Positions 1 through 64,000 of a stretch of DNA of 64,000 nucleotides are shown in pieces. The first letter of the stretch is position 1, and every line of letters begins with the position of its first letter. Position numbers and translations under genes: made by a program. This stretch comes from Allokutzneria sp. A3M-2-11 16 (GTDB lineage: Bacteria; Actinomycetota; Actinomycetes; Mycobacteriales; Pseudonocardiaceae), in contig NZ_JANAVO010000004.1 of the NCBI RefSeq assembly GCF_024213555.1, positions 124,001 to 188,000 on the forward strand. The letters are read 5' to 3'. Under the pieces are notes generated by a model. That model was given only the letters and a program-made list of their open reading frames with translations. It had not been told where the DNA came from and did no database searches.

Positions 1-149
1 GAGACCGCCCGCATCGTGGTGGTCTTGCCGGCACCGTTGGCGCCGATCAGCGAGACGATCTCGCCTTCCTCCACGTGCAGCGTGATGTCGGACAGCGCCT
101 GGATGCGCCCGTAGTGCACGCACATCTTGTTCAGCTCAAGCAGCGCCAT
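1..149 (-). CDS. livF: Branched-chain amino acid ABC transporter ATP-binding protein LivF (partial, N-terminal 49 residues)
   Basis: Only the start of the gene is inside the window; it continues past base 1. The visible N-terminus opens with MALLELNKM and reaches the Walker A motif GANGAGKTT near residues 38-46, as expected for the second ATPase of a LivFGMHK importer. It would sit on the cytoplasmic face and couple ATP hydrolysis to uptake of leucine, isoleucine, valine or related substrates. The start codon overlaps the last 14 bases of livG, so the two ATPases are translationally coupled. Family assignment rests on Walker A plus position after livG; the substrate is inferred from the operon. 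Confidence 0.85.
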
Positions 150-1068
150 CGTCGGGCACCCCCAGGTAGGCCGCGATCACCGCGGGGTTGTCCCTGATCT
201 CCGCGGGCAGCCCCTCGGCGATCTTCTTCCCGAACTCCAGCACCACGATCCGGTCGGTCACGCCCATGACGAGCTTCATGTCGTGCTCGATCAGCAGGAC
301 GGTGTAGCCGTCGTCGCGGATCTTGCGGATGAGCCCCATCAGCTCTTCCTTCTCCGCGGGGTTGAAGCCGGCCGCCGGTTCGTCGAGGCAGAGCAGCTTC
401 GGCTCGGTGGCCAGCGCGCGGGCGATCTCCAGCCGCCGCTGGTAGCCGTAGGGCAGGTTGCGGGCCTTGTCCGCCGCCCGGTCGGCGATGCCGACGAACT
501 CCAGCAGCGCCATGGCCTTGTCGACCGCGGCCTGCTCCTCCCGGTGGTGCCGGGGAAGCCGCAGGAGCGCGCCGAGCACGCTGGTCTTGTGCCGAGCGTC
601 GGTGCCGACGACCACGTTCTCCAGCGCGGTCATCTCGCCGAAGAGCCGGATGTTCTGGAAGGTCCGCGCGATGCCGAGCCGGGTGATCGCGTTGCGCTTG
701 GACCGCCCGAGGGGCTTGCCCTCCAGCAGCACCCGCCCCCTGGTGGGCCGGTAGACGCCGGTCATCACGTTGAAGCAGGTGGTCTTGCCCGCCCCGTTCG
801 GCCCGATCAGCCCGAGGATCTCCCCGCGCCGGATCTGGAAGCTCACCGAGTCCATGGCGGTCAGGCCGCCGAAGGCCATGGTGACCTCGTCCAGCTCCAG
901 CAGCGTGTCGCCCACCTCGACGGCGATCTCCCGGTCGGGTGCGACGACCTCGGCCACCTCGGCCTCGTGCGCCGCCCGCTCCTCCGGGCTCATCCGCTCC
1001 AGCTCGGCGACGAGCCCGCCCTCGGCGGGCACCTCGGGCTCGGGTGCGTTCTCAGCCGCGTGCGTCAT
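136..1068 (-). CDS. livG: Branched-chain amino acid ABC transporter ATP-binding protein LivG
   Basis: Predicted 310-residue cytoplasmic ATPase. Walker [10 protein letters not shown] lies at about residues 89-97, the signature region reads [13 protein letters not shown] (the LivG form in place of LSGGQ), and Walker B is [10 protein letters not shown]. The first 50 or so residues are an acidic extension rich in Glu and Ala that LivG proteins usually lack. The ATG at 1068 overlaps the livM stop in an ATGA, which fixes the start; the open frame extends further upstream but there it only shadows livM. Part of the livK-H-M-G-F operon. Confidence 0.93.
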
Positions 1069-2213
1069 CCCTGGACCCCCTTCGCCGAGTCGATCATCGC
1101 GCTCTCCTTGGCGATCTGCTCGGGTCTGCCCAGCAGTTTCCGGTACGCCTGCCGCCCCTTGGCCAGCAGCCGCTGCCGCGAGCCGAGCAGGCCCTGCGGG
1201 CGGAAGATCATCAGCACGATCAGCGCCAGGCCGAAGATCAGGTACTTGTACTCGGCGATGGCCTGGAACCGGTCGGGCACGTAGGAGATCACGAACGCGC
1301 CCAGGATCACCCCGACCTTGTTGCCGGAGCCGCCGAGCACCACCGCCGCGAGGAACAGCACGGAGGTGACTACGTCGAACTTCTGGTTGTTGACGAAGCC
1401 GATCTGACCCGCGTAGATCGCGCCGGAGAGGCCGCCGATCGCCGCGCCCATGGTGAAGGCCCAGATCTTGAACTTGAACGTGGGCACGCCCATGATCTCG
1501 GCCGCGTCCTCGTCCTCCCGGATCGCCACCCACGCGCGGCCGACCCGGCTGCGCTCCAGGTTGCCCACGAAGATCAGGATGATGATGATCACCGTGACGA
1601 CCAGCCAGTACCACGGCGTGCCGTCGGAGGAGTTGAAGATCGCCGTGCCGTCGGCGTTGAGCCCCTCCGGCCGCCCGACGTCCTGGAACCCGCGCTGACC
1701 GCGCAGCGGGGTCACGTTGTCGGCCAGCAGCCGGACGATCTCGCCGAAGCCCAGCGTCACGATCGCCAGGTAGTCACCGCGCAGGCGCAGCGTCGGCGCG
1801 CCGAGCAGGACTCCGGTGGCCATCGTGACCACCACCGCGACCGGGATGATCGCGATCCACGGGTAGTCCCACCGCAGCGCGGAGTCCGGGCTGGTCAGGA
1901 TCGCCGCGACGTAGGCGCCGACGGCGAAGAAGCCGACGTAGCCCAGGTCCAGCAGGCCCGCCTGGCCGACCACCACGTTCAGCCCGATCGCGATCAGCGC
2001 GAACCGCGCCGCGTTGAACAGGGCGATCTGGAAGTCGGTTCCCGGCTCGGTGGTCAGCAGCGGCGGGTTGAGGATCGGCAGCGCGTAGATCAGCACCACC
2101 AGCGGGATGAGCACGCCCCACTGCTGGAACCGGTTCAGCCCGTTCCACCAGTCGCGCACACGCTGCCCGAAGGGCGCCCGCACACTCGTCTGTGCCTGTT
2201 GGTGTGCGTTCAT
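1065..2213 (-). CDS. livM: Branched-chain amino acid ABC transporter permease LivM
   Basis: Predicted 382-residue integral membrane permease. A hydrophilic N-terminus of about 30 residues precedes roughly ten hydrophobic segments, and the conserved LivM stretch [20 protein letters not shown] is followed by the EAA-like cytoplasmic loop [21 protein letters not shown] that contacts the ATPases. It forms the translocation channel together with LivH. Start at ATG 2213, which overlaps the livH stop (ATGA); its own stop overlaps livG in the same way, so H, M and G are strictly coupled. Confidence 0.94.
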
Positions 2214-3220
2214 ACCCGTGCCTTCCCCAGGGACTCGCCGAGGATTCCCGTCGGCCGGAACATCAGGATCACGATCAGCAGCACGAAGGCGACGATGTCC
2301 CGCCACTCCCCGCCCAGCAGCGACTGGCCGTAGTTCTCGACCACGCCGAGCAGCAGGCCGCCGAGCAGCGCGCCGCGCAGGTTGCCGATACCGCCGAGCA
2401 CCGCGGCGGTGAACGCCTTGATGCCCAGCAGGAACCCGCCGTTGTAGACCACGCCCTGCGGGATCTGCAGGAGGTAGAAGACCGCGGCGGCACCGGCGAG
2501 CACACCGCCGATGAGGAACGTCAGCATGATCACGCGTTCCCGGTTGACGCCCATCAGCGTCGCGGTGACCGGGTCCTGCGCGACCGCGCGCACCCCTCGG
2601 CCGAGCCGGGAGCGGTTGATGAACTGGTCCGCGACGACGAGCAGCAGCAGCGCGGCGACGAACACCAGGAGCTGGATGTTGGTCACCCGGGCGCCGAAGA
2701 CCGTGAAGACCTCGGTCGGCCGGATCAGCCGCAGCGCGGGTTCCGGATTGGCACCCCGGCTGACGAAGAACAGCTGCTGGATCACGAACGAGGCGCCGAC
2801 CGCGGTGATCAAGAAAACCAGGGTCGGCGCGTTGCGCTTCCGCAGTGGCCGATAGGCGACGCGTTCCAGAACGACGGCGGAGACCCCGGAAATGATCATG
2901 GCGACCGCCATCATCAGCAACAGGAATCCGATGATCTCCAGTATGCCGAGGCGGGCCGTCGGGCCCGGTTTGAGGCCGAGGGCCTCCATCGCGAAATAGG
3001 CGCCGAAAGCGCCGGTGATGAAGATTTCGGAGTGCGCGAAGTTGATCAGACGCAGCACGCCGTAGACCAGCGTGTAGCCCAGTGCGATGAGGGCGTAGAT
3101 GCTGCCGTAGGCGAGTCCGTCGACCGTGTTGCTCCAGAACTGGTCGAGGAAGAGGCCGACGTTGAAGTCGATCCAGCTGTCCTCGGCCTGCGCGAGCATG
3201 GCCGTAGCTTGAACAATCAC
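2210..3220 (-). CDS. livH: Branched-chain amino acid ABC transporter permease LivH
   Basis: Predicted 336-residue membrane permease with about eight to nine hydrophobic segments. Recognisable LivH blocks are LAYGSIYALIALGYTLVYG near the N-terminus and RSRLGRGVRAVAQDPVTATLMG, the loop that docks to the ATPase. It pairs with LivM. The start is taken as GTG 3220; an in-frame ATG seven codons further in (MLAQAEDSW) is an alternative, and neither has a strong Shine-Dalgarno. About 100 bases separate it from livK and contain a hairpin. Confidence 0.93.
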   Translation of the reverse strand: MIVQATAMLAQAEDSWIDFNVGLFLDQFWSNTVDGLAYGSIYALIALGYTLVYGVLRLINFAHSEIFITGAFGAYFAMEALGLKPGPTARLGILEIIGFLLLMMAVAMIISGVSAVVLERVAYRPLRKRNAPTLVFLITAVGASFVIQQLFFVSRGANPEPALRLIRPTEVFTVFGARVTNIQLLVFVAALLLLVVADQFINRSRLGRGVRAVAQDPVTATLMGVNRERVIMLTFLIGGVLAGAAAVFYLLQIPQGVVYNGGFLLGIKAFTAAVLGGIGNLRGALLGGLLLGVVENYGQSLLGGEWRDIVAFVLLIVILMFRPTGILGESLGKARV

Positions 3221-3254
3221 TGATCTGCCCGTTCCCGTGCAAAGCGCCGGGGCC

Positions 3255-3284
3255 GGTCACGGCGGGGGGAGACCCGTCGTGACC
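3255..3284 (-). terminator. Hairpin between livK and livH (attenuator or mRNA-processing site)
   Basis: Inverted repeat GGTCACGGCGGG / CCCGTCGTGACC, 11 of 12 positions paired, with a six-base loop. It lies in the 102-base spacer between the livK stop and the livH start and has no following T-run. Intercistronic hairpins at this position commonly let the binding protein be made in excess over the membrane components; that role is inferred here. Confidence 0.5.
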
Positions 3285-3322
3285 GTGCCCCGTGCGACAA
3301 CCGTCGTGTCTGGCTCTGCCGG

Positions 3323-4525
3323 TTAGCCGATCGGCTTGTTCTTGACGATCTTGCCGCCCTCGACCTTGTAGGACCAGACCGGCGTCTCGGTGAGCTCACC
3401 GGTGGCGTCCCACTTGAACTTCTTGGTCAGGCCCTGGCCCTCGTAGGTGCGGACGAACTCCAGCACGCTCGCACGGTCCTTCTTGCCGCCGTCGATCGCC
3501 TTGAGCAGGATCGTCGCGGCGTCGTAGCCCTCGGCGGAGTAGGTCGAGGGGTCCATGTTCGCGAGCTTCTTGTACTCGTCGGTGAACTCCTTGAACTCGT
3601 CAGCGGGCACGCACGGGCAGGTGAAGTAGGCGCCCTCGGCGGCGTCGCCGGAGTTCTTGACGAACTGGTCGTCCTTGGTGCCGTCCGGGGCGACCAGCTT
3701 GGCGGTCACGCCCTTGTTGAACAGCTGGTCCGCCAGCGGGGCGGCCTCGGTGTAGTAGCCGGAGTAGAAGATCGCGTCCGGCTTGGCCGCCTCGACCTTG
3801 CTGACCGTGGCCGCGAACTCCTTCTGCTTGCTCTTGACCTGGTCCTCGCAGATGACCTTGCTGCCGAGGGCCTCCTTGACCGCGGCGGCCAGGCCGCTGC
3901 CGTACTCGGAGTCGTCCCGGATCACGCAGACCTTGGACGCCTTGAGGTCGTTGGTGATGAACTTGGCCGCGGCCGGGCCCTGCACGGCGTCGTTGCCCAG
4001 CGCGCGGAAGAAGGTCTTCCAGCCGTTCTTGCTCAGGCCCGGGTTGGTCGCCGAGGGGCTGATGGTGACCAGTCCGGCGTCGGCGAAGGTCTTGCCGACG
4101 GCCTTGGACTCACCGGAGAACGGCAGCCCGACCACGCCGAGGATGTCCGGGGTGTTCACCGCCTGCGCGACCACGCCCGGGGCCTTGTCCGGCGAACCCT
4201 CGGAGTCGAACTCCCGCAGGTTGACCTGACAGCCGGGGTTGGCCGCGTTGTGCTGCTTGATGGCCAGGCGCGCGCCGTTGAGGATCGCGAGGCCCAGCGC
4301 GGCGTTGTCACCGGCGATGGTGCCGATGTAGGCCAGCGAGGCGTTGCTGCACTGCGCCTTGCCGTCACCGCGCGGGTCGGCCGCGTTGGCCGCCTTGGTC
4401 GGGCCCGCGGCGCCGCTGGTGCCGCCGCCGCCCGTCGTGTCGTTGCTGTTTCCCCCGCACCCTGCGATCGCCAGAGCCACCACTGCCGTCGTCGCCAGGG
4501 CTCGCACGAGTCGTGTCCCAGACAC
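3323..4525 (-). CDS. livK: Branched-chain amino acid ABC transporter substrate-binding lipoprotein
   Basis: Predicted 400-residue type-I periplasmic-binding-fold lipoprotein that captures the amino acid outside the membrane and delivers it to LivHM. The N-terminus has Arg residues, a hydrophobic stretch and the lipobox IAGC (Cys at about residue 23), followed by a flexible Gly/Ser/Thr-rich linker. The body contains typical LivJ/K segments such as AYIGTIAGDNAALG and SPSATNPGLS. The GTG start is chosen for the lipobox spacing and for GGAGGT a few bases upstream. It is the first gene of the operon and probably carries the main promoter in the spacer 4526-4753. Its exact ligand could be another small amide or amino acid. 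Confidence 0.93.
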   Translation of the reverse strand: MSGTRLVRALATTAVVALAIAGCGGNSNDTTGGGGTSGAAGPTKAANAADPRGDGKAQCSNASLAYIGTIAGDNAALGLAILNGARLAIKQHNAANPGCQVNLREFDSEGSPDKAPGVVAQAVNTPDILGVVGLPFSGESKAVGKTFADAGLVTISPSATNPGLSKNGWKTFFRALGNDAVQGPAAAKFITNDLKASKVCVIRDDSEYGSGLAAAVKEALGSKVICEDQVKSKQKEFAATVSKVEAAKPDAIFYSGYYTEAAPLADQLFNKGVTAKLVAPDGTKDDQFVKNSGDAAEGAYFTCPCVPADEFKEFTDEYKKLANMDPSTYSAEGYDAATILLKAIDGGKKDRASVLEFVRTYEGQGLTKKFKWDATGELTETPVWSYKVEGGKIVKNKPIG

Positions 4526-4719
4526 CCGTACCTCCGTAAACCCAATTCACCACAATGCACGTTTGCCTGGTGGTGAGCCCCGTTCCATCAGGGGCGTGGT
4601 CAGGGCAGGAAGCTAACTGCCGAAAAGCGGCATTGCACAGAACCCCGCGACGCTCGTAGCCACATCGTGACGATGAAGAGCAACCGGACTCGGCCAATAG
4701 TTTGGCAACCGCGAACATT

Positions 4720-4737
4720 TGTCACCGATGGGTGACA
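4720..4737. promoter_or_regulatory. 7-bp inverted repeat in the spacer between pdtaR and livK
   Basis: TGTCACC-GATG-GGTGACA, a perfect dyad just beyond the pdtaR stop and about 195 bases upstream of the livK start. It could be a weak terminator for pdtaR or an operator for the liv operon. There is no T-run and no recognised consensus. Confidence 0.3.
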
Positions 4738-4753
4738 CGACCGTTACTTCCGG

Positions 4754-5362
4754 TCAACCAATATTCTCGACGACCGCATCCGCAACCGCCTTCATGGTGG
4801 ACCGGCGGTCCATGGCGGTGCGCTGGATCCAGCGGAAGGCCTCGGACTCGGTCAGGCCCTGCTTGGTCATCAGCAGGCCCTTGGCCTTCTCCACCACCTT
4901 GCGCGTCTCCAGCCGCTCGGTCAGCCCCGCGACCTCGGTCTCCAGCGCCTGCAGCTCGGCGAAGCGGGACACCGCGAGCTCGATGGCGGGCACCAGGTCC
5001 CGCTTGGCGAAGGGCTTGACCAGGTAGGCCATCGCCCCGGCGTCGCGGGCGCGCTCGACGAGGTCGCGCTGGCTGAACGCGGTGAGGATGACGACCGGGG
5101 CGATGCGCTCGCCCGCGATGGCCGCCGCCGCCTCGATCCCGTCCTTGCGCGGCATCTTCACGTCGAGGATGACCAGGTCCGGGCGCAGCTGGGTGGCCAG
5201 CTCGACGGCCTCGACGCCGTCGGCCGCCTCGCCGACGACCTCGTAGCCCTCCTCGCGCAGCATCTCGACCAGGTCGAGGCGGATGAGGGCCTCGTCCTCG
5301 GCGACCAGGACGCGGCGCTGGACGGGCGTGGCCTCGGGGGCCTCGGTAGCCGGCTGGGTCAC
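4754..5362 (-). CDS. pdtaR: ANTAR-domain response regulator, PdtaR-like
   Basis: Predicted 202-residue cytoplasmic response regulator that acts on RNA. The receiver domain (about residues 17-130) has the acidic pair in VLVAEDEALIR, the phosphoacceptor Asp in LVILDVKMP, the conserved Thr in VILTAF and the Lys in LVKPF. The C-terminal ANTAR domain (about 140-200) carries KAKGLLMTKQGLTESEAFRWIQ, the antiterminator RNA-binding signature. Length and organisation match mycobacterial PdtaR (Rv1626), partner of the kinase PdtaS, which is not in this window. The start is GTG 5362, preceded by AGGAGG; the longer open frame upstream is spacer. A role in antitermination is family knowledge. Confidence 0.9.
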   Translation of the reverse strand: MTQPATEAPEATPVQRRVLVAEDEALIRLDLVEMLREEGYEVVGEAADGVEAVELATQLRPDLVILDVKMPRKDGIEAAAAIAGERIAPVVILTAFSQRDLVERARDAGAMAYLVKPFAKRDLVPAIELAVSRFAELQALETEVAGLTERLETRKVVEKAKGLLMTKQGLTESEAFRWIQRTAMDRRSTMKAVADAVVENIG

Positions 5363-5703
5363 CGGGGTCCTCCTGAAGGTCGGGTTCTCGGGCGGAGTCC
5401 GCAGTTTACTCGCGGGCGGTGACCGGAACCGGCGCACGACGCTGTGACGTTGCGCCGAAATGCCCCGGCCCTCGAACGTCCACAGTGGACGAACTCGGTC
5501 CGGTCCGAGGTGGACGGTCCGGCTGTGCCGTGCCGCGGCGCCATGCCGGGACGGCCGCGCCGTCTCCCCTTCGGGCGACCGTGGGTGACCGGCTGCCGAG
5601 AGGCTCGTCACCGCCGGGCGAACAACGAGTGGAGTCGGCTGACAACGCGGGGTTCCCTCGGCTATAGAGGAGGTATCCCTTTCAACGGGACGGAGGACCA
5701 CCC
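5363..5703. other. Divergent promoter spacer between pdtaR and the first small membrane gene
   Basis: About 340 bases without a convincing gene. On the plus strand CTGACA (5639-5644) and TATAGA (5664-5669) sit 19 bases apart and could form the promoter of the small membrane gene at 5704. One copy of the iterated palindrome GTCCACAGTGGAC is at 5478-5490. The pdtaR promoter should also lie here but no clear boxes were identified. Confidence 0.4.
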
Positions 5704-5940
5704 ATGAACGACAAGCCTCGCCGGAAGCGGTCCGTCATCGGCGCGATCGTCGGCGTCTTCGCCGCCGTCACGGTTTCGGTCGCCACCACCCTCGGCGCGC
5801 TGGGCGCCGCGCTCTTCGTCGCCGCCAAGCACAGCGGCCCCGAGCCCGCGCCCGCTTTCGGGCCGAACCCGGTCGCGGAGGAAACGATCGAGGGCCCCGG
5901 AACGACAGACAGGGCAGCGGGCGCCGATCGGGCGCTCTAG
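5704..5940 (+). CDS. Small single-pass membrane protein of unknown function (paralog 1)
   Basis: 78 residues. A short basic N-terminus (KPRRKRS) leads into one hydrophobic helix (about residues 10-42) ending in GAALFVAAKHS, then an acidic, Pro-rich tail predicted to lie outside. It is closely similar to the next gene (shared RRKRS-x-I, VTTLGALGAALFVAAK), so the two form a tandem pair. A strong Shine-Dalgarno (ACGGAGGA) precedes the ATG. A GC-rich hairpin follows the stop at about 5947-5978 and may tune expression of the second copy. No family recognised. Confidence 0.6.
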   Translation: MNDKPRRKRSVIGAIVGVFAAVTVSVATTLGALGAALFVAAKHSGPEPAPAFGPNPVAEETIEGPGTTDRAAGADRAL

Positions 5941-6103
5941 CGATCCGGCCACCGGCACCGGCGAAACCGGTGGTGGCCGTCAGGGAAATGGATCGGGAAC
6001 GCGCGGGGAAGGTTCGGCCGACGTGGTTTGACCACTGATTCCCGCGGCAATCCCGGATTGGCAGCAGGAGCCGTTGCCGCTCCACCGGAGGGAGGATCAT
6101 CCG

Positions 6104-6325
6104 ATGGCCGATAGGCGCAGAAAAAGGTCGGCGATCGCCGTGGCGCTGACCCTCGGAGTCTCCGTGGTCGTCCCCCTCGCCGTCACCACGCTCGGTGCCG
6201 TTGGCGCCGCGCTGTTCGTCGCGGCGAAGTACACCACCGCCGACCTCGCCCCGGAGCGGGCGGCGGCCGTGGATGCGGTTGACAGCGCGGAAACCCAGGC
6301 TGACCGCGGGCCCGCGAACGACTGA
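6104..6325 (+). CDS. Small single-pass membrane protein of unknown function (paralog 2)
   Basis: 73 residues from the ATG at 6104, chosen because GGAGGGAGGA lies just upstream; an in-frame ATG ten codons earlier would place that ribosome site inside the gene. Architecture repeats paralog 1: basic N-terminus RRRKRSAI, one transmembrane helix ending in GAVGAALFVAAKY, and a short acidic tail. A same-strand tandem duplication is evident. Function unknown; a role as a small membrane-associated regulator is only a guess. Confidence 0.6.
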   Translation: MADRRRKRSAIAVALTLGVSVVVPLAVTTLGAVGAALFVAAKYTTADLAPERAAAVDAVDSAETQADRGPAND

Positions 6326-6783
6326 ACCCGGCACGTCCTACGATGGCCGTCGACCCCTCGGGGCGGCGGTCATCGGCACGTCCGGCCAGGGGGTTCCGGC
6401 CAGGCTTCGACTGCCACCCGGTCGAGTGGTCCGCCTTCCCTACACAGCTCCGACTTCCGCTGATAGGGTGACGCGTTTACGCATTCCGGTGAAAACGAGG
6501 GCGTTTCGGCATCCACCAGCAGGCCAGCCCTCTAGGGTGTACTCCCTCGATCACCCTGTGCTACGGTTCCCGTCATTTCGACGGCCTGTTCGCACTGGAA
6601 GGGCAATCTCCAGCTGAATATTGTGGGGAAATAGACGGTGGCATTATCACGGTGTCCTACACCGGACGGCCGAAGCGCCGGGCAGGCATTTCCGCTGGTA
6701 CCACCTCCATCCCACCGGACGGCGTTTCGCCAGCCTGTCACAGCCCCAGGCCCCGGGGATAGCACACGAGTTTGTGGAGCGTC
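6326..6783. other. Upstream region of the conservon
   Basis: 458 bases with no supported gene; long minus-strand frames here have no family signal and only mirror the sensor kinase gene. The region must hold the conservon promoter. An inverted AGGGTG/CACCCT pair occurs around 6535-6560, and an A/T-richer patch lies at about 6615-6655, both of uncertain meaning. Confidence 0.4.
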
Positions 6784-9390
6784 GTGAAGACGGACAGCGA
6801 TTACAAGAGTCACGGGTCGATCAGGAGCCGCCTGACCGGCGCGGTGATGATCCCCAGTATCGCGCTGCTGGTGATGTGGGTGCTCGCCTCGTCGTACCTG
6901 GTCTTCGACGGGTACTACGTGCGCGAGGTCGCGCTCGGTGTCCGCAACGCCTCGTTGCCCGCGGTGAGCGCACTCGCCTCCGCCCAGAAGGAACGCCAGC
7001 TGAGCATGGCCTACCTGGGCCGGAAGGCCCTGGGCACCGCCGAGCTGCGCGCGCAGCAGCAGACGACCGATGACGCCGTGCGCGTCATGCGGACCGAGAT
7101 GACGCCGCTCATCAAGAACGCGCCGCCCGACGTCGCGGACGGGGCGAACCAGCTCCTGTCCGTGATCGACCAGCTGCCGGGCATCCGGAGCCGGATCGAG
7201 GGCGGTGACGCCACCAAGGAAAACGTCTACTCCATCTACAACAACCTGCTCGACGCCGGATACCGGCTGTTCAACGTGCAGGCCCGCATCGTCCCGGACC
7301 CGTACGCGGTGCAGGGCGCGATGGACGCCCTCTCCTTCGTCCGGGCCTCCGACTACATGTCCCGCGCGGGCTCCCTGGTCACCGGCGCGTTCGCGCTCTC
7401 CGCCTTCTCCGCCGAGGACCACCTGCAGTTCACCTCGCTCGTCGGTGCCTACCACTCCGAGCTGGACAAGTCGATCCCGAACGCCAGGAAAGAAGTCCAG
7501 GAGATCTACCCCCGGCTCACCAACAGCGATGCGTGGAAGAAGCTGGTCTCAGCCGAGTCAGCCCTGATCACCAACGGCCCGTGGGTGCGGTCGTCCGGGA
7601 CCAACGGGCGCGGCGCCCAGAGCGCGATCCCGATCACCGAGACCGAGTGGCTGCAGGTGACCACCCGGGTGGCCGACGAGCTGGCCAACCTGCTCATCAA
7701 GCAGGCCGACGTCGTCTCCGCGACGGCGCTGCAGGCGGGTACCACCAAGCTGATCACCGTGGCCATCGGCGCGATCATCGCGCTGGCCCTGTCGATCGCC
7801 TCGATCGTCATCGCCAGCCGGGTCTCCCGCAAGCTCGTCGACAAGGCGCTGGTCGTGCGCCTGGCCAGCCTGCGCAACGAGGCGCTGGAACTGGCCCACC
7901 GCAAGCTGCCGAACCTGGTCAACCGGCTGCGCAAGGGTGACGCGGTCAAGGTCTCCACCGAGGTGCCAGAGCTGGACTACGGCAAGGACGAGATCGGCCA
8001 GGTGGCCAGCGCGTTCAACGCCGCGCAGCTCACCGCCGTCGCGGCCGCGGTCAAGGAGGCGCAGGCCAGGGAAGGTATCAACAACGTCTTCCTCGGCATC
8101 GCGCACCGCAACCAGGGCCTGGTGCACCGGCAGCTGAAGATCCTGGACCGGATGGAGCGCCACGAGGAGGACCCGGAGCAGCTGGAAGGCCTGTTCCAGC
8201 TGGACCACCTCGCCACCCGCGCCCGCCGCAACGCCGAGAACCTGATCATCCTCGGCGGCGAGCAGCCCGGCCGCCGCTGGCGCAACCCGATCCGCCTGGT
8301 GGACGTGCTGCGCGCGGCGATCTCCGAGACCGAGCACTACGTCCGGGTCCGGCTGCAGCGGGTGCCCGAGGCCGCGATCGTCGGTTCCGCGGTCGCCGAC
8401 ACCATCCACCTCGTCGCCGAGCTGGTCGACAACGCGACCTCGTTCTCCCCGCCCCGCTCCCAGGTCCAGGTGCACGGCTCGCTGGCGGCCAAGGGCGTCG
8501 TCGTCGAGGTCGAGGACCACGGCCTCGGCATGAGCGAGGAGGACCAGGCCGCGGCGAACGCCATGCTCAGCGACCCGCCGGAGTTCGACGCGATGGCGCT
8601 CAAGGGCGACTCGCGGCTCGGCCTGTTCGTCGTCGCGCGGCTGGCCTCCCGGCTCGGGGTGAAGGTGGAGCTGCGGACCTCGCCCTACGGCGGCACCCGG
8701 GCGATCATCCTGATCCCCAACGAGGTGCTGGCGTCCAAGGCGAGCTCGGAGGACATGAGCCCGGGCACCAACCCCGGGCTTTCCCGGCACCAGCACACGC
8801 CGCCCAACGGCACCCCGTTCCCGCCGCAGAGCCGGACCGAGCAGACCGGGGTGGACCAGGTCACGGCCCACCGCCAGCGGCACTCCGCCGCCCCCGTGGA
8901 CACCGGGGCCCGGCTCGGCGCCGACCTGGAGAGCTTCTGGTCCGAGCCGCTCGGCGACGAGGACTCCGACGGCGGGCGGCCGCTGAACCTGCTCGGCGGT
9001 CTCAGCTTCGAGGCCGTGCGGGAGGTGCCTGGACCCGATCTCGATCCGATCGTCGACGAGCCCAGGAGCGGCCACCCTGTGGAGACGCCGAGGTACAGCC
9101 ACACCGGACCCATTCCGGTGTATACCGGCAATAGCCAGACAGAGCCGCCCGTTCCGGAAGCACCCCGGGCGGGCATGGGGGATAACGTCAGGCCGCGCCC
9201 GGCGTTACCGCAGCGCAAGCCGCAGCAGAGCCTCGCGCCTCAGCTCCGGGCGGAACCGGCACCGGTCCCCCAGATCGCCGAGGACCTGGCTGAGCACCAG
9301 CGCTCCGCAGAGGAGATCCGCAATACCATGTCCGCCTTCCAGCGGGGCACCCGTGAGGGCCGCAACGCGGACAGTCCGTTCGAGTCATGA
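6784..9390 (+). CDS. cvnA: Conservon sensor histidine kinase CvnA-like (nitrate/nitrite-sensing domain)
   Basis: Predicted 868-residue membrane kinase. A first transmembrane helix (about residues 20-45) is followed by an extracytoplasmic NIT-type sensor region rich in helices (QKERQLSMAYLG is typical), a second helix at about 322-346, a HAMP-like linker, then a dimerisation region and HATPase_c domain with N-box LVDNATSFSPP and G-box EDHGLGMS. The last 200 residues are a Pro/Ser-rich tail. No clear phospho-acceptor His box is visible, as is usual for this family. GTG 6784 is preferred because GGAG lies just upstream; a TTG four codons earlier is also in frame. First gene of a four-gene cvnABCD unit; in Streptomyces such units form a membrane complex resembling eukaryotic GPCR/G-protein sets. 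Confidence 0.88.
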   Translation: MKTDSDYKSHGSIRSRLTGAVMIPSIALLVMWVLASSYLVFDGYYVREVALGVRNASLPAVSALASAQKERQLSMAYLGRKALGTAELRAQQQTTDDAVRVMRTEMTPLIKNAPPDVADGANQLLSVIDQLPGIRSRIEGGDATKENVYSIYNNLLDAGYRLFNVQARIVPDPYAVQGAMDALSFVRASDYMSRAGSLVTGAFALSAFSAEDHLQFTSLVGAYHSELDKSIPNARKEVQEIYPRLTNSDAWKKLVSAESALITNGPWVRSSGTNGRGAQSAIPITETEWLQVTTRVADELANLLIKQADVVSATALQAGTTKLITVAIGAIIALALSIASIVIASRVSRKLVDKALVVRLASLRNEALELAHRKLPNLVNRLRKGDAVKVSTEVPELDYGKDEIGQVASAFNAAQLTAVAAAVKEAQAREGINNVFLGIAHRNQGLVHRQLKILDRMERHEEDPEQLEGLFQLDHLATRARRNAENLIILGGEQPGRRWRNPIRLVDVLRAAISETEHYVRVRLQRVPEAAIVGSAVADTIHLVAELVDNATSFSPPRSQVQVHGSLAAKGVVVEVEDHGLGMSEEDQAAANAMLSDPPEFDAMALKGDSRLGLFVVARLASRLGVKVELRTSPYGGTRAIILIPNEVLASKASSEDMSPGTNPGLSRHQHTPPNGTPFPPQSRTEQTGVDQVTAHRQRHSAAPVDTGARLGADLESFWSEPLGDEDSDGGRPLNLLGGLSFEAVREVPGPDLDPIVDEPRSGHPVETPRYSHTGPIPVYTGNSQTEPPVPEAPRAGMGDNVRPRPALPQRKPQQSLAPQLRAEPAPVPQIAEDLAEHQRSAEEIRNTMSAFQRGTREGRNADSPFES

Positions 9391-9422
9391 GCCACGTGGA
9401 AGACGGAGAAGGTCACCCCCAC

Positions 9423-9854
9423 ATGAGCGAGAAGTCTAATCAGCACACCGACCTGAACTGGCTGCTCGACGAGCTGGTCAGCCGGACGGTCGGGGTCCAG
9501 CACGCGGTGGTGCTCTCCGCTGACGGGCTGCTCATCGGGCGTTCCAAGGCGCTGTCCAAGGACGACTCCGAGCACCTGTCGGCGATGGCATCGGCCTTCC
9601 AGAGCCTGGCCCGCGGTACCGGCAGGCACTTCGGCGGCGGCGCCGTGCGGCAGACCGTCGTCGAGATGGAGCACGCGTTCCTCTTCGTCACCGCCGCCGG
9701 GCGGGGCGCCTGCCTCGCGGTGCTCGCCGAGGAGAACGCCGACGCCGGCATGATCGCCTACGAGATGAACCTGCTCGTGAAGCAGGTCGGTGTGTACCTG
9801 AGTTCAGCTCCCCGGTCAGAGCAGGCTGCGGCCAACGGCGCGTCGAGGGCGTGA
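9423..9854 (+). CDS. cvnB: Conservon roadblock/LC7-domain protein CvnB-like
   Basis: 143 residues with the roadblock/LC7 fold: LNWLLDELVSRTVGVQHAVVLSADG opens the domain (written here as one run of key residues LNWLLDELV and HAVVLSADG), and the C-terminal helix ends in LLVKQVGVYLS. These proteins act with the neighbouring Ras-like GTPase, probably as a regulator. Two starts are possible: ATG 9387, overlapping the cvnA stop, and ATG 9423 preceded by GGAGAAGG. The second is chosen because it gives the usual family N-terminus. Confidence 0.87.
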   Translation: MSEKSNQHTDLNWLLDELVSRTVGVQHAVVLSADGLLIGRSKALSKDDSEHLSAMASAFQSLARGTGRHFGGGAVRQTVVEMEHAFLFVTAAGRGACLAVLAEENADAGMIAYEMNLLVKQVGVYLSSAPRSEQAAANGASRA

Positions 9855-9858
9855 TGTG

Positions 9859-10230
9859 ATGTCCGAACCAGATGACCGATGGTTCGACGAGGCAGCAGGT
9901 CCCCTGGTCCGCCCGTACGCCATGACCAGGGGCAGAACTCGCCCCGGGAACACCGATCTCGACCTGGCGACCCAGGTCGTGACGGTGTGGACCGAGAACG
10001 ACTCGGGCTCGCTGAGTCCGGAGCACCAAGCCGTCATCGAGCTGTGCCGCACCCCGTTATCGGTCGCGGAGGTCGCCGCGTACGTCGATGTCCCGCTGGT
10101 CGTGGTGAAGGTCCTGCTCAGTGACCTGATCGAACGCGGGGACGTGGTGGCGAGAGCGCCGCGGATGGCGAACAACCTGCCGGACCGGAATCTACTTCAG
10201 GCGGTGCTTGATGGTGTCCGTAGAATCTGA
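9859..10230 (+). CDS. cvnC: Conservon DUF742 protein CvnC-like
   Basis: 123 residues, DUF742 family. The N-terminus contains the typical LVRPYAMTRGRT segment, and the second half looks like a winged helix (PLSVAEVAAYVDVPLVVVKVLLSDL, key words SVAEVAAY and VKVLLSDLIE). ATG 9859 (or the GTG just before it) begins four bases after the cvnB stop. The 3' end overlaps cvnD. Members of this family interact with the other conservon products; a DNA-binding role is suggested by fold only. Confidence 0.87.
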   Translation: MSEPDDRWFDEAAGPLVRPYAMTRGRTRPGNTDLDLATQVVTVWTENDSGSLSPEHQAVIELCRTPLSVAEVAAYVDVPLVVVKVLLSDLIERGDVVARAPRMANNLPDRNLLQAVLDGVRRI

Positions 10231-10816
10231 GGCCCAGGGAGCCGCGATGGTCATCCCCACCTCGGTCAAGGTCCTCGTCGCGGGCGGTTTCGGCGCCGGC
10301 AAGACGACGATGGTCGGCTCGGTGAGCGAGATACCCCCGCTGAGCACCGAGGAGCTGCTCACCGAGGCGAGCACCGACGTCGACGACCTGGTCGGGGTCG
10401 AGGAGAAGACGACCACCACGGTGGCGCTGGACTTCGGCCGCATCACGATCAACGCGGAAATCGTGTTGTACCTTTTCGGCACCCCCGGCCAGAATCGTTT
10501 CTGGTTCATGTGGGACGAGCTGGCGAATGGTGCCATCGGGGCGATCGTGCTCGTCGACACGCGTCGGCTGGACAGCAGCTTCCCGTCGGTCGACTTCTTC
10601 GAGCGGCGGAAGATCCCGTTCATTATCGCGGTGAACTGTTTTGACGACGCGTATCGATACCAGGTCGACGAGGTGCGCAGCGCATTAGCTCTGAGCGAGG
10701 ATATTCCGGTGCTCATGTGCGATGCACGGGAACGCGAATCCAGCAAGCAGGCGTTGGTCAGCTTGGTGGAGCACGCAATGAGCCGAGCGCCCATGTCGGT
10801 GGACGAAGTAGTCTAA
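10211..10816 (+). CDS. cvnD: Conservon Ras-like GTPase CvnD-like
   Basis: 201 residues. P-loop GGFGAGKTT near the N-terminus, switch/G3 region LFGTPGQNRFWFMW with Gln-Asn after the Gly, and a G4 variant AVNCFDD (N-C-F-D) match the conservon subfamily of small GTPases. It is predicted to cycle between GDP and GTP under control of the CvnB/CvnA complex at the membrane. The start lies 20 bases inside cvnC; ATG 10211 is used, with TTG 10208 and GTG 10214 as neighbours. No cytochrome P450 (cvnE) follows, unlike some conservons. A long perfect hairpin closes the unit. Confidence 0.89.
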   Translation: MVSVESEAQGAAMVIPTSVKVLVAGGFGAGKTTMVGSVSEIPPLSTEELLTEASTDVDDLVGVEEKTTTTVALDFGRITINAEIVLYLFGTPGQNRFWFMWDELANGAIGAIVLVDTRRLDSSFPSVDFFERRKIPFIIAVNCFDDAYRYQVDEVRSALALSEDIPVLMCDARERESSKQALVSLVEHAMSRAPMSVDEVV

Positions 10817-10864
10817 TACCAGAGTAGTACCGCGTGTTCGAGCGCGGGTTCGGATCGCGACTGA

Positions 10865-10923
10865 GCTCAGGGCGACGACCACACCGGGTGACGATGTCCA
10901 CCGGTCGGACCGTCGCCCTGAGC
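10865..10923 (+). terminator. Candidate terminator of the conservon operon
   Basis: Perfect 13-bp inverted repeat GCTCAGGGCGACG / CGTCGCCCTGAGC separated by 33 bases, beginning 49 bases after the cvnD stop. The CCCTGTTT that follows is only a weak U-tract. The size of the stem and its position at the operon end favour transcription termination or mRNA 3'-end protection. Confidence 0.55.
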
Positions 10924-11049
10924 CCTGTTTGCCGCAGGACGGTAGCCCAGTTGCTTGCAGAGTGATCCCACGCGGAGTAGCGCCGCCATCCGGTCGACTA
11001 ACTCGAATAGCGTACTACTCCCGCTTCGCCAGGACGCTTCACCCGCACG

Positions 11050-11074
11050 GCGGTACACTGTGTAACATTACCGC
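11050..11074. promoter_or_regulatory. Nested inverted repeats upstream of the prenyltransferase gene
   Basis: Outer arms GCGGTA/TACCGC enclose a perfect 11-base dyad TACAC-T-GTGTA (11054-11064). The block lies about 110 bases before the prenyltransferase start in the 356-base spacer after the conservon. This is the size and symmetry of an operator for a dimeric repressor such as a TetR-type protein, but no regulator gene is adjacent. Confidence 0.35.
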
Positions 11075-11181
11075 TCCTCACTCAATCACCAAGTAAGCGG
11101 TAGAAGCAAGATCATTTCTCCCTGTAGATTGACTGGCTGTGCGGGCGGCATGCTGGACAAATATCGGGGCAGGTGAGGGAC

Positions 11182-12273
11182 ATGAGCTCTGTTTCTTTGC
11201 GCGATTATGCTGCAGTCCGACTGAATGAGCTGTGTCGGGCAGTGGATTTCCCAGGGCCGCGCGACGAAGCGACGAGACTCTTTCAGGAAATTCTGGGCCC
11301 CGGCGGATACAACTCGATCTCCGATGATCCGCGGTGGGGATCGGACGTCTCCGACGACCGGACGCCGTTCGAGTTCTCCGTGGCATTCGACTCCGATGGC
11401 ACCCCGACGATCCGGATCCTCATCGAGCCGACGGCGGAGCACCCCAGCAACCTCGCCAACATGGAAGTCTCGAAACGAATATTGCAGGCACTCTCGAACC
11501 GACTGGACTTCTCCCTGGACCAGTTCACGGCCATTCAGGACCTCTTTCTTCCGGAGGACCCGCAGGGCAAATTCGCGATGTGGTACTCCCTGGTGTTACG
11601 GCCGAACACGCCGCCCTCTTTCAAGCTGTACTTCAATCCCGAGGTGCGCGGGCACTGCAACGCTCCGGCGCTGGTGCGCGAGGGCTTCCAGCGCCTGGGC
11701 TTCCCCGCCGCCTACGAGACGGTCCTGCGCCACGCCGGCAGGCGAGGGCACCACCTGGACAGCTACTCCTTCTTCACCCTCGACCTCCGGCAGCACGTGC
11801 GGCCCCGGGTCAAGGTCTACGTCTCGCACCACATGGCCGAGGAGCCCACGGTGCGCCGCGCCGCGGAGGCCGTGCCCAACGCGGACCCCGACCAGGTGGT
11901 GGAGTTCTGCCGGGTCTCCGGCGGTGGCACAGGGCTGTTCGCGCACCGGCCGCTGATCTCCAGCTACTCCTTCGTCGAGGGCGACACCGACCGGCCCAGC
12001 GTCTACACGCTGTACGTGCCGATACGGGACTACGTCAACAACGACGAGGAGGCCAGGAACCGGGCCGCCGAGCTGATGACGCGGATGGACCTGGACCCCG
12101 CGCTGCTGGACCGGGCGCTGGAGGCGGTCGCGCGGCGGCCGCTGACCGAGGGGGTCGGGATGATCCCGCACCTGTCGCTGCGCCTGGGCTGGCCCAAGCC
12201 GGGGTTCACCGTCTACCTCTCCACCGAGGCCTTCGCGGTCTGCCCGCCCCGGCGATCAGCCCTGGTCTCCTGA
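11182..12273 (+). CDS. DMATS-type aromatic (indole/tryptophan) prenyltransferase
   Basis: Predicted 363-residue cytosolic ABBA-fold enzyme of the tryptophan dimethylallyltransferase family (PF11991 type). Family-like segments include FEFSVAFDSDG, VRPRVKVYVSH, SSYSFVEGD and LRLGWPKPGFTVYLS. Such enzymes attach a dimethylallyl (or longer prenyl) group from its diphosphate to an indole ring without needing a DDxxD motif. ATG 11182 is used; a GTG three codons earlier is in frame. A tryptophanase-like gene follows on the same strand 61 bases later. In Streptomyces, DMATS/tryptophanase pairs make prenylated indole derivatives, so an indole product is likely; regiochemistry cannot be read from the sequence. 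Confidence 0.82.
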   Translation: MSSVSLRDYAAVRLNELCRAVDFPGPRDEATRLFQEILGPGGYNSISDDPRWGSDVSDDRTPFEFSVAFDSDGTPTIRILIEPTAEHPSNLANMEVSKRILQALSNRLDFSLDQFTAIQDLFLPEDPQGKFAMWYSLVLRPNTPPSFKLYFNPEVRGHCNAPALVREGFQRLGFPAAYETVLRHAGRRGHHLDSYSFFTLDLRQHVRPRVKVYVSHHMAEEPTVRRAAEAVPNADPDQVVEFCRVSGGGTGLFAHRPLISSYSFVEGDTDRPSVYTLYVPIRDYVNNDEEARNRAAELMTRMDLDPALLDRALEAVARRPLTEGVGMIPHLSLRLGWPKPGFTVYLSTEAFAVCPPRRSALVS

Positions 12274-12334
12274 CCGCTGTCCCCGTCCGCCCGCCAGCCA
12301 GCACCGCCAGCAACCACGAAGGGGCAGCGCACCC

Positions 12335-13711
12335 ATGCCGATCATGGAGCCGTACCGGATCAAGGTCGTGGAGCCGATTCCGATCACCACCCCGGAACAG
12401 CGGCGCCGGGCCATGGAACGGGCCGGCTACAACCAGTTCAACCTGAGCGCTGACGAGGTCACCATCGACCTCCTCACCGACTCCGGGACGAACGCGGTCT
12501 CGGCGGCGCAGCTGGCGGCGGGCATCGACGGGGACGAGACCTACGCGGGTTCCCGGTCCTGGCACCGGTTCCGGCAGGCGGTCGGCGACCTGATGAACTA
12601 CGAGCACATCCTCCCGGCGCACCAGGGCAGGGCGGCCGAGCGCATCCTGTTCACCGCCCTGCTCAAGCCGGGCCAGATGTCGGTCAGCAACACCCACTTC
12701 GACACCACCAGGGCCAACGTCGCGCTGCTGGGCTGCGAGCCGAGGGACCTGCCGTGCCGGGAGGCCGCGGACCTGGACAGCCCGGCCCCGTTCAAGGGCA
12801 ACATCGACCTGGACGCGCTGCGGGAGGTGCTGTCCGGGCCGGAGCGCGAACGGGTCGGCCTGGTGCTGATGACGGTGACCAACAACGGCGGCGGCGGGCA
12901 GCCGGTGTCCATGGCGAACCTGATCGCCACGCGTGAGCTGTGCAGGCAGTTCGGGGTGCCGCTGTTCCTCGACGCGGCCCGGTTCGCGGAGAACGCGTGG
13001 CTGGTGACGCAGCGGGAGGAGGGCTACCGGGACCACACCCCCCGCCAGGTCGCGCAGGCCATGTTCGCGCTGGCCGACGGGTGCGTCGCGAGTCTGAAGA
13101 AGGACGGGATCGCGCACATCGGCGCGGTGCTGGCGTTCAACGACGACCGGCTCGCCGACATCTGCCAGCTGCACGTGATCGCCTCGGAGGGCTTCCTCAC
13201 CTACGGCGGGATGACCGGGCGGGACCTGGACATGCTGGCGCAGGGACTGGCCGAGGTCACCGATCCGCTGTACCTGCGGGCCAGGGCGTCGATGACCGAG
13301 TACCTGGCGGAGGTGGTGGACGCGGCGGGCGTCACGATCGTGCGTCCACCCGGTATCCACGCCCTCTACCTCAACGCGGGCAGGCTGCTGCCGCACCTGC
13401 GGCCCGACCAGTTCCCCGGGCACGGGCTGGCCTGCGAGCTCTACCTACAGGGCGGGATCCGGTGCGCCGAGCTGGGTTCGCTCTACCTCGCCGAGATCGA
13501 CGACGACGGCACCGTGCGCAACAGCCCGCCCCACGAGCTGGTGCGGCTGGCGGTGCCGAGGCGGGTCTACACGCAGACCCACCTGGAGTACGTCGGCGAG
13601 GTGCTCGCGAAGATCGCGAAGCACCCGGAGCGGGTTCCCGGCTACCGCCTCACCAAGAACCCGCAGGTGCTCCGTCCCTTCCACTGCCGACTTGAGCCGA
13701 TCACGAGCTGA
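12335..13711 (+). CDS. tnaA: Tryptophanase / tyrosine phenol-lyase family beta-eliminating lyase
   Basis: 458 residues, fold type I PLP enzyme that would cleave tryptophan to indole, pyruvate and ammonia. The substrate/cofactor region SNTHFDTTRANVALLGC corresponds to the family NxxFxTTRAHxE block, LFLDAARFAENA is the PLP-contacting Asp/Arg segment, and the Schiff-base lysine lies in ASLKKDG (K255/K256). RBS AAGGGG precedes ATG 12335. The adjacent indole prenyltransferase makes supply of free indole, or removal of a prenylated tryptophan side chain, its probable job. Tyrosine phenol-lyase activity cannot be excluded. Confidence 0.87.
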   Translation: MPIMEPYRIKVVEPIPITTPEQRRRAMERAGYNQFNLSADEVTIDLLTDSGTNAVSAAQLAAGIDGDETYAGSRSWHRFRQAVGDLMNYEHILPAHQGRAAERILFTALLKPGQMSVSNTHFDTTRANVALLGCEPRDLPCREAADLDSPAPFKGNIDLDALREVLSGPERERVGLVLMTVTNNGGGGQPVSMANLIATRELCRQFGVPLFLDAARFAENAWLVTQREEGYRDHTPRQVAQAMFALADGCVASLKKDGIAHIGAVLAFNDDRLADICQLHVIASEGFLTYGGMTGRDLDMLAQGLAEVTDPLYLRARASMTEYLAEVVDAAGVTIVRPPGIHALYLNAGRLLPHLRPDQFPGHGLACELYLQGGIRCAELGSLYLAEIDDDGTVRNSPPHELVRLAVPRRVYTQTHLEYVGEVLAKIAKHPERVPGYRLTKNPQVLRPFHCRLEPITS

Positions 13712-13732
13712 ACCCGTTTGCTCACAAGGGTT

Positions 13733-14569
13733 TCACGCGCGCTTGGTCGCGGCGAACAGGCCGACGGTGAACACGCCGGCGTCCCGTGCCGCGTCCAGCG
13801 CCACCTTGCCCTTGCGGAAGAACTCACCCTCGGGACCCTCGTAGTTGGTCCACTGTGGACGCTCCCCGTCCGGGGTGCTGCCCCAGCACTTGACGCCCTC
13901 GAACAGGTCCCGCGCCAGCGTCACGTCGAACCCGGCCTCGGTCATCATCTCGCGGTACTTGTCGACGGTGCCGTGCCAGGCGATCCGGTAGTACTCGTTC
14001 ACGCCGCTGATCGCGCCGAGGATCTGCTCCTCGGTCTGGTACTCGCCGAACGGCCGCTGCAGCCAGTCCAGGCCGACGATGCGCCCGCCCGGCTTGAGGA
14101 TCCGGTACGCCGCCCGGAAGAACGCCGCCTTGTCCGGCAGGTGGCAGACCGACTCGTAGAAGATCACCGCGTCGAGGCAGGCGTCCGGGAAGGCGACCAG
14201 CGTCTTGTAGTCCTCGTCGCCGATGGTGAAGAAATTGACCTTGTCGGACATGCCGGTCTTCTCGGCGAGCGCGCGGGCGCGGGCGCTGAGCCCCTCGTTG
14301 TTGCACAGCCCGACGAAGTTGCAGGAGGCCACCTTGGCCATGTAGACGGTCTCGCCGCCGACCCCGGAACCGAAGTCGAGCGCGTAGTCCCCCGGCTTGA
14401 GGCCCGCGAGCGCGACGACCTGCTCCTCCAGCTCCTGGGCCGCGGCCAGGCCCGTCAGGCCCCGCGCCTCGGCGGCCGGATCCGCGTGGTGCCAGGTGTG
14501 TCCCATGATCGATTCGTAGCAGTGGACGGCGTTATCATAGAACTCGCGAACCAGCTGTTCGTGACTCAT
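13733..14569 (-). CDS. SAM-dependent class I methyltransferase (sterol/prenyl C-methyltransferase-like)
   Basis: 278 residues. The SAM-binding motif I is ALDFGSGVGGETVY; the acidic loop after beta-2 reads NFVGLCNNEG and post-motif I contains FYESVCHLPDK and LKPGGRIVGLDW. The N-terminal FYDNAVHCYESIMGHTWHH resembles enzymes that methylate olefinic prenyl chains or sterol side chains. The gene is convergent with the tryptophanase gene (21 bases apart), so it may tailor the same prenyl-indole. That link is inference; it could equally methylate an unrelated small molecule. It carries one copy of the palindrome GTCCACTGTGGAC. Confidence 0.7.
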   Translation of the reverse strand: MSHEQLVREFYDNAVHCYESIMGHTWHHADPAAEARGLTGLAAAQELEEQVVALAGLKPGDYALDFGSGVGGETVYMAKVASCNFVGLCNNEGLSARARALAEKTGMSDKVNFFTIGDEDYKTLVAFPDACLDAVIFYESVCHLPDKAAFFRAAYRILKPGGRIVGLDWLQRPFGEYQTEEQILGAISGVNEYYRIAWHGTVDKYREMMTEAGFDVTLARDLFEGVKCWGSTPDGERPQWTNYEGPEGEFFRKGKVALDAARDAGVFTVGLFAATKRA

Positions 14570-14751
14570 TTCGTCTCCTGTCGAACGGGTGGCGGCGGCG
14601 CCGGATCATGATGTCGGTCCGGCTGTCGCGGAGGCAATCACGGTGCGGCGCGGGGAAGACCGCGGCGGGCCAACGGCCCTGGCAGCACCGTAGCCACGGT
14701 GATGTCTCATGTACCCGATAGGGTGATCCGTCGCGCTACCAAGGAGGCGGC

Positions 14752-15570
14752 ATGCCGAGCAAGTCCACCCTGCCTGTCGGCCAGCCCTGCTGGGCGGAAC
14801 TGCCGACGGCGGATTCCGCGGCGACGCAGGAGTTCTACCGCGCCGTGCTCGGCTGGGACTACGAGGTCCGGCGCGACGACCACGGCGCGGACTACACGGT
14901 GGCGACCCTGTTCGGGGAGCCGGTCGCCGGGCTGCGCCCGCACGACGGGCCGGTGCGCGACTGGACGCTCTACCTCGCCGTAGCCGACCTCGCCCGGGGC
15001 GCGCACCAGGTGCGGCGCTTCGGCGGTTCGGTGCTGGAGCAGCCGCAGGTGATCCCGGGACTGGGCGCGAAGGTGCTCGTCGACGATCCGAGCGGGGCCA
15101 CGGTCGGGCTGTGCCAGCCGGCGCGGGACTGGAACTTCACCGTGGGGCTGCCGGGTTCGCTGGTGTGGGCCGAGCTGATCACGCCGCGGCCGACGCTGGC
15201 GGACCGGTTCTTCGGCGCGGTGTTCGGCTACGAGCAGCGGCAGGTCGCCGACGGGGTCCGGGTGGACCACGTGGTCTGGTACGTCGAGGGCGAGTCGGTG
15301 CTCGCCAGGGTCCGGATGAACCTGGACAGCGCGGAACCCGTGCCGCCCAGGTGGATCGCGCACTTCGCGATCGACCCGGACGTCGGGTTCGACGAGACCC
15401 TGGACCGCGCGCGGGCCGCGGGGGCGCGGCTGCGGTTCAAACCCTACGGCTCCACCATCGGCAAGGTCGTCGTGCTCGCCGATCCGCTCGGCACCAGGTT
15501 CGCGTTGATCGACCCGGGCCAGGCCGTCGACGAGTACGACTCACCGGCCGAAGATCCCTACGACGACTAG
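14752..15570 (+). CDS. VOC (glyoxalase/bleomycin-resistance) family protein with two domains
   Basis: 272 residues built from two vicinal-oxygen-chelate repeats (about 8-125 and 137-260). Each begins with a CWAEL or VWAEL strand and carries an AxxFYxxxLGW-like helix (ATQEFYRAVLGWDYE, ADRFFGAVFGYE), and each closes near a DPxGxxxGL segment. Similar two-domain actinobacterial proteins bind hydrophobic ligands or act as hydroxylases or lyases. RBS AAGGAGG sits just before ATG 14752. No substrate can be assigned. Confidence 0.8.
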   Translation: MPSKSTLPVGQPCWAELPTADSAATQEFYRAVLGWDYEVRRDDHGADYTVATLFGEPVAGLRPHDGPVRDWTLYLAVADLARGAHQVRRFGGSVLEQPQVIPGLGAKVLVDDPSGATVGLCQPARDWNFTVGLPGSLVWAELITPRPTLADRFFGAVFGYEQRQVADGVRVDHVVWYVEGESVLARVRMNLDSAEPVPPRWIAHFAIDPDVGFDETLDRARAAGARLRFKPYGSTIGKVVVLADPLGTRFALIDPGQAVDEYDSPAEDPYDD

Positions 15571-15666
15571 GCCATGTCCTGCGAACCCCGCCCGCACTCC
15601 GCACACCACGTAAACTGTGCCCATGCCCCGCACCCGCCCGCTCACCCCCTCCTCGGCGGGCGCCGT

Positions 15667-15740
15667 CTAGAGAACCCCGTTTCGTACTCATAACGGGAAA
15701 AAGAGCGCTCCAAAAACCCGTTTTGAGTACGAAACGGGAG
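15667..15740. repeat. 74-nt dispersed hairpin element, family A, copy 1
   Basis: Begins CTAGAGAAC, then two 22-base arms CCCGTTTCGTACTCATAACG..G (15676-15697) and its near-perfect complement (15717-15738) around a 19-base loop AAAAAGAGCGCTCC... It differs from copy 2 at 40839-40912 in only 3 of 74 positions. The element lies downstream of the VOC gene, in the 279-base spacer before the NIPSNAP gene. No transposase is near. Confidence 0.8.
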
Positions 15741-15849
15741 TTTGGGCTGCGGTGGTGATGTTGCGTGTGGAGGGCTTTGGCCGCGATGTGGGTCCACAGC
15801 GGGACAGCGGGGGCCGTGATTGTCAGGGCGGCGGCATAGGTTCGGCGCC

Positions 15850-16455
15850 ATGACGGATCAGGTGGTCGAACTCCGGCAGTACACGTTGCGGCCCGGGACC
15901 AGGGACGCGCTCATCGAGCTGTTCGACCGGGAGTTCCTGGAGACCCAGGACGCCACGGGCATGCGCGTCATCGGGCAGTTCCGGGACGAGGCGGACCCGG
16001 ACCGGTTCGTCTGGCTGAGGTCGTTCCCGGACATGGCCAAGCGCGAACGCGCGTTGAGCGCCTTCTACGGCGGGCCGGTGTGGGCCCAGCACCGCGACGC
16101 CGCGAGGGCGACGATGGTGGACACGGACAACGCACTGCTGTTGCGGCCGGTCGGCGAGGGATTTCCCTTATCTGACAGGCCAGTTCCCGGCTCGACAGCG
16201 CCGCCGGAGAGCAGGTTCCTCGTCACCATCCACTACGGCGAGGAGCCCTTCAGGGACTCCTACGCCGACGAGCTGGGTTACCGGCCCATCGCGTGCTTCC
16301 GCTCCGAGTACGCGGCGAACACCTTCCCCGCGCTGCCCGTGCGCGAGGGCGAGCACGTGTTCGTGACCGTCGAGCGGTTCGCCGGGGTTCTCCGTGGTGG
16401 CGAAGGAAAGGAGGAGCTGGTGCTGCGGCCGACCTCACGGTCCGGCCTGCGCTAG
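15850..16455 (+). CDS. NIPSNAP-family protein
   Basis: 201 residues with a dimeric alpha/beta-barrel NIPSNAP domain in the first 110 residues: VELRQYTLRPGTRDALIELF, RVIGQFRDEADPDRFVWLR (key residues GQF and WLRSF) and a conserved FYGGPVW. Related proteins bind small molecules or work as monooxygenase-like barrels; several occur in oxidation clusters. The ATG is at 15850. The 3' end overlaps the stop of the convergent VKOR gene by four bases. Function unknown. Confidence 0.75.
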   Translation: MTDQVVELRQYTLRPGTRDALIELFDREFLETQDATGMRVIGQFRDEADPDRFVWLRSFPDMAKRERALSAFYGGPVWAQHRDAARATMVDTDNALLLRPVGEGFPLSDRPVPGSTAPPESRFLVTIHYGEEPFRDSYADELGYRPIACFRSEYAANTFPALPVREGEHVFVTVERFAGVLRGGEGKEELVLRPTSRSGLR

Positions 16456-17120
16456 AAGAACGACATCCAGTGGGCCCAGAACGCCTGGCCGACGAGCAGC
16501 ACGATCATCAGCAGCCAGGTGGTCACCACGGTGCTGTGGAAGCGCACGAGCAGCGGCGTGCGCAGCCCGAGGTAGCCGCGGTCCAGGTTGTGCACGGTGG
16601 TGTACCAGAAGACCGGGATGGTCACCGCCCACACGACCATGCAGTACGGGCACAGCGCACGGATGTCGTACAGGCTCTGGATGATCAGCCAGTGCACGAA
16701 GAGGACGCCGAGGGTCGCGCCCACCTGGAGGCCCAGCCACACCCAGCGCGGTAGCCGTGCGCCCGCGAGCAGCACGACGCCGAGGGTGGTCACCACCGGG
16801 AACGCGATCACGCCCAGCACCGGGTTGGGGAAGCCGAACAGCTCCGCCTGCGGCGAGCGCATGACCGAGCCGCAGCTGAGCACCGCGTCCACCGTGCACG
16901 ACGGAATGTGGAAGGGGTTGGCCAGCAGGAGGAACTTCTCGACGACCAACGCGAACGAAGCGGCGGTGCCCAGCACGCCGCCGACCGTCAGCACCCACGC
17001 GATGAGGCGGGTCGACAGCACCGGGCCGTCGTCTTCGGCTGTGTAGTCCGTGTCGATGTCGGCGTCGTCGTCACTGGACCTGGCGTGGGCTTTGTCGTGA
17101 GCCCCGGGCCGGGCGCTCAT
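16452..17120 (-). CDS. Vitamin K epoxide reductase (VKOR) family membrane protein
   Basis: 222 residues. A hydrophilic acidic N-terminus (DDDADIDTDY) precedes five hydrophobic segments. The VKOR cysteines are visible: the loop pair flanks DAVLSCGSV with an earlier Cys in IPSCTVDA, and the active CxxC is ALCPYCMVVW. Bacterial VKOR re-oxidises DsbA-like proteins using quinone. It overlaps the upstream dsbA-like gene by four bases (ATGA), which supports a VKOR-DsbA disulfide-forming pair on the outer membrane face. Confidence 0.9.
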   Translation of the reverse strand: MSARPGAHDKAHARSSDDDADIDTDYTAEDDGPVLSTRLIAWVLTVGGVLGTAASFALVVEKFLLLANPFHIPSCTVDAVLSCGSVMRSPQAELFGFPNPVLGVIAFPVVTTLGVVLLAGARLPRWVWLGLQVGATLGVLFVHWLIIQSLYDIRALCPYCMVVWAVTIPVFWYTTVHNLDRGYLGLRTPLLVRFHSTVVTTWLLMIVLLVGQAFWAHWMSFF

Positions 17121-17794
17121 CGGCCCGCCAGCGCGGTGTCGATGGCGGCGCGGAGGTCCTGCACCGAGCGCGGGGTGATCTTGGCTCCGTTGATGTAGAA
17201 GCTCGGTGTGCCCTCGACGCCCGCCGTGGCGCCGTCGGCCTGGTCCTTGGCGATGCGAGCGGCGGTGGCGGGGTCGACGACGGCGGCCTTGAACTTGGCA
17301 ACGTCCAGGCCCAGTTCGGCGGCGTAGCCCTCGAAGACGCCCGCGCGGGACTCGGTGGTGTGCCCCCAGCTCTCCTGGTTCTCGAACAGCTTGAGGTACA
17401 TCTGCTCGAACTTGCCCTGCTGCGCGGCGGCCTCCGCGGCGCGCGCGGCGTTGTGGGAGTTGGGGTGGCTGTCGATCGGGAAGTAGCGCACCACGTAGGT
17501 GAGCTTCCCGGCGTACTCCTTGCGGAGCTGCTCGACGGCGGGGAAGGCGGCGGCGCACGCCTCGCACTCGAAGTCCAGGAACTCCACCATCGTGGCCTTG
17601 CCGTCGGCGGCGGAGGAGATCTTGTGGCTGTCGGGGCGGACGAGCACGTCCATCGGCACCCTCGGCACCTCGGAGGTGGTCGGCGCGCCGCCGCTCACCT
17701 GGGGCGACCCGCCGCGGGGGATCAGCACGAAGGCGGCGACAGCGATCACCACCGCCGCGACTACGCCGAGGGTGATCTTGGCGTTCTTCGTCAT
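17117..17794 (-). CDS. DsbA-like thiol:disulfide oxidoreductase, membrane-anchored
   Basis: 225 residues. One N-terminal transmembrane helix (KITLGVVAAVVIAVAAFVLI, residues 5-24) tethers a thioredoxin-fold domain. The active site is FECEACAAAF (C-E-A-C) and the cis-Pro loop is GVEGTPSFYIN. It would oxidise cysteines of secreted proteins and be recycled by the coupled VKOR. The ATG at 17794 has GGAG eight bases upstream. It reads away from the alpha/beta hydrolase gene across a 149-base region holding a palindromic operator. Confidence 0.9.
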   Translation of the reverse strand: MTKNAKITLGVVAAVVIAVAAFVLIPRGGSPQVSGGAPTTSEVPRVPMDVLVRPDSHKISSAADGKATMVEFLDFECEACAAAFPAVEQLRKEYAGKLTYVVRYFPIDSHPNSHNAARAAEAAAQQGKFEQMYLKLFENQESWGHTTESRAGVFEGYAAELGLDVAKFKAAVVDPATAARIAKDQADGATAGVEGTPSFYINGAKITPRSVQDLRAAIDTALAGR

Positions 17795-17881
17795 CGTGCC
17801 GACTCCTGTACGTGGGCTGTCCGCGCCCTGTCTACCTGGGCACCTGTCAAGGCGAGGTGATGTCGCGTCCCACCCTGTCAC

Positions 17882-17926
17882 GTCAACCTGGGCTGACTTC
17901 ATCCCGCTCGTCAACCTAGGTTGACG
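17882..17926. promoter_or_regulatory. Palindromic operator pair between dsbA-like gene and alpha/beta hydrolase
   Basis: An 18-base perfect palindrome CGTCAACCTAGGTTGACG (17909-17926) and, 27 bases upstream of it, an imperfect copy GTCAACCTGGGCTGAC (17882-17897). It lies 18 bases ahead of the hydrolase start and 115 bases from the dsbA-like start. Repeated GTCAACC/GGTTGAC half-sites suit a dimeric repressor acting on one or both divergent genes. The regulator is unknown; the nearby MerR protein has its own, different dyad. Confidence 0.6.
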
Positions 17927-17943
17927 AAAGGAGGTGGTTCGTC

Positions 17944-18678
17944 GTGCTGGTCGACGTGCGAGGGCGGGCGTTGTGCGCCCGGATTCGGGGGAAAGGGCCT
18001 GCGGTCGTGCTCGACTGCGGAGGGGCCGGAGCCGGGGTCGACGGCGGCTGGGGGCCGGACCTGGAAGCACTGCTCGCCGAGAGCCACACCGTCGTCTCCT
18101 ACGACCGCGCCGGGTCGGGGCAGTCCGGTGGGGATACGCCCGGCACGGTCGCCGAGATGGCCGATGATCTCCGGGAACTGTTGCGGGGGTTGGAGATCCG
18201 GTTGCCCGCGGTCTTCGTCGGCTGGTCCTTCGACGCGCTGGTGACGCAGGTCTTCGCCACTCGCCACCCCGAGGACGTGGCCGGGCTGGTGTTCGTGGAC
18301 CCCACGCCCACCGGGCAGCGACCGGGGTCGAAGGCGTTGCAACGGGCCGGGTTCGCCGTGACTCCCCTGCTGCTCCGGATGAGCCCGCGGACCAGGGAAC
18401 TGGGGCGGGCGCTGCGGCACATGCGGGAGAACATCGCCGAGGCCACGGAGGTGGTGGAGCGGAACGGGCTGCCCGCCGTGCGGCTGCGGGTGCTCGGGGC
18501 CGGTGTGCGGCCTCGGCTCCCCAGGGCTCAGGCGGAGTTCCAGGAGCGCAGCCTGCGGGAGCTCGCCGCGCGCTCACCGCTCGGGGAGTTCGTGCTCGTC
18601 GAGGACGCCAGTCACCACATTCCCTTGGAGCGCCCCGAAAGCGTGGTCGAGGCGGTGCGCTGGGCGCATTCGGGTTGA
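17944..18678 (+). CDS. Alpha/beta-hydrolase
   Basis: 244 residues. The fold is indicated by LDCGGAGAGVDGGW (oxyanion region), SYDRAGSGQSGG after strand 4, the nucleophile elbow VFVGWSFDALVTQVFA, LVFVDPTPTGQ, and the acidic/His end ASHHIPLERPE. The elbow G-W-S-F-D has Asp where a small residue is normal, so catalysis may be altered. GTG start with AGGAGG about eight bases upstream. It directly follows the palindromic operator, and its stop overlaps the -35 of the MerR gene, with which it may be co-regulated. Substrate unknown. Confidence 0.78.
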   Translation: MLVDVRGRALCARIRGKGPAVVLDCGGAGAGVDGGWGPDLEALLAESHTVVSYDRAGSGQSGGDTPGTVAEMADDLRELLRGLEIRLPAVFVGWSFDALVTQVFATRHPEDVAGLVFVDPTPTGQRPGSKALQRAGFAVTPLLLRMSPRTRELGRALRHMRENIAEATEVVERNGLPAVRLRVLGAGVRPRLPRAQAEFQERSLRELAARSPLGEFVLVEDASHHIPLERPESVVEAVRWAHSG

Positions 18679-18705
18679 CCTCGCCCCTGGGGCGAGCCGC
18701 AGACT
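18675..18705 (+). promoter_or_regulatory. MerR-type promoter/operator with 19-bp spacer, apparently leaderless
   Basis: -35 TTGACC (18675-18680) and -10 CAGACT (18700-18705) are 19 bases apart, the long spacer characteristic of MerR-controlled promoters, and the spacer holds the perfect dyad CTCGCCCC-T-GGGGCGAG. The ATG of the MerR gene is at 18712, seven bases after the -10, so the transcript should begin at or next to the start codon. The hydrolase stop codon lies within the -35. Confidence 0.65.
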
Positions 18706-18711
18706 GCGTTC

Positions 18712-19506
18712 ATGACTGATGCGTACTTGCTGGCCGGGAGGTTCGGCGCGGCGGCGCGGTTGTCACCGAAGGCCCTGCGGCTCTACGCCGAGCAGGGGCT
18801 GCTGGTGCCTGCCCGCGTCGATCCGGCCACCGGTTACCGCTACTACGCGCAGGAGCAGGTGCCGCGCGCTCGGCTGATCGCGCGGTTGCGCCAGCTCGGG
18901 CTGCCCGTCGCCCGGATCGCCTGGCTGGTGACGCTGCCCCCTGAGGCCCTGGTCCTGGAGCTGCGGGCGTGGCTGCGAGCGCAGGGCGAGCGGCTGGCCG
19001 AGCAGACCGAGATCGTGGAAGCCGTGGCCCGCCACGCCGAGGGCAGGCCGTCCGCCGCCGTCGTGGTGCGCGACGTGGCGGCGAGCAAGGTGCTCTACCG
19101 GCAGAAGGTCATCGACGTCACCAAGCTGGACACCGTCATGGCCGAGGCGGAGCGCGACCTGCGCGCGCACCTGAGGGCGCACGGGGTCGACGCGGACGGA
19201 CCGATGAACGTGCACTTCCACGATGAGCTCACGCGGGACAGCGAGGGCCGTGTCGAGGTGTCGATCGCCTACGCGGGCAGCGTCGAGCCCGCGGCGGACC
19301 TGTGCATCCGATTCCGGCCCGCACTGCGCGAGGCCTACATCCCCGCGTCGCAGGAGGATGCGGCGTTCCCCCAGGTACTGCGGTTGTACGACGCGGTCGA
19401 GACCTGGTTGGACGGCCACGGTCTGACCAGTGTGGACAGTCCATATGAGATCTATCCCGGCACCGGCGGTGCCCCGTTCGACGTCACCTACCCCATCAAC
19501 CCCTAG
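18712..19506 (+). CDS. MerR-family transcriptional regulator with GyrI-like effector domain
   Basis: 264 residues. The N-terminal MerR winged helix is seen in LSPKALRLYAEQGLLVPARVD with TGYRYY and the wing, then a coiled coil at about 75-110 (LRAWLRAQGERLAEQTEIVE, key heptads). The C-terminal half (about 120-264) resembles the GyrI/AraC effector-binding barrel that senses hydrophobic or cationic drugs. It probably autoregulates through the 19-bp-spaced promoter in front of it and may also control the downstream BtrH-like gene, 12 bases away. Confidence 0.85.
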   Translation: MTDAYLLAGRFGAAARLSPKALRLYAEQGLLVPARVDPATGYRYYAQEQVPRARLIARLRQLGLPVARIAWLVTLPPEALVLELRAWLRAQGERLAEQTEIVEAVARHAEGRPSAAVVVRDVAASKVLYRQKVIDVTKLDTVMAEAERDLRAHLRAHGVDADGPMNVHFHDELTRDSEGRVEVSIAYAGSVEPAADLCIRFRPALREAYIPASQEDAAFPQVLRLYDAVETWLDGHGLTSVDSPYEIYPGTGGAPFDVTYPINP

Positions 19507-19518
19507 GAATGTCCCGTC

Positions 19519-20418
19519 ATGACGCACTTTCCGTATGTCGGCTCCGGCCCCTACTGCTACAGCAACTCCTTCGCGATGGTGTTCGGTGCCGACGCGCCGT
19601 CCACCGCCGTGATCGAGACCGCGACCGGCAGCCCGTTCGGGATGCAGCTGGTCAACGGGAACCTGCCGTTCTTCGACCCGTGCGGCTGGACCCCGGAAGC
19701 GGGTTTCGACGGCGCTCTCACGGCGCTCGGGTGGTCCTCGACCACGGTTCGGGCCACCGACGCGGGCGAGGCGCTCAGCCTGCTCCGGGAGTCCCTTGTG
19801 GACGGTCCGGTGTGGGTCGGCCCCGTCGAGATGGGGCACCTGCGGCACCAGCCCGACATGACCGGGCCGATCGGGGCGGACCACTACGTCGTCGTGATCG
19901 AGGTGGACGACGAGCGAGTGCTCATGCACGACCCGCAGGGCTTCCCGTACGCGTCCTTGCCGCTCGATGACTTCGTCGAAGCGTGGCGGATCGAGGAGGT
20001 CGGCTACGGCAAGCCTTTCACCATGCGAACCGGCTTCACCAGGATCGCCGAAGTGTCCGAAGTGGACGCGATCAGGGCTTCCGTGCCGATCGCGGTCCAC
20101 TGGTTGTCCCAGGGAGACAACGGTGCCGCCGCCGAAGCGCTCGCCGATCTGGTCGAAGCCGGGGAGCACCCGCGCGAACACCTGATCCACTTCGCCGTGC
20201 GCGTGGGGGCCAGGCGGGTCGCGGACGCGGCGACCTGCCTGGCGCGCACCGGACTCATCAGGGCGTCCCGGATCCTCGGCGAGCAGGCGCGGCTCATCGG
20301 ATCGACGCAGCACCCGCTGGTCGTCGGCGATCACAAGCGGGCCGCCGACGCGTTGCGAGCGCTCGCGCCGACCTACGACGAGCTGCTCACTGCTCTTCCA
20401 AGTCCCCTTCAGTACTGA
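19519..20418 (+). CDS. BtrH-N / C39-peptidase-like protein
   Basis: 299 residues. The first 170 residues look like the papain-type fold of BtrH N-terminal or C39-like proteins: Cys13 in GPYCYSNSFAMV, His in ADHYVVVIEV and Asp in LMHDPQGFP form a plausible Cys-His-Asp set. The C-terminal third is helical. BtrH-type enzymes transfer acyl groups rather than cut peptides. Same strand as the MerR gene, so possibly its target. The 3' end overlaps cobN on the other strand by 32 bases. Confidence 0.6.
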   Translation: MTHFPYVGSGPYCYSNSFAMVFGADAPSTAVIETATGSPFGMQLVNGNLPFFDPCGWTPEAGFDGALTALGWSSTTVRATDAGEALSLLRESLVDGPVWVGPVEMGHLRHQPDMTGPIGADHYVVVIEVDDERVLMHDPQGFPYASLPLDDFVEAWRIEEVGYGKPFTMRTGFTRIAEVSEVDAIRASVPIAVHWLSQGDNGAAAEALADLVEAGEHPREHLIHFAVRVGARRVADAATCLARTGLIRASRILGEQARLIGSTQHPLVVGDHKRAADALRALAPTYDELLTALPSPLQY

Positions 20419-23400
20419 GGTAGATCTCCTGGAGCGCGGCGAGGGTGGCCTGTTCCGGGTGTTCCCACATGCCCCGGTTCGCGGCTTCCAACAGGCGCTC
20501 GGCGATGCCGTGCAACGCCCACGGGTTGGACTCGGTGAGGAACTTGCGGTTCTCCTCGTCCAGCACGTAGGTCTCGGTCAGCTTCTCGTACATCCAGTCC
20601 GCGACAACGCCTGTCGTGGCGTCGTAACCGAACAGGTAGTCCACTGTGGCCGCGAGCTCGAACGCGCCCTTGTAGCCGTGCTTGCGCATCGCTGCGAGCC
20701 AACGGGGATTGACCACGCGGGCACGGAAGATCCGGGTGGTCTCCTCGCTCAACGTCCTGGTGCGCACCGCGTCCGGCCGCGTGCTGTCGCCGATGTAAGC
20801 CGCGGGGGCCTTGCCGGTGAGCGCGCGGACCGTGGCGATCATGCCGCCGTGGTACTGGAAGTAGTCGTCGGAGTCGGCGATGTCGTGTTCGCGCGTGTCG
20901 ATGTTCTTGGCCGCCACCGCGATCCGCTTGTACGCGGTCTCCATGTCCGGCCGTGCCTGCACACCGTCGAGTTCGCGGCCGTAGGCGTAGCCGCCCCACA
21001 CCGCGTACACCTCGGCCAGATCGGCGTCGTCGCGCCAGTTGCGGCTGTCGATCAGCGGGAGCAGACCCGCGCCGTACGCGCCCGGCTTGGACCCGAAGAT
21101 CCGCATCGTGGCGCGGCGGTCATCGCCGTGCGCCGCCTTGTCGGCGAGCACGTGGGCGCGGACGAAGTTCTGCTCGGCGGGCTCGTCCAGTTCCGCGACC
21201 ATCCGCACCGCGTCATCGAGCAGTCCGACCACGTGCGGGAACGCGTCGCGGAAGAAGCCGCTGATGCGCATCGTGACGTCGATGCGCGGGCGGTCCAACT
21301 CCGCAAGCGGGATCACTTCGAGGCCGGACACGCGGCGCGACTGGTCATCCCAGACCGGCCGGACACCAAGTAGCGCAAGGACTTCGGCGATGTCGTCGCC
21401 AGCGGTGCGCATCGCGCTGGTGCCCCAGATCGACAGGCCGACCGAAGGCGGCCACTCGCCGGTGTCCGCGCGGTAGCGGGCCAGCAGGGAGTCGGCCATC
21501 GCCTGGCCCGTCTCCCAGGCGAGGCGGCTCGGCACCGCCTTCGGGTCGACCGAGTAGAAGTTGCGGCCGGTCGGCAGCACGTTCACCAGGCCGCGCAACG
21601 GTGATCCGCTCGGGCCCGCGGGCACGTAGCCGCCGTCCAGGGCGTGCAGAACCATGTCCAGCTCGTCGGTGGTGCGGGCCAGCCGCGGCACCACCTCCAC
21701 CGCCGCGAAGGTCAGGATCTCGGTGATCTGGTCGTCGGCGCGGCCGAGCACCTCGCGCGTGACGCGCACCGCGGCCGACGCGTCCCACTGCGCGTTCTCC
21801 ATGCCCTGCACCAGGTTGCGCGCGGTCTCCTCCACCGCGTCGGTGCCGGTCCTGGACGCGCTGCCGTCCTCGACGAGCCCCAGTGCCTCGCGCAGCCCCG
21901 GCAGAGACGTTGCGCCGCCCCACATCTGGCGGGCCTGGAGCATCGCCAGCACCAGGTTCACCCTGGCCTCCCCCTCTGGGGCCTGGCCGAGCACGTGCAG
22001 GCCGTCGCGGATCTGCACGTCCTTGACCTCGCACAGCCAGCCGTCGACGTGCAGCAGGAACTCGTCGAACTCCGCGTCGTGCGGGCGATCGGCCATGCCG
22101 AGGTCGTGGTCGAGCTTGGCGGCCTGGATCAGCGTCCAGATCTGCGCGCGGATCGCGGGCAGCTTCGCCGGGTCCATCGCGGCGATGTTGCCGTACTCGT
22201 CGAGCAGCTGCTCCAAGCGCGCGATGTCGCCGTAGCTGTCCGCGCGGGACATCGGCGGCACCAGGTGGTCGACGAGTGTCGCGTGGGCGCGGCGCTTCGC
22301 CTGGGTGCCCTCGCCGGGATCGTTGACCAGGAACGGGTAGATCAGCGGCAGGTCGCCGAGCGCCGCGTCCGGGCCGCACCCCGCCGACATGCCGACCGTC
22401 TTGCCCGGCAGCCACTCCAGGTTGCCGTGCTTGCCGACGTGCACCACCGCGTCCGCGCCGAAATCCTCGGTCAGCCAACGGTATGCGGCCAGGTAGTGGT
22501 GGCTCGGCGGCAGGTCCGGATCGTGGTAGATGGCGATCGGGTTCTCGCCGAAGCCGCGCGGCGGCTGCACCATCACGACGATGTTGCCGGTGCGCAGCGC
22601 GGCCAGCACGATCTCGCCATCGGGGTCGGCGGAGCGGTCGACGAACAGGTTTCCTGGTGCGGCGCCCCAGTGCTGTTCCATCTCCTCGCGCATGTCCTCC
22701 GGCAGCGTCCCGTACCAGGCTCGGTAGCGGTCGGCGGGCATCCGCACCGGGTTGCCGGTGAGCTGTTCCTCGGTCAGCCAGTCCGCGTCCTGGCCGCCCG
22801 CCGCGATCAGCGCGTGGATCAACGCGTCACCGTCGAGCGCGGCCAGGCCCGGCAGCGCGTCGAGACCGTCCAGCGGGCCGACGTCGTAGCCGCGCTCGCG
22901 CATCGCGCTGAGCAGCCGGACGACGCTGGCCGGGGTGTCCAGGCCGACCGCGTTGCCGATGCGGGAGTGCTTGGTGGGATAGGCCGACAGCATGATCGCG
23001 ATGCGCCGTTCGGCGGGCGGGATGTGCCGCAGCACTGCGTGCCGGTACGCGATCCCGGCCACCCGGCGGGCGCGCTCGGGATCGGCGACGTAGACCGTGA
23101 GGCCGTCCTCGTCGATCTCCTTGAAGGAGAACGGGACCGTGATGATCCGCCCGTCGAACTCCGGGACCGCCACCTGCGTCGCGGTGTCCAAAGGGGACAG
23201 TCCGTCGTCGTTCTCGTCCCACGCCGCGCGGCTGCTGGTGAGGCAGAGCGCTTGCAGGATCGGCACGTCGAGCGCCGCGAGCGCGCCGACGTCCCACGCT
23301 TCCTCATCGCCTCCCGCGGACGCGGCGGCGGGCTTGGTGCCACCGGCGGCCAGGACCGTGACGACCAGCGCGTCCGCTTTGCCCAGTTCTTCAAGGAGTT

Positions 23401-24016
23401 CCGGCTCTCCTGAAGATCCGCTTGCGGGATCGAGCATCTGCAGAGTGCGCAACGACGAACAATAAATCGGCAGCGCGCGGGCTCCGGCTTCCTCGACCGC
23501 ATCGCACAACGTGTGGACGAACGCTGTGTTTCCCGCCACATGGTGAGCGCGGTAGTAGAGGACCGCGACGGTGGGGCCTTCTTGTGCGCTTTCTCGTTCC
23601 AGCGGTCCCCAAGTCGGCGTCGGCGCGGGCGGCGCGAAGCCGAAACCGGTCAGCAGCACGGTGTCGGAGAGGAACTTGTGCAACTCGGCGAGGTTCGCCG
23701 GGCCGCCGTGCGCGAGGTAGGCGTGGGCCTCCGCGCAGACTCCGCCGGGCACCGTGGACAGCTCCATCAGCTCCGCGTCGGGGGCCTGTTCACCGCCGAG
23801 CACCACCACGGGAACCGCACCGGCCAGGAGTGCGTCGAGACCCTCTTCCCAGGCCCGCCGACCGCCGAGGATGCGCACCACCACCAGGTCAACGCCCTCG
23901 ACCAACCCCGGGAGATCGTCGACATCGGTCCTGGCCGGATTGGCCAGCCGGTAGTCGGCGCCGCTGGCGCGGGCCGACATCAGGTCTGTGTCGGAGGTCG
24001 ACAACAACAGCAGCAC
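20387..24016 (-). CDS. cobN: Cobaltochelatase subunit CobN
   Basis: Predicted 1209-residue large subunit of the ATP-dependent, late (aerobic-pathway) cobaltochelatase that inserts cobalt into hydrogenobyrinate a,c-diamide together with AAA+ subunits CobS and CobT, which are not in this window. CobN/magnesium-chelatase-H hallmarks include ERRIAIMLSAYPTKHSRIGNAVGLD, VHVGKHGNLEWLPGK and the C-terminal YFQYHGGMIATVRALTGK (key residues HGNLEW and YHGGM). Length is normal. GTG start at 24016 with GGAG upstream. A cobalamin riboswitch precedes it, so B12 should repress it. Confidence 0.95.
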   Translation of the reverse strand: MLLLLSTSDTDLMSARASGADYRLANPARTDVDDLPGLVEGVDLVVVRILGGRRAWEEGLDALLAGAVPVVVLGGEQAPDAELMELSTVPGGVCAEAHAYLAHGGPANLAELHKFLSDTVLLTGFGFAPPAPTPTWGPLERESAQEGPTVAVLYYRAHHVAGNTAFVHTLCDAVEEAGARALPIYCSSLRTLQMLDPASGSSGEPELLEELGKADALVVTVLAAGGTKPAAASAGGDEEAWDVGALAALDVPILQALCLTSSRAAWDENDDGLSPLDTATQVAVPEFDGRIITVPFSFKEIDEDGLTVYVADPERARRVAGIAYRHAVLRHIPPAERRIAIMLSAYPTKHSRIGNAVGLDTPASVVRLLSAMRERGYDVGPLDGLDALPGLAALDGDALIHALIAAGGQDADWLTEEQLTGNPVRMPADRYRAWYGTLPEDMREEMEQHWGAAPGNLFVDRSADPDGEIVLAALRTGNIVVMVQPPRGFGENPIAIYHDPDLPPSHHYLAAYRWLTEDFGADAVVHVGKHGNLEWLPGKTVGMSAGCGPDAALGDLPLIYPFLVNDPGEGTQAKRRAHATLVDHLVPPMSRADSYGDIARLEQLLDEYGNIAAMDPAKLPAIRAQIWTLIQAAKLDHDLGMADRPHDAEFDEFLLHVDGWLCEVKDVQIRDGLHVLGQAPEGEARVNLVLAMLQARQMWGGATSLPGLREALGLVEDGSASRTGTDAVEETARNLVQGMENAQWDASAAVRVTREVLGRADDQITEILTFAAVEVVPRLARTTDELDMVLHALDGGYVPAGPSGSPLRGLVNVLPTGRNFYSVDPKAVPSRLAWETGQAMADSLLARYRADTGEWPPSVGLSIWGTSAMRTAGDDIAEVLALLGVRPVWDDQSRRVSGLEVIPLAELDRPRIDVTMRISGFFRDAFPHVVGLLDDAVRMVAELDEPAEQNFVRAHVLADKAAHGDDRRATMRIFGSKPGAYGAGLLPLIDSRNWRDDADLAEVYAVWGGYAYGRELDGVQARPDMETAYKRIAVAAKNIDTREHDIADSDDYFQYHGGMIATVRALTGKAPAAYIGDSTRPDAVRTRTLSEETTRIFRARVVNPRWLAAMRKHGYKGAFELAATVDYLFGYDATTGVVADWMYEKLTETYVLDEENRKFLTESNPWALHGIAERLLEAANRGMWEHPEQATLAALQEIYLSTEGDLEEQ

Positions 24017-24034
24017 AGGACACGCTCCGCTCCC

Positions 24035-24178
24035 CCGGGGTCCTCGCCCCGGCTCATGTGGGCACAGCGCTACTGGAGTTCCTGGCTCCTCTTCTCAGAG
24101 TCACAGTGGCGGGACCGCGCCGGACTTCCACCGGCTTCCTCCGCGTAGCGCTGTTCGCCGTGACCATACTCGGCAAGT
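24035..24178 (-). promoter_or_regulatory. Cobalamin (B12) riboswitch controlling cobN
   Basis: Read on the minus strand, the spacer contains the aptamer core AGCCGGTGGAAGTCCGG, the run CGGTCCCGCCACTGTGA (P3-P6 core) and the B12-box-like GAGCCAGGAACTCC, in the order and spacing of a cobalamin riboswitch (about 24178 down to 24061). Downstream, CCGGGG-loop-CCCCGG (24052-24035) forms a hairpin whose 3' arm runs into the GGGGGAG Shine-Dalgarno-like stretch of cobN, a plausible translation-blocking platform. Ligand-bound state would shut cobN off. Confidence 0.88.
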
Positions 24179-24190
24179 AGCATCCGCCGG

Positions 24191-25345
24191 GTGCCAGCCG
24201 ACGCCCCAGCCGACCGCTCGCGCCGGGACGCCTGCCCCGGCGCGGTCACCGTGCACGGCGCGGCAGACGGCGGACTCGCGCGCATCCGGGTGCCGGGCGG
24301 CACCATGACCGCGCCCCAGTTCCACGCGGTGTTCGCGGCGTCGGCGGCGCTCGGCGACGGGCAGCTGGAGCTGACCTCGCGGGCGAACATCCAGATCCGC
24401 GGGCTGCGGCCGGGGGCGGAGGCGAAGCTGGCCGAGCGGCTGCGCGAGGCCGGGTTGTTGCCGTCGCTGAGCCACGAGCGCGTGCGCAACATCATCGCCT
24501 CGCCGCTCGGCGCGGACCAGCCACTGGTCGACGAACTGGACCGGGAGCTGTGCTCGTGGCCGGAGCTGGCCGATCTGCCCGGTCGCTTCCTGATCACCGT
24601 GGACAGCCAGGGCGACGTGAGCGGGCTCGGCGGGGACGTCGGGCTGGCGCGTGTGGGGCCGGACTGGGCGCTGCTGCTGGCGAGCCAGGACACCGGTGTG
24701 CGGGTGCCGGAGAACCAGACCGTGACCACCGTGATCGCCGCCGCGCAGGCGTTCCTGGTGGAGCGCAGGCGGCAGGGTTCGGCCGCCTGGCGGCTGCACG
24801 AGCTGACCGAAGGGCCGCAACGGGTCCTGCAACGGCTGGCCCTGCCGGTCACTCGGCGCAGGCTGATGGTCCGGCCCGCCGTGCCGCTGCGGACCGGCTT
24901 CGCGACGCCGAGAACGCTGGTCGTCGGCGCGCCGCTGGGCAGGCTCGACGCGGCGCAGTCCCGGGAGCTGTTGCGCGCGGCGGGGCCGACGCTGCGGCTG
25001 ACCCCGTGGCGCAGCATCGTGCTGCGCGGGGTGGAGCCGTCGACGGTGGTCGGGCGCGACCTGATCATCGACCCGAACTCGCCCTGGCACGGCGTGACTT
25101 CGTGCGCTGGGATGCCCGGCTGTGTGAAGGCGGTCGCCGACGTGCGCGCGGATGCCGCCGCCTGGCTGCGCGAGCGGCCGGAACCGAGTGCGCAGCGGGT
25201 GCACTGGTCGGGTTGCTCACGTCGGTGCGGCCGCCCGCAGGGGCAGGTGATCGACGTCGTGGCGACCGACGAGGGCTACGAGGTCAACGAGAAGCTGGCC
25301 CCTGACACGGCCGCCGCGCTCGCAGCGGCCAGGAGGAACACGTGA
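24191..25345 (+). CDS. cobG: Precorrin-3B synthase CobG
   Basis: 384-residue nitrite/sulfite-reductase-like monooxygenase that contracts the ring of precorrin-3A with O2 in aerobic B12 synthesis. A ferredoxin-like half-domain ([16 protein letters not shown]) is followed by the [4Fe-4S]/siroheme-type region: cysteines in SCAGMPGC and [13 protein letters not shown] start 24191 lies at the 5' end of the divergent riboswitch, so promoters of cobG and cobN must overlap. It is the first gene of the plus-strand run cobG-cobH-cobIJ, joined by GTGA/ATGA overlaps. Confidence 0.92.
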
Positions 25346-25968
25346 CCGGGTACATCAAGGACGGTGCGGAGATCTACCGCCGGTCCTTCGCGACCATCCG
25401 CGCCGAGAGCGATCTGAGCGGGCTCCCGGAGGACGTGGCCCGGGTGGCGGTGCGCATGATCCACGCGTGCGGGATGACGGACCTGGTGCAGGACATAGCT
25501 TTCTCGCCGCGCGTGGTCGCCGACGCACGGGCAGCGCTGCGTTCAGGGGCGCCGATCCTGTGTGATGCCAACATGGTCGCGGCCGGAGTTACACGCAAGC
25601 GGCTGCCCGCCGACAACGAGGTGCTGTGCACCCTGCGCGATCCGCGCGTGGCTGATTTGGCTTCGTCGTTGGGAAACACACGCAGTGCGGCGGCGCTGGA
25701 GTTGTGGCGTGACAAGCTCGAAGGCGCCGTGGTGGCGATCGGCAACGCGCCGACCGCGCTGTTCCACCTGCTCGACATGATCGCTCTCGGAGCGCCCCGT
25801 CCGGCCGCGGTGCTGGGCATGCCGGTCGGCTTCATCGGGGCGGCGGAGTCGAAGGAAGCATTGGCGGACAACGACTTGGGGCTGGAGTACCTGGTCGTCC
25901 GTGGTCGACGCGGTGGCAGCGCGATCACCGCGGCGGCCCTCAACGCGATCGCGAGCGAGGAAGAATGA
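25342..25968 (+). CDS. cobH: Precorrin-8X methylmutase CobH
   Basis: 208 residues. It moves the methyl group from C11 to C12, turning precorrin-8X into hydrogenobyrinate. The catalytic His is in [10 protein letters not shown] (about residue 43), followed by the conserved [10 protein letters not shown] and the C-terminal [18 protein letters not shown]. Length is typical. The GTG start overlaps the cobG stop and the 3' end overlaps cobIJ, so the three are translated as one unit. Confidence 0.95.
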
Positions 25969-27440
25969 GCGGGCGGTTATACGGCGTCGGAGTCGGTCCG
26001 GGAGACCCGGAACTGGTGACGGTGAAGGCGGCGCGGCTGATCGGCGCGGCGGACGTGATCGCCTACCACAGCGCCCGGCACGGTCGCAGCGTCGCTCGCG
26101 CGATCGCCGAGCCCTACTTCCGCGGCGACCAGATCGAAGAGCAGCTGGTCTACCCCGTCACGACCGAGGAGACCGACCACCCCGGCGGCTACCAGGGCGC
26201 GATCGACGAGTTCTACTCATCGTGCGCTTCGCGGCTCGCCGCGCATCTTGAGGCGGGCCGCGACGTTGTCGTGCTGGCGGCCGGTGATCCGTTCTTCTAC
26301 GGCTCCTACATGCACATGCACAAGCGGCTCGCACATCGTTTCCCCACCGAGGTCGTTCCCGGAGTGACCTCGGTGAGCGGTGCTTCGGCGGAGCTGGGCC
26401 GACCGCTGGTGGAGCGGGACGAGACGCTGACCGTGCTGCCCGGCACCCTGCCGACCGAGGAGCTGGCGGAGCGCATCGCCGCCACCGACTCCGCCGCGAT
26501 CATGAAGCTGGGTCGTACTTTCGAGAGCGTTCGGTCCGCTTTGGACACTGCGGGACGGCTCGGCGAAGCCTGGTACGTGGAGCGCGCCACCACGGGCAAG
26601 CAGCGCATCTCACCGCTTGCCGACGTTGATCCGTCGACGGTGCCGTACTTCTCGATCGCGATCCTGCCGAGCAGAGATCCATCCACTGTGGACGCTCGAC
26701 CGTCCGGCGCTGGCGAGGTCGTGGTGGTCGGGCTCGGCCCGGCCGGTCGCGAATGGATGACTCCGGAGGTCCAGGCCGCACTCGCGTCCGCCGACGACCT
26801 CGTGGGTTATGTCACCTACATCGACCGCGTGCCAACGAATCCACGCCAACGCAAGCACGCCTCGGACAACAAGGTCGAGGCGGAGCGCGCGGCGTTCGCG
26901 CTCGATCTGGCCAAGCGCGGTTCGCGGGTCGTCGTTGTCTCGTCGGGTGACCCCGGCGTGTTCGCGATGGCCAGCGCGGTGCTCGAAGTGGCCGGCGAGG
27001 AGCAGTTCGCCGATGTGCCCGTGCGCGTGCTACCCGGGCTCACCGCGGCGCAGGCGGTCGCGAGCCGCGTGGGCGCTCCGCTCGGCCACGACTTCTGCGT
27101 GCTCTCGTTGTCGGATCGGCTGAAACCGTGGGAGATCATCGCCGAGCGGCTGACGGCGGCGGCACGGGCGGACCTGGTGCTGGCGATCTACAACCCGGCT
27201 TCGCGGAGCCGGACGTGGCAGGTGTCGCGGGCCCGGGACCTCCTGCTGGAGCACCGGTCGCCGGACACGCCGGTGGTGATCGGCCGCGATGTCGGCGGGC
27301 CCGCGGAGTCCGTCCGCGTCGTGCGCCTCGCCGAGCTCGATCCGTCCACAGTGGACATGCGCTGCCTGCTGCTGATCGGGTCCTCGGCGACCCAGGTTCG
27401 CGACGGGGTGGTGTTCACTCCTCGCCGTTATCCCGCATGA
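25965..27440 (+). CDS. cobIJ: Fused precorrin-2 C20-methyltransferase / precorrin-3B C17-methyltransferase CobIJ
   Basis: 491 residues, two SAM methyltransferases in one chain. CobI part (about 1-240): [18 protein letters not shown], the GDPFFYGS loop and [12 protein letters not shown]. CobJ part (about 250-491): [43 protein letters not shown] and IYNPASRSR. The fusion is the usual actinobacterial arrangement (as in mycobacteria). Two iterated palindromes TCCAC(A/T)GTGGA lie inside the gene, one in the linker and one near the end. Its last 26 bases overlap the convergent cobK. Confidence 0.95.
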
Positions 27441-28155
27441 GCCACTCGCGGGCTTCGGCCACCGTTGCCACTTCGGCAACCCCCTCCGGCAGCGGCGGGC
27501 GACGGAGAACGACCACGGGCAGGCCGAGGTGACGCGCCGCGACGAGCTTCGCGGCCGTCATCGGGCTACCGCTGTCCTTGGTGACGATCACGTCGATCTT
27601 GTGCTCGCGGAGCAGATCGATCTCACCGTCCACAGTGAACGGTCCGCGATCGAGGACCACGTGCGTCCGGCTCGGTTGGTGATCAGGCGCATCGACCGAG
27701 CGGACGAGGAAGAACTTGTCCAGCTCGGCGAAGGCGTGCAGGTCGCGGCGGCCCGTGGTGAGGAAAACCCTGTCCCCCAAGGGTTGCACGACGTTCGCGG
27801 CTTCTTGGATCGAGTCCACCCAGTGCCAGCGGTCGCCGGGTTCCTCGGCCCACCCCGGTCTGCGGAGCACCAGGAACGGCAGCCCGAGCCGCGTGGTGGC
27901 TTCGGCCGCGGACGCGGTCATCGTCGCCGCGAACGGATGCGTGGCGTCCACCACGGCATCGATGTGGTTGTCGGCGAGCCAGGCGGCCAGTCCCTCCACA
28001 CCGCCGAACCCGCCCACGCGCACTTCGCCGACCGGGAGCTTCGGCTCGCGGACGCGTCCGGCGAGGGAGGAGATCACCCGCAGGCCCGGGCGCAGCTCCT
28101 CGGCGAGCCGCCTCGCTTCCCCGGTCCCGCCCAGGACCAGCACGGTTCTCGTCAC
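27415..28155 (-). CDS. cobK: Precorrin-6A reductase CobK
   Basis: 246 residues. NADPH-dependent reductase of the macrocycle; the Rossmann motif VLVLGGTGEARRLAEEL opens the protein, DATHPFA follows near residue 90, and VTKDSGSPMTAAKL marks the C-terminal half. GTG start at 28155. It is divergent from cbiD with only 17 bases between the start codons and convergent with cobIJ (26-base overlap), so its promoter must lie in the cbiD coding sequence. Confidence 0.93.
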   Translation of the reverse strand: MTRTVLVLGGTGEARRLAEELRPGLRVISSLAGRVREPKLPVGEVRVGGFGGVEGLAAWLADNHIDAVVDATHPFAATMTASAAEATTRLGLPFLVLRRPGWAEEPGDRWHWVDSIQEAANVVQPLGDRVFLTTGRRDLHAFAELDKFFLVRSVDAPDHQPSRTHVVLDRGPFTVDGEIDLLREHKIDVIVTKDSGSPMTAAKLVAARHLGLPVVVLRRPPLPEGVAEVATVAEAREWLMRDNGEE

Positions 28156-28172
28156 TGTTGCATCCTGTCCCG

Positions 28173-29240
28173 GTGAGCACTCTGCGCTACGGCTGGACGA
28201 CGGGGGCGTGCGCCACGGCGGCGACCACCGCGGCCTACACGGCGCTGCTCACCGGCGAGTTCCCCGACCCGGTGGAGATCCTGCTGCCCAAGGGACAACG
28301 CCCCGCCTTCGCTCTGGCGCGCGAGCGGCTTCGGCCGGATTCCGGCTACGCCACGGTGGTCAAGGACGCGGGCGACGACCCCGATGTGACCCACGGGGCC
28401 TCGATCTCCGCGACGGTGTGGCACGGCACTCCGGGTTCCGGTGTGGTCTTCCGCGCGGGCCCAGGGGTCGGCACGGTGACCAAACCCGGGCTGCCGTTGG
28501 CGGTAGGCGAGCCAGCGATCAATCCGGTTCCGCGTCAGATGATGCGCGAGCACGTCGCCCGCGTGGCCGCCGCGCACGGTGGTTCCGGTGATGTGATCGT
28601 GGAGATCTCGGTGGACAACGGCGCGGAAATCGCCAAGCACACGTGGAATCCTCGATTGGGAATCCTGGGTGGACTGTCCATTTTGGGCACAACGGGAATC
28701 GTGGTGCCGTACTCGTGCTCGGCGTGGATCGACAGCATCCGGCGTGGTGTGGACGTCGCGCGCGCAGCGGGCTACCAGCATGTCGCGGGCTGCACGGGCA
28801 GCACGTCGGAGAAGGCCGCCGCAGAGCTGTACGGGCTGCCGGAGGACGCGTTGCTGGACATGGGCGACTTCGCGGGCGCGGTGCTGAAGTACATCACGCG
28901 GCATCCCGTGCCCCGCCTGACCATCGCGGGCGGCATCGGCAAGATGTCCAAGCTGGCGGATGGGCACCTCGACCTGCATTCCGGGCGCTCCCAGGTGAAC
29001 CACGACCTGCTGGCCGACTTCACCGCGCGGGCGGGCGGCTCCGCCGATCTGGTTTCGGCTGTGCGAGGCTCGAACACCGCGCTCGGCGCGCTGCACCTGT
29101 GCCAGGAAGCCGGTCTGCCGCTGGGAGATCTCATCGCCGTGGGCGCGCTGGCCACCTGCCGCAACGTTCTCGCCGAGGCCCCGGTCGCGGTCGACATCGT
29201 GGTGATCGACCGCGCGGGCGTGATCGTGGGCCGCGCCTAG
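28173..29240 (+). CDS. cbiD: Cobalt-precorrin-5B C1-methyltransferase CbiD
   Basis: 355 residues from GTG 28173 (a TTG five codons earlier is also open). CbiD hallmarks are LRYGWTTGACATAATTAA at the N-terminus, PYSCSAWIDSI and GCTGSTSEKAA. It methylates C1 and expels the two-carbon fragment. CbiD is named from the anaerobic route, yet its neighbours CobG and CobN are aerobic-route enzymes and no CobF is seen, so it presumably replaces CobF. A 112-nt hairpin element follows the stop. Confidence 0.92.
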   Translation: MSTLRYGWTTGACATAATTAAYTALLTGEFPDPVEILLPKGQRPAFALARERLRPDSGYATVVKDAGDDPDVTHGASISATVWHGTPGSGVVFRAGPGVGTVTKPGLPLAVGEPAINPVPRQMMREHVARVAAAHGGSGDVIVEISVDNGAEIAKHTWNPRLGILGGLSILGTTGIVVPYSCSAWIDSIRRGVDVARAAGYQHVAGCTGSTSEKAAAELYGLPEDALLDMGDFAGAVLKYITRHPVPRLTIAGGIGKMSKLADGHLDLHSGRSQVNHDLLADFTARAGGSADLVSAVRGSNTALGALHLCQEAGLPLGDLIAVGALATCRNVLAEAPVAVDIVVIDRAGVIVGRA

Positions 29241-29256
29241 CTCCGCTGGTTCCGCA

Positions 29257-29368
29257 GTCTTCAAGTACCCCGAACCCCTCTTTCGATCACCGCTGACCGC
29301 GTCATACCTCGGCGGGGGTTGGGGGCGGTTAGTGGTGATCATTTGGCGGGTGGGGTGTACTTGAAGAC
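29257..29368. repeat. 112-nt dispersed long-hairpin element, family B, copy 1
   Basis: Terminal arms GTCTTCAAGTACCCC and GTACTTGAAGAC, with a second inner pair GATCACCGCTGACCGC / GCGGTTAGTGGTGATC (two mismatches). It fills the spacer between convergent cbiD and cobM, where it would end transcription in both directions. Copy 2, of exactly the same length and with the same termini, is at 47303-47414; their interiors differ more than their ends. Confidence 0.75.
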
Positions 29369-29381
29369 GGGGTAACCACGG

Positions 29382-30125
29382 TCACGTGCGGCATCGGGTC
29401 GCGGAGTACAGGTGGCTGTCGAGGAAACCGCTCGCGGTGAGCACCTTTCCGACGACGATCACCGCGGTGGTGCGGACGCCCGCGGCGTGCACCTGGTCGG
29501 CGATGTCCGCGAGGGTCCCGCGCAGGATCACCTCGTTTTCCCGGCTCGCCCAAGCGACGACAGCGACCGGGCAGTCCGCGCCGTAGTTGGGCACGAGCTC
29601 CGCGACGACCTCGTCGATCCGTTGCACCGCAAGGTGAACGACCATCGTGGCGCGACTGCGGCCCAGTGACGTCAGATCCTCACCGTCGGGCATCGGCGTG
29701 GAGCGCGCGGAAGTCCTGGTGAGGACGACGGTTTGCCCCACGCCGGGCACGGTGAACTCACGCTTGAGGCTCGCCGCGGCAGCCGCGTAGGCGGGAACGC
29801 CGGGCACCACTTCATAGGGCACACCGGCGTCGTCGAGACGACGCATCTGTTCGGCCATGGCACTGAACACCGAGGGATCGCCGGAGTGCAGCCGCGCGAC
29901 GTCCTTGCCTTCTCCATGCGCCGCAACGAGTTCGTCGATGATCTGGTCCAGGTTGAGCTTCGCGGTGTCGACCACGCGCGCGTCCGGCGGACAGAGCTTC
30001 AGCAGCTCGTCCGGCACGAAGGCGCCCGCGTACAGGCACACCGGCGCGGACTCGATGACCCGTTGACCGCGCACCGTGATCAGATCGGCCGCGCCCGGCC
30101 CGGCTCCGATGAAGTACACGGTCAC
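29382..30125 (-). CDS. cobM: Precorrin-4 C11-methyltransferase CobM
   Basis: 247 residues, tetrapyrrole methyltransferase fold: VYFIGAGPGAADLITVRG, ARLHSGDPSVFSAM, VVPGVPAYAAAAASL and VVHLAVQRIDEV. It adds the C11 methyl group to precorrin-4. The GTG start at 30125 overlaps the cobL stop (GTGA), which fixes it; the longer open frame upstream only shadows cobL. Confidence 0.93.
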   Translation of the reverse strand: MTVYFIGAGPGAADLITVRGQRVIESAPVCLYAGAFVPDELLKLCPPDARVVDTAKLNLDQIIDELVAAHGEGKDVARLHSGDPSVFSAMAEQMRRLDDAGVPYEVVPGVPAYAAAAASLKREFTVPGVGQTVVLTRTSARSTPMPDGEDLTSLGRSRATMVVHLAVQRIDEVVAELVPNYGADCPVAVVAWASRENEVILRGTLADIADQVHAAGVRTTAVIVVGKVLTASGFLDSHLYSATRCRT

Positions 30126-31321
30126 GTCGGTTCTCCCTTGGTAGCAATCAAGATCGTCACGGGCATCATCGCCCGCCAGCCGGTGAAACCACCCACCGGC
30201 GAGCCCCTGCTGACCGCGAGGCGCACCAACTCCCCGCCCAGTTCGGCGTGCCAGCGCGCGAGCACGGCTTCGGACTCGACGGTGACCGCGTTGGCCACCA
30301 ACCGCCCGCTCGGCTTCAGCGCTTCGAAGCAGCGCTCCACCACTCCGGGCACCGTGACGCCGCCGCCGATGAACACCGCGTCGGGCCGCTCGTCCGGCAA
30401 TGCGTCGGGAACCGCCCCGCGCACCACCCGAATCGACGGCACACCAAGCCTTTTCGCGTTGTCCACGATGCGCTCGGCGCGCTCGGGGTCTTTCTCGATC
30501 GCGATGGCGCGACAGCTCGGATGCGCGCGGGACCACTCGATCGCGATGCTGCCCGCTCCGGCGCCGACGTCCCACAACAGTTCGCCGGGCACGGGTGCGA
30601 GCATCGCGAGGGTCACGGCGCGGACCTCGCGCTTCGTGAGCTGGCCGTCGTGTTCGTAGGCGTCATCGGGAAGGCCCGGAACCGAGGAGAGCTTCGGCCC
30701 CGCGCACTCCACGGCGATCACGTTGAGCGCCCCGCACTTCTCGTGCCAGTCGGCCGCCGTGGAACTGATCTTGCGTTCTTCAGGTCCGCCAAGGTGTTCG
30801 AGCACCGTCATCGTGCTGGCGCCGTACCCGCGGTCGGTGAGCAGTTCCGCGACCTCCGCGGGTGTGCCGCCGTCCGCGCTCAGCACCATGACCCGGCGAC
30901 CGGGATGGATCGCGGCGTTCACCGACTCCACGGGGCGGCCGACCGCGGTGATCACCTCGACCTCGTCGAGCGGCCAGCCGAGGCGCGCACAGGCCAGGGA
31001 CACCGACGAGGGGTGCGGCACGACCCGCAACCGTTCCGGGCCGATCAGCCGCGCCAGGGTCGAGCCGATACCGAAGAACATCGGGTCGCCACTGGCCAGC
31101 ACGCAGATCGCCTTGCCGCGGTTGGCGTCGAGCAGGCCCGGCAACGCTGGCAGCAGCGGCGAGGGCCAGCTGACCCGCTGGGCGTGGCCGGGCACGAGCG
31201 CGAGCTGTCGGGTGCTCCCGAAGAGCACATCGGCGCCCAGTACGAGGCGCCGCGCGCTTTCCGGGAGCCCGTCCCAGCCATCCGCGCCGATACCGACGAC
31301 GCTGACGAAGTCAGCTTCCAC
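30122..31321 (-). CDS. cobL: Precorrin-6Y C5,15-methyltransferase (decarboxylating) CobL
   Basis: 399 residues, fusion of CbiE-like and CbiT-like domains. N-terminal half (about 1-205): VSVVGIGADGWDGL, CVLASGDPMFFGIGSTL. C-terminal half (about 210-399): LTKREVRAVTLAML, the SAM motif WDVGAGAGSIAIEW and DAVFIGGGVTVPGVVE. It methylates C5 and C15 and decarboxylates the C12 acetate. GTG start at 31321, only nine bases after the stop of the trypsin-fold gene, with no clear ribosome site. Confidence 0.94.
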   Translation of the reverse strand: MEADFVSVVGIGADGWDGLPESARRLVLGADVLFGSTRQLALVPGHAQRVSWPSPLLPALPGLLDANRGKAICVLASGDPMFFGIGSTLARLIGPERLRVVPHPSSVSLACARLGWPLDEVEVITAVGRPVESVNAAIHPGRRVMVLSADGGTPAEVAELLTDRGYGASTMTVLEHLGGPEERKISSTAADWHEKCGALNVIAVECAGPKLSSVPGLPDDAYEHDGQLTKREVRAVTLAMLAPVPGELLWDVGAGAGSIAIEWSRAHPSCRAIAIEKDPERAERIVDNAKRLGVPSIRVVRGAVPDALPDERPDAVFIGGGVTVPGVVERCFEALKPSGRLVANAVTVESEAVLARWHAELGGELVRLAVSRGSPVGGFTGWRAMMPVTILIATKGEPT

Positions 31322-31330
31322 ACGCCGACC

Positions 31331-32092
31331 CTATGTCAGCTGAGCGGCGATCCAGTCCGCGTAGTGAGCAACGCTGCTCCCGACGGTCGGGTAGCGCAGC
31401 TGCCCGCACGGGGCAACACCCCACGAGATCACGCCGACGAGCTTTCCGCCCGCGTACATCGGGCCGCCGTTGTCGAACATGCAGGCGCCCTTGCCCTCGA
31501 ATCCGCCGACACACAGTGCGCCCGCGCCGACGTGGCCGACACCTTCGTAGTTCGCCACGCACGTGGCGTGCTGAACCGGCCGCACGGTCACCTTTCGCAG
31601 CGAATACGGCGGCTTGGCGTTGCGATCGTGGCCCCATCCCGCGAGAACGACGTCGCCGGTGGGCTGGTCACGGCCGAGTTCGACCGGCCGAATGCGCTTC
31701 GTCGCGGCGACCTTTTCGGACAACCGTATGACCGCGACATTGTTCGTCAGCTTGGAGCTGTCGTATCCCGGGTGCACGACGACCTTTTCCACGCCGACCG
31801 CGCGCTGCCCGGGTGCGGCCATCCGCAGGGAATGCCCGCCCAGCACCACTTTCAGCGTCGCGGGATCGGGTTGCCGCACGCAACTGGCACCGGTGAGCAC
31901 GTGCTGCTCGCCAACCAGGATCGCGCCGCAGGCGAACTCGCCCAGCTCCTGCACGTATGCGGCGGAAGGGAATTCCCCCGATCTGGCCGCGCTCCCGCCC
32001 GCGATGGCGTTCGCGGTGACGGACGGGAGCAGAACCGTCAACGACGCTGCTGTCAATGCTGAAACTGCGATCGCGAGAACCTTTCGGCGCAC
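31331..32092 (-). CDS. Secreted trypsin-fold pseudoprotease (S1 family, catalytic triad lost)
   Basis: 253 residues from GTG 32092: a signal peptide with RRK and a hydrophobic core, ending near SVTANA, then a chymotrypsin-like domain that starts with IAGGSAARSGEFP (normally IVGG). Disulfide cysteines (FACG, ASC, HATC, LCVGG, GACM, APCG) are kept. The triad is not: LTAAHC has become LTGASC (His to Ser70), NDIAL has become NNVAV (Asp to Asn118) and GDSGGP has become FDNGGP (Ser to Asn208). It is therefore unlikely to cleave peptides and may bind them or another ligand. It lies directly upstream of cobL on the same strand. Confidence 0.85.
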   Translation of the reverse strand: MRRKVLAIAVSALTAASLTVLLPSVTANAIAGGSAARSGEFPSAAYVQELGEFACGAILVGEQHVLTGASCVRQPDPATLKVVLGGHSLRMAAPGQRAVGVEKVVVHPGYDSSKLTNNVAVIRLSEKVAATKRIRPVELGRDQPTGDVVLAGWGHDRNAKPPYSLRKVTVRPVQHATCVANYEGVGHVGAGALCVGGFEGKGACMFDNGGPMYAGGKLVGVISWGVAPCGQLRYPTVGSSVAHYADWIAAQLT

Positions 32093-32172
32093 GGCGGCGG
32101 TTTCCCTTCGGACGGCGCGAATATCGGCCCGCAGAGTATGGCGAACATCGTCCGGGGTGGCATGCTCGGGGC

Positions 32173-32535
32173 ATGGCAATCTTTACGGTTGACGAGGCGC
32201 GCGCGGAGCTGGAACGGCTCCAGCCCGTGCTGCGGGAGATCGTGGCCGTACGCGCCGACGCCGCCGAACTCGCGGGCACGGTCGCGGACGGCGGCCGATC
32301 GGTGCGCCTCGGCGGGCTGCCGGAATTCAAAGCGGCACAGGCGAAACTCGACGACCTGATGACACGGGTGCAGGAGACCGGCGCCGAGCTCAAGGGATTC
32401 GCGCCGCTGCTGGTGGACTTCCCCGCCGAACTCGACGGCGTGCCCGTCCTGCTGTGCTGGCTCGAAGGCGAGGCCGAACTCGGTTGGTACCACCGCGCCG
32501 ACCTGGGCTTCGCCGCACGCCGCCGCCTCCCCTGA
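32173..32535 (+). CDS. DUF2203-family protein
   Basis: 120 residues, cytoplasmic. N-terminal MAIFTVDEARAELERLQPVL is the typical DUF2203 opening (Phe-Thr-x-x-Glu-Ala), a helical middle follows, and the end reads VLLCWLEGEAELGWYHR, matching the conserved W-x-x-GE-x-x-x-x-WH of the family. It diverges from the pseudoprotease gene (80 bases between starts) and converges with the cyclase-like gene across a perfect hairpin. Function unknown. Confidence 0.8.
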   Translation: MAIFTVDEARAELERLQPVLREIVAVRADAAELAGTVADGGRSVRLGGLPEFKAAQAKLDDLMTRVQETGAELKGFAPLLVDFPAELDGVPVLLCWLEGEAELGWYHRADLGFAARRRLP

Positions 32536-32564
32536 CCCGCGTTTCGGCACCCGGTGGGGCGGGT

Positions 32565-32596
32565 GGGCCGACCTGACCCCGCCGACAGGTCGGCCC
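32565..32596. terminator. Bidirectional terminator hairpin between convergent genes
   Basis: Perfect 11-bp stem GGGCCGACCTG / CAGGTCGGCCC with a ten-base loop, centred between the DUF2203 stop (32535) and the stop of the cyclase-like gene (32602). No T-run, as is common in high-GC genomes. Confidence 0.6.
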
Positions 32597-32601
32597 CTCG
32601 C

Positions 32602-33399
32602 TCAGCTCACCCGGGTGTAGTCGTCGGTGTGCGGGACGGCTCCGTTCATCGCGGCACTCTCCCCTGGTGCCACGGTGCTCGGTGCTGCCGGGCGCGGTGG
32701 TGGGGTGAAGCGCGGTGGCCGCGCGGTCTGTTGCTGGGGCAGGGGAACGGGCTGCGGCACGGGTGCGGTGGCCATGAACTGGGCGTGGGCCTGGGCGAGC
32801 ACGTGGTCGGCGTCCATGCCGGGCAGGTGGATCCACGCCAGGTCCTGGTAGGTGGAGCTGTCGATGGGCACGGGCGCGCACCGGGCGGGCGGGACCTGCA
32901 TGATCCGGAACGGCTCCACGACGTTGTGCCAGACCCACCGGGAGACGACCAGCGCGGCCCCGACCTTGTCGCCGCACGGGTCGGTCGCCATGCACTGGGC
33001 GACGGCCGCGCGGAAGGCCGGGGCGTCCAACAGCCTGCTGGCCACGATGTAGGGCCGATGGTAGTGGCCCTCCTCGCGCATGGGTCCACAGTGGACGGCC
33101 ATCCGGGCGCGCAGGGGGATGCGGTGCTCGCGGTTGCGCCAGCGCAGCAGGTGGTCGAGGTGGAACAGCATCTCGACCAGCCGCGGCGCGGCGTCCTCGG
33201 CGTAGGCGAGCAGGACCCCGTCGCCGGTGTGCCGGGGCTGCACCGCGGCCTCGCGGTCCAGGCCGACCGCGCGCAGGGCCCGGTCGAGGTGGTCGTCCAG
33301 GTCGGTCTTCATGCTGTCGAGCTGGTCGTCGGCCACCTGGGTCGAGCTGACGACGTCGACGGCGAGCACGGCGTGTGTCGCGGGTACCTCCACTGCCAC
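32602..33399 (-). CDS. Nucleotide-cyclase-homology-domain protein (class III-like)
   Basis: 265 residues from GTG 33399, chosen because GGAGGGAG lies just upstream. The first 180 residues resemble a class III cyclase core: AVLAVDVVSSTQ supplies the first metal Asp and RHTGDGVLLAYAED the GDG loop with the second, followed by RARMAVHCG. Substrate- and transition-state residues of true cyclases are not clearly present, so activity is uncertain. The C-terminal 80 residues are a Pro/Gln-rich low-complexity tail (VPQPVPLPQQQ). The Crp/Fnr gene just upstream on the same strand suggests a cyclic-nucleotide or related signalling pair. Confidence 0.6.
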   Translation of the reverse strand: MAVEVPATHAVLAVDVVSSTQVADDQLDSMKTDLDDHLDRALRAVGLDREAAVQPRHTGDGVLLAYAEDAAPRLVEMLFHLDHLLRWRNREHRIPLRARMAVHCGPMREEGHYHRPYIVASRLLDAPAFRAAVAQCMATDPCGDKVGAALVVSRWVWHNVVEPFRIMQVPPARCAPVPIDSSTYQDLAWIHLPGMDADHVLAQAHAQFMATAPVPQPVPLPQQQTARPPRFTPPPRPAAPSTVAPGESAAMNGAVPHTDDYTRVS

Positions 33400-33522
33400 A
33401 GTCGCTCCCTCCACGCGTCTGCTTACGCAATGCATGGGAGAAGTCTGTCCGGCGCGGAACTGCCGGACTCCCGAAAAGTGGGGAATTGTGGACAGCGGCC
33501 CTTGCGCTAACGGGTGATGTGA

Positions 33523-34206
33523 TCAGGACTGGGTAAAAGCGCGCAGCGCCGGAAGATCAAGAATCACCATCGTGCGATAGCGGGTATCCACCAGGTTCAG
33601 CTCGCGCAGCCGCCGCAGCGCCAGGTCCACCGAGGTCTCCGAGGCGGGAAGGCTCTGCGCGAGATCGCGCTGGGACCACGGGACGTCGATCTGCCAGCCG
33701 CCGTCACCGACCGGTCTCCCGTTCTCGGCGACGAGGTCGAGCAGGCGCCGCGCCAGCCGGTAGGTGACATCGCCCTGGGTTTGCACGAGCCTTTGTTCAT
33801 TGGCATATGCCAGCCTGGCGAAGTTCATCATCAGCGTTTCCCGGCGGGCGTCGTCGTAGTCGGCGAGAAACCGCCGGAACGCCTCGGCGCTGATCCTGCG
33901 GACCTCGACGTCCTCGACCGCGACCACGTCGGCCATCCTCGGCCGCTCCCCGAGCACGGCCATCTCCCCGTAGAGATCACCCGGCTGGCCGAGGGCGAGC
34001 ACCACCTCCGAGCCGTTGCGGCCCCGCGCCACCACCTTGACCCGCCCGGCGAGCAGCAGCACGACGCTGTCCCCCGCCTCGCCCGCGTGCAGCACCGGGG
34101 TCCCGCGCTTGTAGGACTGCACGGTGCCCAGGGTCCGCAGGTGCGCCGCGGTGCTGGCGCTCAAGCGTTTCGCGAACACCGCGGGCGTTGCGGTTCCCTC
34201 GTCCAT
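33523..34206 (-). CDS. Crp/Fnr-family transcriptional regulator
   Basis: 227 residues. The cyclic-nucleotide-binding barrel (about 20-135) shows LHAGEAGDSVVLLLAGRVKV and GDLYGEMAVLGERPRMADVVA, with the Glu and Arg of a phosphate-binding cassette. The C-terminal winged helix (about 150-225) contains WSQRDLAQSLPASETSVDLALRRL (core RDLAQSL and SVDLALRRL). No cysteine cluster is present, so it is Crp-like rather than Fnr-like. ATG 34206 is preceded by CGGGAGG. It lies between the nitrite locus and the cyclase-like gene and could regulate either. Confidence 0.9.
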   Translation of the reverse strand: MDEGTATPAVFAKRLSASTAAHLRTLGTVQSYKRGTPVLHAGEAGDSVVLLLAGRVKVVARGRNGSEVVLALGQPGDLYGEMAVLGERPRMADVVAVEDVEVRRISAEAFRRFLADYDDARRETLMMNFARLAYANEQRLVQTQGDVTYRLARRLLDLVAENGRPVGDGGWQIDVPWSQRDLAQSLPASETSVDLALRRLRELNLVDTRYRTMVILDLPALRAFTQS

Positions 34207-34279
34207 GACGCCTCCCGGGCCTCGCCGAGGGGCTTTGCACCCCCCGCAAGCCACCCCGGAGAGTACTGGAACGACTACC

Positions 34280-34966
34280 TCAAGCAGCCGCCCGGTAACT
34301 CCGCGCGGAGCGGTACCGCCGGACGATCACGTCGACCACCCGGGGATGCGCGCCGAGCGGTGCGGCGACGAGATCGGGCTCCGCCGCGGTGATGGCACGG
34401 TGGAACAACCCGGGTGCCAGCAGCCAGGAGGCCACCGCGATCCGGCCGCCGCGCTCCCGCAGGTCGGCCACCACCTCGGGCACCGACGGTTGGGCGGTGG
34501 CGACATACGCCTGGTGCACCGGCGTTCCCAGTCGCAGCGCCAACATCGTCGCCGCGCGTCGGACCTCGCGGAGCGCGGCCTGGTTAGAGGACCCCGCGGC
34601 CGCGAACACCACGGCGTCCCCTGGGCGCCATCCCGCAGTGAGCAGGCGATCGTGGGCCGCTGCGACGATGCCCGGCTCGGAGCCGAGCGCGGGTGTCACC
34701 ACCACGTCGGACCGTTGCGCCGCAGCGATTTCCGCGGGAATGTCCACGCGCACGTGGTAGCCCGAGGAAAGGAACGCGGGCATCACCACACACGGACCGG
34801 GCGGAAGATCGCCCAGTACCGCGGACAGCCGAGGCTGACACACGTCGGCGTAGGCGACGGAGACCGGGATCTTTGGCAACCGCTCGCGCACCGCGTCCGC
34901 GATGCGCTCGACCATCCGCGTCCCCGCAGGGTCGCGTGTCCCGTGCGCGACCAGGACCAGGGTCAT
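34280..34966 (-). CDS. Sirohydrochlorin chelatase
   Basis: 228 residues, CbiX/SirB type with two tandem half-domains. LVLVAHGTRDPAG carries the metal-binding His of the first half and PAFLSSGYHVRVDIP the second; SWLLAPGLFHRAI repeats the pattern. It inserts iron (for siroheme) or cobalt into sirohydrochlorin. The position at the end of a nirB-nirD operon argues for siroheme supply to nitrite reductase. The ATG overlaps the upstream stop (ATGA). Confidence 0.9.
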   Translation of the reverse strand: MTLVLVAHGTRDPAGTRMVERIADAVRERLPKIPVSVAYADVCQPRLSAVLGDLPPGPCVVMPAFLSSGYHVRVDIPAEIAAAQRSDVVVTPALGSEPGIVAAAHDRLLTAGWRPGDAVVFAAAGSSNQAALREVRRAATMLALRLGTPVHQAYVATAQPSVPEVVADLRERGGRIAVASWLLAPGLFHRAITAAEPDLVAAPLGAHPRVVDVIVRRYRSARSYRAAA

Positions 34967-36093
34967 CCGGCGCCTCCGATCGGCTCGGTCTCCACGGGTA
35001 ATCGGTAACCGCGTTTGACCACGGTCTGCACCAGCCGGGGTTCGCCGAGGGCGGTACGCAGCCGCCCGATCGCGGTCTCCACGGCATGGCCGTCACCGGT
35101 TCCCGGCAGCGCGCGCAGCAGTCGGTCCCGTGGCACCACGCGCCCGGCTTCCTCGGCGAGCAGCCGGAGTACGGCCATCTGGGCCGGAGCGACCGGACGG
35201 AACCGGCCGTCGACCAGCACCGCGCGGCCACGGATCTCCAGATCGCGACCGGCCACTCGCAGGCGTTGGGCGCGCGCGGGCAATTGCTCGGCGAGCAGGC
35301 GCACCAGCCCACCGATGCGTGCGCGTTCCGGTCGCGAGCTCGGCACGCCAACCGCCTCGAACGGTGCGGCGCACACCGGCCCGACGCAGGCGGCGAACAC
35401 GCCATCGCGCAGTGCCGCGCACAACTCGTCGTGCCTGCCGTTCACCTTGGCGCGGGCCAACATGCTGCTCACCGCCGGAGCACTGGTGAAGGCCACCGCG
35501 TCGACCGCGCCACCGAGCACTCCGTCCACGAGCCGATCGAGCGGATCGGTGTTCGCGGGTGGGACCCAGCGGTACACGGGCACCTCGACCACCTCGGCGC
35601 CCGCGGACCGCAACGCCTCGACGAAGCCCCGCAAGGGTTCGCCGTGCAGTTGGACGACGATTCGGCTGCCGCGCACACCGCGGTCGAGCAGGTGCCGAAG
35701 GAGTTCGGCGTTGGACTCCGAGCCGGGTGACCAGTCCTCGACGAGACCGGCCGCGCGCACAGCGCCCTTGGCCTTGGGGCCCCTGGTGAGCACCGTCGCC
35801 CGGTTCATCCGGCTGAGCAGCGCGCCCGCCAGGCCCCATCCCTCAGCGGCTTCGAGCCAGCCCCGGAAGCCGATCGCGGTGGTGACCACGACCGTGTCCA
35901 CGGCATCAGCGAGAACCTCTCTCGTCGCGGCGAGCAGTTCGGCGTCGTCGGGCAACGGGACGATCCGGATCGCCGGGGCGTGCACCACGGTCGCGCCTCG
36001 CCGCTCCAGCAGCGCGATCAGCTCGTCGGCGCGGCGGGCCGCCGTCACGCCGATGGTGAACCCCGCCAGGGGTGGGGCGGTGGTGGGTGTCAT
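34963..36093 (-). CDS. Uroporphyrinogen-III synthase fused to a winged-helix DNA-binding domain
   Basis: 376 residues. The first 265 residues are HemD-like (IGVTAARRADELIALLERRGA, key words TAARRADEL; VVTTAIGFRGWLE; VAFTSAPAVSSMLARA; ACVGPVCAAPFEAVG). Residues about 285-370 form an OmpR/PhoB-type winged helix (APAQMAVLRLLAEEAGRVVPRDRLLRAL, then VETAIGRLRTALG and VVKRGYRLP). The same fusion occurs in mycobacteria (Rv0260c type) in the same nitrite/siroheme setting. It may be an enzyme, a regulator that senses tetrapyrroles, or both. Stop and start are ATGA-coupled to neighbours. Confidence 0.88.
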   Translation of the reverse strand: MTPTTAPPLAGFTIGVTAARRADELIALLERRGATVVHAPAIRIVPLPDDAELLAATREVLADAVDTVVVTTAIGFRGWLEAAEGWGLAGALLSRMNRATVLTRGPKAKGAVRAAGLVEDWSPGSESNAELLRHLLDRGVRGSRIVVQLHGEPLRGFVEALRSAGAEVVEVPVYRWVPPANTDPLDRLVDGVLGGAVDAVAFTSAPAVSSMLARAKVNGRHDELCAALRDGVFAACVGPVCAAPFEAVGVPSSRPERARIGGLVRLLAEQLPARAQRLRVAGRDLEIRGRAVLVDGRFRPVAPAQMAVLRLLAEEAGRVVPRDRLLRALPGTGDGHAVETAIGRLRTALGEPRLVQTVVKRGYRLPVETEPIGGAG

Positions 36094-36455
36094 CGCCCGC
36101 TCATCTCCTCCACCGCCACCTCGATCACGCCGTCCACGACGCGCGCGGGGTAGACCGGGATCGCCACCAGGGGATCGTCCACGCACTCGCCGGTGCTCAG
36201 GTCGAAGGTGTGCTTGAGCATCGGCGAGATCACCACCGGCCGCCCCGCCCGGTCGCCGAGGATGCCGCGGGAGAGCACCGCCGCCCCGGTGCACGGGTCG
36301 AGGTTGCCGACCGCGTGCACGGCGCCGTCGGTGGTCCGGAACAGGGCGACCTGACCGCCGTCTGGCAGCAGCGCCGCCGATCCGCGCTCCGGCCACAGCC
36401 GCGCCTCCGGGCAGATCCGCAGCCAGGTCAGTCGTGGGGCCTCGCTCGTCGTCAT
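36090..36455 (-). CDS. nirD: Nitrite reductase (NAD(P)H) small subunit NirD
   Basis: 121 residues with a Rieske-like ferredoxin fold in which the metal ligands of true Rieske proteins are replaced: NLDPCTGAAVLSRGI and PMLKHTFDLSTGEC. It partners NirB in reducing nitrite to ammonium. ATGA overlaps on both sides place it firmly in the operon nirB-nirD-UroS/wHTH-chelatase. Confidence 0.92.
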   Translation of the reverse strand: MTTSEAPRLTWLRICPEARLWPERGSAALLPDGGQVALFRTTDGAVHAVGNLDPCTGAAVLSRGILGDRAGRPVVISPMLKHTFDLSTGECVDDPLVAIPVYPARVVDGVIEVAVEEMSGR

Positions 36456-38944
36456 GTTCGTACCTCCGGAACTCCCAGTGGAACGGGCACCCGCTGCCCC
36501 CGTTCGGTGCGGAAGGTGATGGTCGGGTCGGGTGCGCCGGGCGCGTTGACGAAGGAGGTGAACCTGGCGAGCTTCACCGGGTCCTCGAGCACGCCCCGCC
36601 ACTCGTCGGCGTAGGAGTCCACGTGCGCCGCCATCGCCCGTTCGAGCTCACCGCAGATGCCGAGGCTGTCCTCGACGATCACCTCGCGCAGGTGGTCGAG
36701 GCCGCCCTCCAGCGACTCCACCCACACCGACGTGCGCTGGAGCCGGTCCGCGGTGCGCACGTAGAACATCAGGAACCGGTCGATCAGGGTGAGCAGTGAA
36801 CGTTTGTCCACATCGGACACAAGAAGATCGGCGTGCCGCGGGGTGAAGCCGCCGTTGCCGCCGACGTAGAGGTTCCAGCCGTTCTCCGTGGCGATGACGC
36901 CGATGTCCTTGCTCCTGGCCTCGGCGCACTCGCGGGCGCAGCCGGACACCGCGGCCTTGATCTTGTGCGGCGCGCGGAGGCCCCGGTAGCGCAGCTCCAG
37001 CTCGATCGCCAGGCCGACGGAGTCCTGCACGCCGTAGCGGCACCACGCCTCACCGACGCAGGACTTCACCGTGCGCAGCGCCTTGCCGTAGGCGTGACCG
37101 GACTCGAAGCCCGCGTCCACCAGCCTGCGCCAGATCAACGGCAGCTGGTCGACGGTCGCGCCGAAGAGGTCGATCCGCTGGCCCCCGGTGATCTTGGTGT
37201 AGAGCGCGAAGTCCCGGGCGACCTCGGCGATCACCAGCAGCTTCTCCGGGGTGATCTCGCCGCCGGGGATGCGCGGCACCACCGAGTACGTGCCGTTGCG
37301 CTGGAGGTTGGCGAGGAAGTGGTCGTTGGTGTCCTGCAACGCCGCCTGCTCACCGTCGAGCACGTGCCCCGAGCCCAGCGACGCGAGGATGGACGCCACC
37401 GTGGGTTTGCAGATGTCGCAACCCCGCCCGCGGCCGTGCCGGGCGAGCAGGGCGCTGAACGTGCGGATGCCGGTCACCCGCAGGATCTCGAACAGTTCGG
37501 CGCGCGAGTGGTCGAAGTGCTCGCACAGCGCCTTCGACTGCTCCACACCGCAGGAGACCAGCACCTGCTTGAGCAGGGGCACGCACGAGCCGCATCCCGT
37601 GCCCGCCTTGGTGCAGCCCTTGAGCGCCGGGATGTCACGGCATCCCGCGCCCACCGCCTCCTCGATCGCGTTCTTGGTGACCGCGTGGCAGGAGCAGACC
37701 TGGGCATCTCCCGGCAACGCGTCGACACCGAGCGCCGGTGCCCCGCCCGCCGGCGCGATGAGCGAGCCCGGGTCCGCGGGCAGCGCGCGGCCGACCAGTG
37801 GACGCAGCGATCCGTAGGCGGAGGCGTCACCGACCAGGACGCCGCCCAGCAACGTGCCCGCGTCGTCCGAGACCACGAGTTTCTTGTAAACGCCCGAGAC
37901 CGGGTCGTTGTGCACGACCTCGAGCGCACCCGGCGTGACTCCGTGGGCGTCACCGAAGCTCGCGACGTCCACGCCGAGCAGCTTGAGCTTGGTGGACATG
38001 TCAGGCATGGAGAACGTCGCGTCCCCGCCCAGCAACCGATCCGCGACGGTCTCCGCCATCGCGTAGCCGGGGGCGACCAGGCCGTAGGCGCGCCCCTCGA
38101 AGCTCGCGCACTCCCCCGCCGCCCACACGGCCGGATCGCTGGTGCGGCAGGTCTCGTCCACGAGGACCCCACCGCGCTCGGCCACGGTGAGCCCGGCGAC
38201 GCGGAACAGCTCATCCCTCGGCCGGATGCCGGCGGAGAACACCAGGAGTCCAGTGTGGACAGTTGTGTCGTCGGAGAGCCGGAGCAGCAGTCCGTCCTCG
38301 TGCCGGACGACCTCGGTCACCGACACTCCACAGTGGACTTCCAGGCCCATGCCCTCGATGGTCCTGCGCAGCAGCGCACCGCCGCCCTCGTCGACCTGGA
38401 GCGGCATCAGCCTGGGCGCCAGCTCGATGACGTGGCCGCGCAAACCCAAGCCCCGCAACACGTTCGTGGCTTCCAGGCCGAGCAACCCACCGCCGACCAC
38501 CACGCCCGTGGTGTGACCGCGCGCGGCGGCCCGGATCGCGTCGAGGTCCTCGATCGTGCGGTAGGTGAAGCAGCCGGGAAGGTCCCGTCCGGGCACGGGC
38601 GGCACGAACGGGGCTGAACCGGTCGCCAGCACGAGCGCGTCGTAGCCGAGGACATGACCGGTCACCGTCCGCACCGCCCGCGCGGCCCGGTCGATCTCCA
38701 CCACGGGGGCGCCGAGCCGGAGGTCGACACGGGGGTCATCGGAGAACTCGGCACCGTCGAGCTGGAGCCGCCCCGCATCCCAATCGTCCACATAGGACGA
38801 CAGCGCGACCCGGTCGTAGGCGGGACGGTCCTCCTCGGCGAGCACGGTGATCCGCCACGCGTCCCCGGCGTCCCGCGCGCGCAGCGCCTGCACCAGCCGG
38901 TGGCCGACCATGCCGTGCCCGATGACCACGAGGTGCCTGCTCAT
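36452..38944 (-). CDS. nirB: Nitrite reductase (NAD(P)H) large subunit NirB
   Basis: 830 residues, cytosolic siroheme enzyme reducing nitrite to ammonium. Domains in order: FAD/NAD(P)H reductase (about 1-400; VVIGHGMVGHRL, VLATGSAPFVPP, VVGGGLLGLEA), a BFD-like [2Fe-2S] domain (CSCHAV and KAGTGCGSC), then a sulfite/nitrite-reductase module with the siroheme/[4Fe-4S] cysteines in SCVGEAWCRYGVQDS and SGCARECAEA. ATG 38944 with GGGAGGG upstream. A GTTAAC-n6-GTCAC element about 80-100 bases upstream is a possible GlnR-type site. It contains two degenerate copies of the iterated palindrome. Confidence 0.95.
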   Translation of the reverse strand: MSRHLVVIGHGMVGHRLVQALRARDAGDAWRITVLAEEDRPAYDRVALSSYVDDWDAGRLQLDGAEFSDDPRVDLRLGAPVVEIDRAARAVRTVTGHVLGYDALVLATGSAPFVPPVPGRDLPGCFTYRTIEDLDAIRAAARGHTTGVVVGGGLLGLEATNVLRGLGLRGHVIELAPRLMPLQVDEGGGALLRRTIEGMGLEVHCGVSVTEVVRHEDGLLLRLSDDTTVHTGLLVFSAGIRPRDELFRVAGLTVAERGGVLVDETCRTSDPAVWAAGECASFEGRAYGLVAPGYAMAETVADRLLGGDATFSMPDMSTKLKLLGVDVASFGDAHGVTPGALEVVHNDPVSGVYKKLVVSDDAGTLLGGVLVGDASAYGSLRPLVGRALPADPGSLIAPAGGAPALGVDALPGDAQVCSCHAVTKNAIEEAVGAGCRDIPALKGCTKAGTGCGSCVPLLKQVLVSCGVEQSKALCEHFDHSRAELFEILRVTGIRTFSALLARHGRGRGCDICKPTVASILASLGSGHVLDGEQAALQDTNDHFLANLQRNGTYSVVPRIPGGEITPEKLLVIAEVARDFALYTKITGGQRIDLFGATVDQLPLIWRRLVDAGFESGHAYGKALRTVKSCVGEAWCRYGVQDSVGLAIELELRYRGLRAPHKIKAAVSGCARECAEARSKDIGVIATENGWNLYVGGNGGFTPRHADLLVSDVDKRSLLTLIDRFLMFYVRTADRLQRTSVWVESLEGGLDHLREVIVEDSLGICGELERAMAAHVDSYADEWRGVLEDPVKLARFTSFVNAPGAPDPTITFRTERGQRVPVPLGVPEVRT

Positions 38945-39042
38945 CGACGTCCCTCCCGCCGTTCGGTTGGGTTCCACCGCTCATGCTGGTGGCCCGGGGT
39001 TTCGTGTTGTTCTCCCGCGTGTGACACCGCCGTTAACCCCCG

Positions 39043-40350
39043 TCACACCCGCGCGTACGCCAGGCTGGGCACCTGCGCCACCAGCACCCGGCTGCGCAGG
39101 TAGCACCACCAGGTCACGCCGACGCAGACCAGGTAGAAGGCCAGGAACCCGTACAGCGCGCCGGTGATGCCGCCGGTGGCCGCGACGGAGATCCGGAAGC
39201 CCTGGCTGACGAAGAAGCCGCCGAAGGCGCCGACCGCCCCGGCGATGCCGATCGCCGCCGCCGCTTCCCGCCGGGCCTCGGCCGCGCCCCCGGCCCGCGC
39301 CGCGAAGATCGCCGGGATCATCCGGTAGGTGGAGCCGTTGCCGATCCCGCTGGTGACGAACAGCAGCAGGAACGCGCCGAGGAACACCGCGAACTCACCC
39401 GTGCGCAGGCCAGCCACCACGAGCAGCGTCGACGCGCCCATCGCGAGGAACGTCCACTGCGTGACCCTGGCCCCGCCGAGCCGATCGGCCAGCCAGCCGC
39501 CGAACGGTCGCGACAGCGAGCCGACCGCCGCGCCGAGCCACGCGTAGTGCGCGCCCTCGACCTCCGGAAACTGGGTTTGGATCAGCAGTGGGAGCGCTCC
39601 GGAGAAGCCGATGAACGAACCGAAGGTGCCGATGTAGAGGAACGACACCACCCAGGTCTGCGGCCGCGCCGCCGCCCGCGCCTGGGACTTGAAGTCGGCC
39701 TTCGCTCCCGCCAGGTTGTCCATGAACAGCAACGCGCACACGGCGGAGAGCACGATCAGCGGCAGGTAGAACAACCCCGCGTACACGAGGTGCACGCCCG
39801 TGCCCACCGAGATGATCACCGGCACCAGCAGCTGCGCGAGCGCGACGCCCAGGTTCCCGCCCGCCGCGTTCAGGCCGAGCGCCAGCCCCTTGCCCGACTC
39901 CGGGTAGAAGTAGGAGATGTTCGCCATCGAGGAGGCGAAGTTCCCGCCGCCGACCCCGGCGAGCGCGGCGGCGAGCAGGAACATCTCGAACGGCGTCCCC
40001 GGCGTCGACACGCACCAGATCAGCAACCCGCACGGCACCAGCAGCAGCGCCGCGCTGACCGCCGTCCAGTTGCGCCCGCCGAAGCGCGGGACCGCGAAGG
40101 TGTAGGGCAGGCGCAGGGCCGCGCCGAGCAGGCTGGGCACGGCGACCAACCAGAAGCGTTGGTCGACGGTGAACGGGAACCCCGCCTGCGGCAGGCTGAC
40201 CACGATCACGCTCCACACCGTCCAGAGCGAGAAACCGATGTGCTCGGCGAGGATCGAGAACCACAGGTTCCGCCGGGCGACGCGCTTGCCCGTGCGCTCC
40301 CAGAACTCCGGGTCCTCCGGCTCCCAGTGCTTGATCCATCGACCGCTCAT
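39043..40350 (-). CDS. narK: Nitrate/nitrite transporter NarK
   Basis: 435 residues, major-facilitator protein with about twelve transmembrane helices. NarK signatures are the Gly-rich GGGNFASSMANISYFYP in the first half and FVTSGIGNGSTYRMIP in the second, with Arg residues in LRLPYTF and the R of TYRMIP for anion binding. The N-terminus KHWEPEDPEFWE is typical of actinobacterial NarK. Strong RBS GGGAGGG. The nirB start is 98 bases downstream of its stop, so they probably share transcripts. A promoter block shared with nasA lies 27-51 bases upstream. Confidence 0.94.
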   Translation of the reverse strand: MSGRWIKHWEPEDPEFWERTGKRVARRNLWFSILAEHIGFSLWTVWSVIVVSLPQAGFPFTVDQRFWLVAVPSLLGAALRLPYTFAVPRFGGRNWTAVSAALLLVPCGLLIWCVSTPGTPFEMFLLAAALAGVGGGNFASSMANISYFYPESGKGLALGLNAAGGNLGVALAQLLVPVIISVGTGVHLVYAGLFYLPLIVLSAVCALLFMDNLAGAKADFKSQARAAARPQTWVVSFLYIGTFGSFIGFSGALPLLIQTQFPEVEGAHYAWLGAAVGSLSRPFGGWLADRLGGARVTQWTFLAMGASTLLVVAGLRTGEFAVFLGAFLLLFVTSGIGNGSTYRMIPAIFAARAGGAAEARREAAAAIGIAGAVGAFGGFFVSQGFRISVAATGGITGALYGFLAFYLVCVGVTWWCYLRSRVLVAQVPSLAYARV

Positions 40351-40376
40351 ACACCCTCCCTCGGTTTCTCCTGCGC

Positions 40377-40401
40377 CGACGCTAGGAAACGGGCGTTACC
40401 C
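40377..40401 (-). promoter_or_regulatory. narK promoter block shared with nasA
   Basis: On the minus strand: GGGTAACGCCCGTTTCC followed directly by TAGCGTCG. TAGCGT is a good actinobacterial -10, 29 bases before the narK ATG. The nasA block at 44412-44436 matches at 20 of 25 positions, with the TAAC and TCCTAGCGTCG parts identical. TAAC at this point may be half of a GlnR-type nitrogen-control site. Confidence 0.55.
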
Positions 40402-40838
40402 GTGTGAGGCCGTTCGTGACGGCCGTGCGAATTCAGGCTCACACAGCGGAAAGCGGCGCGGTGAGCTCGTTCGCGATCTGTGGATGGAGCACCTCGATGT
40501 GGATAACTCACCCGCACCTGCCCGGTTCTCGCGCGTCGTTGTCGGGGGTGTCTGGGAGAATGGATTCGTGGGGACCCCCTCGCGCGCGGGTGTGGTTGCG
40601 AGGTGCAGCGAGGGGCGGACGCCTTGTGGGGCAACGTGTTCGGCAATTTCGAAGGACGCCTGTCGAGGGGCGAGGATTCGCACGGCGCGCTAGTGTTCGA
40701 CGGCGCGGGGATGCGGTGCGGCGAGGTTGGACGCCTCGGGTGAACCCGCGACATGAACGATGTGGCACGGACAGGACGGGCGAGTGAGACGGTGCGCACA
40801 GAGCACACGGAGCACGTCATGATGTCCGCGCCGGAGGA
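40402..40838. other. Spacer between narK and the downstream end of the nas operon
   Basis: About 440 bases upstream of narK without a supported gene. Short open frames on both strands (for example 40404-40787 plus and 40347-40820 minus) lack ribosome sites, recognisable motifs and consistent third-position bias. Confidence 0.45.
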
Positions 40839-40912
40839 CTAGAGAACCCCGTTTCGTACTCATAACGGGAAAAAGAGCGCTCCCAAATCCCGTTATGAGT
40901 ACGAAACGGGAG
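40839..40912. repeat. 74-nt dispersed hairpin element, family A, copy 2
   Basis: Begins CTAGAGAAC. Arms at 40848-40869 and 40889-40910 are perfect 22-base complements (outer CCCGTTTCGTACTC, inner ATAACGGG), around a 19-base A/G-rich loop containing GAGCGCTC. 71 of 74 bases match copy 1 at 15667-15740. It lies 10 bases beyond the stop of the FAD/[2Fe-2S] reductase gene (minus strand), so it is positioned as a terminator of the nas operon. Confidence 0.8.
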
Positions 40913-40922
40913 AAGCGTGGGG

Positions 40923-42359
40923 TTAGCTGGGTTGGGGTTCCTGGGCGGAGAGCCAGTCGGCCAGGCCGCACACGGCGTCGCGGCAGCCACCGCAGCCGGT
41001 GGTGGCCCGGGTCGCGTCGGCGAGGGCCCCGGTGCTGCGGGCGCCGGCGCGCCACGCGGACACCAACTGTCCCTTGCTGACGGTGTTGCACCGGCAGATC
41101 ACCGCGCTCGCGGGCAGGTCGGCAGGACCTGCCTGAGCGACCGGCGACAAAGCTCGGCCCAGCAACAACGCCAGCCGGTCGGCGGGAGCGGGAGCACCGC
41201 GGTCGTAGAGCTGGGTGATCACGGCGGCGGCGTCGGGGGCGCCGAGCAGGATCGCGCCGGTCACCCGGTCCTCGCGGAGCACGAGCTTGGCGTAGCGGCC
41301 GCGCGTCGGGTCCTCCAGGCGCAGCACCTCCGCGCCCGGCTCGTCCGGTTCGGTGTGCACCTCGCCGAGCGCGGCCAGGTCGATGTCGCGGGCCTTCAAG
41401 CGGGTCACCACGGGCGTGCCCAGGTAGCGGGAACTCGGGTCCGCGCCGGTGAGCAGGTCGGCGAGCACGACCGCCTGGTCCCACGCCGATTGGACCAGGC
41501 CGGACACGGTGCCGGGGTGCTCGGCGCAGTCCCCCAGCGCGAAGATCCGCGGATCGCTCGTGCGCAGGGCGTTGTCGACGACGATCCCGCGCTCGACGGT
41601 CAGGCCGCACGAGCGGGCGAGATCAGCGGAAGGACGCACCCCGGCGGAGACCACGACGAGGTCGGCGGGAACGTGGCTGCCGTCGTCCAGCTTGAGCCCG
41701 TCACCGGGCAGGTACCGGGTCGCGAGCACGCCGAGCCGAAGCTCGATCCCCAACGTGCGCAAGGACTTCGCCAGCGCGGCGCCTGCCTGTGCGTCGAGTT
41801 GCCGCTCCATCAGGTGATCGACCGGGTGGACGACCGTGACGAGGTTTCCCCGGCCCGCCAAGCCCCGCGCGGCCTCAAGCCCCAACAACCCGCCGCCGAG
41901 CACGGCGACAGGCGACCCGGGCGCGGTCGCGGCCACGATCCGCGCGCAGTCGTCGAGCGTGCGGAACGTGTGCACGCCTTCCGCCAGGGAACCGTCGTCC
42001 GCGCGCAGTCCCTCGGTCGGCGGAACCCACGGCTCACTTCCCGTCGCGAGAACCAAAGCGTCGTAGGGCAGGGTTTCCCCATCCGCGAGAACGACCGCAC
42101 GGACTGATCTGTCCACAAAGGACACTTCGGTGTCCAGCCGCAGATCGACGTGCTCCGAACCGCGCAACCGCACCGCGTCAGGCGCGAGCGACCCGGCGAG
42201 CACCGATGACAGCAGCACCCGGTTGTACGCGGTGTGCGATTCCGCGCCCACGATCGTCAGTGAGACGCGCTCGCCCTTCGGGTCACGCCGCCGAACTTCC
42301 TCGGCCAGCCGCGCTCCGGCCATGCCGTAGCCGACGACGACCACTCGCCTCGGGCTCAT
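40923..42359 (-). CDS. FAD-dependent NAD(P)H oxidoreductase with BFD-like [2Fe-2S] domain (nitrate reductase electron-transfer subunit)
   Basis: 478 residues. An FAD/NAD(P)H pyridine-nucleotide-disulfide-type reductase (VVVVGYGMAGARLAEE, VLATGSEPWVPP, VLGGGLLGLEAARG, ALGDCAEHPG) is followed by a C-terminal BFD-like domain with cysteines in VICRCNTVSKGQL and TTGCGGCRDAVC. It resembles NasB/NasC-type electron donors and the N-terminal half of NirB. ATGA overlap with nasA shows they are translated together; it should pass electrons from NAD(P)H to NasA. Confidence 0.88.
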   Translation of the reverse strand: MSPRRVVVVGYGMAGARLAEEVRRRDPKGERVSLTIVGAESHTAYNRVLLSSVLAGSLAPDAVRLRGSEHVDLRLDTEVSFVDRSVRAVVLADGETLPYDALVLATGSEPWVPPTEGLRADDGSLAEGVHTFRTLDDCARIVAATAPGSPVAVLGGGLLGLEAARGLAGRGNLVTVVHPVDHLMERQLDAQAGAALAKSLRTLGIELRLGVLATRYLPGDGLKLDDGSHVPADLVVVSAGVRPSADLARSCGLTVERGIVVDNALRTSDPRIFALGDCAEHPGTVSGLVQSAWDQAVVLADLLTGADPSSRYLGTPVVTRLKARDIDLAALGEVHTEPDEPGAEVLRLEDPTRGRYAKLVLREDRVTGAILLGAPDAAAVITQLYDRGAPAPADRLALLLGRALSPVAQAGPADLPASAVICRCNTVSKGQLVSAWRAGARSTGALADATRATTGCGGCRDAVCGLADWLSAQEPQPS

Positions 42360-44389
42360 GTCACCGCCTCCAGTCGGACCGCGCACACCTTGAACTCGGG
42401 CATCCCGCTGATCGGGTCGAGCGCCGGATTGGTGATCAGGTTCGCGCGCTGCTCGCCGGGGAAGTGGAACGGCAGGAACACCGTGTCGATCCGCATTCCT
42501 TGCACGCAGCGGACTTTCGCGAGCACTTCACCGCGTCGGGAACAGATCCGCGCCACATCGCCTTCCGCGAGACCGGCTCGGTCGGCGGTGTCGGGGTGCA
42601 CTTCGACGAACGCCTCCGGCACAGCCGCGTTCAGCTCCGGAACCCGACGCGTTTGCGCCCCGGATTGGTAGTGCTGCAAAACCCTTCCCGTGGTCGCGCT
42701 GAGCGGATAGTCATCGTCGGGAAGTTCAGCTGGCCCGCGGTGGTCCACGGGAACCATTCGCGCCTTGCCGTCCGCGTGCGCGAAGCGATCGAGGAACAGC
42801 CTCGGCGTTCCGGGATGCCTTTCGTCCGGGCACGGCCAGTGCAAGGCTTCTCCAGCACGCAGGCGTTCATAACTGATTCCCGCGTAGTCGGCGACGCCAC
42901 CCGCGCTCGCCCTGCGCAGCTCCGCGAAAACCGATTCCTCGTTGACCGGGAACCGTTCCGCGGGCTGCCCGAGCCGGACGGCCAGCTCGTGCAGCACTTC
43001 GAGGTCAGTGCGCACTCCAGGAGGCGGCGTGACAGCGCGGCTGCGCAGGAGAACGCGTCCTTCCAGATTGGTCATCGTGCCGCCTTCTTCCGCCCACTGC
43101 GTCACAGGGAGCACAACGTCGGCCAGCACAGCCGTTTCCGACAGCACGAAGTCGGCGACCACCAGGAAATCCAATGCCGCCAAGCGTTCCGTCACGTGAG
43201 CGGAACGCGGGGCGGACACGGCGATATTGCTGCCGAACACCATCAGCGCGCGCGGTCCGACACCCAGGGAATCCAGCAGCTCGTAAGCCGACTTTCCCGG
43301 TCCCGGCAAGGATTCCGGGGCGACTCCCCACACTTCTGCGACGTGTTCCCGCGCGGCCGGATCATCGATCTTGCGATAACCCGGCAACTGGTCGGCTTTC
43401 TGGCCGTGTTCCCGGCCGCCCTGCCCGTTTCCCTGGCCGGTCAGACAGCCGAATCCGGAGCCCGGCCGCCCTGGCAGGCCCAATGCGAGGGCGAGGTTGA
43501 TCCACGCCGACACCATGTCGGAGCCGCTGGCGTGCTGCTCCGTCCCGCGCGCGGTGAGCACATAAGCGTTGGTGGCACGAGACAATACGGCGACCGCGCG
43601 CCGCTGATCAGCCGCCGATACGCCAGTGACCCGCTCCACCTGTTCCGGCCACCACCGCGCGGCGACTTCCCACGTTTCTTCGAAACCGATGGCGCGCTCC
43701 GACAGGTAGTCCTTGTCCACATACCGTTCAGCCACCGCGACATGCAGGAGCCCGAGCGCGAGGGCCAGATCCGTTCCGGGCGTCGGAGCGAGATGCACCG
43801 CAGCTTGTTCAGCGGTCGCGGTGCGGCGCGGATCGACCACGACGAGCCCGCCCGAGTCGATTGCCCGGCGGAGGTGCTGGACGAACGGCGGCATCGTCTC
43901 GGCGACGTTCGCCCCGACCAGGAGAACGGCGTCAGCGTTCGAGAGATCGGTTACCGGGAAAGGAAGCCCTCGGTCGACCCCGAACGCGCGAATGCCCGCC
44001 GCCGCGGCAGAGGACATGCAGAAGCGGCCGTTGTAGTCGATCTGCGAAGTGCCGAGCGCCACTCTGGCGAACTTGCCGAGCAGATAGGACTTCTCATTCG
44101 TCAGCCCACCGCCGCCGAAGACCGCGACGGAATCCGGCCCGTGTGCGGCCCGCAACTCCAGAAGCCGTTGCGCGACATGGTCGAGCGCCTCGTCCCACGA
44201 TGCCGGGCGCCCCTGGACGAGCGGGGTCGTCAGCCTGCCCGGGGTGTTCAGCAGCGCGGCCGAGGTCCAGCCCTTCTGGCAAAGTCCGCCTCGGTTGACC
44301 GGGAAGTCCCGCGGCACGACCGCCGGACCTGGCTTGACCGTCATTCCGCACTGCAGGGCGCAGTACGGGCAGTGTGTCGGAGTCGGCAC
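42356..44389 (-). CDS. nasA: Assimilatory nitrate reductase catalytic subunit NasA
   Basis: 677 residues, cytoplasmic molybdopterin-guanine-dinucleotide enzyme reducing nitrate to nitrite. The N-terminal [4Fe-4S] motif is CPYCALQC with the fourth Cys in GGLCQKGW; the Mo-ligand Cys is in YNGRFCMSSAAAAG. Other family blocks are GSNIAVSAPRS, TQWAEEGGTMTNLEGRV and the C-terminal MopB segment LITNPALDPISGMPEFK (key LDPISGMPEFK). Slightly shorter than many NarB/NasA proteins and without a C-terminal BFD domain, which is supplied by its partner gene. GTG start with AAGGGGGTG upstream. Confidence 0.93.
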   Translation of the reverse strand: MPTPTHCPYCALQCGMTVKPGPAVVPRDFPVNRGGLCQKGWTSAALLNTPGRLTTPLVQGRPASWDEALDHVAQRLLELRAAHGPDSVAVFGGGGLTNEKSYLLGKFARVALGTSQIDYNGRFCMSSAAAAGIRAFGVDRGLPFPVTDLSNADAVLLVGANVAETMPPFVQHLRRAIDSGGLVVVDPRRTATAEQAAVHLAPTPGTDLALALGLLHVAVAERYVDKDYLSERAIGFEETWEVAARWWPEQVERVTGVSAADQRRAVAVLSRATNAYVLTARGTEQHASGSDMVSAWINLALALGLPGRPGSGFGCLTGQGNGQGGREHGQKADQLPGYRKIDDPAAREHVAEVWGVAPESLPGPGKSAYELLDSLGVGPRALMVFGSNIAVSAPRSAHVTERLAALDFLVVADFVLSETAVLADVVLPVTQWAEEGGTMTNLEGRVLLRSRAVTPPPGVRTDLEVLHELAVRLGQPAERFPVNEESVFAELRRASAGGVADYAGISYERLRAGEALHWPCPDERHPGTPRLFLDRFAHADGKARMVPVDHRGPAELPDDDYPLSATTGRVLQHYQSGAQTRRVPELNAAVPEAFVEVHPDTADRAGLAEGDVARICSRRGEVLAKVRCVQGMRIDTVFLPFHFPGEQRANLITNPALDPISGMPEFKVCAVRLEAVT

Positions 44390-44411
44390 GGATCACCCCC
44401 TTCGCTGACCT

Positions 44412-44436
44412 CGACGCTAGGAGGCCGGGGTTATCC
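44412..44436 (-). promoter_or_regulatory. nasA promoter block shared with narK
   Basis: On the minus strand: GGATAACCCCGGCCTCC followed by TAGCGTCG, with the -10-like TAGCGT 25 bases ahead of the nasA GTG. See the narK block at 40377-40401 for the match. Confidence 0.55.
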
Positions 44437-44533
44437 CGAGGTGGCCGTGTGTTTCCGGCACGCAAACTTGTCCGCACCACGGCGGGCCGGGTCTTGACAG
44501 CCCGGGAGTGGCCGTCGCCCGTAGTTTGGGGGT

Positions 44534-45844
44534 ATGGATCTCGTGTGGCCCGCGGGCGCGGAGTTCGACGACCGCGCCCTTCTCCTCGCCGACTCGCTGC
44601 CGGTGCTCGCAATCGAACTCGGTGTTCCGGTCCGCTTGGTGCGCGAGGACCCGGGCGCTGGACCGCGCTGGATCTGCCGGGTCGATCCCGATCACGACGG
44701 CCCGGCCGTACTGCGCCGCGACGGCGATCTGATCGAATCGGTTGGCCGCACACACGAAGAGATGTGGGAAACGTTCAGCCTGCGGCACACATGGTTGCGG
44801 ACGGGGCAGGACACCTACGCGACGGACGCCGCCGATCTCGACGAGGCAGTCAACCGGATCATCAACGAGATCCGTTTCAGCTATCCGGCATTCGCTCTGC
44901 GCGGCCTGGACTGGGACCAGTTGTGCGAGCACTACGTGCCCGAAGTCCTCGCGGCGGACGATCCTTTCGCGATGTGCCAGGAATGGGTCGCGCAGCTCGG
45001 CGACGCCCATACCGCCGTGCACGCTTCCCCACGCCCGCTTTCCCTTCCATACAAGGCATTCCACACGACCTTCACGGACGTTCCCGAGGGCAGCGCGGCA
45101 TGGGAGGCGGGAGTTCGTCCCGGCTGGCGGCTGGACGCACCGCACGAAGAGGATGTCGCGCGGCGCACCGGAGCATCGCCGCACATGCGTCCCTACGCGA
45201 TCGGCAGGAGACTGCTTTCCGCAACGGAAAGCCAGGAATGGCGCGCGTTCGGGCCGGGAGGCGAAGACGTCAGGTGGACCGAGAAGCCGACTGGCTTGCC
45301 CTTCGGCGACCTGGTGACCTGGCAGAAGGACGGCCGGATCAGGATCGGGCAGTGGGTCGCGAAATCGGGGACCGCGGAGGCGCTCGACACGGCGCTGACC
45401 GAACTGGCCGACCGCGCGGAGCTGACGCTCGACCTTCGCGGGAACGTCGGCGGGAATGTCGTGCTGGCGTGGGCGACCCGGGATCGTTTCCTCCGCGAGG
45501 AAACCGTTCTCGGCTCGGTGCGCTATTGCGTCAACGGAAAGCTCTCCGAGCCGGTGCCCATGATCGGAAAGCCTTCTAGCGGAGTGCGCTGGGGAGGGCG
45601 GCTGACCGTGCTCACCGACCCGATGACCTACTCCGCGAGCGAGGATTTCCTGTCGGGGCTACAGGGACTCGACCACGTCCGGGTGATCGGTGAGCCCAGC
45701 GGCGGCGGCAGTGGCAGGCCGCGCACGGTGCGATTGCTCCCGGGCTGGACGCTGAACATCAGCACCGTGCTCACCTACGACCGCAACGGTCATTGCGTGG
45801 AGAACTCAGGAATACCCGTCAACGTTTCCAGGCAGTGGCGGTAG
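44534..45844 (+). CDS. S41-family (C-terminal-processing-like) peptidase
   Basis: 436 residues without a signal peptide, so probably cytoplasmic. The N-terminal 90 residues are a private domain, a helical segment follows (YATDAADLDEAVNRIINEI), and the C-terminal S41 domain has LTLDLRGNVGGNVVLAW and the nucleophile region PMTYSASEDFLSGL (Ser367), then VIGEPSGGGSGRP. No clear PDZ domain. TAGTTT (44522-44527) seven bases before the ATG suggests a leaderless transcript. The 3' end overlaps the nucleoside hydrolase gene by 55 bases on the opposite strand. Confidence 0.8.
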   Translation: MDLVWPAGAEFDDRALLLADSLPVLAIELGVPVRLVREDPGAGPRWICRVDPDHDGPAVLRRDGDLIESVGRTHEEMWETFSLRHTWLRTGQDTYATDAADLDEAVNRIINEIRFSYPAFALRGLDWDQLCEHYVPEVLAADDPFAMCQEWVAQLGDAHTAVHASPRPLSLPYKAFHTTFTDVPEGSAAWEAGVRPGWRLDAPHEEDVARRTGASPHMRPYAIGRRLLSATESQEWRAFGPGGEDVRWTEKPTGLPFGDLVTWQKDGRIRIGQWVAKSGTAEALDTALTELADRAELTLDLRGNVGGNVVLAWATRDRFLREETVLGSVRYCVNGKLSEPVPMIGKPSSGVRWGGRLTVLTDPMTYSASEDFLSGLQGLDHVRVIGEPSGGGSGRPRTVRLLPGWTLNISTVLTYDRNGHCVENSGIPVNVSRQWR

Positions 45845-46737
45845 AAGCGCTGGGCGTCGACCTTCTTGGCGCACTTGACCAGTCGGCCCGTCTCCGAGCG
45901 CACGGTGCGGCCCTGGCTCACGCCGGAGGTCACGACCTCGCAGCGCACGTCCTCGAACTCGCACATCTCCGGTTCGGCGAGGTACGACGTGGTGAGGCTG
46001 TCCCAGCAGCAGTAGGCGAACCCGGTGGTCTCGAAGCCGCCGAAGGTCATCGCCAGCAGCGACCCGGCGAGATCGGTCAGCGGAGTGCCGTAGTGCGGGC
46101 CGAACGACCGCACGAACTCCGACGTGATCGGCACCTGGTCGGTGGCGTCCAAGGGGAAGAGGGTGATCGGAATCCGCGAGGCGAACACGCGGTGCGCGGC
46201 CTGCGGGTCCCAGTAGACGTTCCACTCCGCGGTGCCGTCGTGGTCCGGCTCGTCGACATTGCCGCCGACGTCGACGGCACCGCCCATGAAGACCAGCTCG
46301 GCGATCTTGGACTCCACCGCCGGATGCGAGTCCAGGCACCACGCGAGGTTCGTCAGCGGCCCGATCATCAGCAGGGTCACCGGCTCCGGCGCGGCGAGCA
46401 GCCACTGGGCCAGCTGCTCGTGCGCGGGCAGCTCCGACACGCGGGCCCTGGGTTCGCGCTGGTTGAGCACGGGTAACGCGTCCGCTCGCAGCGCGTCCAC
46501 CCGCCACTCCAGCGGGAACGGGTTGGGTCCGGCCAGGGTGCCCTCCGCGACGGGCACGTGGTGCGCGCCCGCCAGCTCCAGGATCTTGCGGGTGGCGGAC
46601 ACCGCGGGCTCGACGAGGCAGTCGGCCGGGGTGACCGTGACGCCCTTGAGCGCGATCCCCCGGTACCTGGTCAGCAACGTCAGCGACAACAGGTCGTCGA
46701 GCGCGCCGTCGTGGTCGAAGTAGATCGCTCTGCTCAC
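45790..46737 (-). CDS. Inosine-uridine-preferring nucleoside hydrolase family protein
   Basis: 315 residues from GTG 46737. The calcium/ribose-binding motif DxDxxxDD appears as DHDGALDD at residues 8-15, and PVTLLMIGPLTNLAWCL plus LVFMGGAVDVGGNV are the conserved core. It would hydrolyse a nucleoside to base and ribose for salvage. The C-terminal region EAEWNVYWDPQAAHRV-like (read here as AEWNVYWDPQAAHRV) holds the family Asn/Asp. It follows the SsgA-like gene by 14 bases on the same strand. Confidence 0.88.
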   Translation of the reverse strand: MSRAIYFDHDGALDDLLSLTLLTRYRGIALKGVTVTPADCLVEPAVSATRKILELAGAHHVPVAEGTLAGPNPFPLEWRVDALRADALPVLNQREPRARVSELPAHEQLAQWLLAAPEPVTLLMIGPLTNLAWCLDSHPAVESKIAELVFMGGAVDVGGNVDEPDHDGTAEWNVYWDPQAAHRVFASRIPITLFPLDATDQVPITSEFVRSFGPHYGTPLTDLAGSLLAMTFGGFETTGFAYCCWDSLTTSYLAEPEMCEFEDVRCEVVTSGVSQGRTVRSETGRLVKCAKKVDAQRFYRHCLETLTGIPEFSTQ

Positions 46738-46751
46738 CGGAGGGATTATCG

Positions 46752-47156
46752 TCAGGCTTCCCCGAGCAGGGCCAGCTCCTGGTCGAAGTCGAACCACAGC
46801 TCTTCCTCGCCCGAGGGCACCAGCAGGTAGCTGTCGTTGAGGAAGTCCGCGAGCACCTCGGCGTCCGCGCCGAACCGGGCCTGACCGGCCGGGGTGCTGA
46901 ACTCGATCTCCACCAGGTTCATCGGGCCCGCGATCGGCCACAGCCGCACGTCGCCCTCCCCGGCCTCGCCGAGCAGGCCGTCGGCGAGCAGGTCACGGGC
47001 GAGGAGCCACTCGACGCTCTTTCCGCGCACCGGGTTGAACAGCATGCGGATCGCGTAGGGGTCCCGGGTGGAGTAAGCCAGCTCCACCTCCACGGTGACC
47101 GCGGGAGCGAGCAGCAGGTTGAACATCGTGGTGGTGCGGATCTCGTCGTGCTCCAT
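46752..47156 (-). CDS. SsgA-like (SALP) sporulation/cell-division regulator
   Basis: 134 residues. SsgA-family pattern: VTVEVELAYSTRDPYAIRMLF, VEWLLARDLLADGLLGEAGEGDVRLWP (key words EWLLARDLL and GDVRLWP), and FLNDSYLLVPSGEE. SALPs control septum placement and cell-wall remodelling in sporulating actinomycetes, with SsgB recruiting FtsZ. This copy keeps the short SsgB-like size. ATG 47156. An intrinsic terminator upstream separates it from the ABC operon, so it has its own promoter in 47157-47256. Confidence 0.88.
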   Translation of the reverse strand: MEHDEIRTTTMFNLLLAPAVTVEVELAYSTRDPYAIRMLFNPVRGKSVEWLLARDLLADGLLGEAGEGDVRLWPIAGPMNLVEIEFSTPAGQARFGADAEVLADFLNDSYLLVPSGEEELWFDFDQELALLGEA

Positions 47157-47256
47157 GCCATCTCCCTCGTCCGTCGTGCGGCTTCGGGGAGGAGACGCCG
47201 ATGCCCGCCGTGCTCTGACGCGGTTCGGGCCACGTCACACCCGATCGTGACAAAAA

Positions 47257-47287
47257 GCGGCCCCGCTCACAGTCGGAGCGGGGCCGC
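47257..47287 (-). terminator. Rho-independent terminator of the ABC exporter operon
   Basis: Perfect 12-bp stem GCGGCCCCGCTC / GAGCGGGGCCGC with a seven-base loop; in the minus-strand transcript it is followed at once by TTTTTGTC. This is the most canonical intrinsic terminator in the window, about 140 bases after the last permease gene. Confidence 0.85.
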
Positions 47288-47302
47288 CGTTGCCGATTCG
47301 TG

Positions 47303-47414
47303 GTCTTCAAGTACCCCGTACCCCCGCTCCGGCGGTCGCTAACAGCTACACACCCTGTACGGGGTTTGTCGCGGTTAGCGACGGTGGGGAGGGGGGTCGG
47401 GGGTACTTGAAGAC
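47303..47414. repeat. 112-nt dispersed long-hairpin element, family B, copy 2
   Basis: Perfect 15-base terminal inverted repeat GTCTTCAAGTACCCC / GGGGTACTTGAAGAC, plus an inner pair GGTCGCTAAC / GTTAGCGAC. Identical length to copy 1 (29257-29368). It lies between the last permease gene of the ABC operon (stop 47430) and the U-tract terminator. Confidence 0.75.
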
Positions 47415-47429
47415 CGCCCTACGTCGGCG

Positions 47430-48143
47430 TCAGTTGGTATCGCCCGCGAGGGAGAAGGAGCGGAGGCGGTGCGTGGCGGAGACGGTGCCGAGGAGTACGA
47501 AAACGCCTGCCATGACCGCCGCCGTCGTCACCGACAACGTGCTCTGCAACAGCGGGTTGCCCGCGATGGTGTCGGTGATCGTGCTGGAGAACTGGCGCAC
47601 GCTGAGCACCTTCGTGCCGTCCACGTAGGTGCCGAGCAGGTTCTCCCAGATCAGGATGTAGCTCATCCCGATGATCACCGGCCGCCGCGTCACCACGCTC
47701 AGCGCCAGGAACAGCGCCGAGTACGCCAGCGCCCCTACCGCGGCTCCGACGAACAGCGCCGTGCCCATGGTCGCGCCGTCTGCGATCGCCCCGGCGACGC
47801 CGAGCGGGACGCCCGCGGCCACCGTGGTCACCAGCCAGGCCACCAGCAGCTTCGAGACGATGATGTCCCGGCGCGGCAGCGGCTTGGTCAGGATGTGGGT
47901 GATCGTGCCGTCCTCGATCTCCAGGCCGAGCACGCTGCTGCCGACGATCAGCGCGGTGAGCGGCAGCAGCACGCCCAGGCCCATGCCGTTGAGCAGGATC
48001 GGTGCCCAGCGTTCCACCGCGACGCCGGTGGTGGTGGCGAACCCGGTCAGCCCGATCAGCAGCACCGGGATCGGCAGCAGCAACAGCGCCCTGCGCCTGC
48101 CGAGCAGCGCCCGCAGGGTGATTCGAATGATCATGAGGTTCAT
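47430..48143 (-). CDS. ABC transporter permease (ABC-2 type)
   Basis: 237 residues with about six hydrophobic segments. GLEIEDGTITHILTKPLPRRDIIVSKL is the typical loop of ABC-2 exporters that meets the ATPase (key ED-GT-THILTKPLPR). No signal peptide. The ATG at 48143 overlaps the upstream ATPase stop (ATGA). Substrate unknown; lipid, drug or peptide export are all possible. Confidence 0.85.
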   Translation of the reverse strand: MNLMIIRITLRALLGRRRALLLLPIPVLLIGLTGFATTTGVAVERWAPILLNGMGLGVLLPLTALIVGSSVLGLEIEDGTITHILTKPLPRRDIIVSKLLVAWLVTTVAAGVPLGVAGAIADGATMGTALFVGAAVGALAYSALFLALSVVTRRPVIIGMSYILIWENLLGTYVDGTKVLSVRQFSSTITDTIAGNPLLQSTLSVTTAAVMAGVFVLLGTVSATHRLRSFSLAGDTN

Positions 48144-49057
48144 GACGCCACCAGGTAGGAGAAGACGCGTTCCAGGGACTCGTCCGAGGGCAGCAGCTGC
48201 GAGAGGCGGATGCCCTGCGCCCTGGCCACCTTCGCCAGCTCCCTGGTGAAACCGCCGAAGTCGCTGGCTCGCACCTGCAGGCCCGCCGTGCCCAGCTCCA
48301 CCCCGGACACCGACGGCAGGCACATCAGCGCGGCGGCCAGGCGCCGGTCGTCGGAGGAGGAGATGACGAACTCGTGCGGGCGGTTGGTCATCAGCCGCCG
48401 GATGTGCCGGTAGTCGCCGGAGGCGGCCAGCCGCCCGGAGACGATCACCTGTACGGTGCCGGAGAGCTGCTCGACCTCCTCCAGGATGTGCGAGCTGAAC
48501 AGGATCGTCCTGCCCTCGCCCGCCATCCGGTGCAGCAGGTCCATCATGTGCATCCGCTGCCGCGGGTCCATGCCGTTGAACGGCTCGTCCAGCAGCAGCA
48601 CCGAGGGGTCGTGCACCAGGGCCGCCGCGACGCGGGTGCGCTGCCGCATGCCCTTGGAGTAGGTGCCGATCCGCCGGTCCATCGCCTCGCCCATCTCGAC
48701 CAGGTCGATCGCCCGGCGGGCGGCGGCCTCGGCGTCGGGCAGCTTGTGCAGCACCGCGCTGGCGTGCACGAACTCCCACGCGGTCAGGTAGCCGGGCACG
48801 CTCTCGCGCTCGGTGACCAGGCCGAGCGAGCGGTAGACCTCGGGGTTGCGCCAGCTCGGGGTGCCGTTGACCAGCACACTGCCCTGCGAGGGCGCCAGGA
48901 ACCCGGCCATCATGTGCAGCACGGTGGTCTTGCCCGCGCCGTTGGGGCCGAGCAGGCCGGTCACCCCGGGGCCGATGGTCAGGGTCACGTCGTTGACCGC
49001 GACCACGTTGCCGTACCACCGCGACACGGAGCTCAGCTCGATCATGTTCGTGGTCAT
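48140..49057 (-). CDS. ABC transporter ATP-binding protein
   Basis: 305 residues. Walker [12 protein letters not shown], signature region YSKGMRQRTRVAAAL, Walker B VLLLDEPFNGMD and switch SSHILEEVEQL. The last 90 residues extend beyond the nucleotide-binding domain, as in exporters of the CcmA/NatA group. Coupled to the permeases on both sides by ATGA overlaps. Confidence 0.9.
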   Translation of the reverse strand: MTTNMIELSSVSRWYGNVVAVNDVTLTIGPGVTGLLGPNGAGKTTVLHMMAGFLAPSQGSVLVNGTPSWRNPEVYRSLGLVTERESVPGYLTAWEFVHASAVLHKLPDAEAAARRAIDLVEMGEAMDRRIGTYSKGMRQRTRVAAALVHDPSVLLLDEPFNGMDPRQRMHMMDLLHRMAGEGRTILFSSHILEEVEQLSGTVQVIVSGRLAASGDYRHIRRLMTNRPHEFVISSSDDRRLAAALMCLPSVSGVELGTAGLQVRASDFGGFTRELAKVARAQGIRLSQLLPSDESLERVFSYLVAS

Positions 49058-49908
49058 GCCGACACCTTCCGGTACCTCAGCAGGAGCAGGCCGACCGCGG
49101 CGCAGGTGAGCAGGAGCGTCACCACGCCGTGCATCGGTCCCCACACGCCCACGGGGTGGTTGGTCCCCTCCAACAGCCAGTTGTCCACGCCCTGCAGCAG
49201 GTTCGCCGGGGTGATCATGCCGACCACCTCGGGGTTGTCGCTGAACTCCGCCAGTCCCTCCGCGATCGGCGCGGTCACCAGGAACAGCGCCAGCACCAGG
49301 GTGGAGGCGAAGATCCGCCTGCCGGAGAGCGAGGCCAGCGGCAGCGCGAGCGCGGCCAGCACCACCGAGTGGATCACCACCGCGGCCATGCCCTGGCCGA
49401 ACTGACCGGCGTGGTCGAGCACCCCCGTCATCCCGTCCTTGGTGGCGAACGCGTTGCCCGCGAACATGATCACCATGGCCGGGCCCAGGGTCAGCGCCAC
49501 CGAGGAGATCAGCGCAGCCAGCTTGGACAGCGCGTAGTCGGTGCCGCTCAGCGGCCGGGCCAGGTAGAGCGGCATGACGTTGCTGCCGAGGTCGCGGGAG
49601 ACCAGCTCCGGCGCGACGACGGCGAGCAGGATGATCGCGACGTAGGTCAGGTTGGCGACCAGGTCGACGTAGCCCACCAGCTGGAACCCGGTCTGGGTGC
49701 CGACGACCATGATGACCAGCCCGGCGATGCCCGCCGCGGCCGTCAGCGTCCACGGCAGCAGCTTCGCCTTGAAACCGCGGCCGAGGCCGAACGCGGTGCG
49801 CAGGCTGTGCACGTACAGCGACCACATCGCGTAGCGCCTGCCGAGCCGCTGGCCCTGGTAGCGCTGGTAGCCGATGTCGTGAATGACACCCTCAGGCGTG
49901 CTGGACAT
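49054..49908 (-). CDS. ABC transporter permease (ABC-2 type)
   Basis: 284 residues with about six transmembrane helices. The N-terminal GVIHDIGYQRYQGQRLGRRYA is a cytoplasmic stretch seen at the start of many actinobacterial ABC-2 permeases, and ELVSRDLGSNVMPLYLARPL is the coupling loop (key ELVSRDL and LYLARPL). It overlaps the upstream ATPase by 17 bases and the downstream one by four. Confidence 0.85.
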   Translation of the reverse strand: MSSTPEGVIHDIGYQRYQGQRLGRRYAMWSLYVHSLRTAFGLGRGFKAKLLPWTLTAAAGIAGLVIMVVGTQTGFQLVGYVDLVANLTYVAIILLAVVAPELVSRDLGSNVMPLYLARPLSGTDYALSKLAALISSVALTLGPAMVIMFAGNAFATKDGMTGVLDHAGQFGQGMAAVVIHSVVLAALALPLASLSGRRIFASTLVLALFLVTAPIAEGLAEFSDNPEVVGMITPANLLQGVDNWLLEGTNHPVGVWGPMHGVVTLLLTCAAVGLLLLRYRKVSA

Positions 49909-50836
49909 CGCCCACCTCCGATCCTGCGACGGGGTCCCGGAACAGGTCCGCGACCTGGTGGCGGCGCTGCTCCAGCCGGTGCAGCGACAGGTCCAGGTCG
50001 ACCACGGCGTCCCGGATCACGTCGTAGGTCTTGTCGTCGTCGAAGCGCACCAGCAGTTCCCTGCCCTGCTCGCGGACTTCGAGCCCGGCGGCGGCCAGGC
50101 GCGCGACGAGCTCGTCGACCCGCTCGTCCACCTCGACCGCGAGGACGCCCTTGTGCTGGGTCATCGCCGACAGCGAGTCCGAGCGCAGCAGCCGCCCGCC
50201 CTCGATCGCCACGAGCGAGGTGCAGATCCGCTCGATCTCCCCCAGCAGGTGCGAGCAGACCACCACGGAGATGCCGAACTCGGTGCCGATGCGCTGCACC
50301 AGGCCGAGCATGGCCTGCCGGCCCTCCGGGTCGAGCCCGTTGGTCGGCTCGTCCAGCAGCAGCAGCTCCGGGTCGTGCACCAGCGCCTGCGCGAGCTTCA
50401 CCCGCTGCTTCATGCCGGTGGAGTAGCCGCCGATCGCCCGGTAGCGCTCCTCGTAGAGCCCGACGTGGCGCAGCGTCTCGGACGCGCGTTCCCGTGCGGT
50501 CGCCGCGGGCAGCCCGGACATCCGCCCCATGTGCGTCACGAACTCCGCCGCGGTCATGTCCGGTGGCAGGCAGTCGTGTTCGGGCATGTAGCCCACCTGC
50601 GACCGCACCTGCTCCACATCGGTGAGGGGGTCCAGCCCCAGCACCCTGATCCGCCCCGCCGTCGGTGCGATCAACCCCAGAGCCAGCTTGATCAGCGTGC
50701 TCTTCCCCGCCCCGTTCGCACCGACCAGCCCGACGACGCCGGGCTCGATGCTCACCGTCAGGTCGGCGAGGGCGAGTGTCCCGCCGCCGTACCGTTTTTC
50801 GAGCGATTCGCTCTCGATGAGTGTCACGGTGTGCAC
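49892..50836 (-). CDS. ABC transporter ATP-binding protein
   Basis: 314 residues. Walker A LVGANGAGKST, signature YSTGMKQRVKLAQAL, Walker B LLLLDEPTNGLD, and H-loop CSHLLGEIERI. A second ATPase of the same exporter operon, only distantly similar to the first, so the complex is probably a heterodimer. GTG 50836 lies within the selD 3' end (13-base overlap); a GTG three codons later is possible. Confidence 0.9.
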   Translation of the reverse strand: MHTVTLIESESLEKRYGGGTLALADLTVSIEPGVVGLVGANGAGKSTLIKLALGLIAPTAGRIRVLGLDPLTDVEQVRSQVGYMPEHDCLPPDMTAAEFVTHMGRMSGLPAATARERASETLRHVGLYEERYRAIGGYSTGMKQRVKLAQALVHDPELLLLDEPTNGLDPEGRQAMLGLVQRIGTEFGISVVVCSHLLGEIERICTSLVAIEGGRLLRSDSLSAMTQHKGVLAVEVDERVDELVARLAAAGLEVREQGRELLVRFDDDKTYDVIRDAVVDLDLSLHRLEQRRHQVADLFRDPVAGSEVGDVQHA

Positions 50837-51897
50837 ACTACGGCCGGCGGCCGGGGGACCACATCGGGTTCGGCCCTGGGAATCCCCCTAAGGGCTTGCC
50901 CTATTTTCACGACGATCGCGTTGTCCCGCTGGGGAATCAGCTCTCCGATCACCACTCCGCCGGAGACCTCGCCCGCGACCAGTAAACCACCCGAAGTCTG
51001 AGAGTCTGTCAGCAACAGCGCCTCCGTTTCTTCCACTGTGGACAGATCAACGTGCGGCCGCACCCAGTCGAGGTTCCGACGGCTCCCACCGCTGACGAAA
51101 CCGTCCCGCACCGCCTCCCTGGCACCGTCCAAATAGGGCACCGCTGCGGCGTCGACCACCGCGCTCACCCCGCTGGCGCGGACGAGCTTGTACAGGTGCC
51201 CGAGCAGCCCGAACCCGGTGATGTCGGTGGCACAGGTGATTCCGGCGGCCACCGCGGCCACCGAGGCGTCCCGGTTCAGCGCGGTCATCGCCTCGACCGC
51301 CTGCGGGAAGACCTCGCCGGTGGCCTTGTGCCGGGTGTTGAGCACGCCGATCCCCAGCGGCTTCGTCAGCGACAGCGGCAGCCCGGCGCGGCCCGCGTCG
51401 TTGCGCAGGGTCCTTGCGGGGTCAATGATTCCGGTGACGGCCATGCCGTACTTGGGCTCCGGGTCGTCGACGCTGTGCCCGCCCGCGACGTGGCACCCGG
51501 CGGTGGCGGCGACGTCCCGCCCGCCGCGCAGCACCTCCGCGGCCAGTTCCATCGGCAGCACCTCCCTGGGCCAGCCCAGCAGGTTCACCGCCACGACCGG
51601 CGTGCCGCCCATGGCGTAGACGTCGGAAAGCGCGTTCGCGGCCGCGATCCGGCCCCAGTCATAGGGATCGTCGACCACCGGGGTGAAGAAGTCGGCGGTG
51701 GCGACCAGCGCCAGGTCCGGCCGCACGCCGACAACGGCCGCGTCATCCCCGGTGCCCAGACCGACCAGCAGTTCTCCGGCGGGATGCTCCGGCCGCGCCC
51801 CGGTCAACCCGGCGACGATCTGCTCCAGTTCGCCCGGCGGGATCTTGCAGGCGCACCCGCCGCCATGGGCGTATTGGGTGAGACGGTAGGAGATCAT
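50824..51897 (-). CDS. selD: Selenide, water dikinase (selenophosphate synthetase) SelD
   Basis: 357 residues. It makes selenophosphate from selenide and ATP. The mobile N-terminal loop AHGGGCACKIPP has Cys15 where E. coli has essential Cys17 and Lys18 for its Lys20, so this copy is a Cys, not a Sec, form. AIR-synthase-like blocks LGTGDDAAVVGV, AANALSDVYAMGG, VAGGHSVDDPEPKYG and TDITGFGLLGHLYKL are intact. It diverges from the tRNA-Sec gene with 34 bases between, so selD and selC-selA-selB are probably fired from one divergent promoter region. Confidence 0.96.
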   Translation of the reverse strand: MISYRLTQYAHGGGCACKIPPGELEQIVAGLTGARPEHPAGELLVGLGTGDDAAVVGVRPDLALVATADFFTPVVDDPYDWGRIAAANALSDVYAMGGTPVVAVNLLGWPREVLPMELAAEVLRGGRDVAATAGCHVAGGHSVDDPEPKYGMAVTGIIDPARTLRNDAGRAGLPLSLTKPLGIGVLNTRHKATGEVFPQAVEAMTALNRDASVAAVAAGITCATDITGFGLLGHLYKLVRASGVSAVVDAAAVPYLDGAREAVRDGFVSGGSRRNLDWVRPHVDLSTVEETEALLLTDSQTSGGLLVAGEVSGGVVIGELIPQRDNAIVVKIGQALRGIPRAEPDVVPRPPAVVCTP

Positions 51898-51931
51898 GCG
51901 GTCATCGTGTCAGGATGGTCTTGTGATTCGG

Positions 51932-52023
51932 GGAGGTGTATCCGGTCTGGTGACCGGCGCGGTCTTCAAAACCGTTGAGCGGCAGCACCTGTCGCTGGCG
52001 GGTTCGATTCCCGTCCACCTCCG
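51932..52023 (+). tRNA. selC: tRNA-Sec (UCA anticodon)
   Basis: 92-nt selenocysteine tRNA. Acceptor GGAGGTGT pairs with CCACCTCC (seven clean pairs; the eighth, T with C, is a mismatch), long six-pair D-stem CCGGTC-TGGT-GACCGG, anticodon arm GCGGT-CTTCAAA-ACCGT with anticodon TCA, extended variable arm AGCGGCA/TGTCGCT, and T-arm GCGGG-TTCGATT-CCCGT. The 8+5 layout and long variable arm are diagnostic. Discriminator G at 52023; CCA is not encoded. selA begins 15 bases later. Confidence 0.95.
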
Positions 52024-52038
52024 CTTGCCGGGCCTGCC

Positions 52039-53304
52039 ATGACGGACCCGCGGCGGAACATCCCGCGCACCGACGCCCTCCTCTCGTCTTTCGCCTACGC
52101 TGTTGGAGAACTCGGCACGGCCACCGTGAAAGCGGCGATCGTGGCTGCGCAGCAACGGGCTCGCGCCGGCGAGATCGCTCCGTCCGAAGTGGCCTCCGCC
52201 GTCGCGGCGGCACTGCCGGCAGGTCCGCGGCGCGTGATCAACGCGACCGGGGTCGTCGTGCACACCAACCTCGGCCGCGCTCCCCTGTCGCCCGCGGCCC
52301 GCGCTGCGATCGACGCCGCCGCGGGCACCACGGACGTCGAGTTCGACCTCGCCACCGGGGCGCGGGCGCGACGCGGGCGGAGTGCGCTCGCGGCGCTCGC
52401 CGAGGCCGTGCCGGACGCGGGCGGAGTGCACGTGGTCAACAACAACGCTGCGGCTTTGCTGTTGTGCGCCTTGGCGTTCGCACCGGGTCGGGAGATCGTG
52501 ATCAGTCGTGGAGAACTGGTCGAGATCGGTGACGGCTTCCGCATCCCCGAGCTGCTGCGCTCCACCGGCGCGCGGTTGCACGAAGTCGGGACGACCAACC
52601 GCGTCCACCCGCGCGACTACGCCGACGCCGTCGGTCCTTCCACGGGCTTCATCCTGAAGGTGCACCCGTCCAACTTCGAGGTCACCGGCTTCACGTCCAC
52701 TGTGGACATAGCGGAGCTGACCGGTTTCGGCGTCCCGGTGATCGCGGACATCGGCTCCGGCCTGCTCGCGCCACATCCGCTTCTGCCCGACGAGCCGGAC
52801 GCGGCGACGGCTCTGCGCGCCGGGGCGAACCTGGTCACGGCGAGCGGCGACAAGCTCCTCGGCGGCCCGCAAGCCGGATTGCTGCTCGGCGACGCCGACC
52901 TCGTGGAGCGGCTTCGCCGACACCCGGCGGCCAGGGCACTGCGGGTCGACAAGCTCACCCTTGCCGCCTTGGAGGCCACTCTGCGCGGGCCGCTTCCCCC
53001 TGTGCGCCAAGCACTTGAAGCTCCTGTCGAGGCTTTGTTCGAGCGCGCGTCCGCTCTGTCCACGTTGTTGCGCAACGCGGGAATTTCCGCTGATGCAGTG
53101 CGCTGTGTGGCGGCCGTGGGCGGCGGTGGCGCTCCGGGTGTCGAGCTGCCGTCTGCCGCGGTGAGCCTACCTGCGGAGTACGCGGAATCGTTGCGGTTGA
53201 GCGAAACTCCCGTAGTGGGCCGGATCGAGCGCGGGCGGTGCCTGCTCGACCTGCGCACGGTCCACGACGATTCTCTGTTACTGCAAGCGGTTCTGGGCTG
53301 CTGA
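52039..53304 (+). CDS. selA: L-seryl-tRNA(Sec) selenium transferase SelA
   Basis: 421 residues, PLP enzyme converting Ser-tRNA-Sec to Sec-tRNA-Sec with selenophosphate. Family blocks: VINATGVVVHTNLGRAPLS, VNNNAAALLLCALAF, ISRGELVEIGDGFRIPELL and the Schiff-base lysine in TASGDKLLGGPQAG (K272). Co-transcribed with selC and coupled to selB (TGATG overlap). Confidence 0.96.
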   Translation: MTDPRRNIPRTDALLSSFAYAVGELGTATVKAAIVAAQQRARAGEIAPSEVASAVAAALPAGPRRVINATGVVVHTNLGRAPLSPAARAAIDAAAGTTDVEFDLATGARARRGRSALAALAEAVPDAGGVHVVNNNAAALLLCALAFAPGREIVISRGELVEIGDGFRIPELLRSTGARLHEVGTTNRVHPRDYADAVGPSTGFILKVHPSNFEVTGFTSTVDIAELTGFGVPVIADIGSGLLAPHPLLPDEPDAATALRAGANLVTASGDKLLGGPQAGLLLGDADLVERLRRHPAARALRVDKLTLAALEATLRGPLPPVRQALEAPVEALFERASALSTLLRNAGISADAVRCVAAVGGGGAPGVELPSAAVSLPAEYAESLRLSETPVVGRIERGRCLLDLRTVHDDSLLLQAVLGC

Positions 53305-55010
53305 TGCGAGTCATCGCCACAGCCGGGCACGTTGACCACGGCAAGTCCACCCTGGTCCGGATGCTCACCGGCATGGAGCCGGATCGCTGGGCGGAGGAGC
53401 GGCGGCGCGGTCTCACCATTGACCTCGGCTTCGCGTGGACAACCCTCGAAGACGGCTCGGAGATCGCGTTCGTCGACGTGCCGGGGCACCGGAAGTTCGT
53501 GCCGAACATGCTTTCCGGGATCGGACCGGTGCCAGCGGTGATGTTCGTGGTGGCCGCCGACGAAGGCTGGATGCCGCAGTCCAGCGAGCACCTCGCCGCC
53601 CTGGACGCTCTCCGCATCGAGCGCGGCGTGCTCGTGATCACTCGCTCCGACCTCGCTTCGCCGAGCCGTGCGCTCGCTGAAGCGAGGGAACGCCTTGCTG
53701 CGACCTCGCTTGCGGGGATCGCGCACGTCGTGGTCAGCGGGGCGACCGGCGCGGGGCTGGACGAGCTGCGTTCGGCCTTGTCTTCGTTGGAGCTTCCGGC
53801 TCCGGACACGGCTGCCGATGTGCGGCTGTGGGTCGATCGCTCGTTCAGCGTTCCCGGGGCGGGGACCGTGGTCACCGGCACGCTCACAGGTGGAACATTG
53901 CGCGTGGGTGACGAACTGCTGTTAGGCGGTTCTCATGTCACGGTGCGTGGCCTCCAATCGTTGGGGCGCAAGGAAGGTTCGATTCAAGCTGTCGCCCGCG
54001 TCGCGGTGAGCCTGCGCGGAGTGGATCGTGACGCCGTCCACCGCGGCGACGCGCTCTTGACGCCCAGCCGATGGCTGGACAGTTCCACTGTGGACGTTCT
54101 CGTTTCACACGAATTGCCTTCTCAGGTGACGCTGCACATCGGTTCGGCTTCGGTTCCCGTGAGCGTCCGTCCACTGGGGACCCCTGCGGCACGCCTCACG
54201 TTGTCGCGCGCGCTGCCGCTGCGGATCGGAGATCGCTTGCTGCTGCGGGACCCTGGCAGTTCGACGATCGTGGGCGCTTCCGTCGCGGACCTCGATCCCC
54301 CTCCGTTGACTCGACGCGGAGCCGCACGGGCGCGCGCGGATGAGCTGGCTTCACCGTTTGAACTCCAGTTGCGACAACGGAAGTTCGTGCACCGGGACCG
54401 GCTGCGCGCCATGGGACTGCCGCACGACGGTCCGGAGTGGCGGGTCGACCCGGACCGCTGGGCGAGCTTGACCGAGCGACTCAAGTCCGAAGTGGACAGT
54501 TGGCCGCCGCTGGATCCGGGCCTGCCGGTGACCGTGGCACTCCAGCGGCTGAACATGCCCGCGGCACTGATCGGTGACCTGGCGACGGCAGCGGGGTTGC
54601 TTGTCGTGGGTGGAAGGCTCCAGCGGTCCGAGAAGGCGGAACTGCCCGCACGCGTCGAAGCCGCGCTGGTGACGCTGACGCGAGAGCTGCGAGCAGATCC
54701 GTTCGCGGCGCCGGACGCGCACCGTCTGGCCGAACTCAAGCTGGGGCAGAAGGAACTCGCCGCGGCGGTGCGCGCGGGACGCTTGGTGAAGGTGACGGAA
54801 GGGGTCGTGCTGCTGCCGGAGGCCATCGAGCTGGCGCGGCGCGTCCTGGCGCGGTTGGAGCAGCCGTTCACCGTGAGTCAGGCCCGTCAGGCACTGAGTA
54901 CCACACGCCGCGTCGCCGTTCCGCTGCTCGAAACGCTCAACCGGATGGGCCTCACCGAACGCCTTGCCGATTCCCGGCACGTAGCGCACGTAACGGCTCA
55001 CGGTCAGTGA
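53304..55010 (+). CDS. selB: Selenocysteine-specific elongation factor SelB
   Basis: 568 residues from ATG 53304; the frame is open further upstream but that part overlaps selA. EF-Tu-like GTPase: G1 AGHVDHGKST (8-16), G3 DVPGHRKFV, and a G4 variant ITRSD in place of NKxD. Domains II/III follow, and the C-terminal 200 residues contain winged helices that bind SECIS RNA, ending in AFGKAFGI-poor, rather short form. It delivers Sec-tRNA to UGA codons. The stop overlaps the next gene's GTG (GTGA), coupling translation of the redox genes to the Sec machinery. Confidence 0.94.
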   Translation: MRVIATAGHVDHGKSTLVRMLTGMEPDRWAEERRRGLTIDLGFAWTTLEDGSEIAFVDVPGHRKFVPNMLSGIGPVPAVMFVVAADEGWMPQSSEHLAALDALRIERGVLVITRSDLASPSRALAEARERLAATSLAGIAHVVVSGATGAGLDELRSALSSLELPAPDTAADVRLWVDRSFSVPGAGTVVTGTLTGGTLRVGDELLLGGSHVTVRGLQSLGRKEGSIQAVARVAVSLRGVDRDAVHRGDALLTPSRWLDSSTVDVLVSHELPSQVTLHIGSASVPVSVRPLGTPAARLTLSRALPLRIGDRLLLRDPGSSTIVGASVADLDPPPLTRRGAARARADELASPFELQLRQRKFVHRDRLRAMGLPHDGPEWRVDPDRWASLTERLKSEVDSWPPLDPGLPVTVALQRLNMPAALIGDLATAAGLLVVGGRLQRSEKAELPARVEAALVTLTRELRADPFAAPDAHRLAELKLGQKELAAAVRAGRLVKVTEGVVLLPEAIELARRVLARLEQPFTVSQARQALSTTRRVAVPLLETLNRMGLTERLADSRHVAHVTAHGQ

Positions 55011-55702
55011 TCGATAAGCGGCTTGTGGCTGAACAGCAACTAGACCTGATCTCGCCGAGCGGCGGTCGGGTACGGGTGGCGCTCCCGGGCACGGCGCCGG
55101 TATCCAGCGTGGTCACGGGCGTGCGGTTCGCCGGTGGGTCTTATGGAACCGGGTTCCAAATGGGACCGCGTGGCTACCACGACTTCGCGTGCACCCACGT
55201 CGCCCCGGCAACACCGCGCGAGCGGCTGGTCGTCCACGGCCGCGAAGTGCTGGTCGCGGAGGCGAACGACGGCGAGTCCTCGGTGGCCACGCTGATCGGC
55301 ACGTACCACGAGCTGATGACCGTCTTCGCCGGACCGGCACCGCGGCGCGACCGGGTGTTCTCACTGTTCAACTCGCTGACGATCACCGACAACAGCGGCG
55401 GCATGGTGGTGCGGCCGCGTTCGGCGACGCTGCTCGACACCATGTCCGAGCAGGTCGTCGTGGTGGTGAAGGACTACGGTTCGGTGTCCATTCCCGGCCC
55501 CAGGCAGGCGAGTGCGCTCGTGCCGAGGCACGCGGGCGCCCCGACCACGCACGGCGAGGTGTGGAAGGCCGCCTACCCAGGCGGTTTCGCGTTCATCCTG
55601 GGCTGTTCGCGCGGCGTGGCCGAGGTGCACCTGACCGGCACCACGCAGGAGCACCTCGACTGGCTCGACGGGATCAACGTGTCGTGGCGGGATGCGAGCT
55701 GA
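55007..55702 (+). CDS. Protein of unknown function in the sel-linked redox operon
   Basis: 231 residues, no signal peptide or transmembrane helix, rich in beta strands. Segments such as GFQMGPRGYHDFACTHVAP, FSLFNSLTITDNSGGMVVRP and HGEVWKAAYPGGFAFILGC could not be assigned to a family. Two cysteines (about residues 62 and 202). GTG 55007 overlaps the selB stop by four bases and the next gene overlaps its stop, so it is the first gene of a four-gene group (55007-57419). It may be the soluble partner or enzyme subunit of the secreted redox system. Confidence 0.8.
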   Translation: MIDKRLVAEQQLDLISPSGGRVRVALPGTAPVSSVVTGVRFAGGSYGTGFQMGPRGYHDFACTHVAPATPRERLVVHGREVLVAEANDGESSVATLIGTYHELMTVFAGPAPRRDRVFSLFNSLTITDNSGGMVVRPRSATLLDTMSEQVVVVVKDYGSVSIPGPRQASALVPRHAGAPTTHGEVWKAAYPGGFAFILGCSRGVAEVHLTGTTQEHLDWLDGINVSWRDAS

Positions 55703-56211
55703 TGTCTGCTGAACTGGCCTTCTACCTGATCACCTGGGCCGCGATCATCGTGCTGTTCCTCGGGCTCGTCGCGACGCTGCGCGAGGTCCGGCTGCTGCGC
55801 GCCGTCGTCATGCGCGACCCGGACGGTTTCGCCGCCGCGCAACCGGATGTGGTGCTCGGCGGGGTGTTCGCCGACGGCACCTCGCGGCCGATCGTCGCCG
55901 CCGTGGACTCCGGCTGCCCGCTGTGCCGGGTTGTGGTCGATGAGCTGGCACAACGCGCTCCGCACGCGAAGCTGCTGACGCACGAGTCCCCCTCGGTGTG
56001 GAGCGGCGCCGGGCTTGAGATCATCAGCGACCGCGAGGCGTGGCGGGCGGTCTCGCACCTGTCACCGCCGGTGTTGATGCACGTGGACGGCGGCGGGGCC
56101 GTGCGGAGGATGACGTTGCCCGTGCGCGTCGAGGAGCTTGACGGCTGGATCGACACCGACTCTGACTTGAAGGGAGCCGTCGATGTCGTTGACGCTCGAT
56201 CGGATTCCTGA
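55702..56211 (+). CDS. MauD-like membrane-anchored thioredoxin-fold protein
   Basis: 169 residues. One N-terminal transmembrane helix (about 6-27, FYLITWAAIIVLFLGLVATL) is followed by a basic stretch and an extracytoplasmic domain with AAVDSGCPLCRVVVDELA, a CxxC pair at C72/C75. This layout matches MauD, the thiol protein needed to mature the cysteine-rich small subunit of methylamine dehydrogenase. It overlaps the Tat-exported protein gene by 29 bases, its presumed client. Confidence 0.65.
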   Translation: MSAELAFYLITWAAIIVLFLGLVATLREVRLLRAVVMRDPDGFAAAQPDVVLGGVFADGTSRPIVAAVDSGCPLCRVVVDELAQRAPHAKLLTHESPSVWSGAGLEIISDREAWRAVSHLSPPVLMHVDGGGAVRRMTLPVRVEELDGWIDTDSDLKGAVDVVDARSDS

Positions 56212-56734
56212 CCACGACCAGGCTCCCCCGGCCGCGGAGCCGTCCCGTGCGCTGTCTGGGCTGAAGATCACCGGAGCCCGGCGGACCGTGCTCAAGGCGA
56301 TGGCGCTCGGCGCGGTGACCTTGGGCGCGTCGGCACTGAGCTGGCCGAGGGCCGCGCGGGCCGAGACCGGCAAGTACGGCATGCAGGGGTGGGACCGCAA
56401 CGACTGCAAGGACGCCTATCCCGTTGGCTACGAGGTGAAGGGCGACACCAGCGGCGCCTACGTGAACACCTACGGCGCGTGCTTCAACGGCGCCTGGCGG
56501 GGCAGCACGTTCTGCGACGGCGGCTGGCACAAGTACGGCACGTGGAACGACAACGGCATCCAGGCCGACCACGCGCCGACCGCAACCGCTTGTGGCACAA
56601 CGACAACGAAGAACGCGTGGAAGTGGACCACGCCGGACGGGATCGTCTACCGCTGCTCTGACGGCTTCACCACGTACTGGGGCGGCGGGCACACCGGGCA
56701 GACCTACCTGACCATTTGCCGGGCGATCGTCTGA
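56183..56734 (+). CDS. Tat-exported six-cysteine protein (MauA-like)
   Basis: 183 residues. Twin-arginine signal GARRTVLKAM (R33-R34) with a hydrophobic core and likely cleavage after ARA at residue 60. The mature part has six cysteines (DCKD, GACFN, TFCDG, TACGT, YRCSD, TICRA) and many Trp and Tyr residues. The size, Tat signal, cysteine wealth and ending TYLTICRAIV recall the light chain of methylamine dehydrogenase (MauA), though MauA has about twelve cysteines and a Trp-derived cofactor; the link is suggestive only. Shine-Dalgarno AAGGGAG precedes the ATG. Confidence 0.65.
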   Translation: MSLTLDRIPDHDQAPPAAEPSRALSGLKITGARRTVLKAMALGAVTLGASALSWPRAARAETGKYGMQGWDRNDCKDAYPVGYEVKGDTSGAYVNTYGACFNGAWRGSTFCDGGWHKYGTWNDNGIQADHAPTATACGTTTTKNAWKWTTPDGIVYRCSDGFTTYWGGGHTGQTYLTICRAIV

Positions 56735-56735
56735 C

Positions 56736-57419
56736 ATGCGGTGGCACCCGTTGACGATCGCCGTGGGCGTCCTGCTCGCGGCGATCGCCTGCGCGGTGTG
56801 GTGGCCGCCGTCGATGTGGCTGCTGATGGGCGCGGCCGCGGGCTTCGCCACCAGCGGCAGCACTTGAAGCAAGAACTCGGCATTCGTGCTGAGCTCGCCG
56901 GTCCGGCGAGGTTCCCCTCTGGTGGCGTTCTGCGCCGGTCTCGTCGTCGGCGGTGCGCTGACCGCGACGGGTCTGGTCGTCGTCGGGTCCCTGATCCGCG
57001 CGCCACTACCCGACGCTGTCCGCTGGTCGATCGTGGCCGCGGCCCTGGTTCCCGTGCTGCTGCGGGATTTCGGCGTGCTGTCCTTCGCACTGCCGGAGAA
57101 CCGCCGCCTCGTGCCGGAGAGCGTGTTCCGCCTGGGCCCGCACCTCGGTCCGCTCCAGTTCGGCATCGAGATGGGCACCGCGATGCGCACCTACCTGCCC
57201 AGCGGGCTGCCCTACATCGGCGGCCTCGTCGTGCTGCTGTTCGCGCCGCTGCCGCTGGGGTTGTGCGCCGGGGTGGGCTTCGGCCTCGGGCGGGCGCTGA
57301 TGACCACGTCGAACGTGCGCTACCGCGGCGATTGGGACGCTGAGTGGGCCCGGCACGCCCGCACGCTCGCCGCCCTGATGACCGCCGCCTTCGTGCTCGG
57401 CCTGCTCATCCTGTCGTAA
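56736..57419 (+). CDS. Candidate selenoprotein: MauF/DsbD-like membrane protein with in-frame UGA at codon 44
   Basis: A single frame of 228 codons runs from ATG 56736 to TAA 57419, broken only by TGA at 56865-56867. If UGA is read as Sec the product is 227 residues with about six transmembrane helices: two before Sec44 (LTIAVGVLLAAIACAVWW, MWLLMGAAAGFA) and the rest after. Sec falls in GFATSGST-U-SKNSAF, a place comparable to the redox cysteine at the end of the first helix pair in DsbD/CcdA/MauF proteins. Bridging codons keep strong G/C third positions, and the GTG at 56886 has no Shine-Dalgarno and lies in a hairpin loop. The alternative is two genes: a 43-residue protein (56736-56867) and a 177-residue one (56886-57419). 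Confidence 0.55.
56876..56910 (+). promoter_or_regulatory. Candidate bacterial SECIS element (two abutting hairpins after the UGA)
   Basis: Hairpin 1 is CTCGGCA-TTCG-TGCTGAG (56876-56893; seven pairs including one G-U, UUCG tetraloop). Hairpin 2 is CTCGCC-GGTCC-GGCGAG (56894-56910). They abut without a gap, starting eight bases after the UGA. The GGUC in the second loop recalls the SelB-binding loop of the E. coli fdhF element. Bacterial SECIS elements lie just downstream of the UGA inside the coding sequence, as here. Confidence 0.45.
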
Positions 57420-57420
57420 C
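57379..57420 (+). repeat. 42-bp direct repeat, copy 1 (3' end of the MauF-like gene)
   Basis: ATGACCGCCGCCTTCGTGCT... through the last codons and stop of the candidate selenoprotein gene. It matches 58469-58510 at 38 of 42 positions, in the same orientation, 1090 bases apart. Confidence 0.8.
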
Positions 57421-57566
57421 CCACGCAGCGTCGCTTTCCCGTTTCGTGCTTTTGGCAGGAGGCCTCACGTAGGCAGTTCCTCTGAGGGGATGTACCCGCA
57501 GGCGAGCGGCCCGCGAGGGGGTGGCACCGAGGGGCTTGGGGCGCGCTTGCCCGCACGCTGGGCGTG

Positions 57567-57824
57567 ATGCCCTTGAGTGTCGGTCCCGACTACCGCACGA
57601 CTAGCCCCAACGCCATGCTGCGCCGCACCCCGACTAGTGCCATAGGAGACGAGATGCGCGGGCGCATGCTGACCGACCTCGGCAGCTACGCCGTCGGTGC
57701 AGTTGTCGAATTGGGCAAGCGGAGAGCCGAACGGCTCTTGCACCACACGCAAGCAGCAGTTCGTGAAGAAGAAAAATCCCAGGGGCACAAAAGTGCAGGT
57801 GACAGGGGTGGCCTAGTGGGCTAG
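57567..57824 (+). CDS. Doubtful small hypothetical protein
   Basis: 85 residues if translated from ATG 57567. The middle (DEMRGRMLTDLGSYAVGAVVELGKR, core LTDLGSYAVGAVVELG) could be one amphipathic or membrane helix, and the end is Lys/Glu-rich. Third-position G/C falls in the second half and no clear Shine-Dalgarno precedes it. A perfect 10-bp hairpin overlaps its stop. It may be a remnant rather than a gene. Confidence 0.25.
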   Translation: MPLSVGPDYRTTSPNAMLRRTPTSAIGDEMRGRMLTDLGSYAVGAVVELGKRRAERLLHHTQAAVREEEKSQGHKSAGDRGGLVG

Positions 57825-58468
57825 GCCACCCAGCGCAAAGTTACCATTCAAATGGTAATCTGGTTTTATCTTGCCAGCGGTGCAGGATGCGAGACGGCGG
57901 CCTAGTGCACGCACCAGGCCGCCGTCCTACAGTTACTCCAGGTCTGTCCACCAGCCAAAGTAGTCGACCCGGAGTATCACGAGCAGAAGCCTGGCAGCCC
58001 AGCTGACCAGGCTTCTGCCATGCTTGGCGGTAAAGCTCCGCGCTCGCGTGAGCACGCGCTTGACCCTCAAGCGGGCAGGCTCTTGGCCACCCGAGTCGTT
58101 CGACTTCCTCTCATTCGATCTGGGCAATCTTCACCCTCTTTCACCACTGCAAGCCACCCGTGTGCGACCTACAAGGGCTTGGTGCCGCCTGCGGCTCGCG
58201 AACCCGCAGGCAGAGAGAGCAAATTTTCCCAGCCGTCATGAGAATAGCCGAACCATTGGGCCACCTGCGGCGCCGGTCTACCTTGCGGGCTCTCGCAGGA
58301 GGAACTGGACCGCAACTTACCAACAACGTTGTCCAATGAAAGGGACAGGAAAGAGGCGTCATGAGGGCCGAATGTCCAGTAACTGTCCAGTCATTGGGCT
58401 TGCAGTTGCGCATCGAATCTGCTAGTCGTCACTCATACGAGTGGAATTGTTCTCGGCGAGTCCGCGAC

Positions 58469-58510
58469 ATGACCGCCGCATTCGTGCTCAGCCTGCTCCT
58501 CCTGTCGTGA
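58469..58510 (+). repeat. 42-bp direct repeat, copy 2
   Basis: Repeats the end of the candidate selenoprotein gene (would encode MTAAFVLSLLLLS and a TGA stop). The four differences from copy 1 are at 58480, 58490, 58499 and 58509, three of them at third codon positions or the stop, so it looks like an old coding duplicate or a fragment of a homologous gene end. Confidence 0.8.
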
Positions 58511-58601
58511 AGCTTTTCGGCGTATGCCAACCAGCCGCCGCTCGGTGTCAGACCCGGCTCGCATGCTGGCGTGAGCACCTTGTCGCAGAGGGGGACGCAC
58601 C

Positions 58602-58868
58602 ATGGAACACACATCCGCGGGGGACGTGAGTGCCGCGCTCAGCTCGCTGGCCGAAGTCATCGACCAAGGCACCGGGCGAGCGAACGGACTGCGCGAGTCG
58701 GTCGAACAGATGCAGGCGCAGCTCGGTTCTGCCTGGGCGGGATCGCAGCGGGACGAGGTCCACAACGCCCTGGCCAACACCCACGCCGCCGTCGAGATGG
58801 TCACCAGTGGGCTGCACCGCCTGCGGCACTGCGCGACCCTGCTCCGCATGTCGGCGACGCAGTACTGA
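58602..58868 (+). CDS. WXG100/ESX-like small helical protein
   Basis: 88 residues forming two predicted helices around a W-x-G turn (GSAWAGSQRDEV). No signal peptide; such proteins are exported with or as partners of type VII (ESX) substrates. RBS AGAGGGGG. It ends four bases before the toxin gene and probably acts as the export partner of that toxin. Confidence 0.75.
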   Translation: MEHTSAGDVSAALSSLAEVIDQGTGRANGLRESVEQMQAQLGSAWAGSQRDEVHNALANTHAAVEMVTSGLHRLRHCATLLRMSATQY

Positions 58869-58872
58869 CGCC

Positions 58873-59676
58873 GTGTCGTACTTGACCGAGGTCTACAAGA
58901 GGCTGCGTGCGGCCCGCGACGCCAGTCCCGCGAACGAACTTCGCGCACTCGCGCGCCGCATCCTCGACGAGCATCGACCGGGTTTGGCCGCGGTGTCGGC
59001 GGGCAGCGAGAACTCCACGCTGTACGACGTCCGGCAGGGCTTGGAGACCGCCGCCCAGGACTTCCTCGACGCCGCCAACGCACTCGACCAGGTCACCGAG
59101 AAGATCAACGCCTATGTCGGCGACGTCTTCCTCACCGGGTCTCCTCCAACAACCCCCTGTGCGGCGCAGGACCGGGAACCCGCCGAGCGCAGCGTCAGCG
59201 TCCCGCACCCGGCCCGCGGGCACGCGCCGGACGGGATCGGTGAAGCCCTCGATCACGCCCTCACCAAGGATTGGGCCGTCAACATCGCCCGCCGACTGCC
59301 CGAGCGCGTCGGTCCGCGTGACCGAACCACCGGATTGGGTGTGCTCGGCGACGGTTCACACGTGGAGGTCGTCAGCGGCGGGGACCAGGATGCCGTCCAA
59401 GCCGAGCTGATCCTTGTCAACGCCTCCCACTTCCCGCGTCCGCGATCGCAGACAGGCGGCTTCGACACGGCGAAGCACGTCGAGACGAAGATCGCCTACC
59501 GAATGCGCGAGCAGGGCATCACCTACGCCGCCGTCGTGATCAACAACGAGATCTGCGACGGTGTGTACGGCTGCACGTACGCCGTCCCGGCGATCCTGCC
59601 GCGCGGCTACACCCTGGTCGTCTGGGAGCCAGGCGCCACCAAACCGATCCGTCTTCGCGGGAAGGCCCAACCATGA
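58873..59676 (+). CDS. DddA/SCP1.201-like deaminase polymorphic toxin
   Basis: 267 residues from GTG 58873. The N-terminal 90 residues are helical (LTEVYKRLRAARDA, LYDVRQGLETAAQDFLDAAN) and may serve in type VII export. After a linker, the C-terminal toxin domain (about 140-267) has the deaminase pattern of the SCP1.201/DddA family: catalytic H-x-E in DTAKHVETKIAYRMRE, then NNEICDGVYGCTYAVPAILP with the zinc-binding cysteine pair, and LVVWEPG. Members deaminate cytosine in DNA (DddA acts on double strands) or related nucleic acids. The stop overlaps the Imm1 gene (ATGA). Substrate is inferred. Confidence 0.8.
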   Translation: MSYLTEVYKRLRAARDASPANELRALARRILDEHRPGLAAVSAGSENSTLYDVRQGLETAAQDFLDAANALDQVTEKINAYVGDVFLTGSPPTTPCAAQDREPAERSVSVPHPARGHAPDGIGEALDHALTKDWAVNIARRLPERVGPRDRTTGLGVLGDGSHVEVVSGGDQDAVQAELILVNASHFPRPRSQTGGFDTAKHVETKIAYRMREQGITYAAVVINNEICDGVYGCTYAVPAILPRGYTLVVWEPGATKPIRLRGKAQP

Positions 59677-60131
59677 GCAGCGGCGCCGAGCTGATTCTCA
59701 GCGCGATCATCGACAACCGCTTCGTCTACGCGCGCACCGGCGCGGAGAAGGCCGAGGTCATCGATCGAGTGGTCGATGACGCACATCCCCGGTGGGCGAG
59801 CCTGCTCTACCTCTGGGACCGGCCCTGCCGCAGCATGCGCGCACACGACGTCGAGGAGAACGAGTTCCCGCGGCACCAGATGCGGGTGCACACCTCTCCA
59901 GAAGAGGGCTGGGGCGCGATCAACTTCTCCGACGAGGAAGCCGCCTGGGACACCCACAACCCCGCGGTCCCGGACGAGGCGCCACCGATGTACTTCGACC
60001 CCGGCCACGGAACCGAGTTCGACCGCAGTGCCACCATCCGACTCGACCTCGTTCGTGCGGCAGTCAGGGAGTTCACCGTCACTGGTGCTCGCCCTACCTG
60101 TGTCGCTTGGCAGGCGGCACGGCTGATCTAG
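59673..60131 (+). CDS. Imm1-family immunity protein
   Basis: 152 residues, cytoplasmic. It resembles Imm1 proteins that pair with SCP1.201-type deaminases: hydrophobic strand RWASLLYLWDRP, then GWGAINFSDEE and a final strand-helix segment with TGARPTCVAWQ. Direct ATGA coupling to the toxin gene is the usual toxin-immunity arrangement, so it should bind and block the deaminase domain in the producing cell. Confidence 0.78.
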   Translation: MSSGAELILSAIIDNRFVYARTGAEKAEVIDRVVDDAHPRWASLLYLWDRPCRSMRAHDVEENEFPRHQMRVHTSPEEGWGAINFSDEEAAWDTHNPAVPDEAPPMYFDPGHGTEFDRSATIRLDLVRAAVREFTVTGARPTCVAWQAARLI

Positions 60132-60144
60132 TGGCTCGGTTGCC

Positions 60145-63100
60145 CTAGAAGCGATACGCACGCAGGACTGTCTGCAACACGGAGCCTCCCGCGGCGTCGG
60201 AAGCTCCGATCCGCAAGCCGACGAATCCTGACCCGCCGGGGTGCTCGACCACTGCCAATCCCCGTTCTCCCACGCGCAGAACGGGAATGTGCTTCCACGT
60301 CACGCCGTCGTCGAACGAAGCCTCCACCGTCAGCGCCACGACATCCGACCGCACCGATCCGGGTTGCCGTTGCACCAGAAGCGAAAGCGGGTGGAGCCGC
60401 CCGGAAGCACGGTTCTGATCGTCGACCGGGCCGCTCGCGCGCACCACCATCAGCGGCAGTGGCGCGGTCTTGGAAGCACCTGGCTCGGCGAACGTCCACG
60501 TGGTGTCGATCCTGGTTCCGATCACCGACCACGGCACGGAGCGGGTGGCCTCCGTGCGGAGGGTGTACCGGCCAGGGGCGTCCGGGATGGTGAAGCTCGC
60601 CATTCCCGCGCCTGGAACGCTTTCTGGGGTGCCGCCCACCCGGGCCAGGGTCGTCGTGCCGGTCATGGCCTCGGCTGGCGAGATGTACTGGTCGGGGTCA
60701 CTGCCCGACAACAGCGGCATGCCGACGGACAGCTGGTTCCCCGCGCGCTGCACGGCCCAGCCGTCCTCCGCGTTCCCGAACGCCGGTCCCATGGCGGCCT
60801 TGTTCCACCCAACCTGGTAGGAGCCGGGCTTGTAGCTCCGGTACGACCACGTGTTCTCCGAGTCGTTCCCGTCCACAAAGGACGCGAGTACGTGCCGCCA
60901 GGTGACGTCCGGATGGGCGGTGAAGAACTCCGTGCGCTTGCTCGGAACGGCGTGGTCGGTGGTCTCGTACACGCCGATTCCCGGCTCCTGCACGGCAAGC
61001 CGCGCGTAGTCCGCCCGCAGCCCCTTCGCCGGTGCGCCCTGCGCGTGGTACCGCGACTCCACCTTCGCCAGCTCGTGATCACGCACGCGGTAGGTCGTGT
61101 TCGCCGGAATCCTGCCGCGCTCGAGGAAAGCCAACTGGTACGTGGCGGACGAATCGACGAGCCCGACGCGGAACGTGAACGCGTACGTGTGGTCGGAGAC
61201 CTGTGTTTCCGTGCCCACCGCGTACAGCTGGTGTGCCGGGCCCGCCGTCCAACCGAGGGAGCTGATCCGGTCGCCCTTGCCGGAGAGCAAAGCGACCTGG
61301 CCGAACTTGAACTTCGCGCCCTGCCGGTCGACGGCGGCGCGGATCGGCTTGCCCTGCCTGGCATCCAGGGTGACGACAGCGTCCTTGCCGACCACGAAAC
61401 CGGTCTTGGACAACGCCGTCACGGCGAGCGGCTGCGCCTTGTTGGCGGGGTCGTCCGACAGGTCGAACGCGTTGATGTCGTAGCGCCCCTTCGGCAGCCG
61501 CGCGGTGCCGTTCGGGCGAAGTCCATACGCCGCACCGGTTTCGGTGTTCACCGCTTTCGCGACGCCGCCGTTGGGCCGTCCGGTGCGGCTGATCAACTCG
61601 ACCTTGAGGTCGTAGCTCTCCCCTTCCAGCACTGCCGCAAGTGCCGTCTGCACAACGGTTCCCGGCGCGGTGGCCGTCAAGCGACCGCCGTGCCTGCCCG
61701 CGGGTTTGCCGACAGGGTCGGCCACAACACCGACGCTGGCCGTGCCGTTGGCGGGCACGGTGATCTTTGGCGAGGACGGAGTGAACGGGCCAGCTGCGGC
61801 CAGGTCGAGGGTGACCGGAGCCGCGCCGTCGTTGCGGTAGGTCACGGTCTTGGAGTCGGATCGCTTGTACGGCCAGGAAAGGAAGCCGAAGCTCACGCCG
61901 CCGGAGATCGCGGTCACCTGCTGGGTCACCGCGCGACCGATGTCCAGCCTGCCCGCTCCTTGTTCCAGGGCGTCCGCGGTCGGTCGGGCCGATCCGGTCA
62001 GCGCGGCCTTGAGGCGGTCCGCCTTCCAGTCCGGGTGCTGCTGGGCCAGGAGCGCGGCGGCACCGGCAGCGTGCGGCGCGGCCATCGACGTCCCGGAGAG
62101 CGTCGCGTACAAGGCATCGACGGGTGCGAGATCACCGTCCCGAGTACCGGGCGCACGCGCGGAGACGATCTCGGCTCCGGGTGCGGCGATGTCCGGCTTC
62201 ACCGCCAGGTCCCCGGTGCGCGGGCCGCGCGGCGAGAACGGGCTCGTGGTGTCCTCTTTGGACACACTGCCCACGGCGAGCGCGGCGTCCGCGGAGGCCG
62301 GGGCGGTCACGGACGCGAGCGGGTCCGCGCCGTCGAGGTTGCGGTCGTTGCCCGCCGAGACGACGAACAGCGTGCCGTGCTGGGCGGAAAGCCGGTTCAA
62401 CGCCTGGGAAACAGGGTCCGTGCCATCGGTGGCCGCCCCGCCGAGGCTGAGGTTGACCACCTTGGCCTTCGGCGCGATCCACTCCATCCCGGCGATCACC
62501 GCGGAGTCCGGGCAGCCGTGGTCCACGCACACCTTGCCGCTGATCAGCTTCGTGTCCGGCGCGACGCCGCGGTAGACCGAGGAAGCGCTCGCGATGATCC
62601 CCGCGACGTGCGTGCCGTGGCCGAGGTCGTCGCGCGCGTCCGGCCGCGTGCCGGTGAAGTCCTTGGCCTCCACCACTTTCCCGGCCAGGTCGGGGTGGTC
62701 GGCCTTGATTCCGGAGTCGAGCACGCCGACCGTGACACCCTTGCCGGTGAACCCGGACTGCCACGCGCGCGGCGCTCCGACCCGTGGGACGCTCGTGTCG
62801 ACGGCGGGCTTGCCGATGCCGTCCAGCCACACCTGGGTGGGCGAGGCCGAACGGGTCACCCAGTCCCAGAAGTCCTTGGTGCGCTTGGGATTCTGCCGCA
62901 CGGCGATGCCGCCGACGCTGGGCAGGTCGCGCACCTTGGTCACTCCGGGCGGCGGGGCCGCCGAGGTGACGATCAAGGGCGTGTCGTCCCGCCTGCGCCG
63001 GGTCAGCTCGGAGACGTTGAACAGGCGGCGGTCGACGCGGCCCGCGGCCACCAGCGCGCTCGCGTCGGAGGGGATGACCGAGACGTCGGCCGCGCCGGGA

Positions 63101-63315
63101 CCGGCCTCGCGGATGAAGCCCACGTGCTCCCGACCGGGCCCCGGGGTGATCATCACGCCCGGTGCGCCGCCGGGCTGCCGCAGCAGCCGGACCTGATCGC
63201 CGGTGACCAGCGTGACGGCTCCGGCGAGATCAGCGGTGGCGGGCGCGGCGGTGGCCGGGACGATCCCGGCCAGGACCGCGAGGACCACCGGCGGCACGAG
63301 TCCAGTCATTCTCAC
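60145..63315 (-). CDS. Secreted subtilisin-like (S8) serine peptidase
   Basis: 1056 residues from GTG 63315, which gives a good signal peptide (MRMTGLVPPVVLAVLAGIVP, cleavage near TAAPATA). An inhibitor/propeptide region (about 30-185) precedes the catalytic domain (about 190-470) with Asp in VGVLDSGIKADHPD, His in LGHGTHVAGI, oxyanion Asn in VVSAGNDRN and Ser in SGTSMAAPHAAG. The remaining 580 residues are beta-rich domains of unknown role. The 5' ATG alternative is two codons inside. The stop is 13 bases from the convergent Imm1 gene. Confidence 0.92.
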   Translation of the reverse strand: MRMTGLVPPVVLAVLAGIVPATAAPATADLAGAVTLVTGDQVRLLRQPGGAPGVMITPGPGREHVGFIREAGPGAADVSVIPSDASALVAAGRVDRRLFNVSELTRRRRDDTPLIVTSAAPPPGVTKVRDLPSVGGIAVRQNPKRTKDFWDWVTRSASPTQVWLDGIGKPAVDTSVPRVGAPRAWQSGFTGKGVTVGVLDSGIKADHPDLAGKVVEAKDFTGTRPDARDDLGHGTHVAGIIASASSVYRGVAPDTKLISGKVCVDHGCPDSAVIAGMEWIAPKAKVVNLSLGGAATDGTDPVSQALNRLSAQHGTLFVVSAGNDRNLDGADPLASVTAPASADAALAVGSVSKEDTTSPFSPRGPRTGDLAVKPDIAAPGAEIVSARAPGTRDGDLAPVDALYATLSGTSMAAPHAAGAAALLAQQHPDWKADRLKAALTGSARPTADALEQGAGRLDIGRAVTQQVTAISGGVSFGFLSWPYKRSDSKTVTYRNDGAAPVTLDLAAAGPFTPSSPKITVPANGTASVGVVADPVGKPAGRHGGRLTATAPGTVVQTALAAVLEGESYDLKVELISRTGRPNGGVAKAVNTETGAAYGLRPNGTARLPKGRYDINAFDLSDDPANKAQPLAVTALSKTGFVVGKDAVVTLDARQGKPIRAAVDRQGAKFKFGQVALLSGKGDRISSLGWTAGPAHQLYAVGTETQVSDHTYAFTFRVGLVDSSATYQLAFLERGRIPANTTYRVRDHELAKVESRYHAQGAPAKGLRADYARLAVQEPGIGVYETTDHAVPSKRTEFFTAHPDVTWRHVLASFVDGNDSENTWSYRSYKPGSYQVGWNKAAMGPAFGNAEDGWAVQRAGNQLSVGMPLLSGSDPDQYISPAEAMTGTTTLARVGGTPESVPGAGMASFTIPDAPGRYTLRTEATRSVPWSVIGTRIDTTWTFAEPGASKTAPLPLMVVRASGPVDDQNRASGRLHPLSLLVQRQPGSVRSDVVALTVEASFDDGVTWKHIPVLRVGERGLAVVEHPGGSGFVGLRIGASDAAGGSVLQTVLRAYRF

Positions 63316-63354
63316 GAGGGGTACTTCGTCGCTCACACACAGTGTTGTTACAGG

Positions 63355-64000
63355 CTATCGGCGGGAACGCGCGAGCCCCGCGGCAACGGCGCTGATCACA
63401 GCCCCGGCGCCGAGCACCGAGGGCACGCCGACACGGGCGACCTTGCGGCCGGTGCGGAAGTCCTCGACCTCCCAGCCCTTGGCCCGCGCGATGCGGCGCA
63501 GCCCGGAGTCCGGGTTCACCGCGACCGGCGTGCCGACCGCGGTCAGCATCGGGACGTCGTTCTGCGAGTCGGAGTACGCGGTGCAGCGCCGCAGGTCCAG
63601 CCCCTCGCGGGCGGCGAGCGCGCGCACCGCGTGCACCTTCGCCGGACCGTGCATCAGCCCGCCGACCAGCCGTCCGGTGTAGACGCCGTCGACGCTCTCC
63701 GCCACCGTGCCCAGCGCCCCGGTCAGGCCGAGCCGCCGCGCGATGATCGTGGCCAGCTCCACCGGGGTCGCGGTGACCAGCCAGACCCGCTGGCCCGCGT
63801 CGATGTGCTTCTGCGCGAGCGCCCTGGTGCCCGGCCAGATCTTGTCGGCCATCAGCTCGTCGTAGATCTCCTCGCTGACCGCCGACAGCTCCTCGACGGT
63901 CCGACCGGCCACAAAGGACAGCAGCTGGTCCCTGCTGGAGTCGATGCTGGCCTGGTCCTCGCGCCCGCCGACGCGGAACTTCAGCTGCTTCCAGGCGAAC
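63355..64000 (-). CDS. HAD-superfamily IB hydrolase (partial; N-terminus outside window)
   Basis: The C-terminal 214 residues are visible; the frame runs off the window end, so the catalytic Asp motif I is not seen. Motif II is VWLVTATP, motif III Lys is in [12 protein letters not shown], and motif IV is [12 protein letters not shown], all of the SerB-like IB subfamily. A C-terminal hydrophobic stretch ([19 protein letters not shown]) may anchor it to the membrane. Related actinobacterial proteins dephosphorylate phosphoserine-like or lipid-phosphate substrates. Confidence 0.85.

Follow-up and report, generated by a model that had tools for sequence, protein, structure and literature searches.

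Can a UGA codon within the frame of a putative membrane-protein gene, a short distance downstream of the genes for selenocysteine (Sec) synthesis, be read as Sec, and what might such a protein do? The question is raised by a 64,000-nucleotide stretch of the genome of Allokutzneria sp. A3M-2-11 16 (Pseudonocardiaceae, Actinomycetota; contig NZ_JANAVO010000004.1, positions 124,001 to 188,000), which we call the window. A reading made from the letters alone, referred to here as the sequence-only reading, proposed a new selenoprotein gene at window positions 56736-57419 (gene D). Here, we describe a computational analysis of that proposal; genomes and loci from the comparative sets carry G and L numbers, respectively. 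The analysis leaves us close to certain that 56736-57419 is one gene in which UGA would encode Sec, and only slightly less sure that its product is a Sec-containing MauF-type membrane protein. These inferences come from sequence comparison, and neither Sec in the protein nor translation beyond the UGA has been shown directly.

The locus and the reading frame of gene D

Between 51932 and 57419, tRNA-Sec, selA, selB and four further genes, called A to D, are encoded on the plus strand, with selD upstream on the opposite strand:

50824-51897, minus strand: selD, selenide water dikinase, Cys form (CACKIPP); TIGR00476, 391.8 bits against a cut-off of 125
51932-52024, plus strand: tRNA-Sec (selC); ARAGORN tRNA-SeC, anticodon tca; RF01852, 84.1 bits (51932-52022)
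52039-53304, plus strand: selA; TIGR00474, 410.8 bits against a cut-off of 267.9
53304-55010, plus strand: selB; TIGR00475, 270.3 bits against a cut-off of 242.25; winged-helix domain PF09107
55007-55702, plus strand: gene A, 231 amino acids; no Pfam or NCBIfam match
55702-56211, plus strand: gene B, MauD/thioredoxin-like; D-x-x-CPxC motif; no Pfam match
56183-56734, plus strand: gene C, Cys-rich, with a twin-arginine-type N terminus (from the alignment of C homologs)
56736-57419, plus strand: gene D, predicted MauF-like multi-helix membrane selenoprotein; 227 residues, Sec at codon 44
56865-56867, plus strand: UGA codon of gene D, inferred to be read as Sec; conserved column in homologs
56876-56893, plus strand: first hairpin 3' of the UGA; 56876-56881 pairs with 56888-56893
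56894-56910, plus strand: second hairpin, SECIS-like; 56894-56900 pairs with 56904-56910, GGU(C) apex at 56900-56903, UGA +33

Genes between selB and D overlap or almost abut, and the gene calls, tRNA prediction and family matches agree with the original description of gene D as the fourth gene after selB in a run headed by selC-selA-selB. The accompanying statement that the window holds no formate dehydrogenase is right in substance: the sole match resembling a formate dehydrogenase alpha subunit falls below the family cut-off, and its ORF (42356-44389, minus strand) has no in-frame TGA and carries Cys within a GRFCMSS stretch. By eye, this ORF encodes a nitrate-reductase-like molybdopterin oxidoreductase, with no sign of a Sec enzyme, and the adjoining ORF (40923-42386, minus strand) a FAD/NAD-type reductase. 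Two other observations concern the window at large. A cobalamin riboswitch match lies at 24076-24141 on the minus strand, and the last 40 nucleotides before the end of gene D (57378-57417, at its 3' end) recur, 93% identical, 1.1 kb downstream at 58469-58508, perhaps as the remnant of a duplication or as an insertion scar.

A reading-frame check confirmed that the ATG at 56736 and the TAA at 57417-57419 share one frame with a single TGA between them, at 56865-56867. The readthrough product is 227 residues long, with codon 44 as U in GFATSGST-U-SKNSAF. The codons that bridge the TGA and the next possible start had been described as rich in G or C at the third position, and the GC content there is indeed 0.83 over the six codons after the TGA, with values of 0.98 for codons 1-43 and 0.92 beyond the bridge. 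Codon-position differences upstream of the UGA relative to two congeners (5, 1 and 3, and 2, 1 and 3, at positions 1, 2 and 3) are too few to inform. The closest named relative found is Allokutzneria sp. NRRL B-24872, at 88% identity.

The UGA column in relatives

Whether homologs of gene D carry UGA or Cys at the Sec column was the main check proposed by the sequence-only reading, and it has now been run on sets of increasing breadth. Scanning of genome contigs gave UGA in 9 of 9 gene D loci. A search of relatives found a gene D match in 6 of 60 genomes, and the full-length frames from both searches have exactly one stop each, a TGA, within SGS[TAV]-U-[ST]xNSA. When close relatives were aligned, all 14 rows had UGA in the same column, with the motif kept on both sides. 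In the bacterial family of the window, 51 of 297 genomes have a gene D match, 48 in the UGA form and 3 as divergent or partial copies without the TGA; the motif SGS[TSAV]-U-[ST]xNS could be read in every one of the 48. The TGA-less copies have the motif deleted (G215), have lost it (G192) or amount to about 70 residues (G316). Degenerate copies L047 and L048 (G215 and G192, both of genus g5) read GSGD---RRH and SAGASAGASSA in place of the Sec motif, and other species of genus g5 keep the UGA. A second D copy in G033 is also degenerate or partial.

The class-level set gave a gene D match in 21 of 394 genomes. Besides the window's genome, the SGS-type form has UGA in the same column in 13 of 13 genomes, three of which contain a second UGA copy, while a distant form (n = 7) reads xTWSP-U-GxS in five cases and xTWSP-C-GxS in two. 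With a profile of the distant form, matches were found in 53 of 296 genomes of the phylum set, Cys copies and partial hits included, and among the 50 loci read the column is UGA in 41, Cys in 5 and undetermined in 4. The motif before the Sec column is more variable at this depth (LFGP-U-GLS, for example); G723 and G891 also have UGA at this column. Partial hits without a readable motif are those of G881, G952, G970 and G807, and G919 (two partial hits) and L158 (G744) have one TGA each with the motif pattern not matched. Cys marks at L071 and L101 are chance occurrences of the pattern.

Several genomes hold more than one copy. Two UGA-type D copies each are present in G110, G131, G500, G361 and G468 (L028 with L054, L032 with L053, L097, L103 with L104, and L070 with L087), and the two copies of G500 share a single locus, one on each strand. 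G799 combines a Cys-type MauF (AWSPCGFSM) with a UGA paralog (STGUGTSM), in L145 and L164, and possesses SelA, SelB and tRNA-Sec. A scan of three loci for further UGA genes near D copies produced nothing clear.

Co-occurrence with the Sec machinery

Three outcomes had been named that would refute a Sec codon: homologs in which the parts before and after the UGA are separate genes with other spacing or frames, a column without Cys in relatives, and UGA copies in genomes lacking selB. Only the last of these was encountered, and only in part, as UGA copies without complete Sec machinery in two draft genomes.

For the family table, tRNA-Sec was used as the marker because SelB is not cleanly identified by TIGR00475, with EF-Tu scores near 1e-60. 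Presence was defined as E < 1e-12 in a bimodal distribution, positives falling below 1e-12 and the rest above 1e-8. By this measure tRNA-Sec is present in 47 of the 48 genomes with the UGA gene versus 155 of 249 without it (Fisher p 4.6e-8, uncorrected for kinship; n = 297), where G192, G215 and G316, with TGA-less hits only, are counted as lacking the UGA gene. The single UGA genome without tRNA-Sec, G161, has SelA and SelB. Genus g67 is divided along the same line: tRNA-Sec was found in each of the 8 sampled genomes that have the UGA gene and in none of the 8 that lack it. A side observation concerns G316, which has tRNA-Sec (1.1e-15), no SelA or SelB, and the D fragment of about 70 residues; recent loss or an assembly gap is possible.

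A second look at SelA and SelB was limited to 23 chosen genomes. The six Cys-only genomes (G332, G426, G720, G758, G779 and G831) have no SelA and no SelB over the cut-off (0 of 6 for each), and their best tRNA-Sec scores are 46-55 bits against an Rfam cut-off of 47. Second-best tRNA-Sec hits elsewhere reach 52.8 bits, which makes G332, at 55.2 bits, a borderline case. Scores in the phylum set are not cleanly separated, with 56.5 bits for the UGA genome G754 versus 55.2 for the Cys genome G332. Seven UGA genomes of the phylum set lack a clear tRNA-Sec, and five of them have SelA and SelB over the cut-off. The two draft genomes are G942 (73% complete), which has a UGA copy and no SelA, SelB or clear tRNA-Sec, and G891 (94% complete), which has a UGA copy and only a SelB-like fragment; both exceptions may reflect incomplete assemblies. 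The proposal that UGA copies track tRNA-Sec, SelA and SelB, and Cys-only copies their absence, is upheld apart from these two.

The window's genome has three formate-dehydrogenase-like matches, none with an in-frame stop. Two Sec formate dehydrogenases, sought as a positive control, were found in family genomes without D (26 genomes searched, 30 loci scanned). In the other 24 of these genomes, which have tRNA-Sec and no D, the scanned loci (L118-L199) contained no Sec formate dehydrogenase.

A SECIS-like hairpin downstream of the UGA

Bacterial SECIS elements present G or GGU at the apex of a hairpin just after the UGA, and the loop of the E. coli fdhF element is GGUC. Among the segments scanned in 100 distinct UGA contexts of gene D, the most stable is the 42-nucleotide segment that begins 3 nucleotides after the UGA, with a mean of -18.9 kcal/mol; the mean is -12.7 kcal/mol for the segment 6 nucleotides earlier and -11.8 kcal/mol for 7 Cys genes at the main position. 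These contexts were chosen by the motif itself and are related to each other, so that the counts are not independent. Almost all of them (97 of 100) are more stable than their own recoded mean, and so are 5 of the 7 Cys genes, by a smaller margin. Since stability alone is not specific to UGA genes, the telling feature is the GGU apex. A hairpin of at least 5 bp with a GGU apex at +30 to +36 occurs in 82 of the 100 contexts (56 of 60 of the SGS type, 26 of 40 of the distant type), where synonymous recoding would lead one to expect 11.5% and 8.1%, and it occurs in none of the 7 Cys genes. By this test the apex is missing from 18 UGA contexts, 14 of them in the distant group.

Covariation was assessed separately for the two groups. 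The SGS set consisted of 26 rows, obtained from 27 representatives by excluding L088 and L089, which have other spacing, and adding the window. In these sequences helix 1 (56876-56881/56888-56893) is paired in 75.6% of cells, and helix 2, the stem of the GGU hairpin, in 97.8%, with two-sided changes at 3 of its 7 pairs. The paired percentage and covariation score of the whole structure were reached by none of 500 shuffles, and both lie above those of all slid versions; two-sided changes occur in 13 cells, no more than in the slid versions, which go up to 14. The distant consensus (25 sequences, L159 of 26 representatives excluded) is weaker. At three of its four apex pairs, between 5 and 8 sequences fail to pair, and it has many two-sided changes. 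Considering that the GGU apex is found in differing codon phases from group to group (for example CCG-GUC and CUC-GGU), constraint on the protein alone is not a sufficient explanation of this apex. The two Sec formate dehydrogenases mentioned above (CNRTUHAPSV) have similar apices after their UGA, GCCGGUCUGGCGG and GUCGGUCUGACGG, with the GGU at +19, whereas that of gene D is at +33.

Relationship of gene D to MauF

Gene D was initially called MauF/DsbD-like on the strength of an unaided comparison, and the two halves of that name have fared differently. The MauF half is borne out by profile alignment, in which the Sec column falls on the cysteine of the MauF motif STWSPCG; MauF of Paracoccus denitrificans (WP_011750949.1) and of Methylobacterium sp. 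DM1 (AWI91945.1) both read STWSPCGYSS. The SGS-type profile aligns with P. denitrificans MauF over 158 columns (probability 95.8, E 7.9e-9), Sec on Cys, and with a profile of nine distant rows, two of them MauF, over 186 columns (E 7.2e-20). An E value of 1.9e-46 to Methylobacterium MauF was not counted because it is circular, that MauF being a row of the alignment used. In a joint alignment of 17 rows, 8 columns are invariant. The Sec/Cys column is among them, and no other column of the alignment has Cys in at least 30% of rows. In the distant Cys relatives and in MauF, one continuous protein spans the junction at which gene D has its UGA. On these alignments we consider the homology of gene D and MauF to be very well supported. 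Because the STWSPCG motif is not met, gene D is filed as a MauF homolog and not as MauF.

The DsbD half has only weak support, with few family matches and no significance in the Foldseek and CcdA comparisons. Nothing in Pfam or NCBIfam matches the window protein significantly, PF02683 and PF13386 included, and NCBIfam gave no match for the 9 members of the distant profile. When the 17 joint members were searched against Pfam, 2 matched DsbD_2 (best E 8.5e-6) and 1 matched DsbD_TM (E 0.001), and it is on account of these matches that a CcdA/DsbD-type membrane fold can be called plausible, and no more than that. Gene D and a CcdA-like protein of the same genome did not align significantly (probability 0.7). 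An AlphaFold model of D (10 rows) consists entirely of helices, with pLDDT 84 and pTM 0.85; the Sec opens the helix at 43-53, a less confident part of the model (local values of about 58-60). A Foldseek search of this model against the PDB returned no significant match (CcdA 5vkv, E 1.4), and PDB sequence searches with the cluster profiles found no significant relative.

The neighboring genes

Forty-six loci of at least 5 kb with a D match were inspected. Within 6 kb, gene A was found in 29, gene B in 16 and gene C in 30, and a sel gene was present in 22 of the 46 loci. These counts are lower bounds, given that the window's own proteins served as queries, that some loci are short and that at least one genome is represented twice. 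By the same token the 14 of 46 loci in which tblastn with the window proteins found D without A, B or C overstate absence, through short flanks and divergent homologs; two of the 14, L094 and L090, do have related genes. The UGA is kept in loci where no sel gene was seen (L057-L060 and L062-L064).

Pfam and NCBIfam gave nothing usable for genes A, B and C. Gene B has an N-terminal hydrophobic stretch, judged by eye, followed by an invariant D-x-x-CPxC (11 rows), and aligns weakly with MauD (hhalign probability 69.8, E 4e-5). In gene C, a twin-arginine pair is invariant and cysteines are conserved. Its product is probably secreted, although the curated Tat model was not passed (E 0.92); the AlphaFold model of C is poor (pLDDT 48.7). 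The idea that C is a methylamine dehydrogenase light chain was dropped, as the profile aligns only the Tat-type N terminus or signal region.

Three distant clusters were also scanned, L090 with a Cys form of D and L094 and L096 with UGA forms. All three have a MauE gene (PF07291) beside D, and L094 has a thioredoxin-like gene nearby as well. Each also encodes, beside its D copy, a Cys-rich LGFP-repeat protein with a Tat-type start:

L094, 6530-8095: Tat-type Cys-rich LGFP-repeat protein
L090, 2596-4047: Tat-type Cys-rich LGFP-repeat protein
L096, 2645-4051: Tat-type Cys-rich LGFP-repeat protein

By eye, but not by profile, these proteins show a C...CPPG...W pattern like that of the methylamine dehydrogenase light chain. 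They were likewise rejected as light chains, the profile aligning the Tat-type N terminus only.

A proposed mechanism and its alternatives

MauD, MauE and MauF have been implicated in forming the disulfides of the methylamine dehydrogenase light chain, and a related scheme can be drawn for gene D. The UGA at codon 44 would be translated as Sec by the SelA-SelB-SelC-SelD system encoded just upstream, with insertion presumably directed by the GGU-apex hairpin about 30 nucleotides after the UGA. The product would be a MauF-type multi-helix membrane protein with Sec in place of the STWSPCG cysteine. This Sec, the only conserved redox residue of D, is inferred to be redox-active, and D may pass electrons to or from protein B, with its CPxC motif, either at the membrane or across it, an exchange that could set the disulfides of the exported, Tat-type, Cys-rich protein C, the inferred client. 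Comparison speaks for the UGA column, the exchange of Sec and Cys, homology to MauF, co-occurrence with the machinery, and a covarying GGU hairpin absent from the Cys copies tested; the actual presence of Sec in the D protein is an inference. A thiol-maturation role for D, B and C, which rests on analogy, is one that we favor by a small margin.

Could the UGA be something other than a Sec codon? One could imagine two adjacent genes that share a frame by chance, a 43-codon gene ending at the TGA and a 177-codon gene starting at GTG 56886. That GTG does open a 177-residue ORF in the standard code, genes in this operon do overlap, and the sequence-only reading had itself worried about a one-in-three chance of a common frame; no Shine-Dalgarno-like stretch was seen before the GTG, by eye only. 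The worry is met by the high third-position GC content on both sides of the TGA together with the same UGA and motif in many relatives, for it is difficult to see how unrelated neighbors would keep one motif across the UGA in 14 close relatives and the further UGA copies, or align across the junction with uninterrupted Cys homologs that include MauF. We give two genes almost no credence. A near-cognate or suppressor tRNA might instead insert some other amino acid without selenium, and there are no protein data that exclude this; G942 and, less clearly, G891 even have UGA copies without complete Sec machinery. Readthrough of this kind would nevertheless have to explain why Cys is the alternative to UGA in this column among the homologs read, why UGA copies track tRNA-Sec, SelA and SelB when none of the six Cys-only genomes has SelA or SelB over the cut-off, and why the GGU-apex hairpin accompanies most UGA contexts and none of the Cys genes. 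It seems very improbable, if a shade less so than a pair of genes. Decay or sequencing error is the least credible explanation of all, to the point that we would discount it: G215, G192 and the second copy of G033 are truly degenerate, but elsewhere there is a single stop, always TGA, always in the same column of an otherwise intact frame, in many genomes of several families. Sec remains by far the best reading of this codon.

The role of the protein is much less settled. Gene D may encode a selenoprotein that does something other than mature the thiols of C (it might, for instance, transport selenium or a metal, or sense redox state), and we regard this as a serious contender, though one we do not prefer. 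The cluster has no known activity, a relationship between C and MauA could not be demonstrated, and the loci that have D without A, B or C, even allowing for the overcount of absences, fit such a role. The MauE genes adjoining all three distant D copies scanned, the thioredoxin-like gene in L094, the CPxC of B and the homology of D to MauF point back to thiol maturation. A broader form of the thiol-maturation scheme is speculative, and we think it less likely than not: Actinomycetota might possess a selenium-run export-and-oxidation system, made up of a single-Sec membrane conduit, a membrane-anchored thioredoxin-like partner and a Tat-type Cys-rich protein with a possible unknown (perhaps amino-acid-derived) cofactor. 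The system would use a two-hairpin SECIS variant with the GGU 14 nucleotides further from the UGA than in the formate dehydrogenase of the same bacterial family, and in many genomes the Sec machinery may be retained on account of D rather than of formate dehydrogenase.

Novelty and significance

A 2026 review tabulates 119 prokaryotic selenoprotein families, many under NCBIfam accessions, and neither MauF nor any methylamine protein is listed among them in the part of the article available to us (PMC13188914). Within the available portions of PMC12013277, PMC9312934, PMC1794560, PMC5029168, PMC5322559 and PMC5330540, no mention of methylamine was found. We found no literature linking selenoproteins or selenocysteine to methylamine utilization, MauE or MauF in a search that did not extend to preprints, supplementary tables or most subscription papers, so that an unseen report is possible. 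The gene D family is almost certainly a selenoprotein family, one that many actinobacteria have and that the published lists checked do not include, insofar as these were accessible.

Standard gene calling would split genes of this family into two pieces. With gene D, the sel genes would have a client in a genome where none of the formate-dehydrogenase-like matches contains an in-frame stop, and the UGA-type D genes constitute a large natural collection from which the actinobacterial SECIS can be defined. To our knowledge, how MauF acts is unsolved, and the contrast of Sec and Cys in MauF-type proteins offers a direct test of whether MauF is a redox carrier.

Comparison with known systems

Among known bacterial selenoproteins, those that are membrane or membrane-linked by name include YeeE/YedE, a mercuric transport protein, the SO_0444 Cu/Zn efflux protein and the TsoB rhodanese/DsbD fusion; they share with gene D a Sec in a membrane-protein context, and none is named MauF in the part of the review that could be consulted (PMC13188914). 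The likeness of gene D to CcdA and DsbD lies in its being a predicted multi-helix membrane protein and in the S-P-C that distant members carry near the N terminus, while the difference is that the gene D family has one conserved Cys/Sec column and no second conserved Cys in the joint alignment. How close, then, is gene D to MauF? The surroundings are not those of a mau operon. No mauB-mauA pair was recognised among genes A to C by Pfam and NCBIfam (and, for C, by profile), A and C match no known family, and the window cluster lies directly 3' of the sel genes. At the motif itself, STWSPCG of MauF stands against SGST-U-SKN of the window protein, in which the Cys/Sec position and the Ser two residues before it are kept and the rest differs. 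Where MauF has Cys, gene D would have Sec in the same place.
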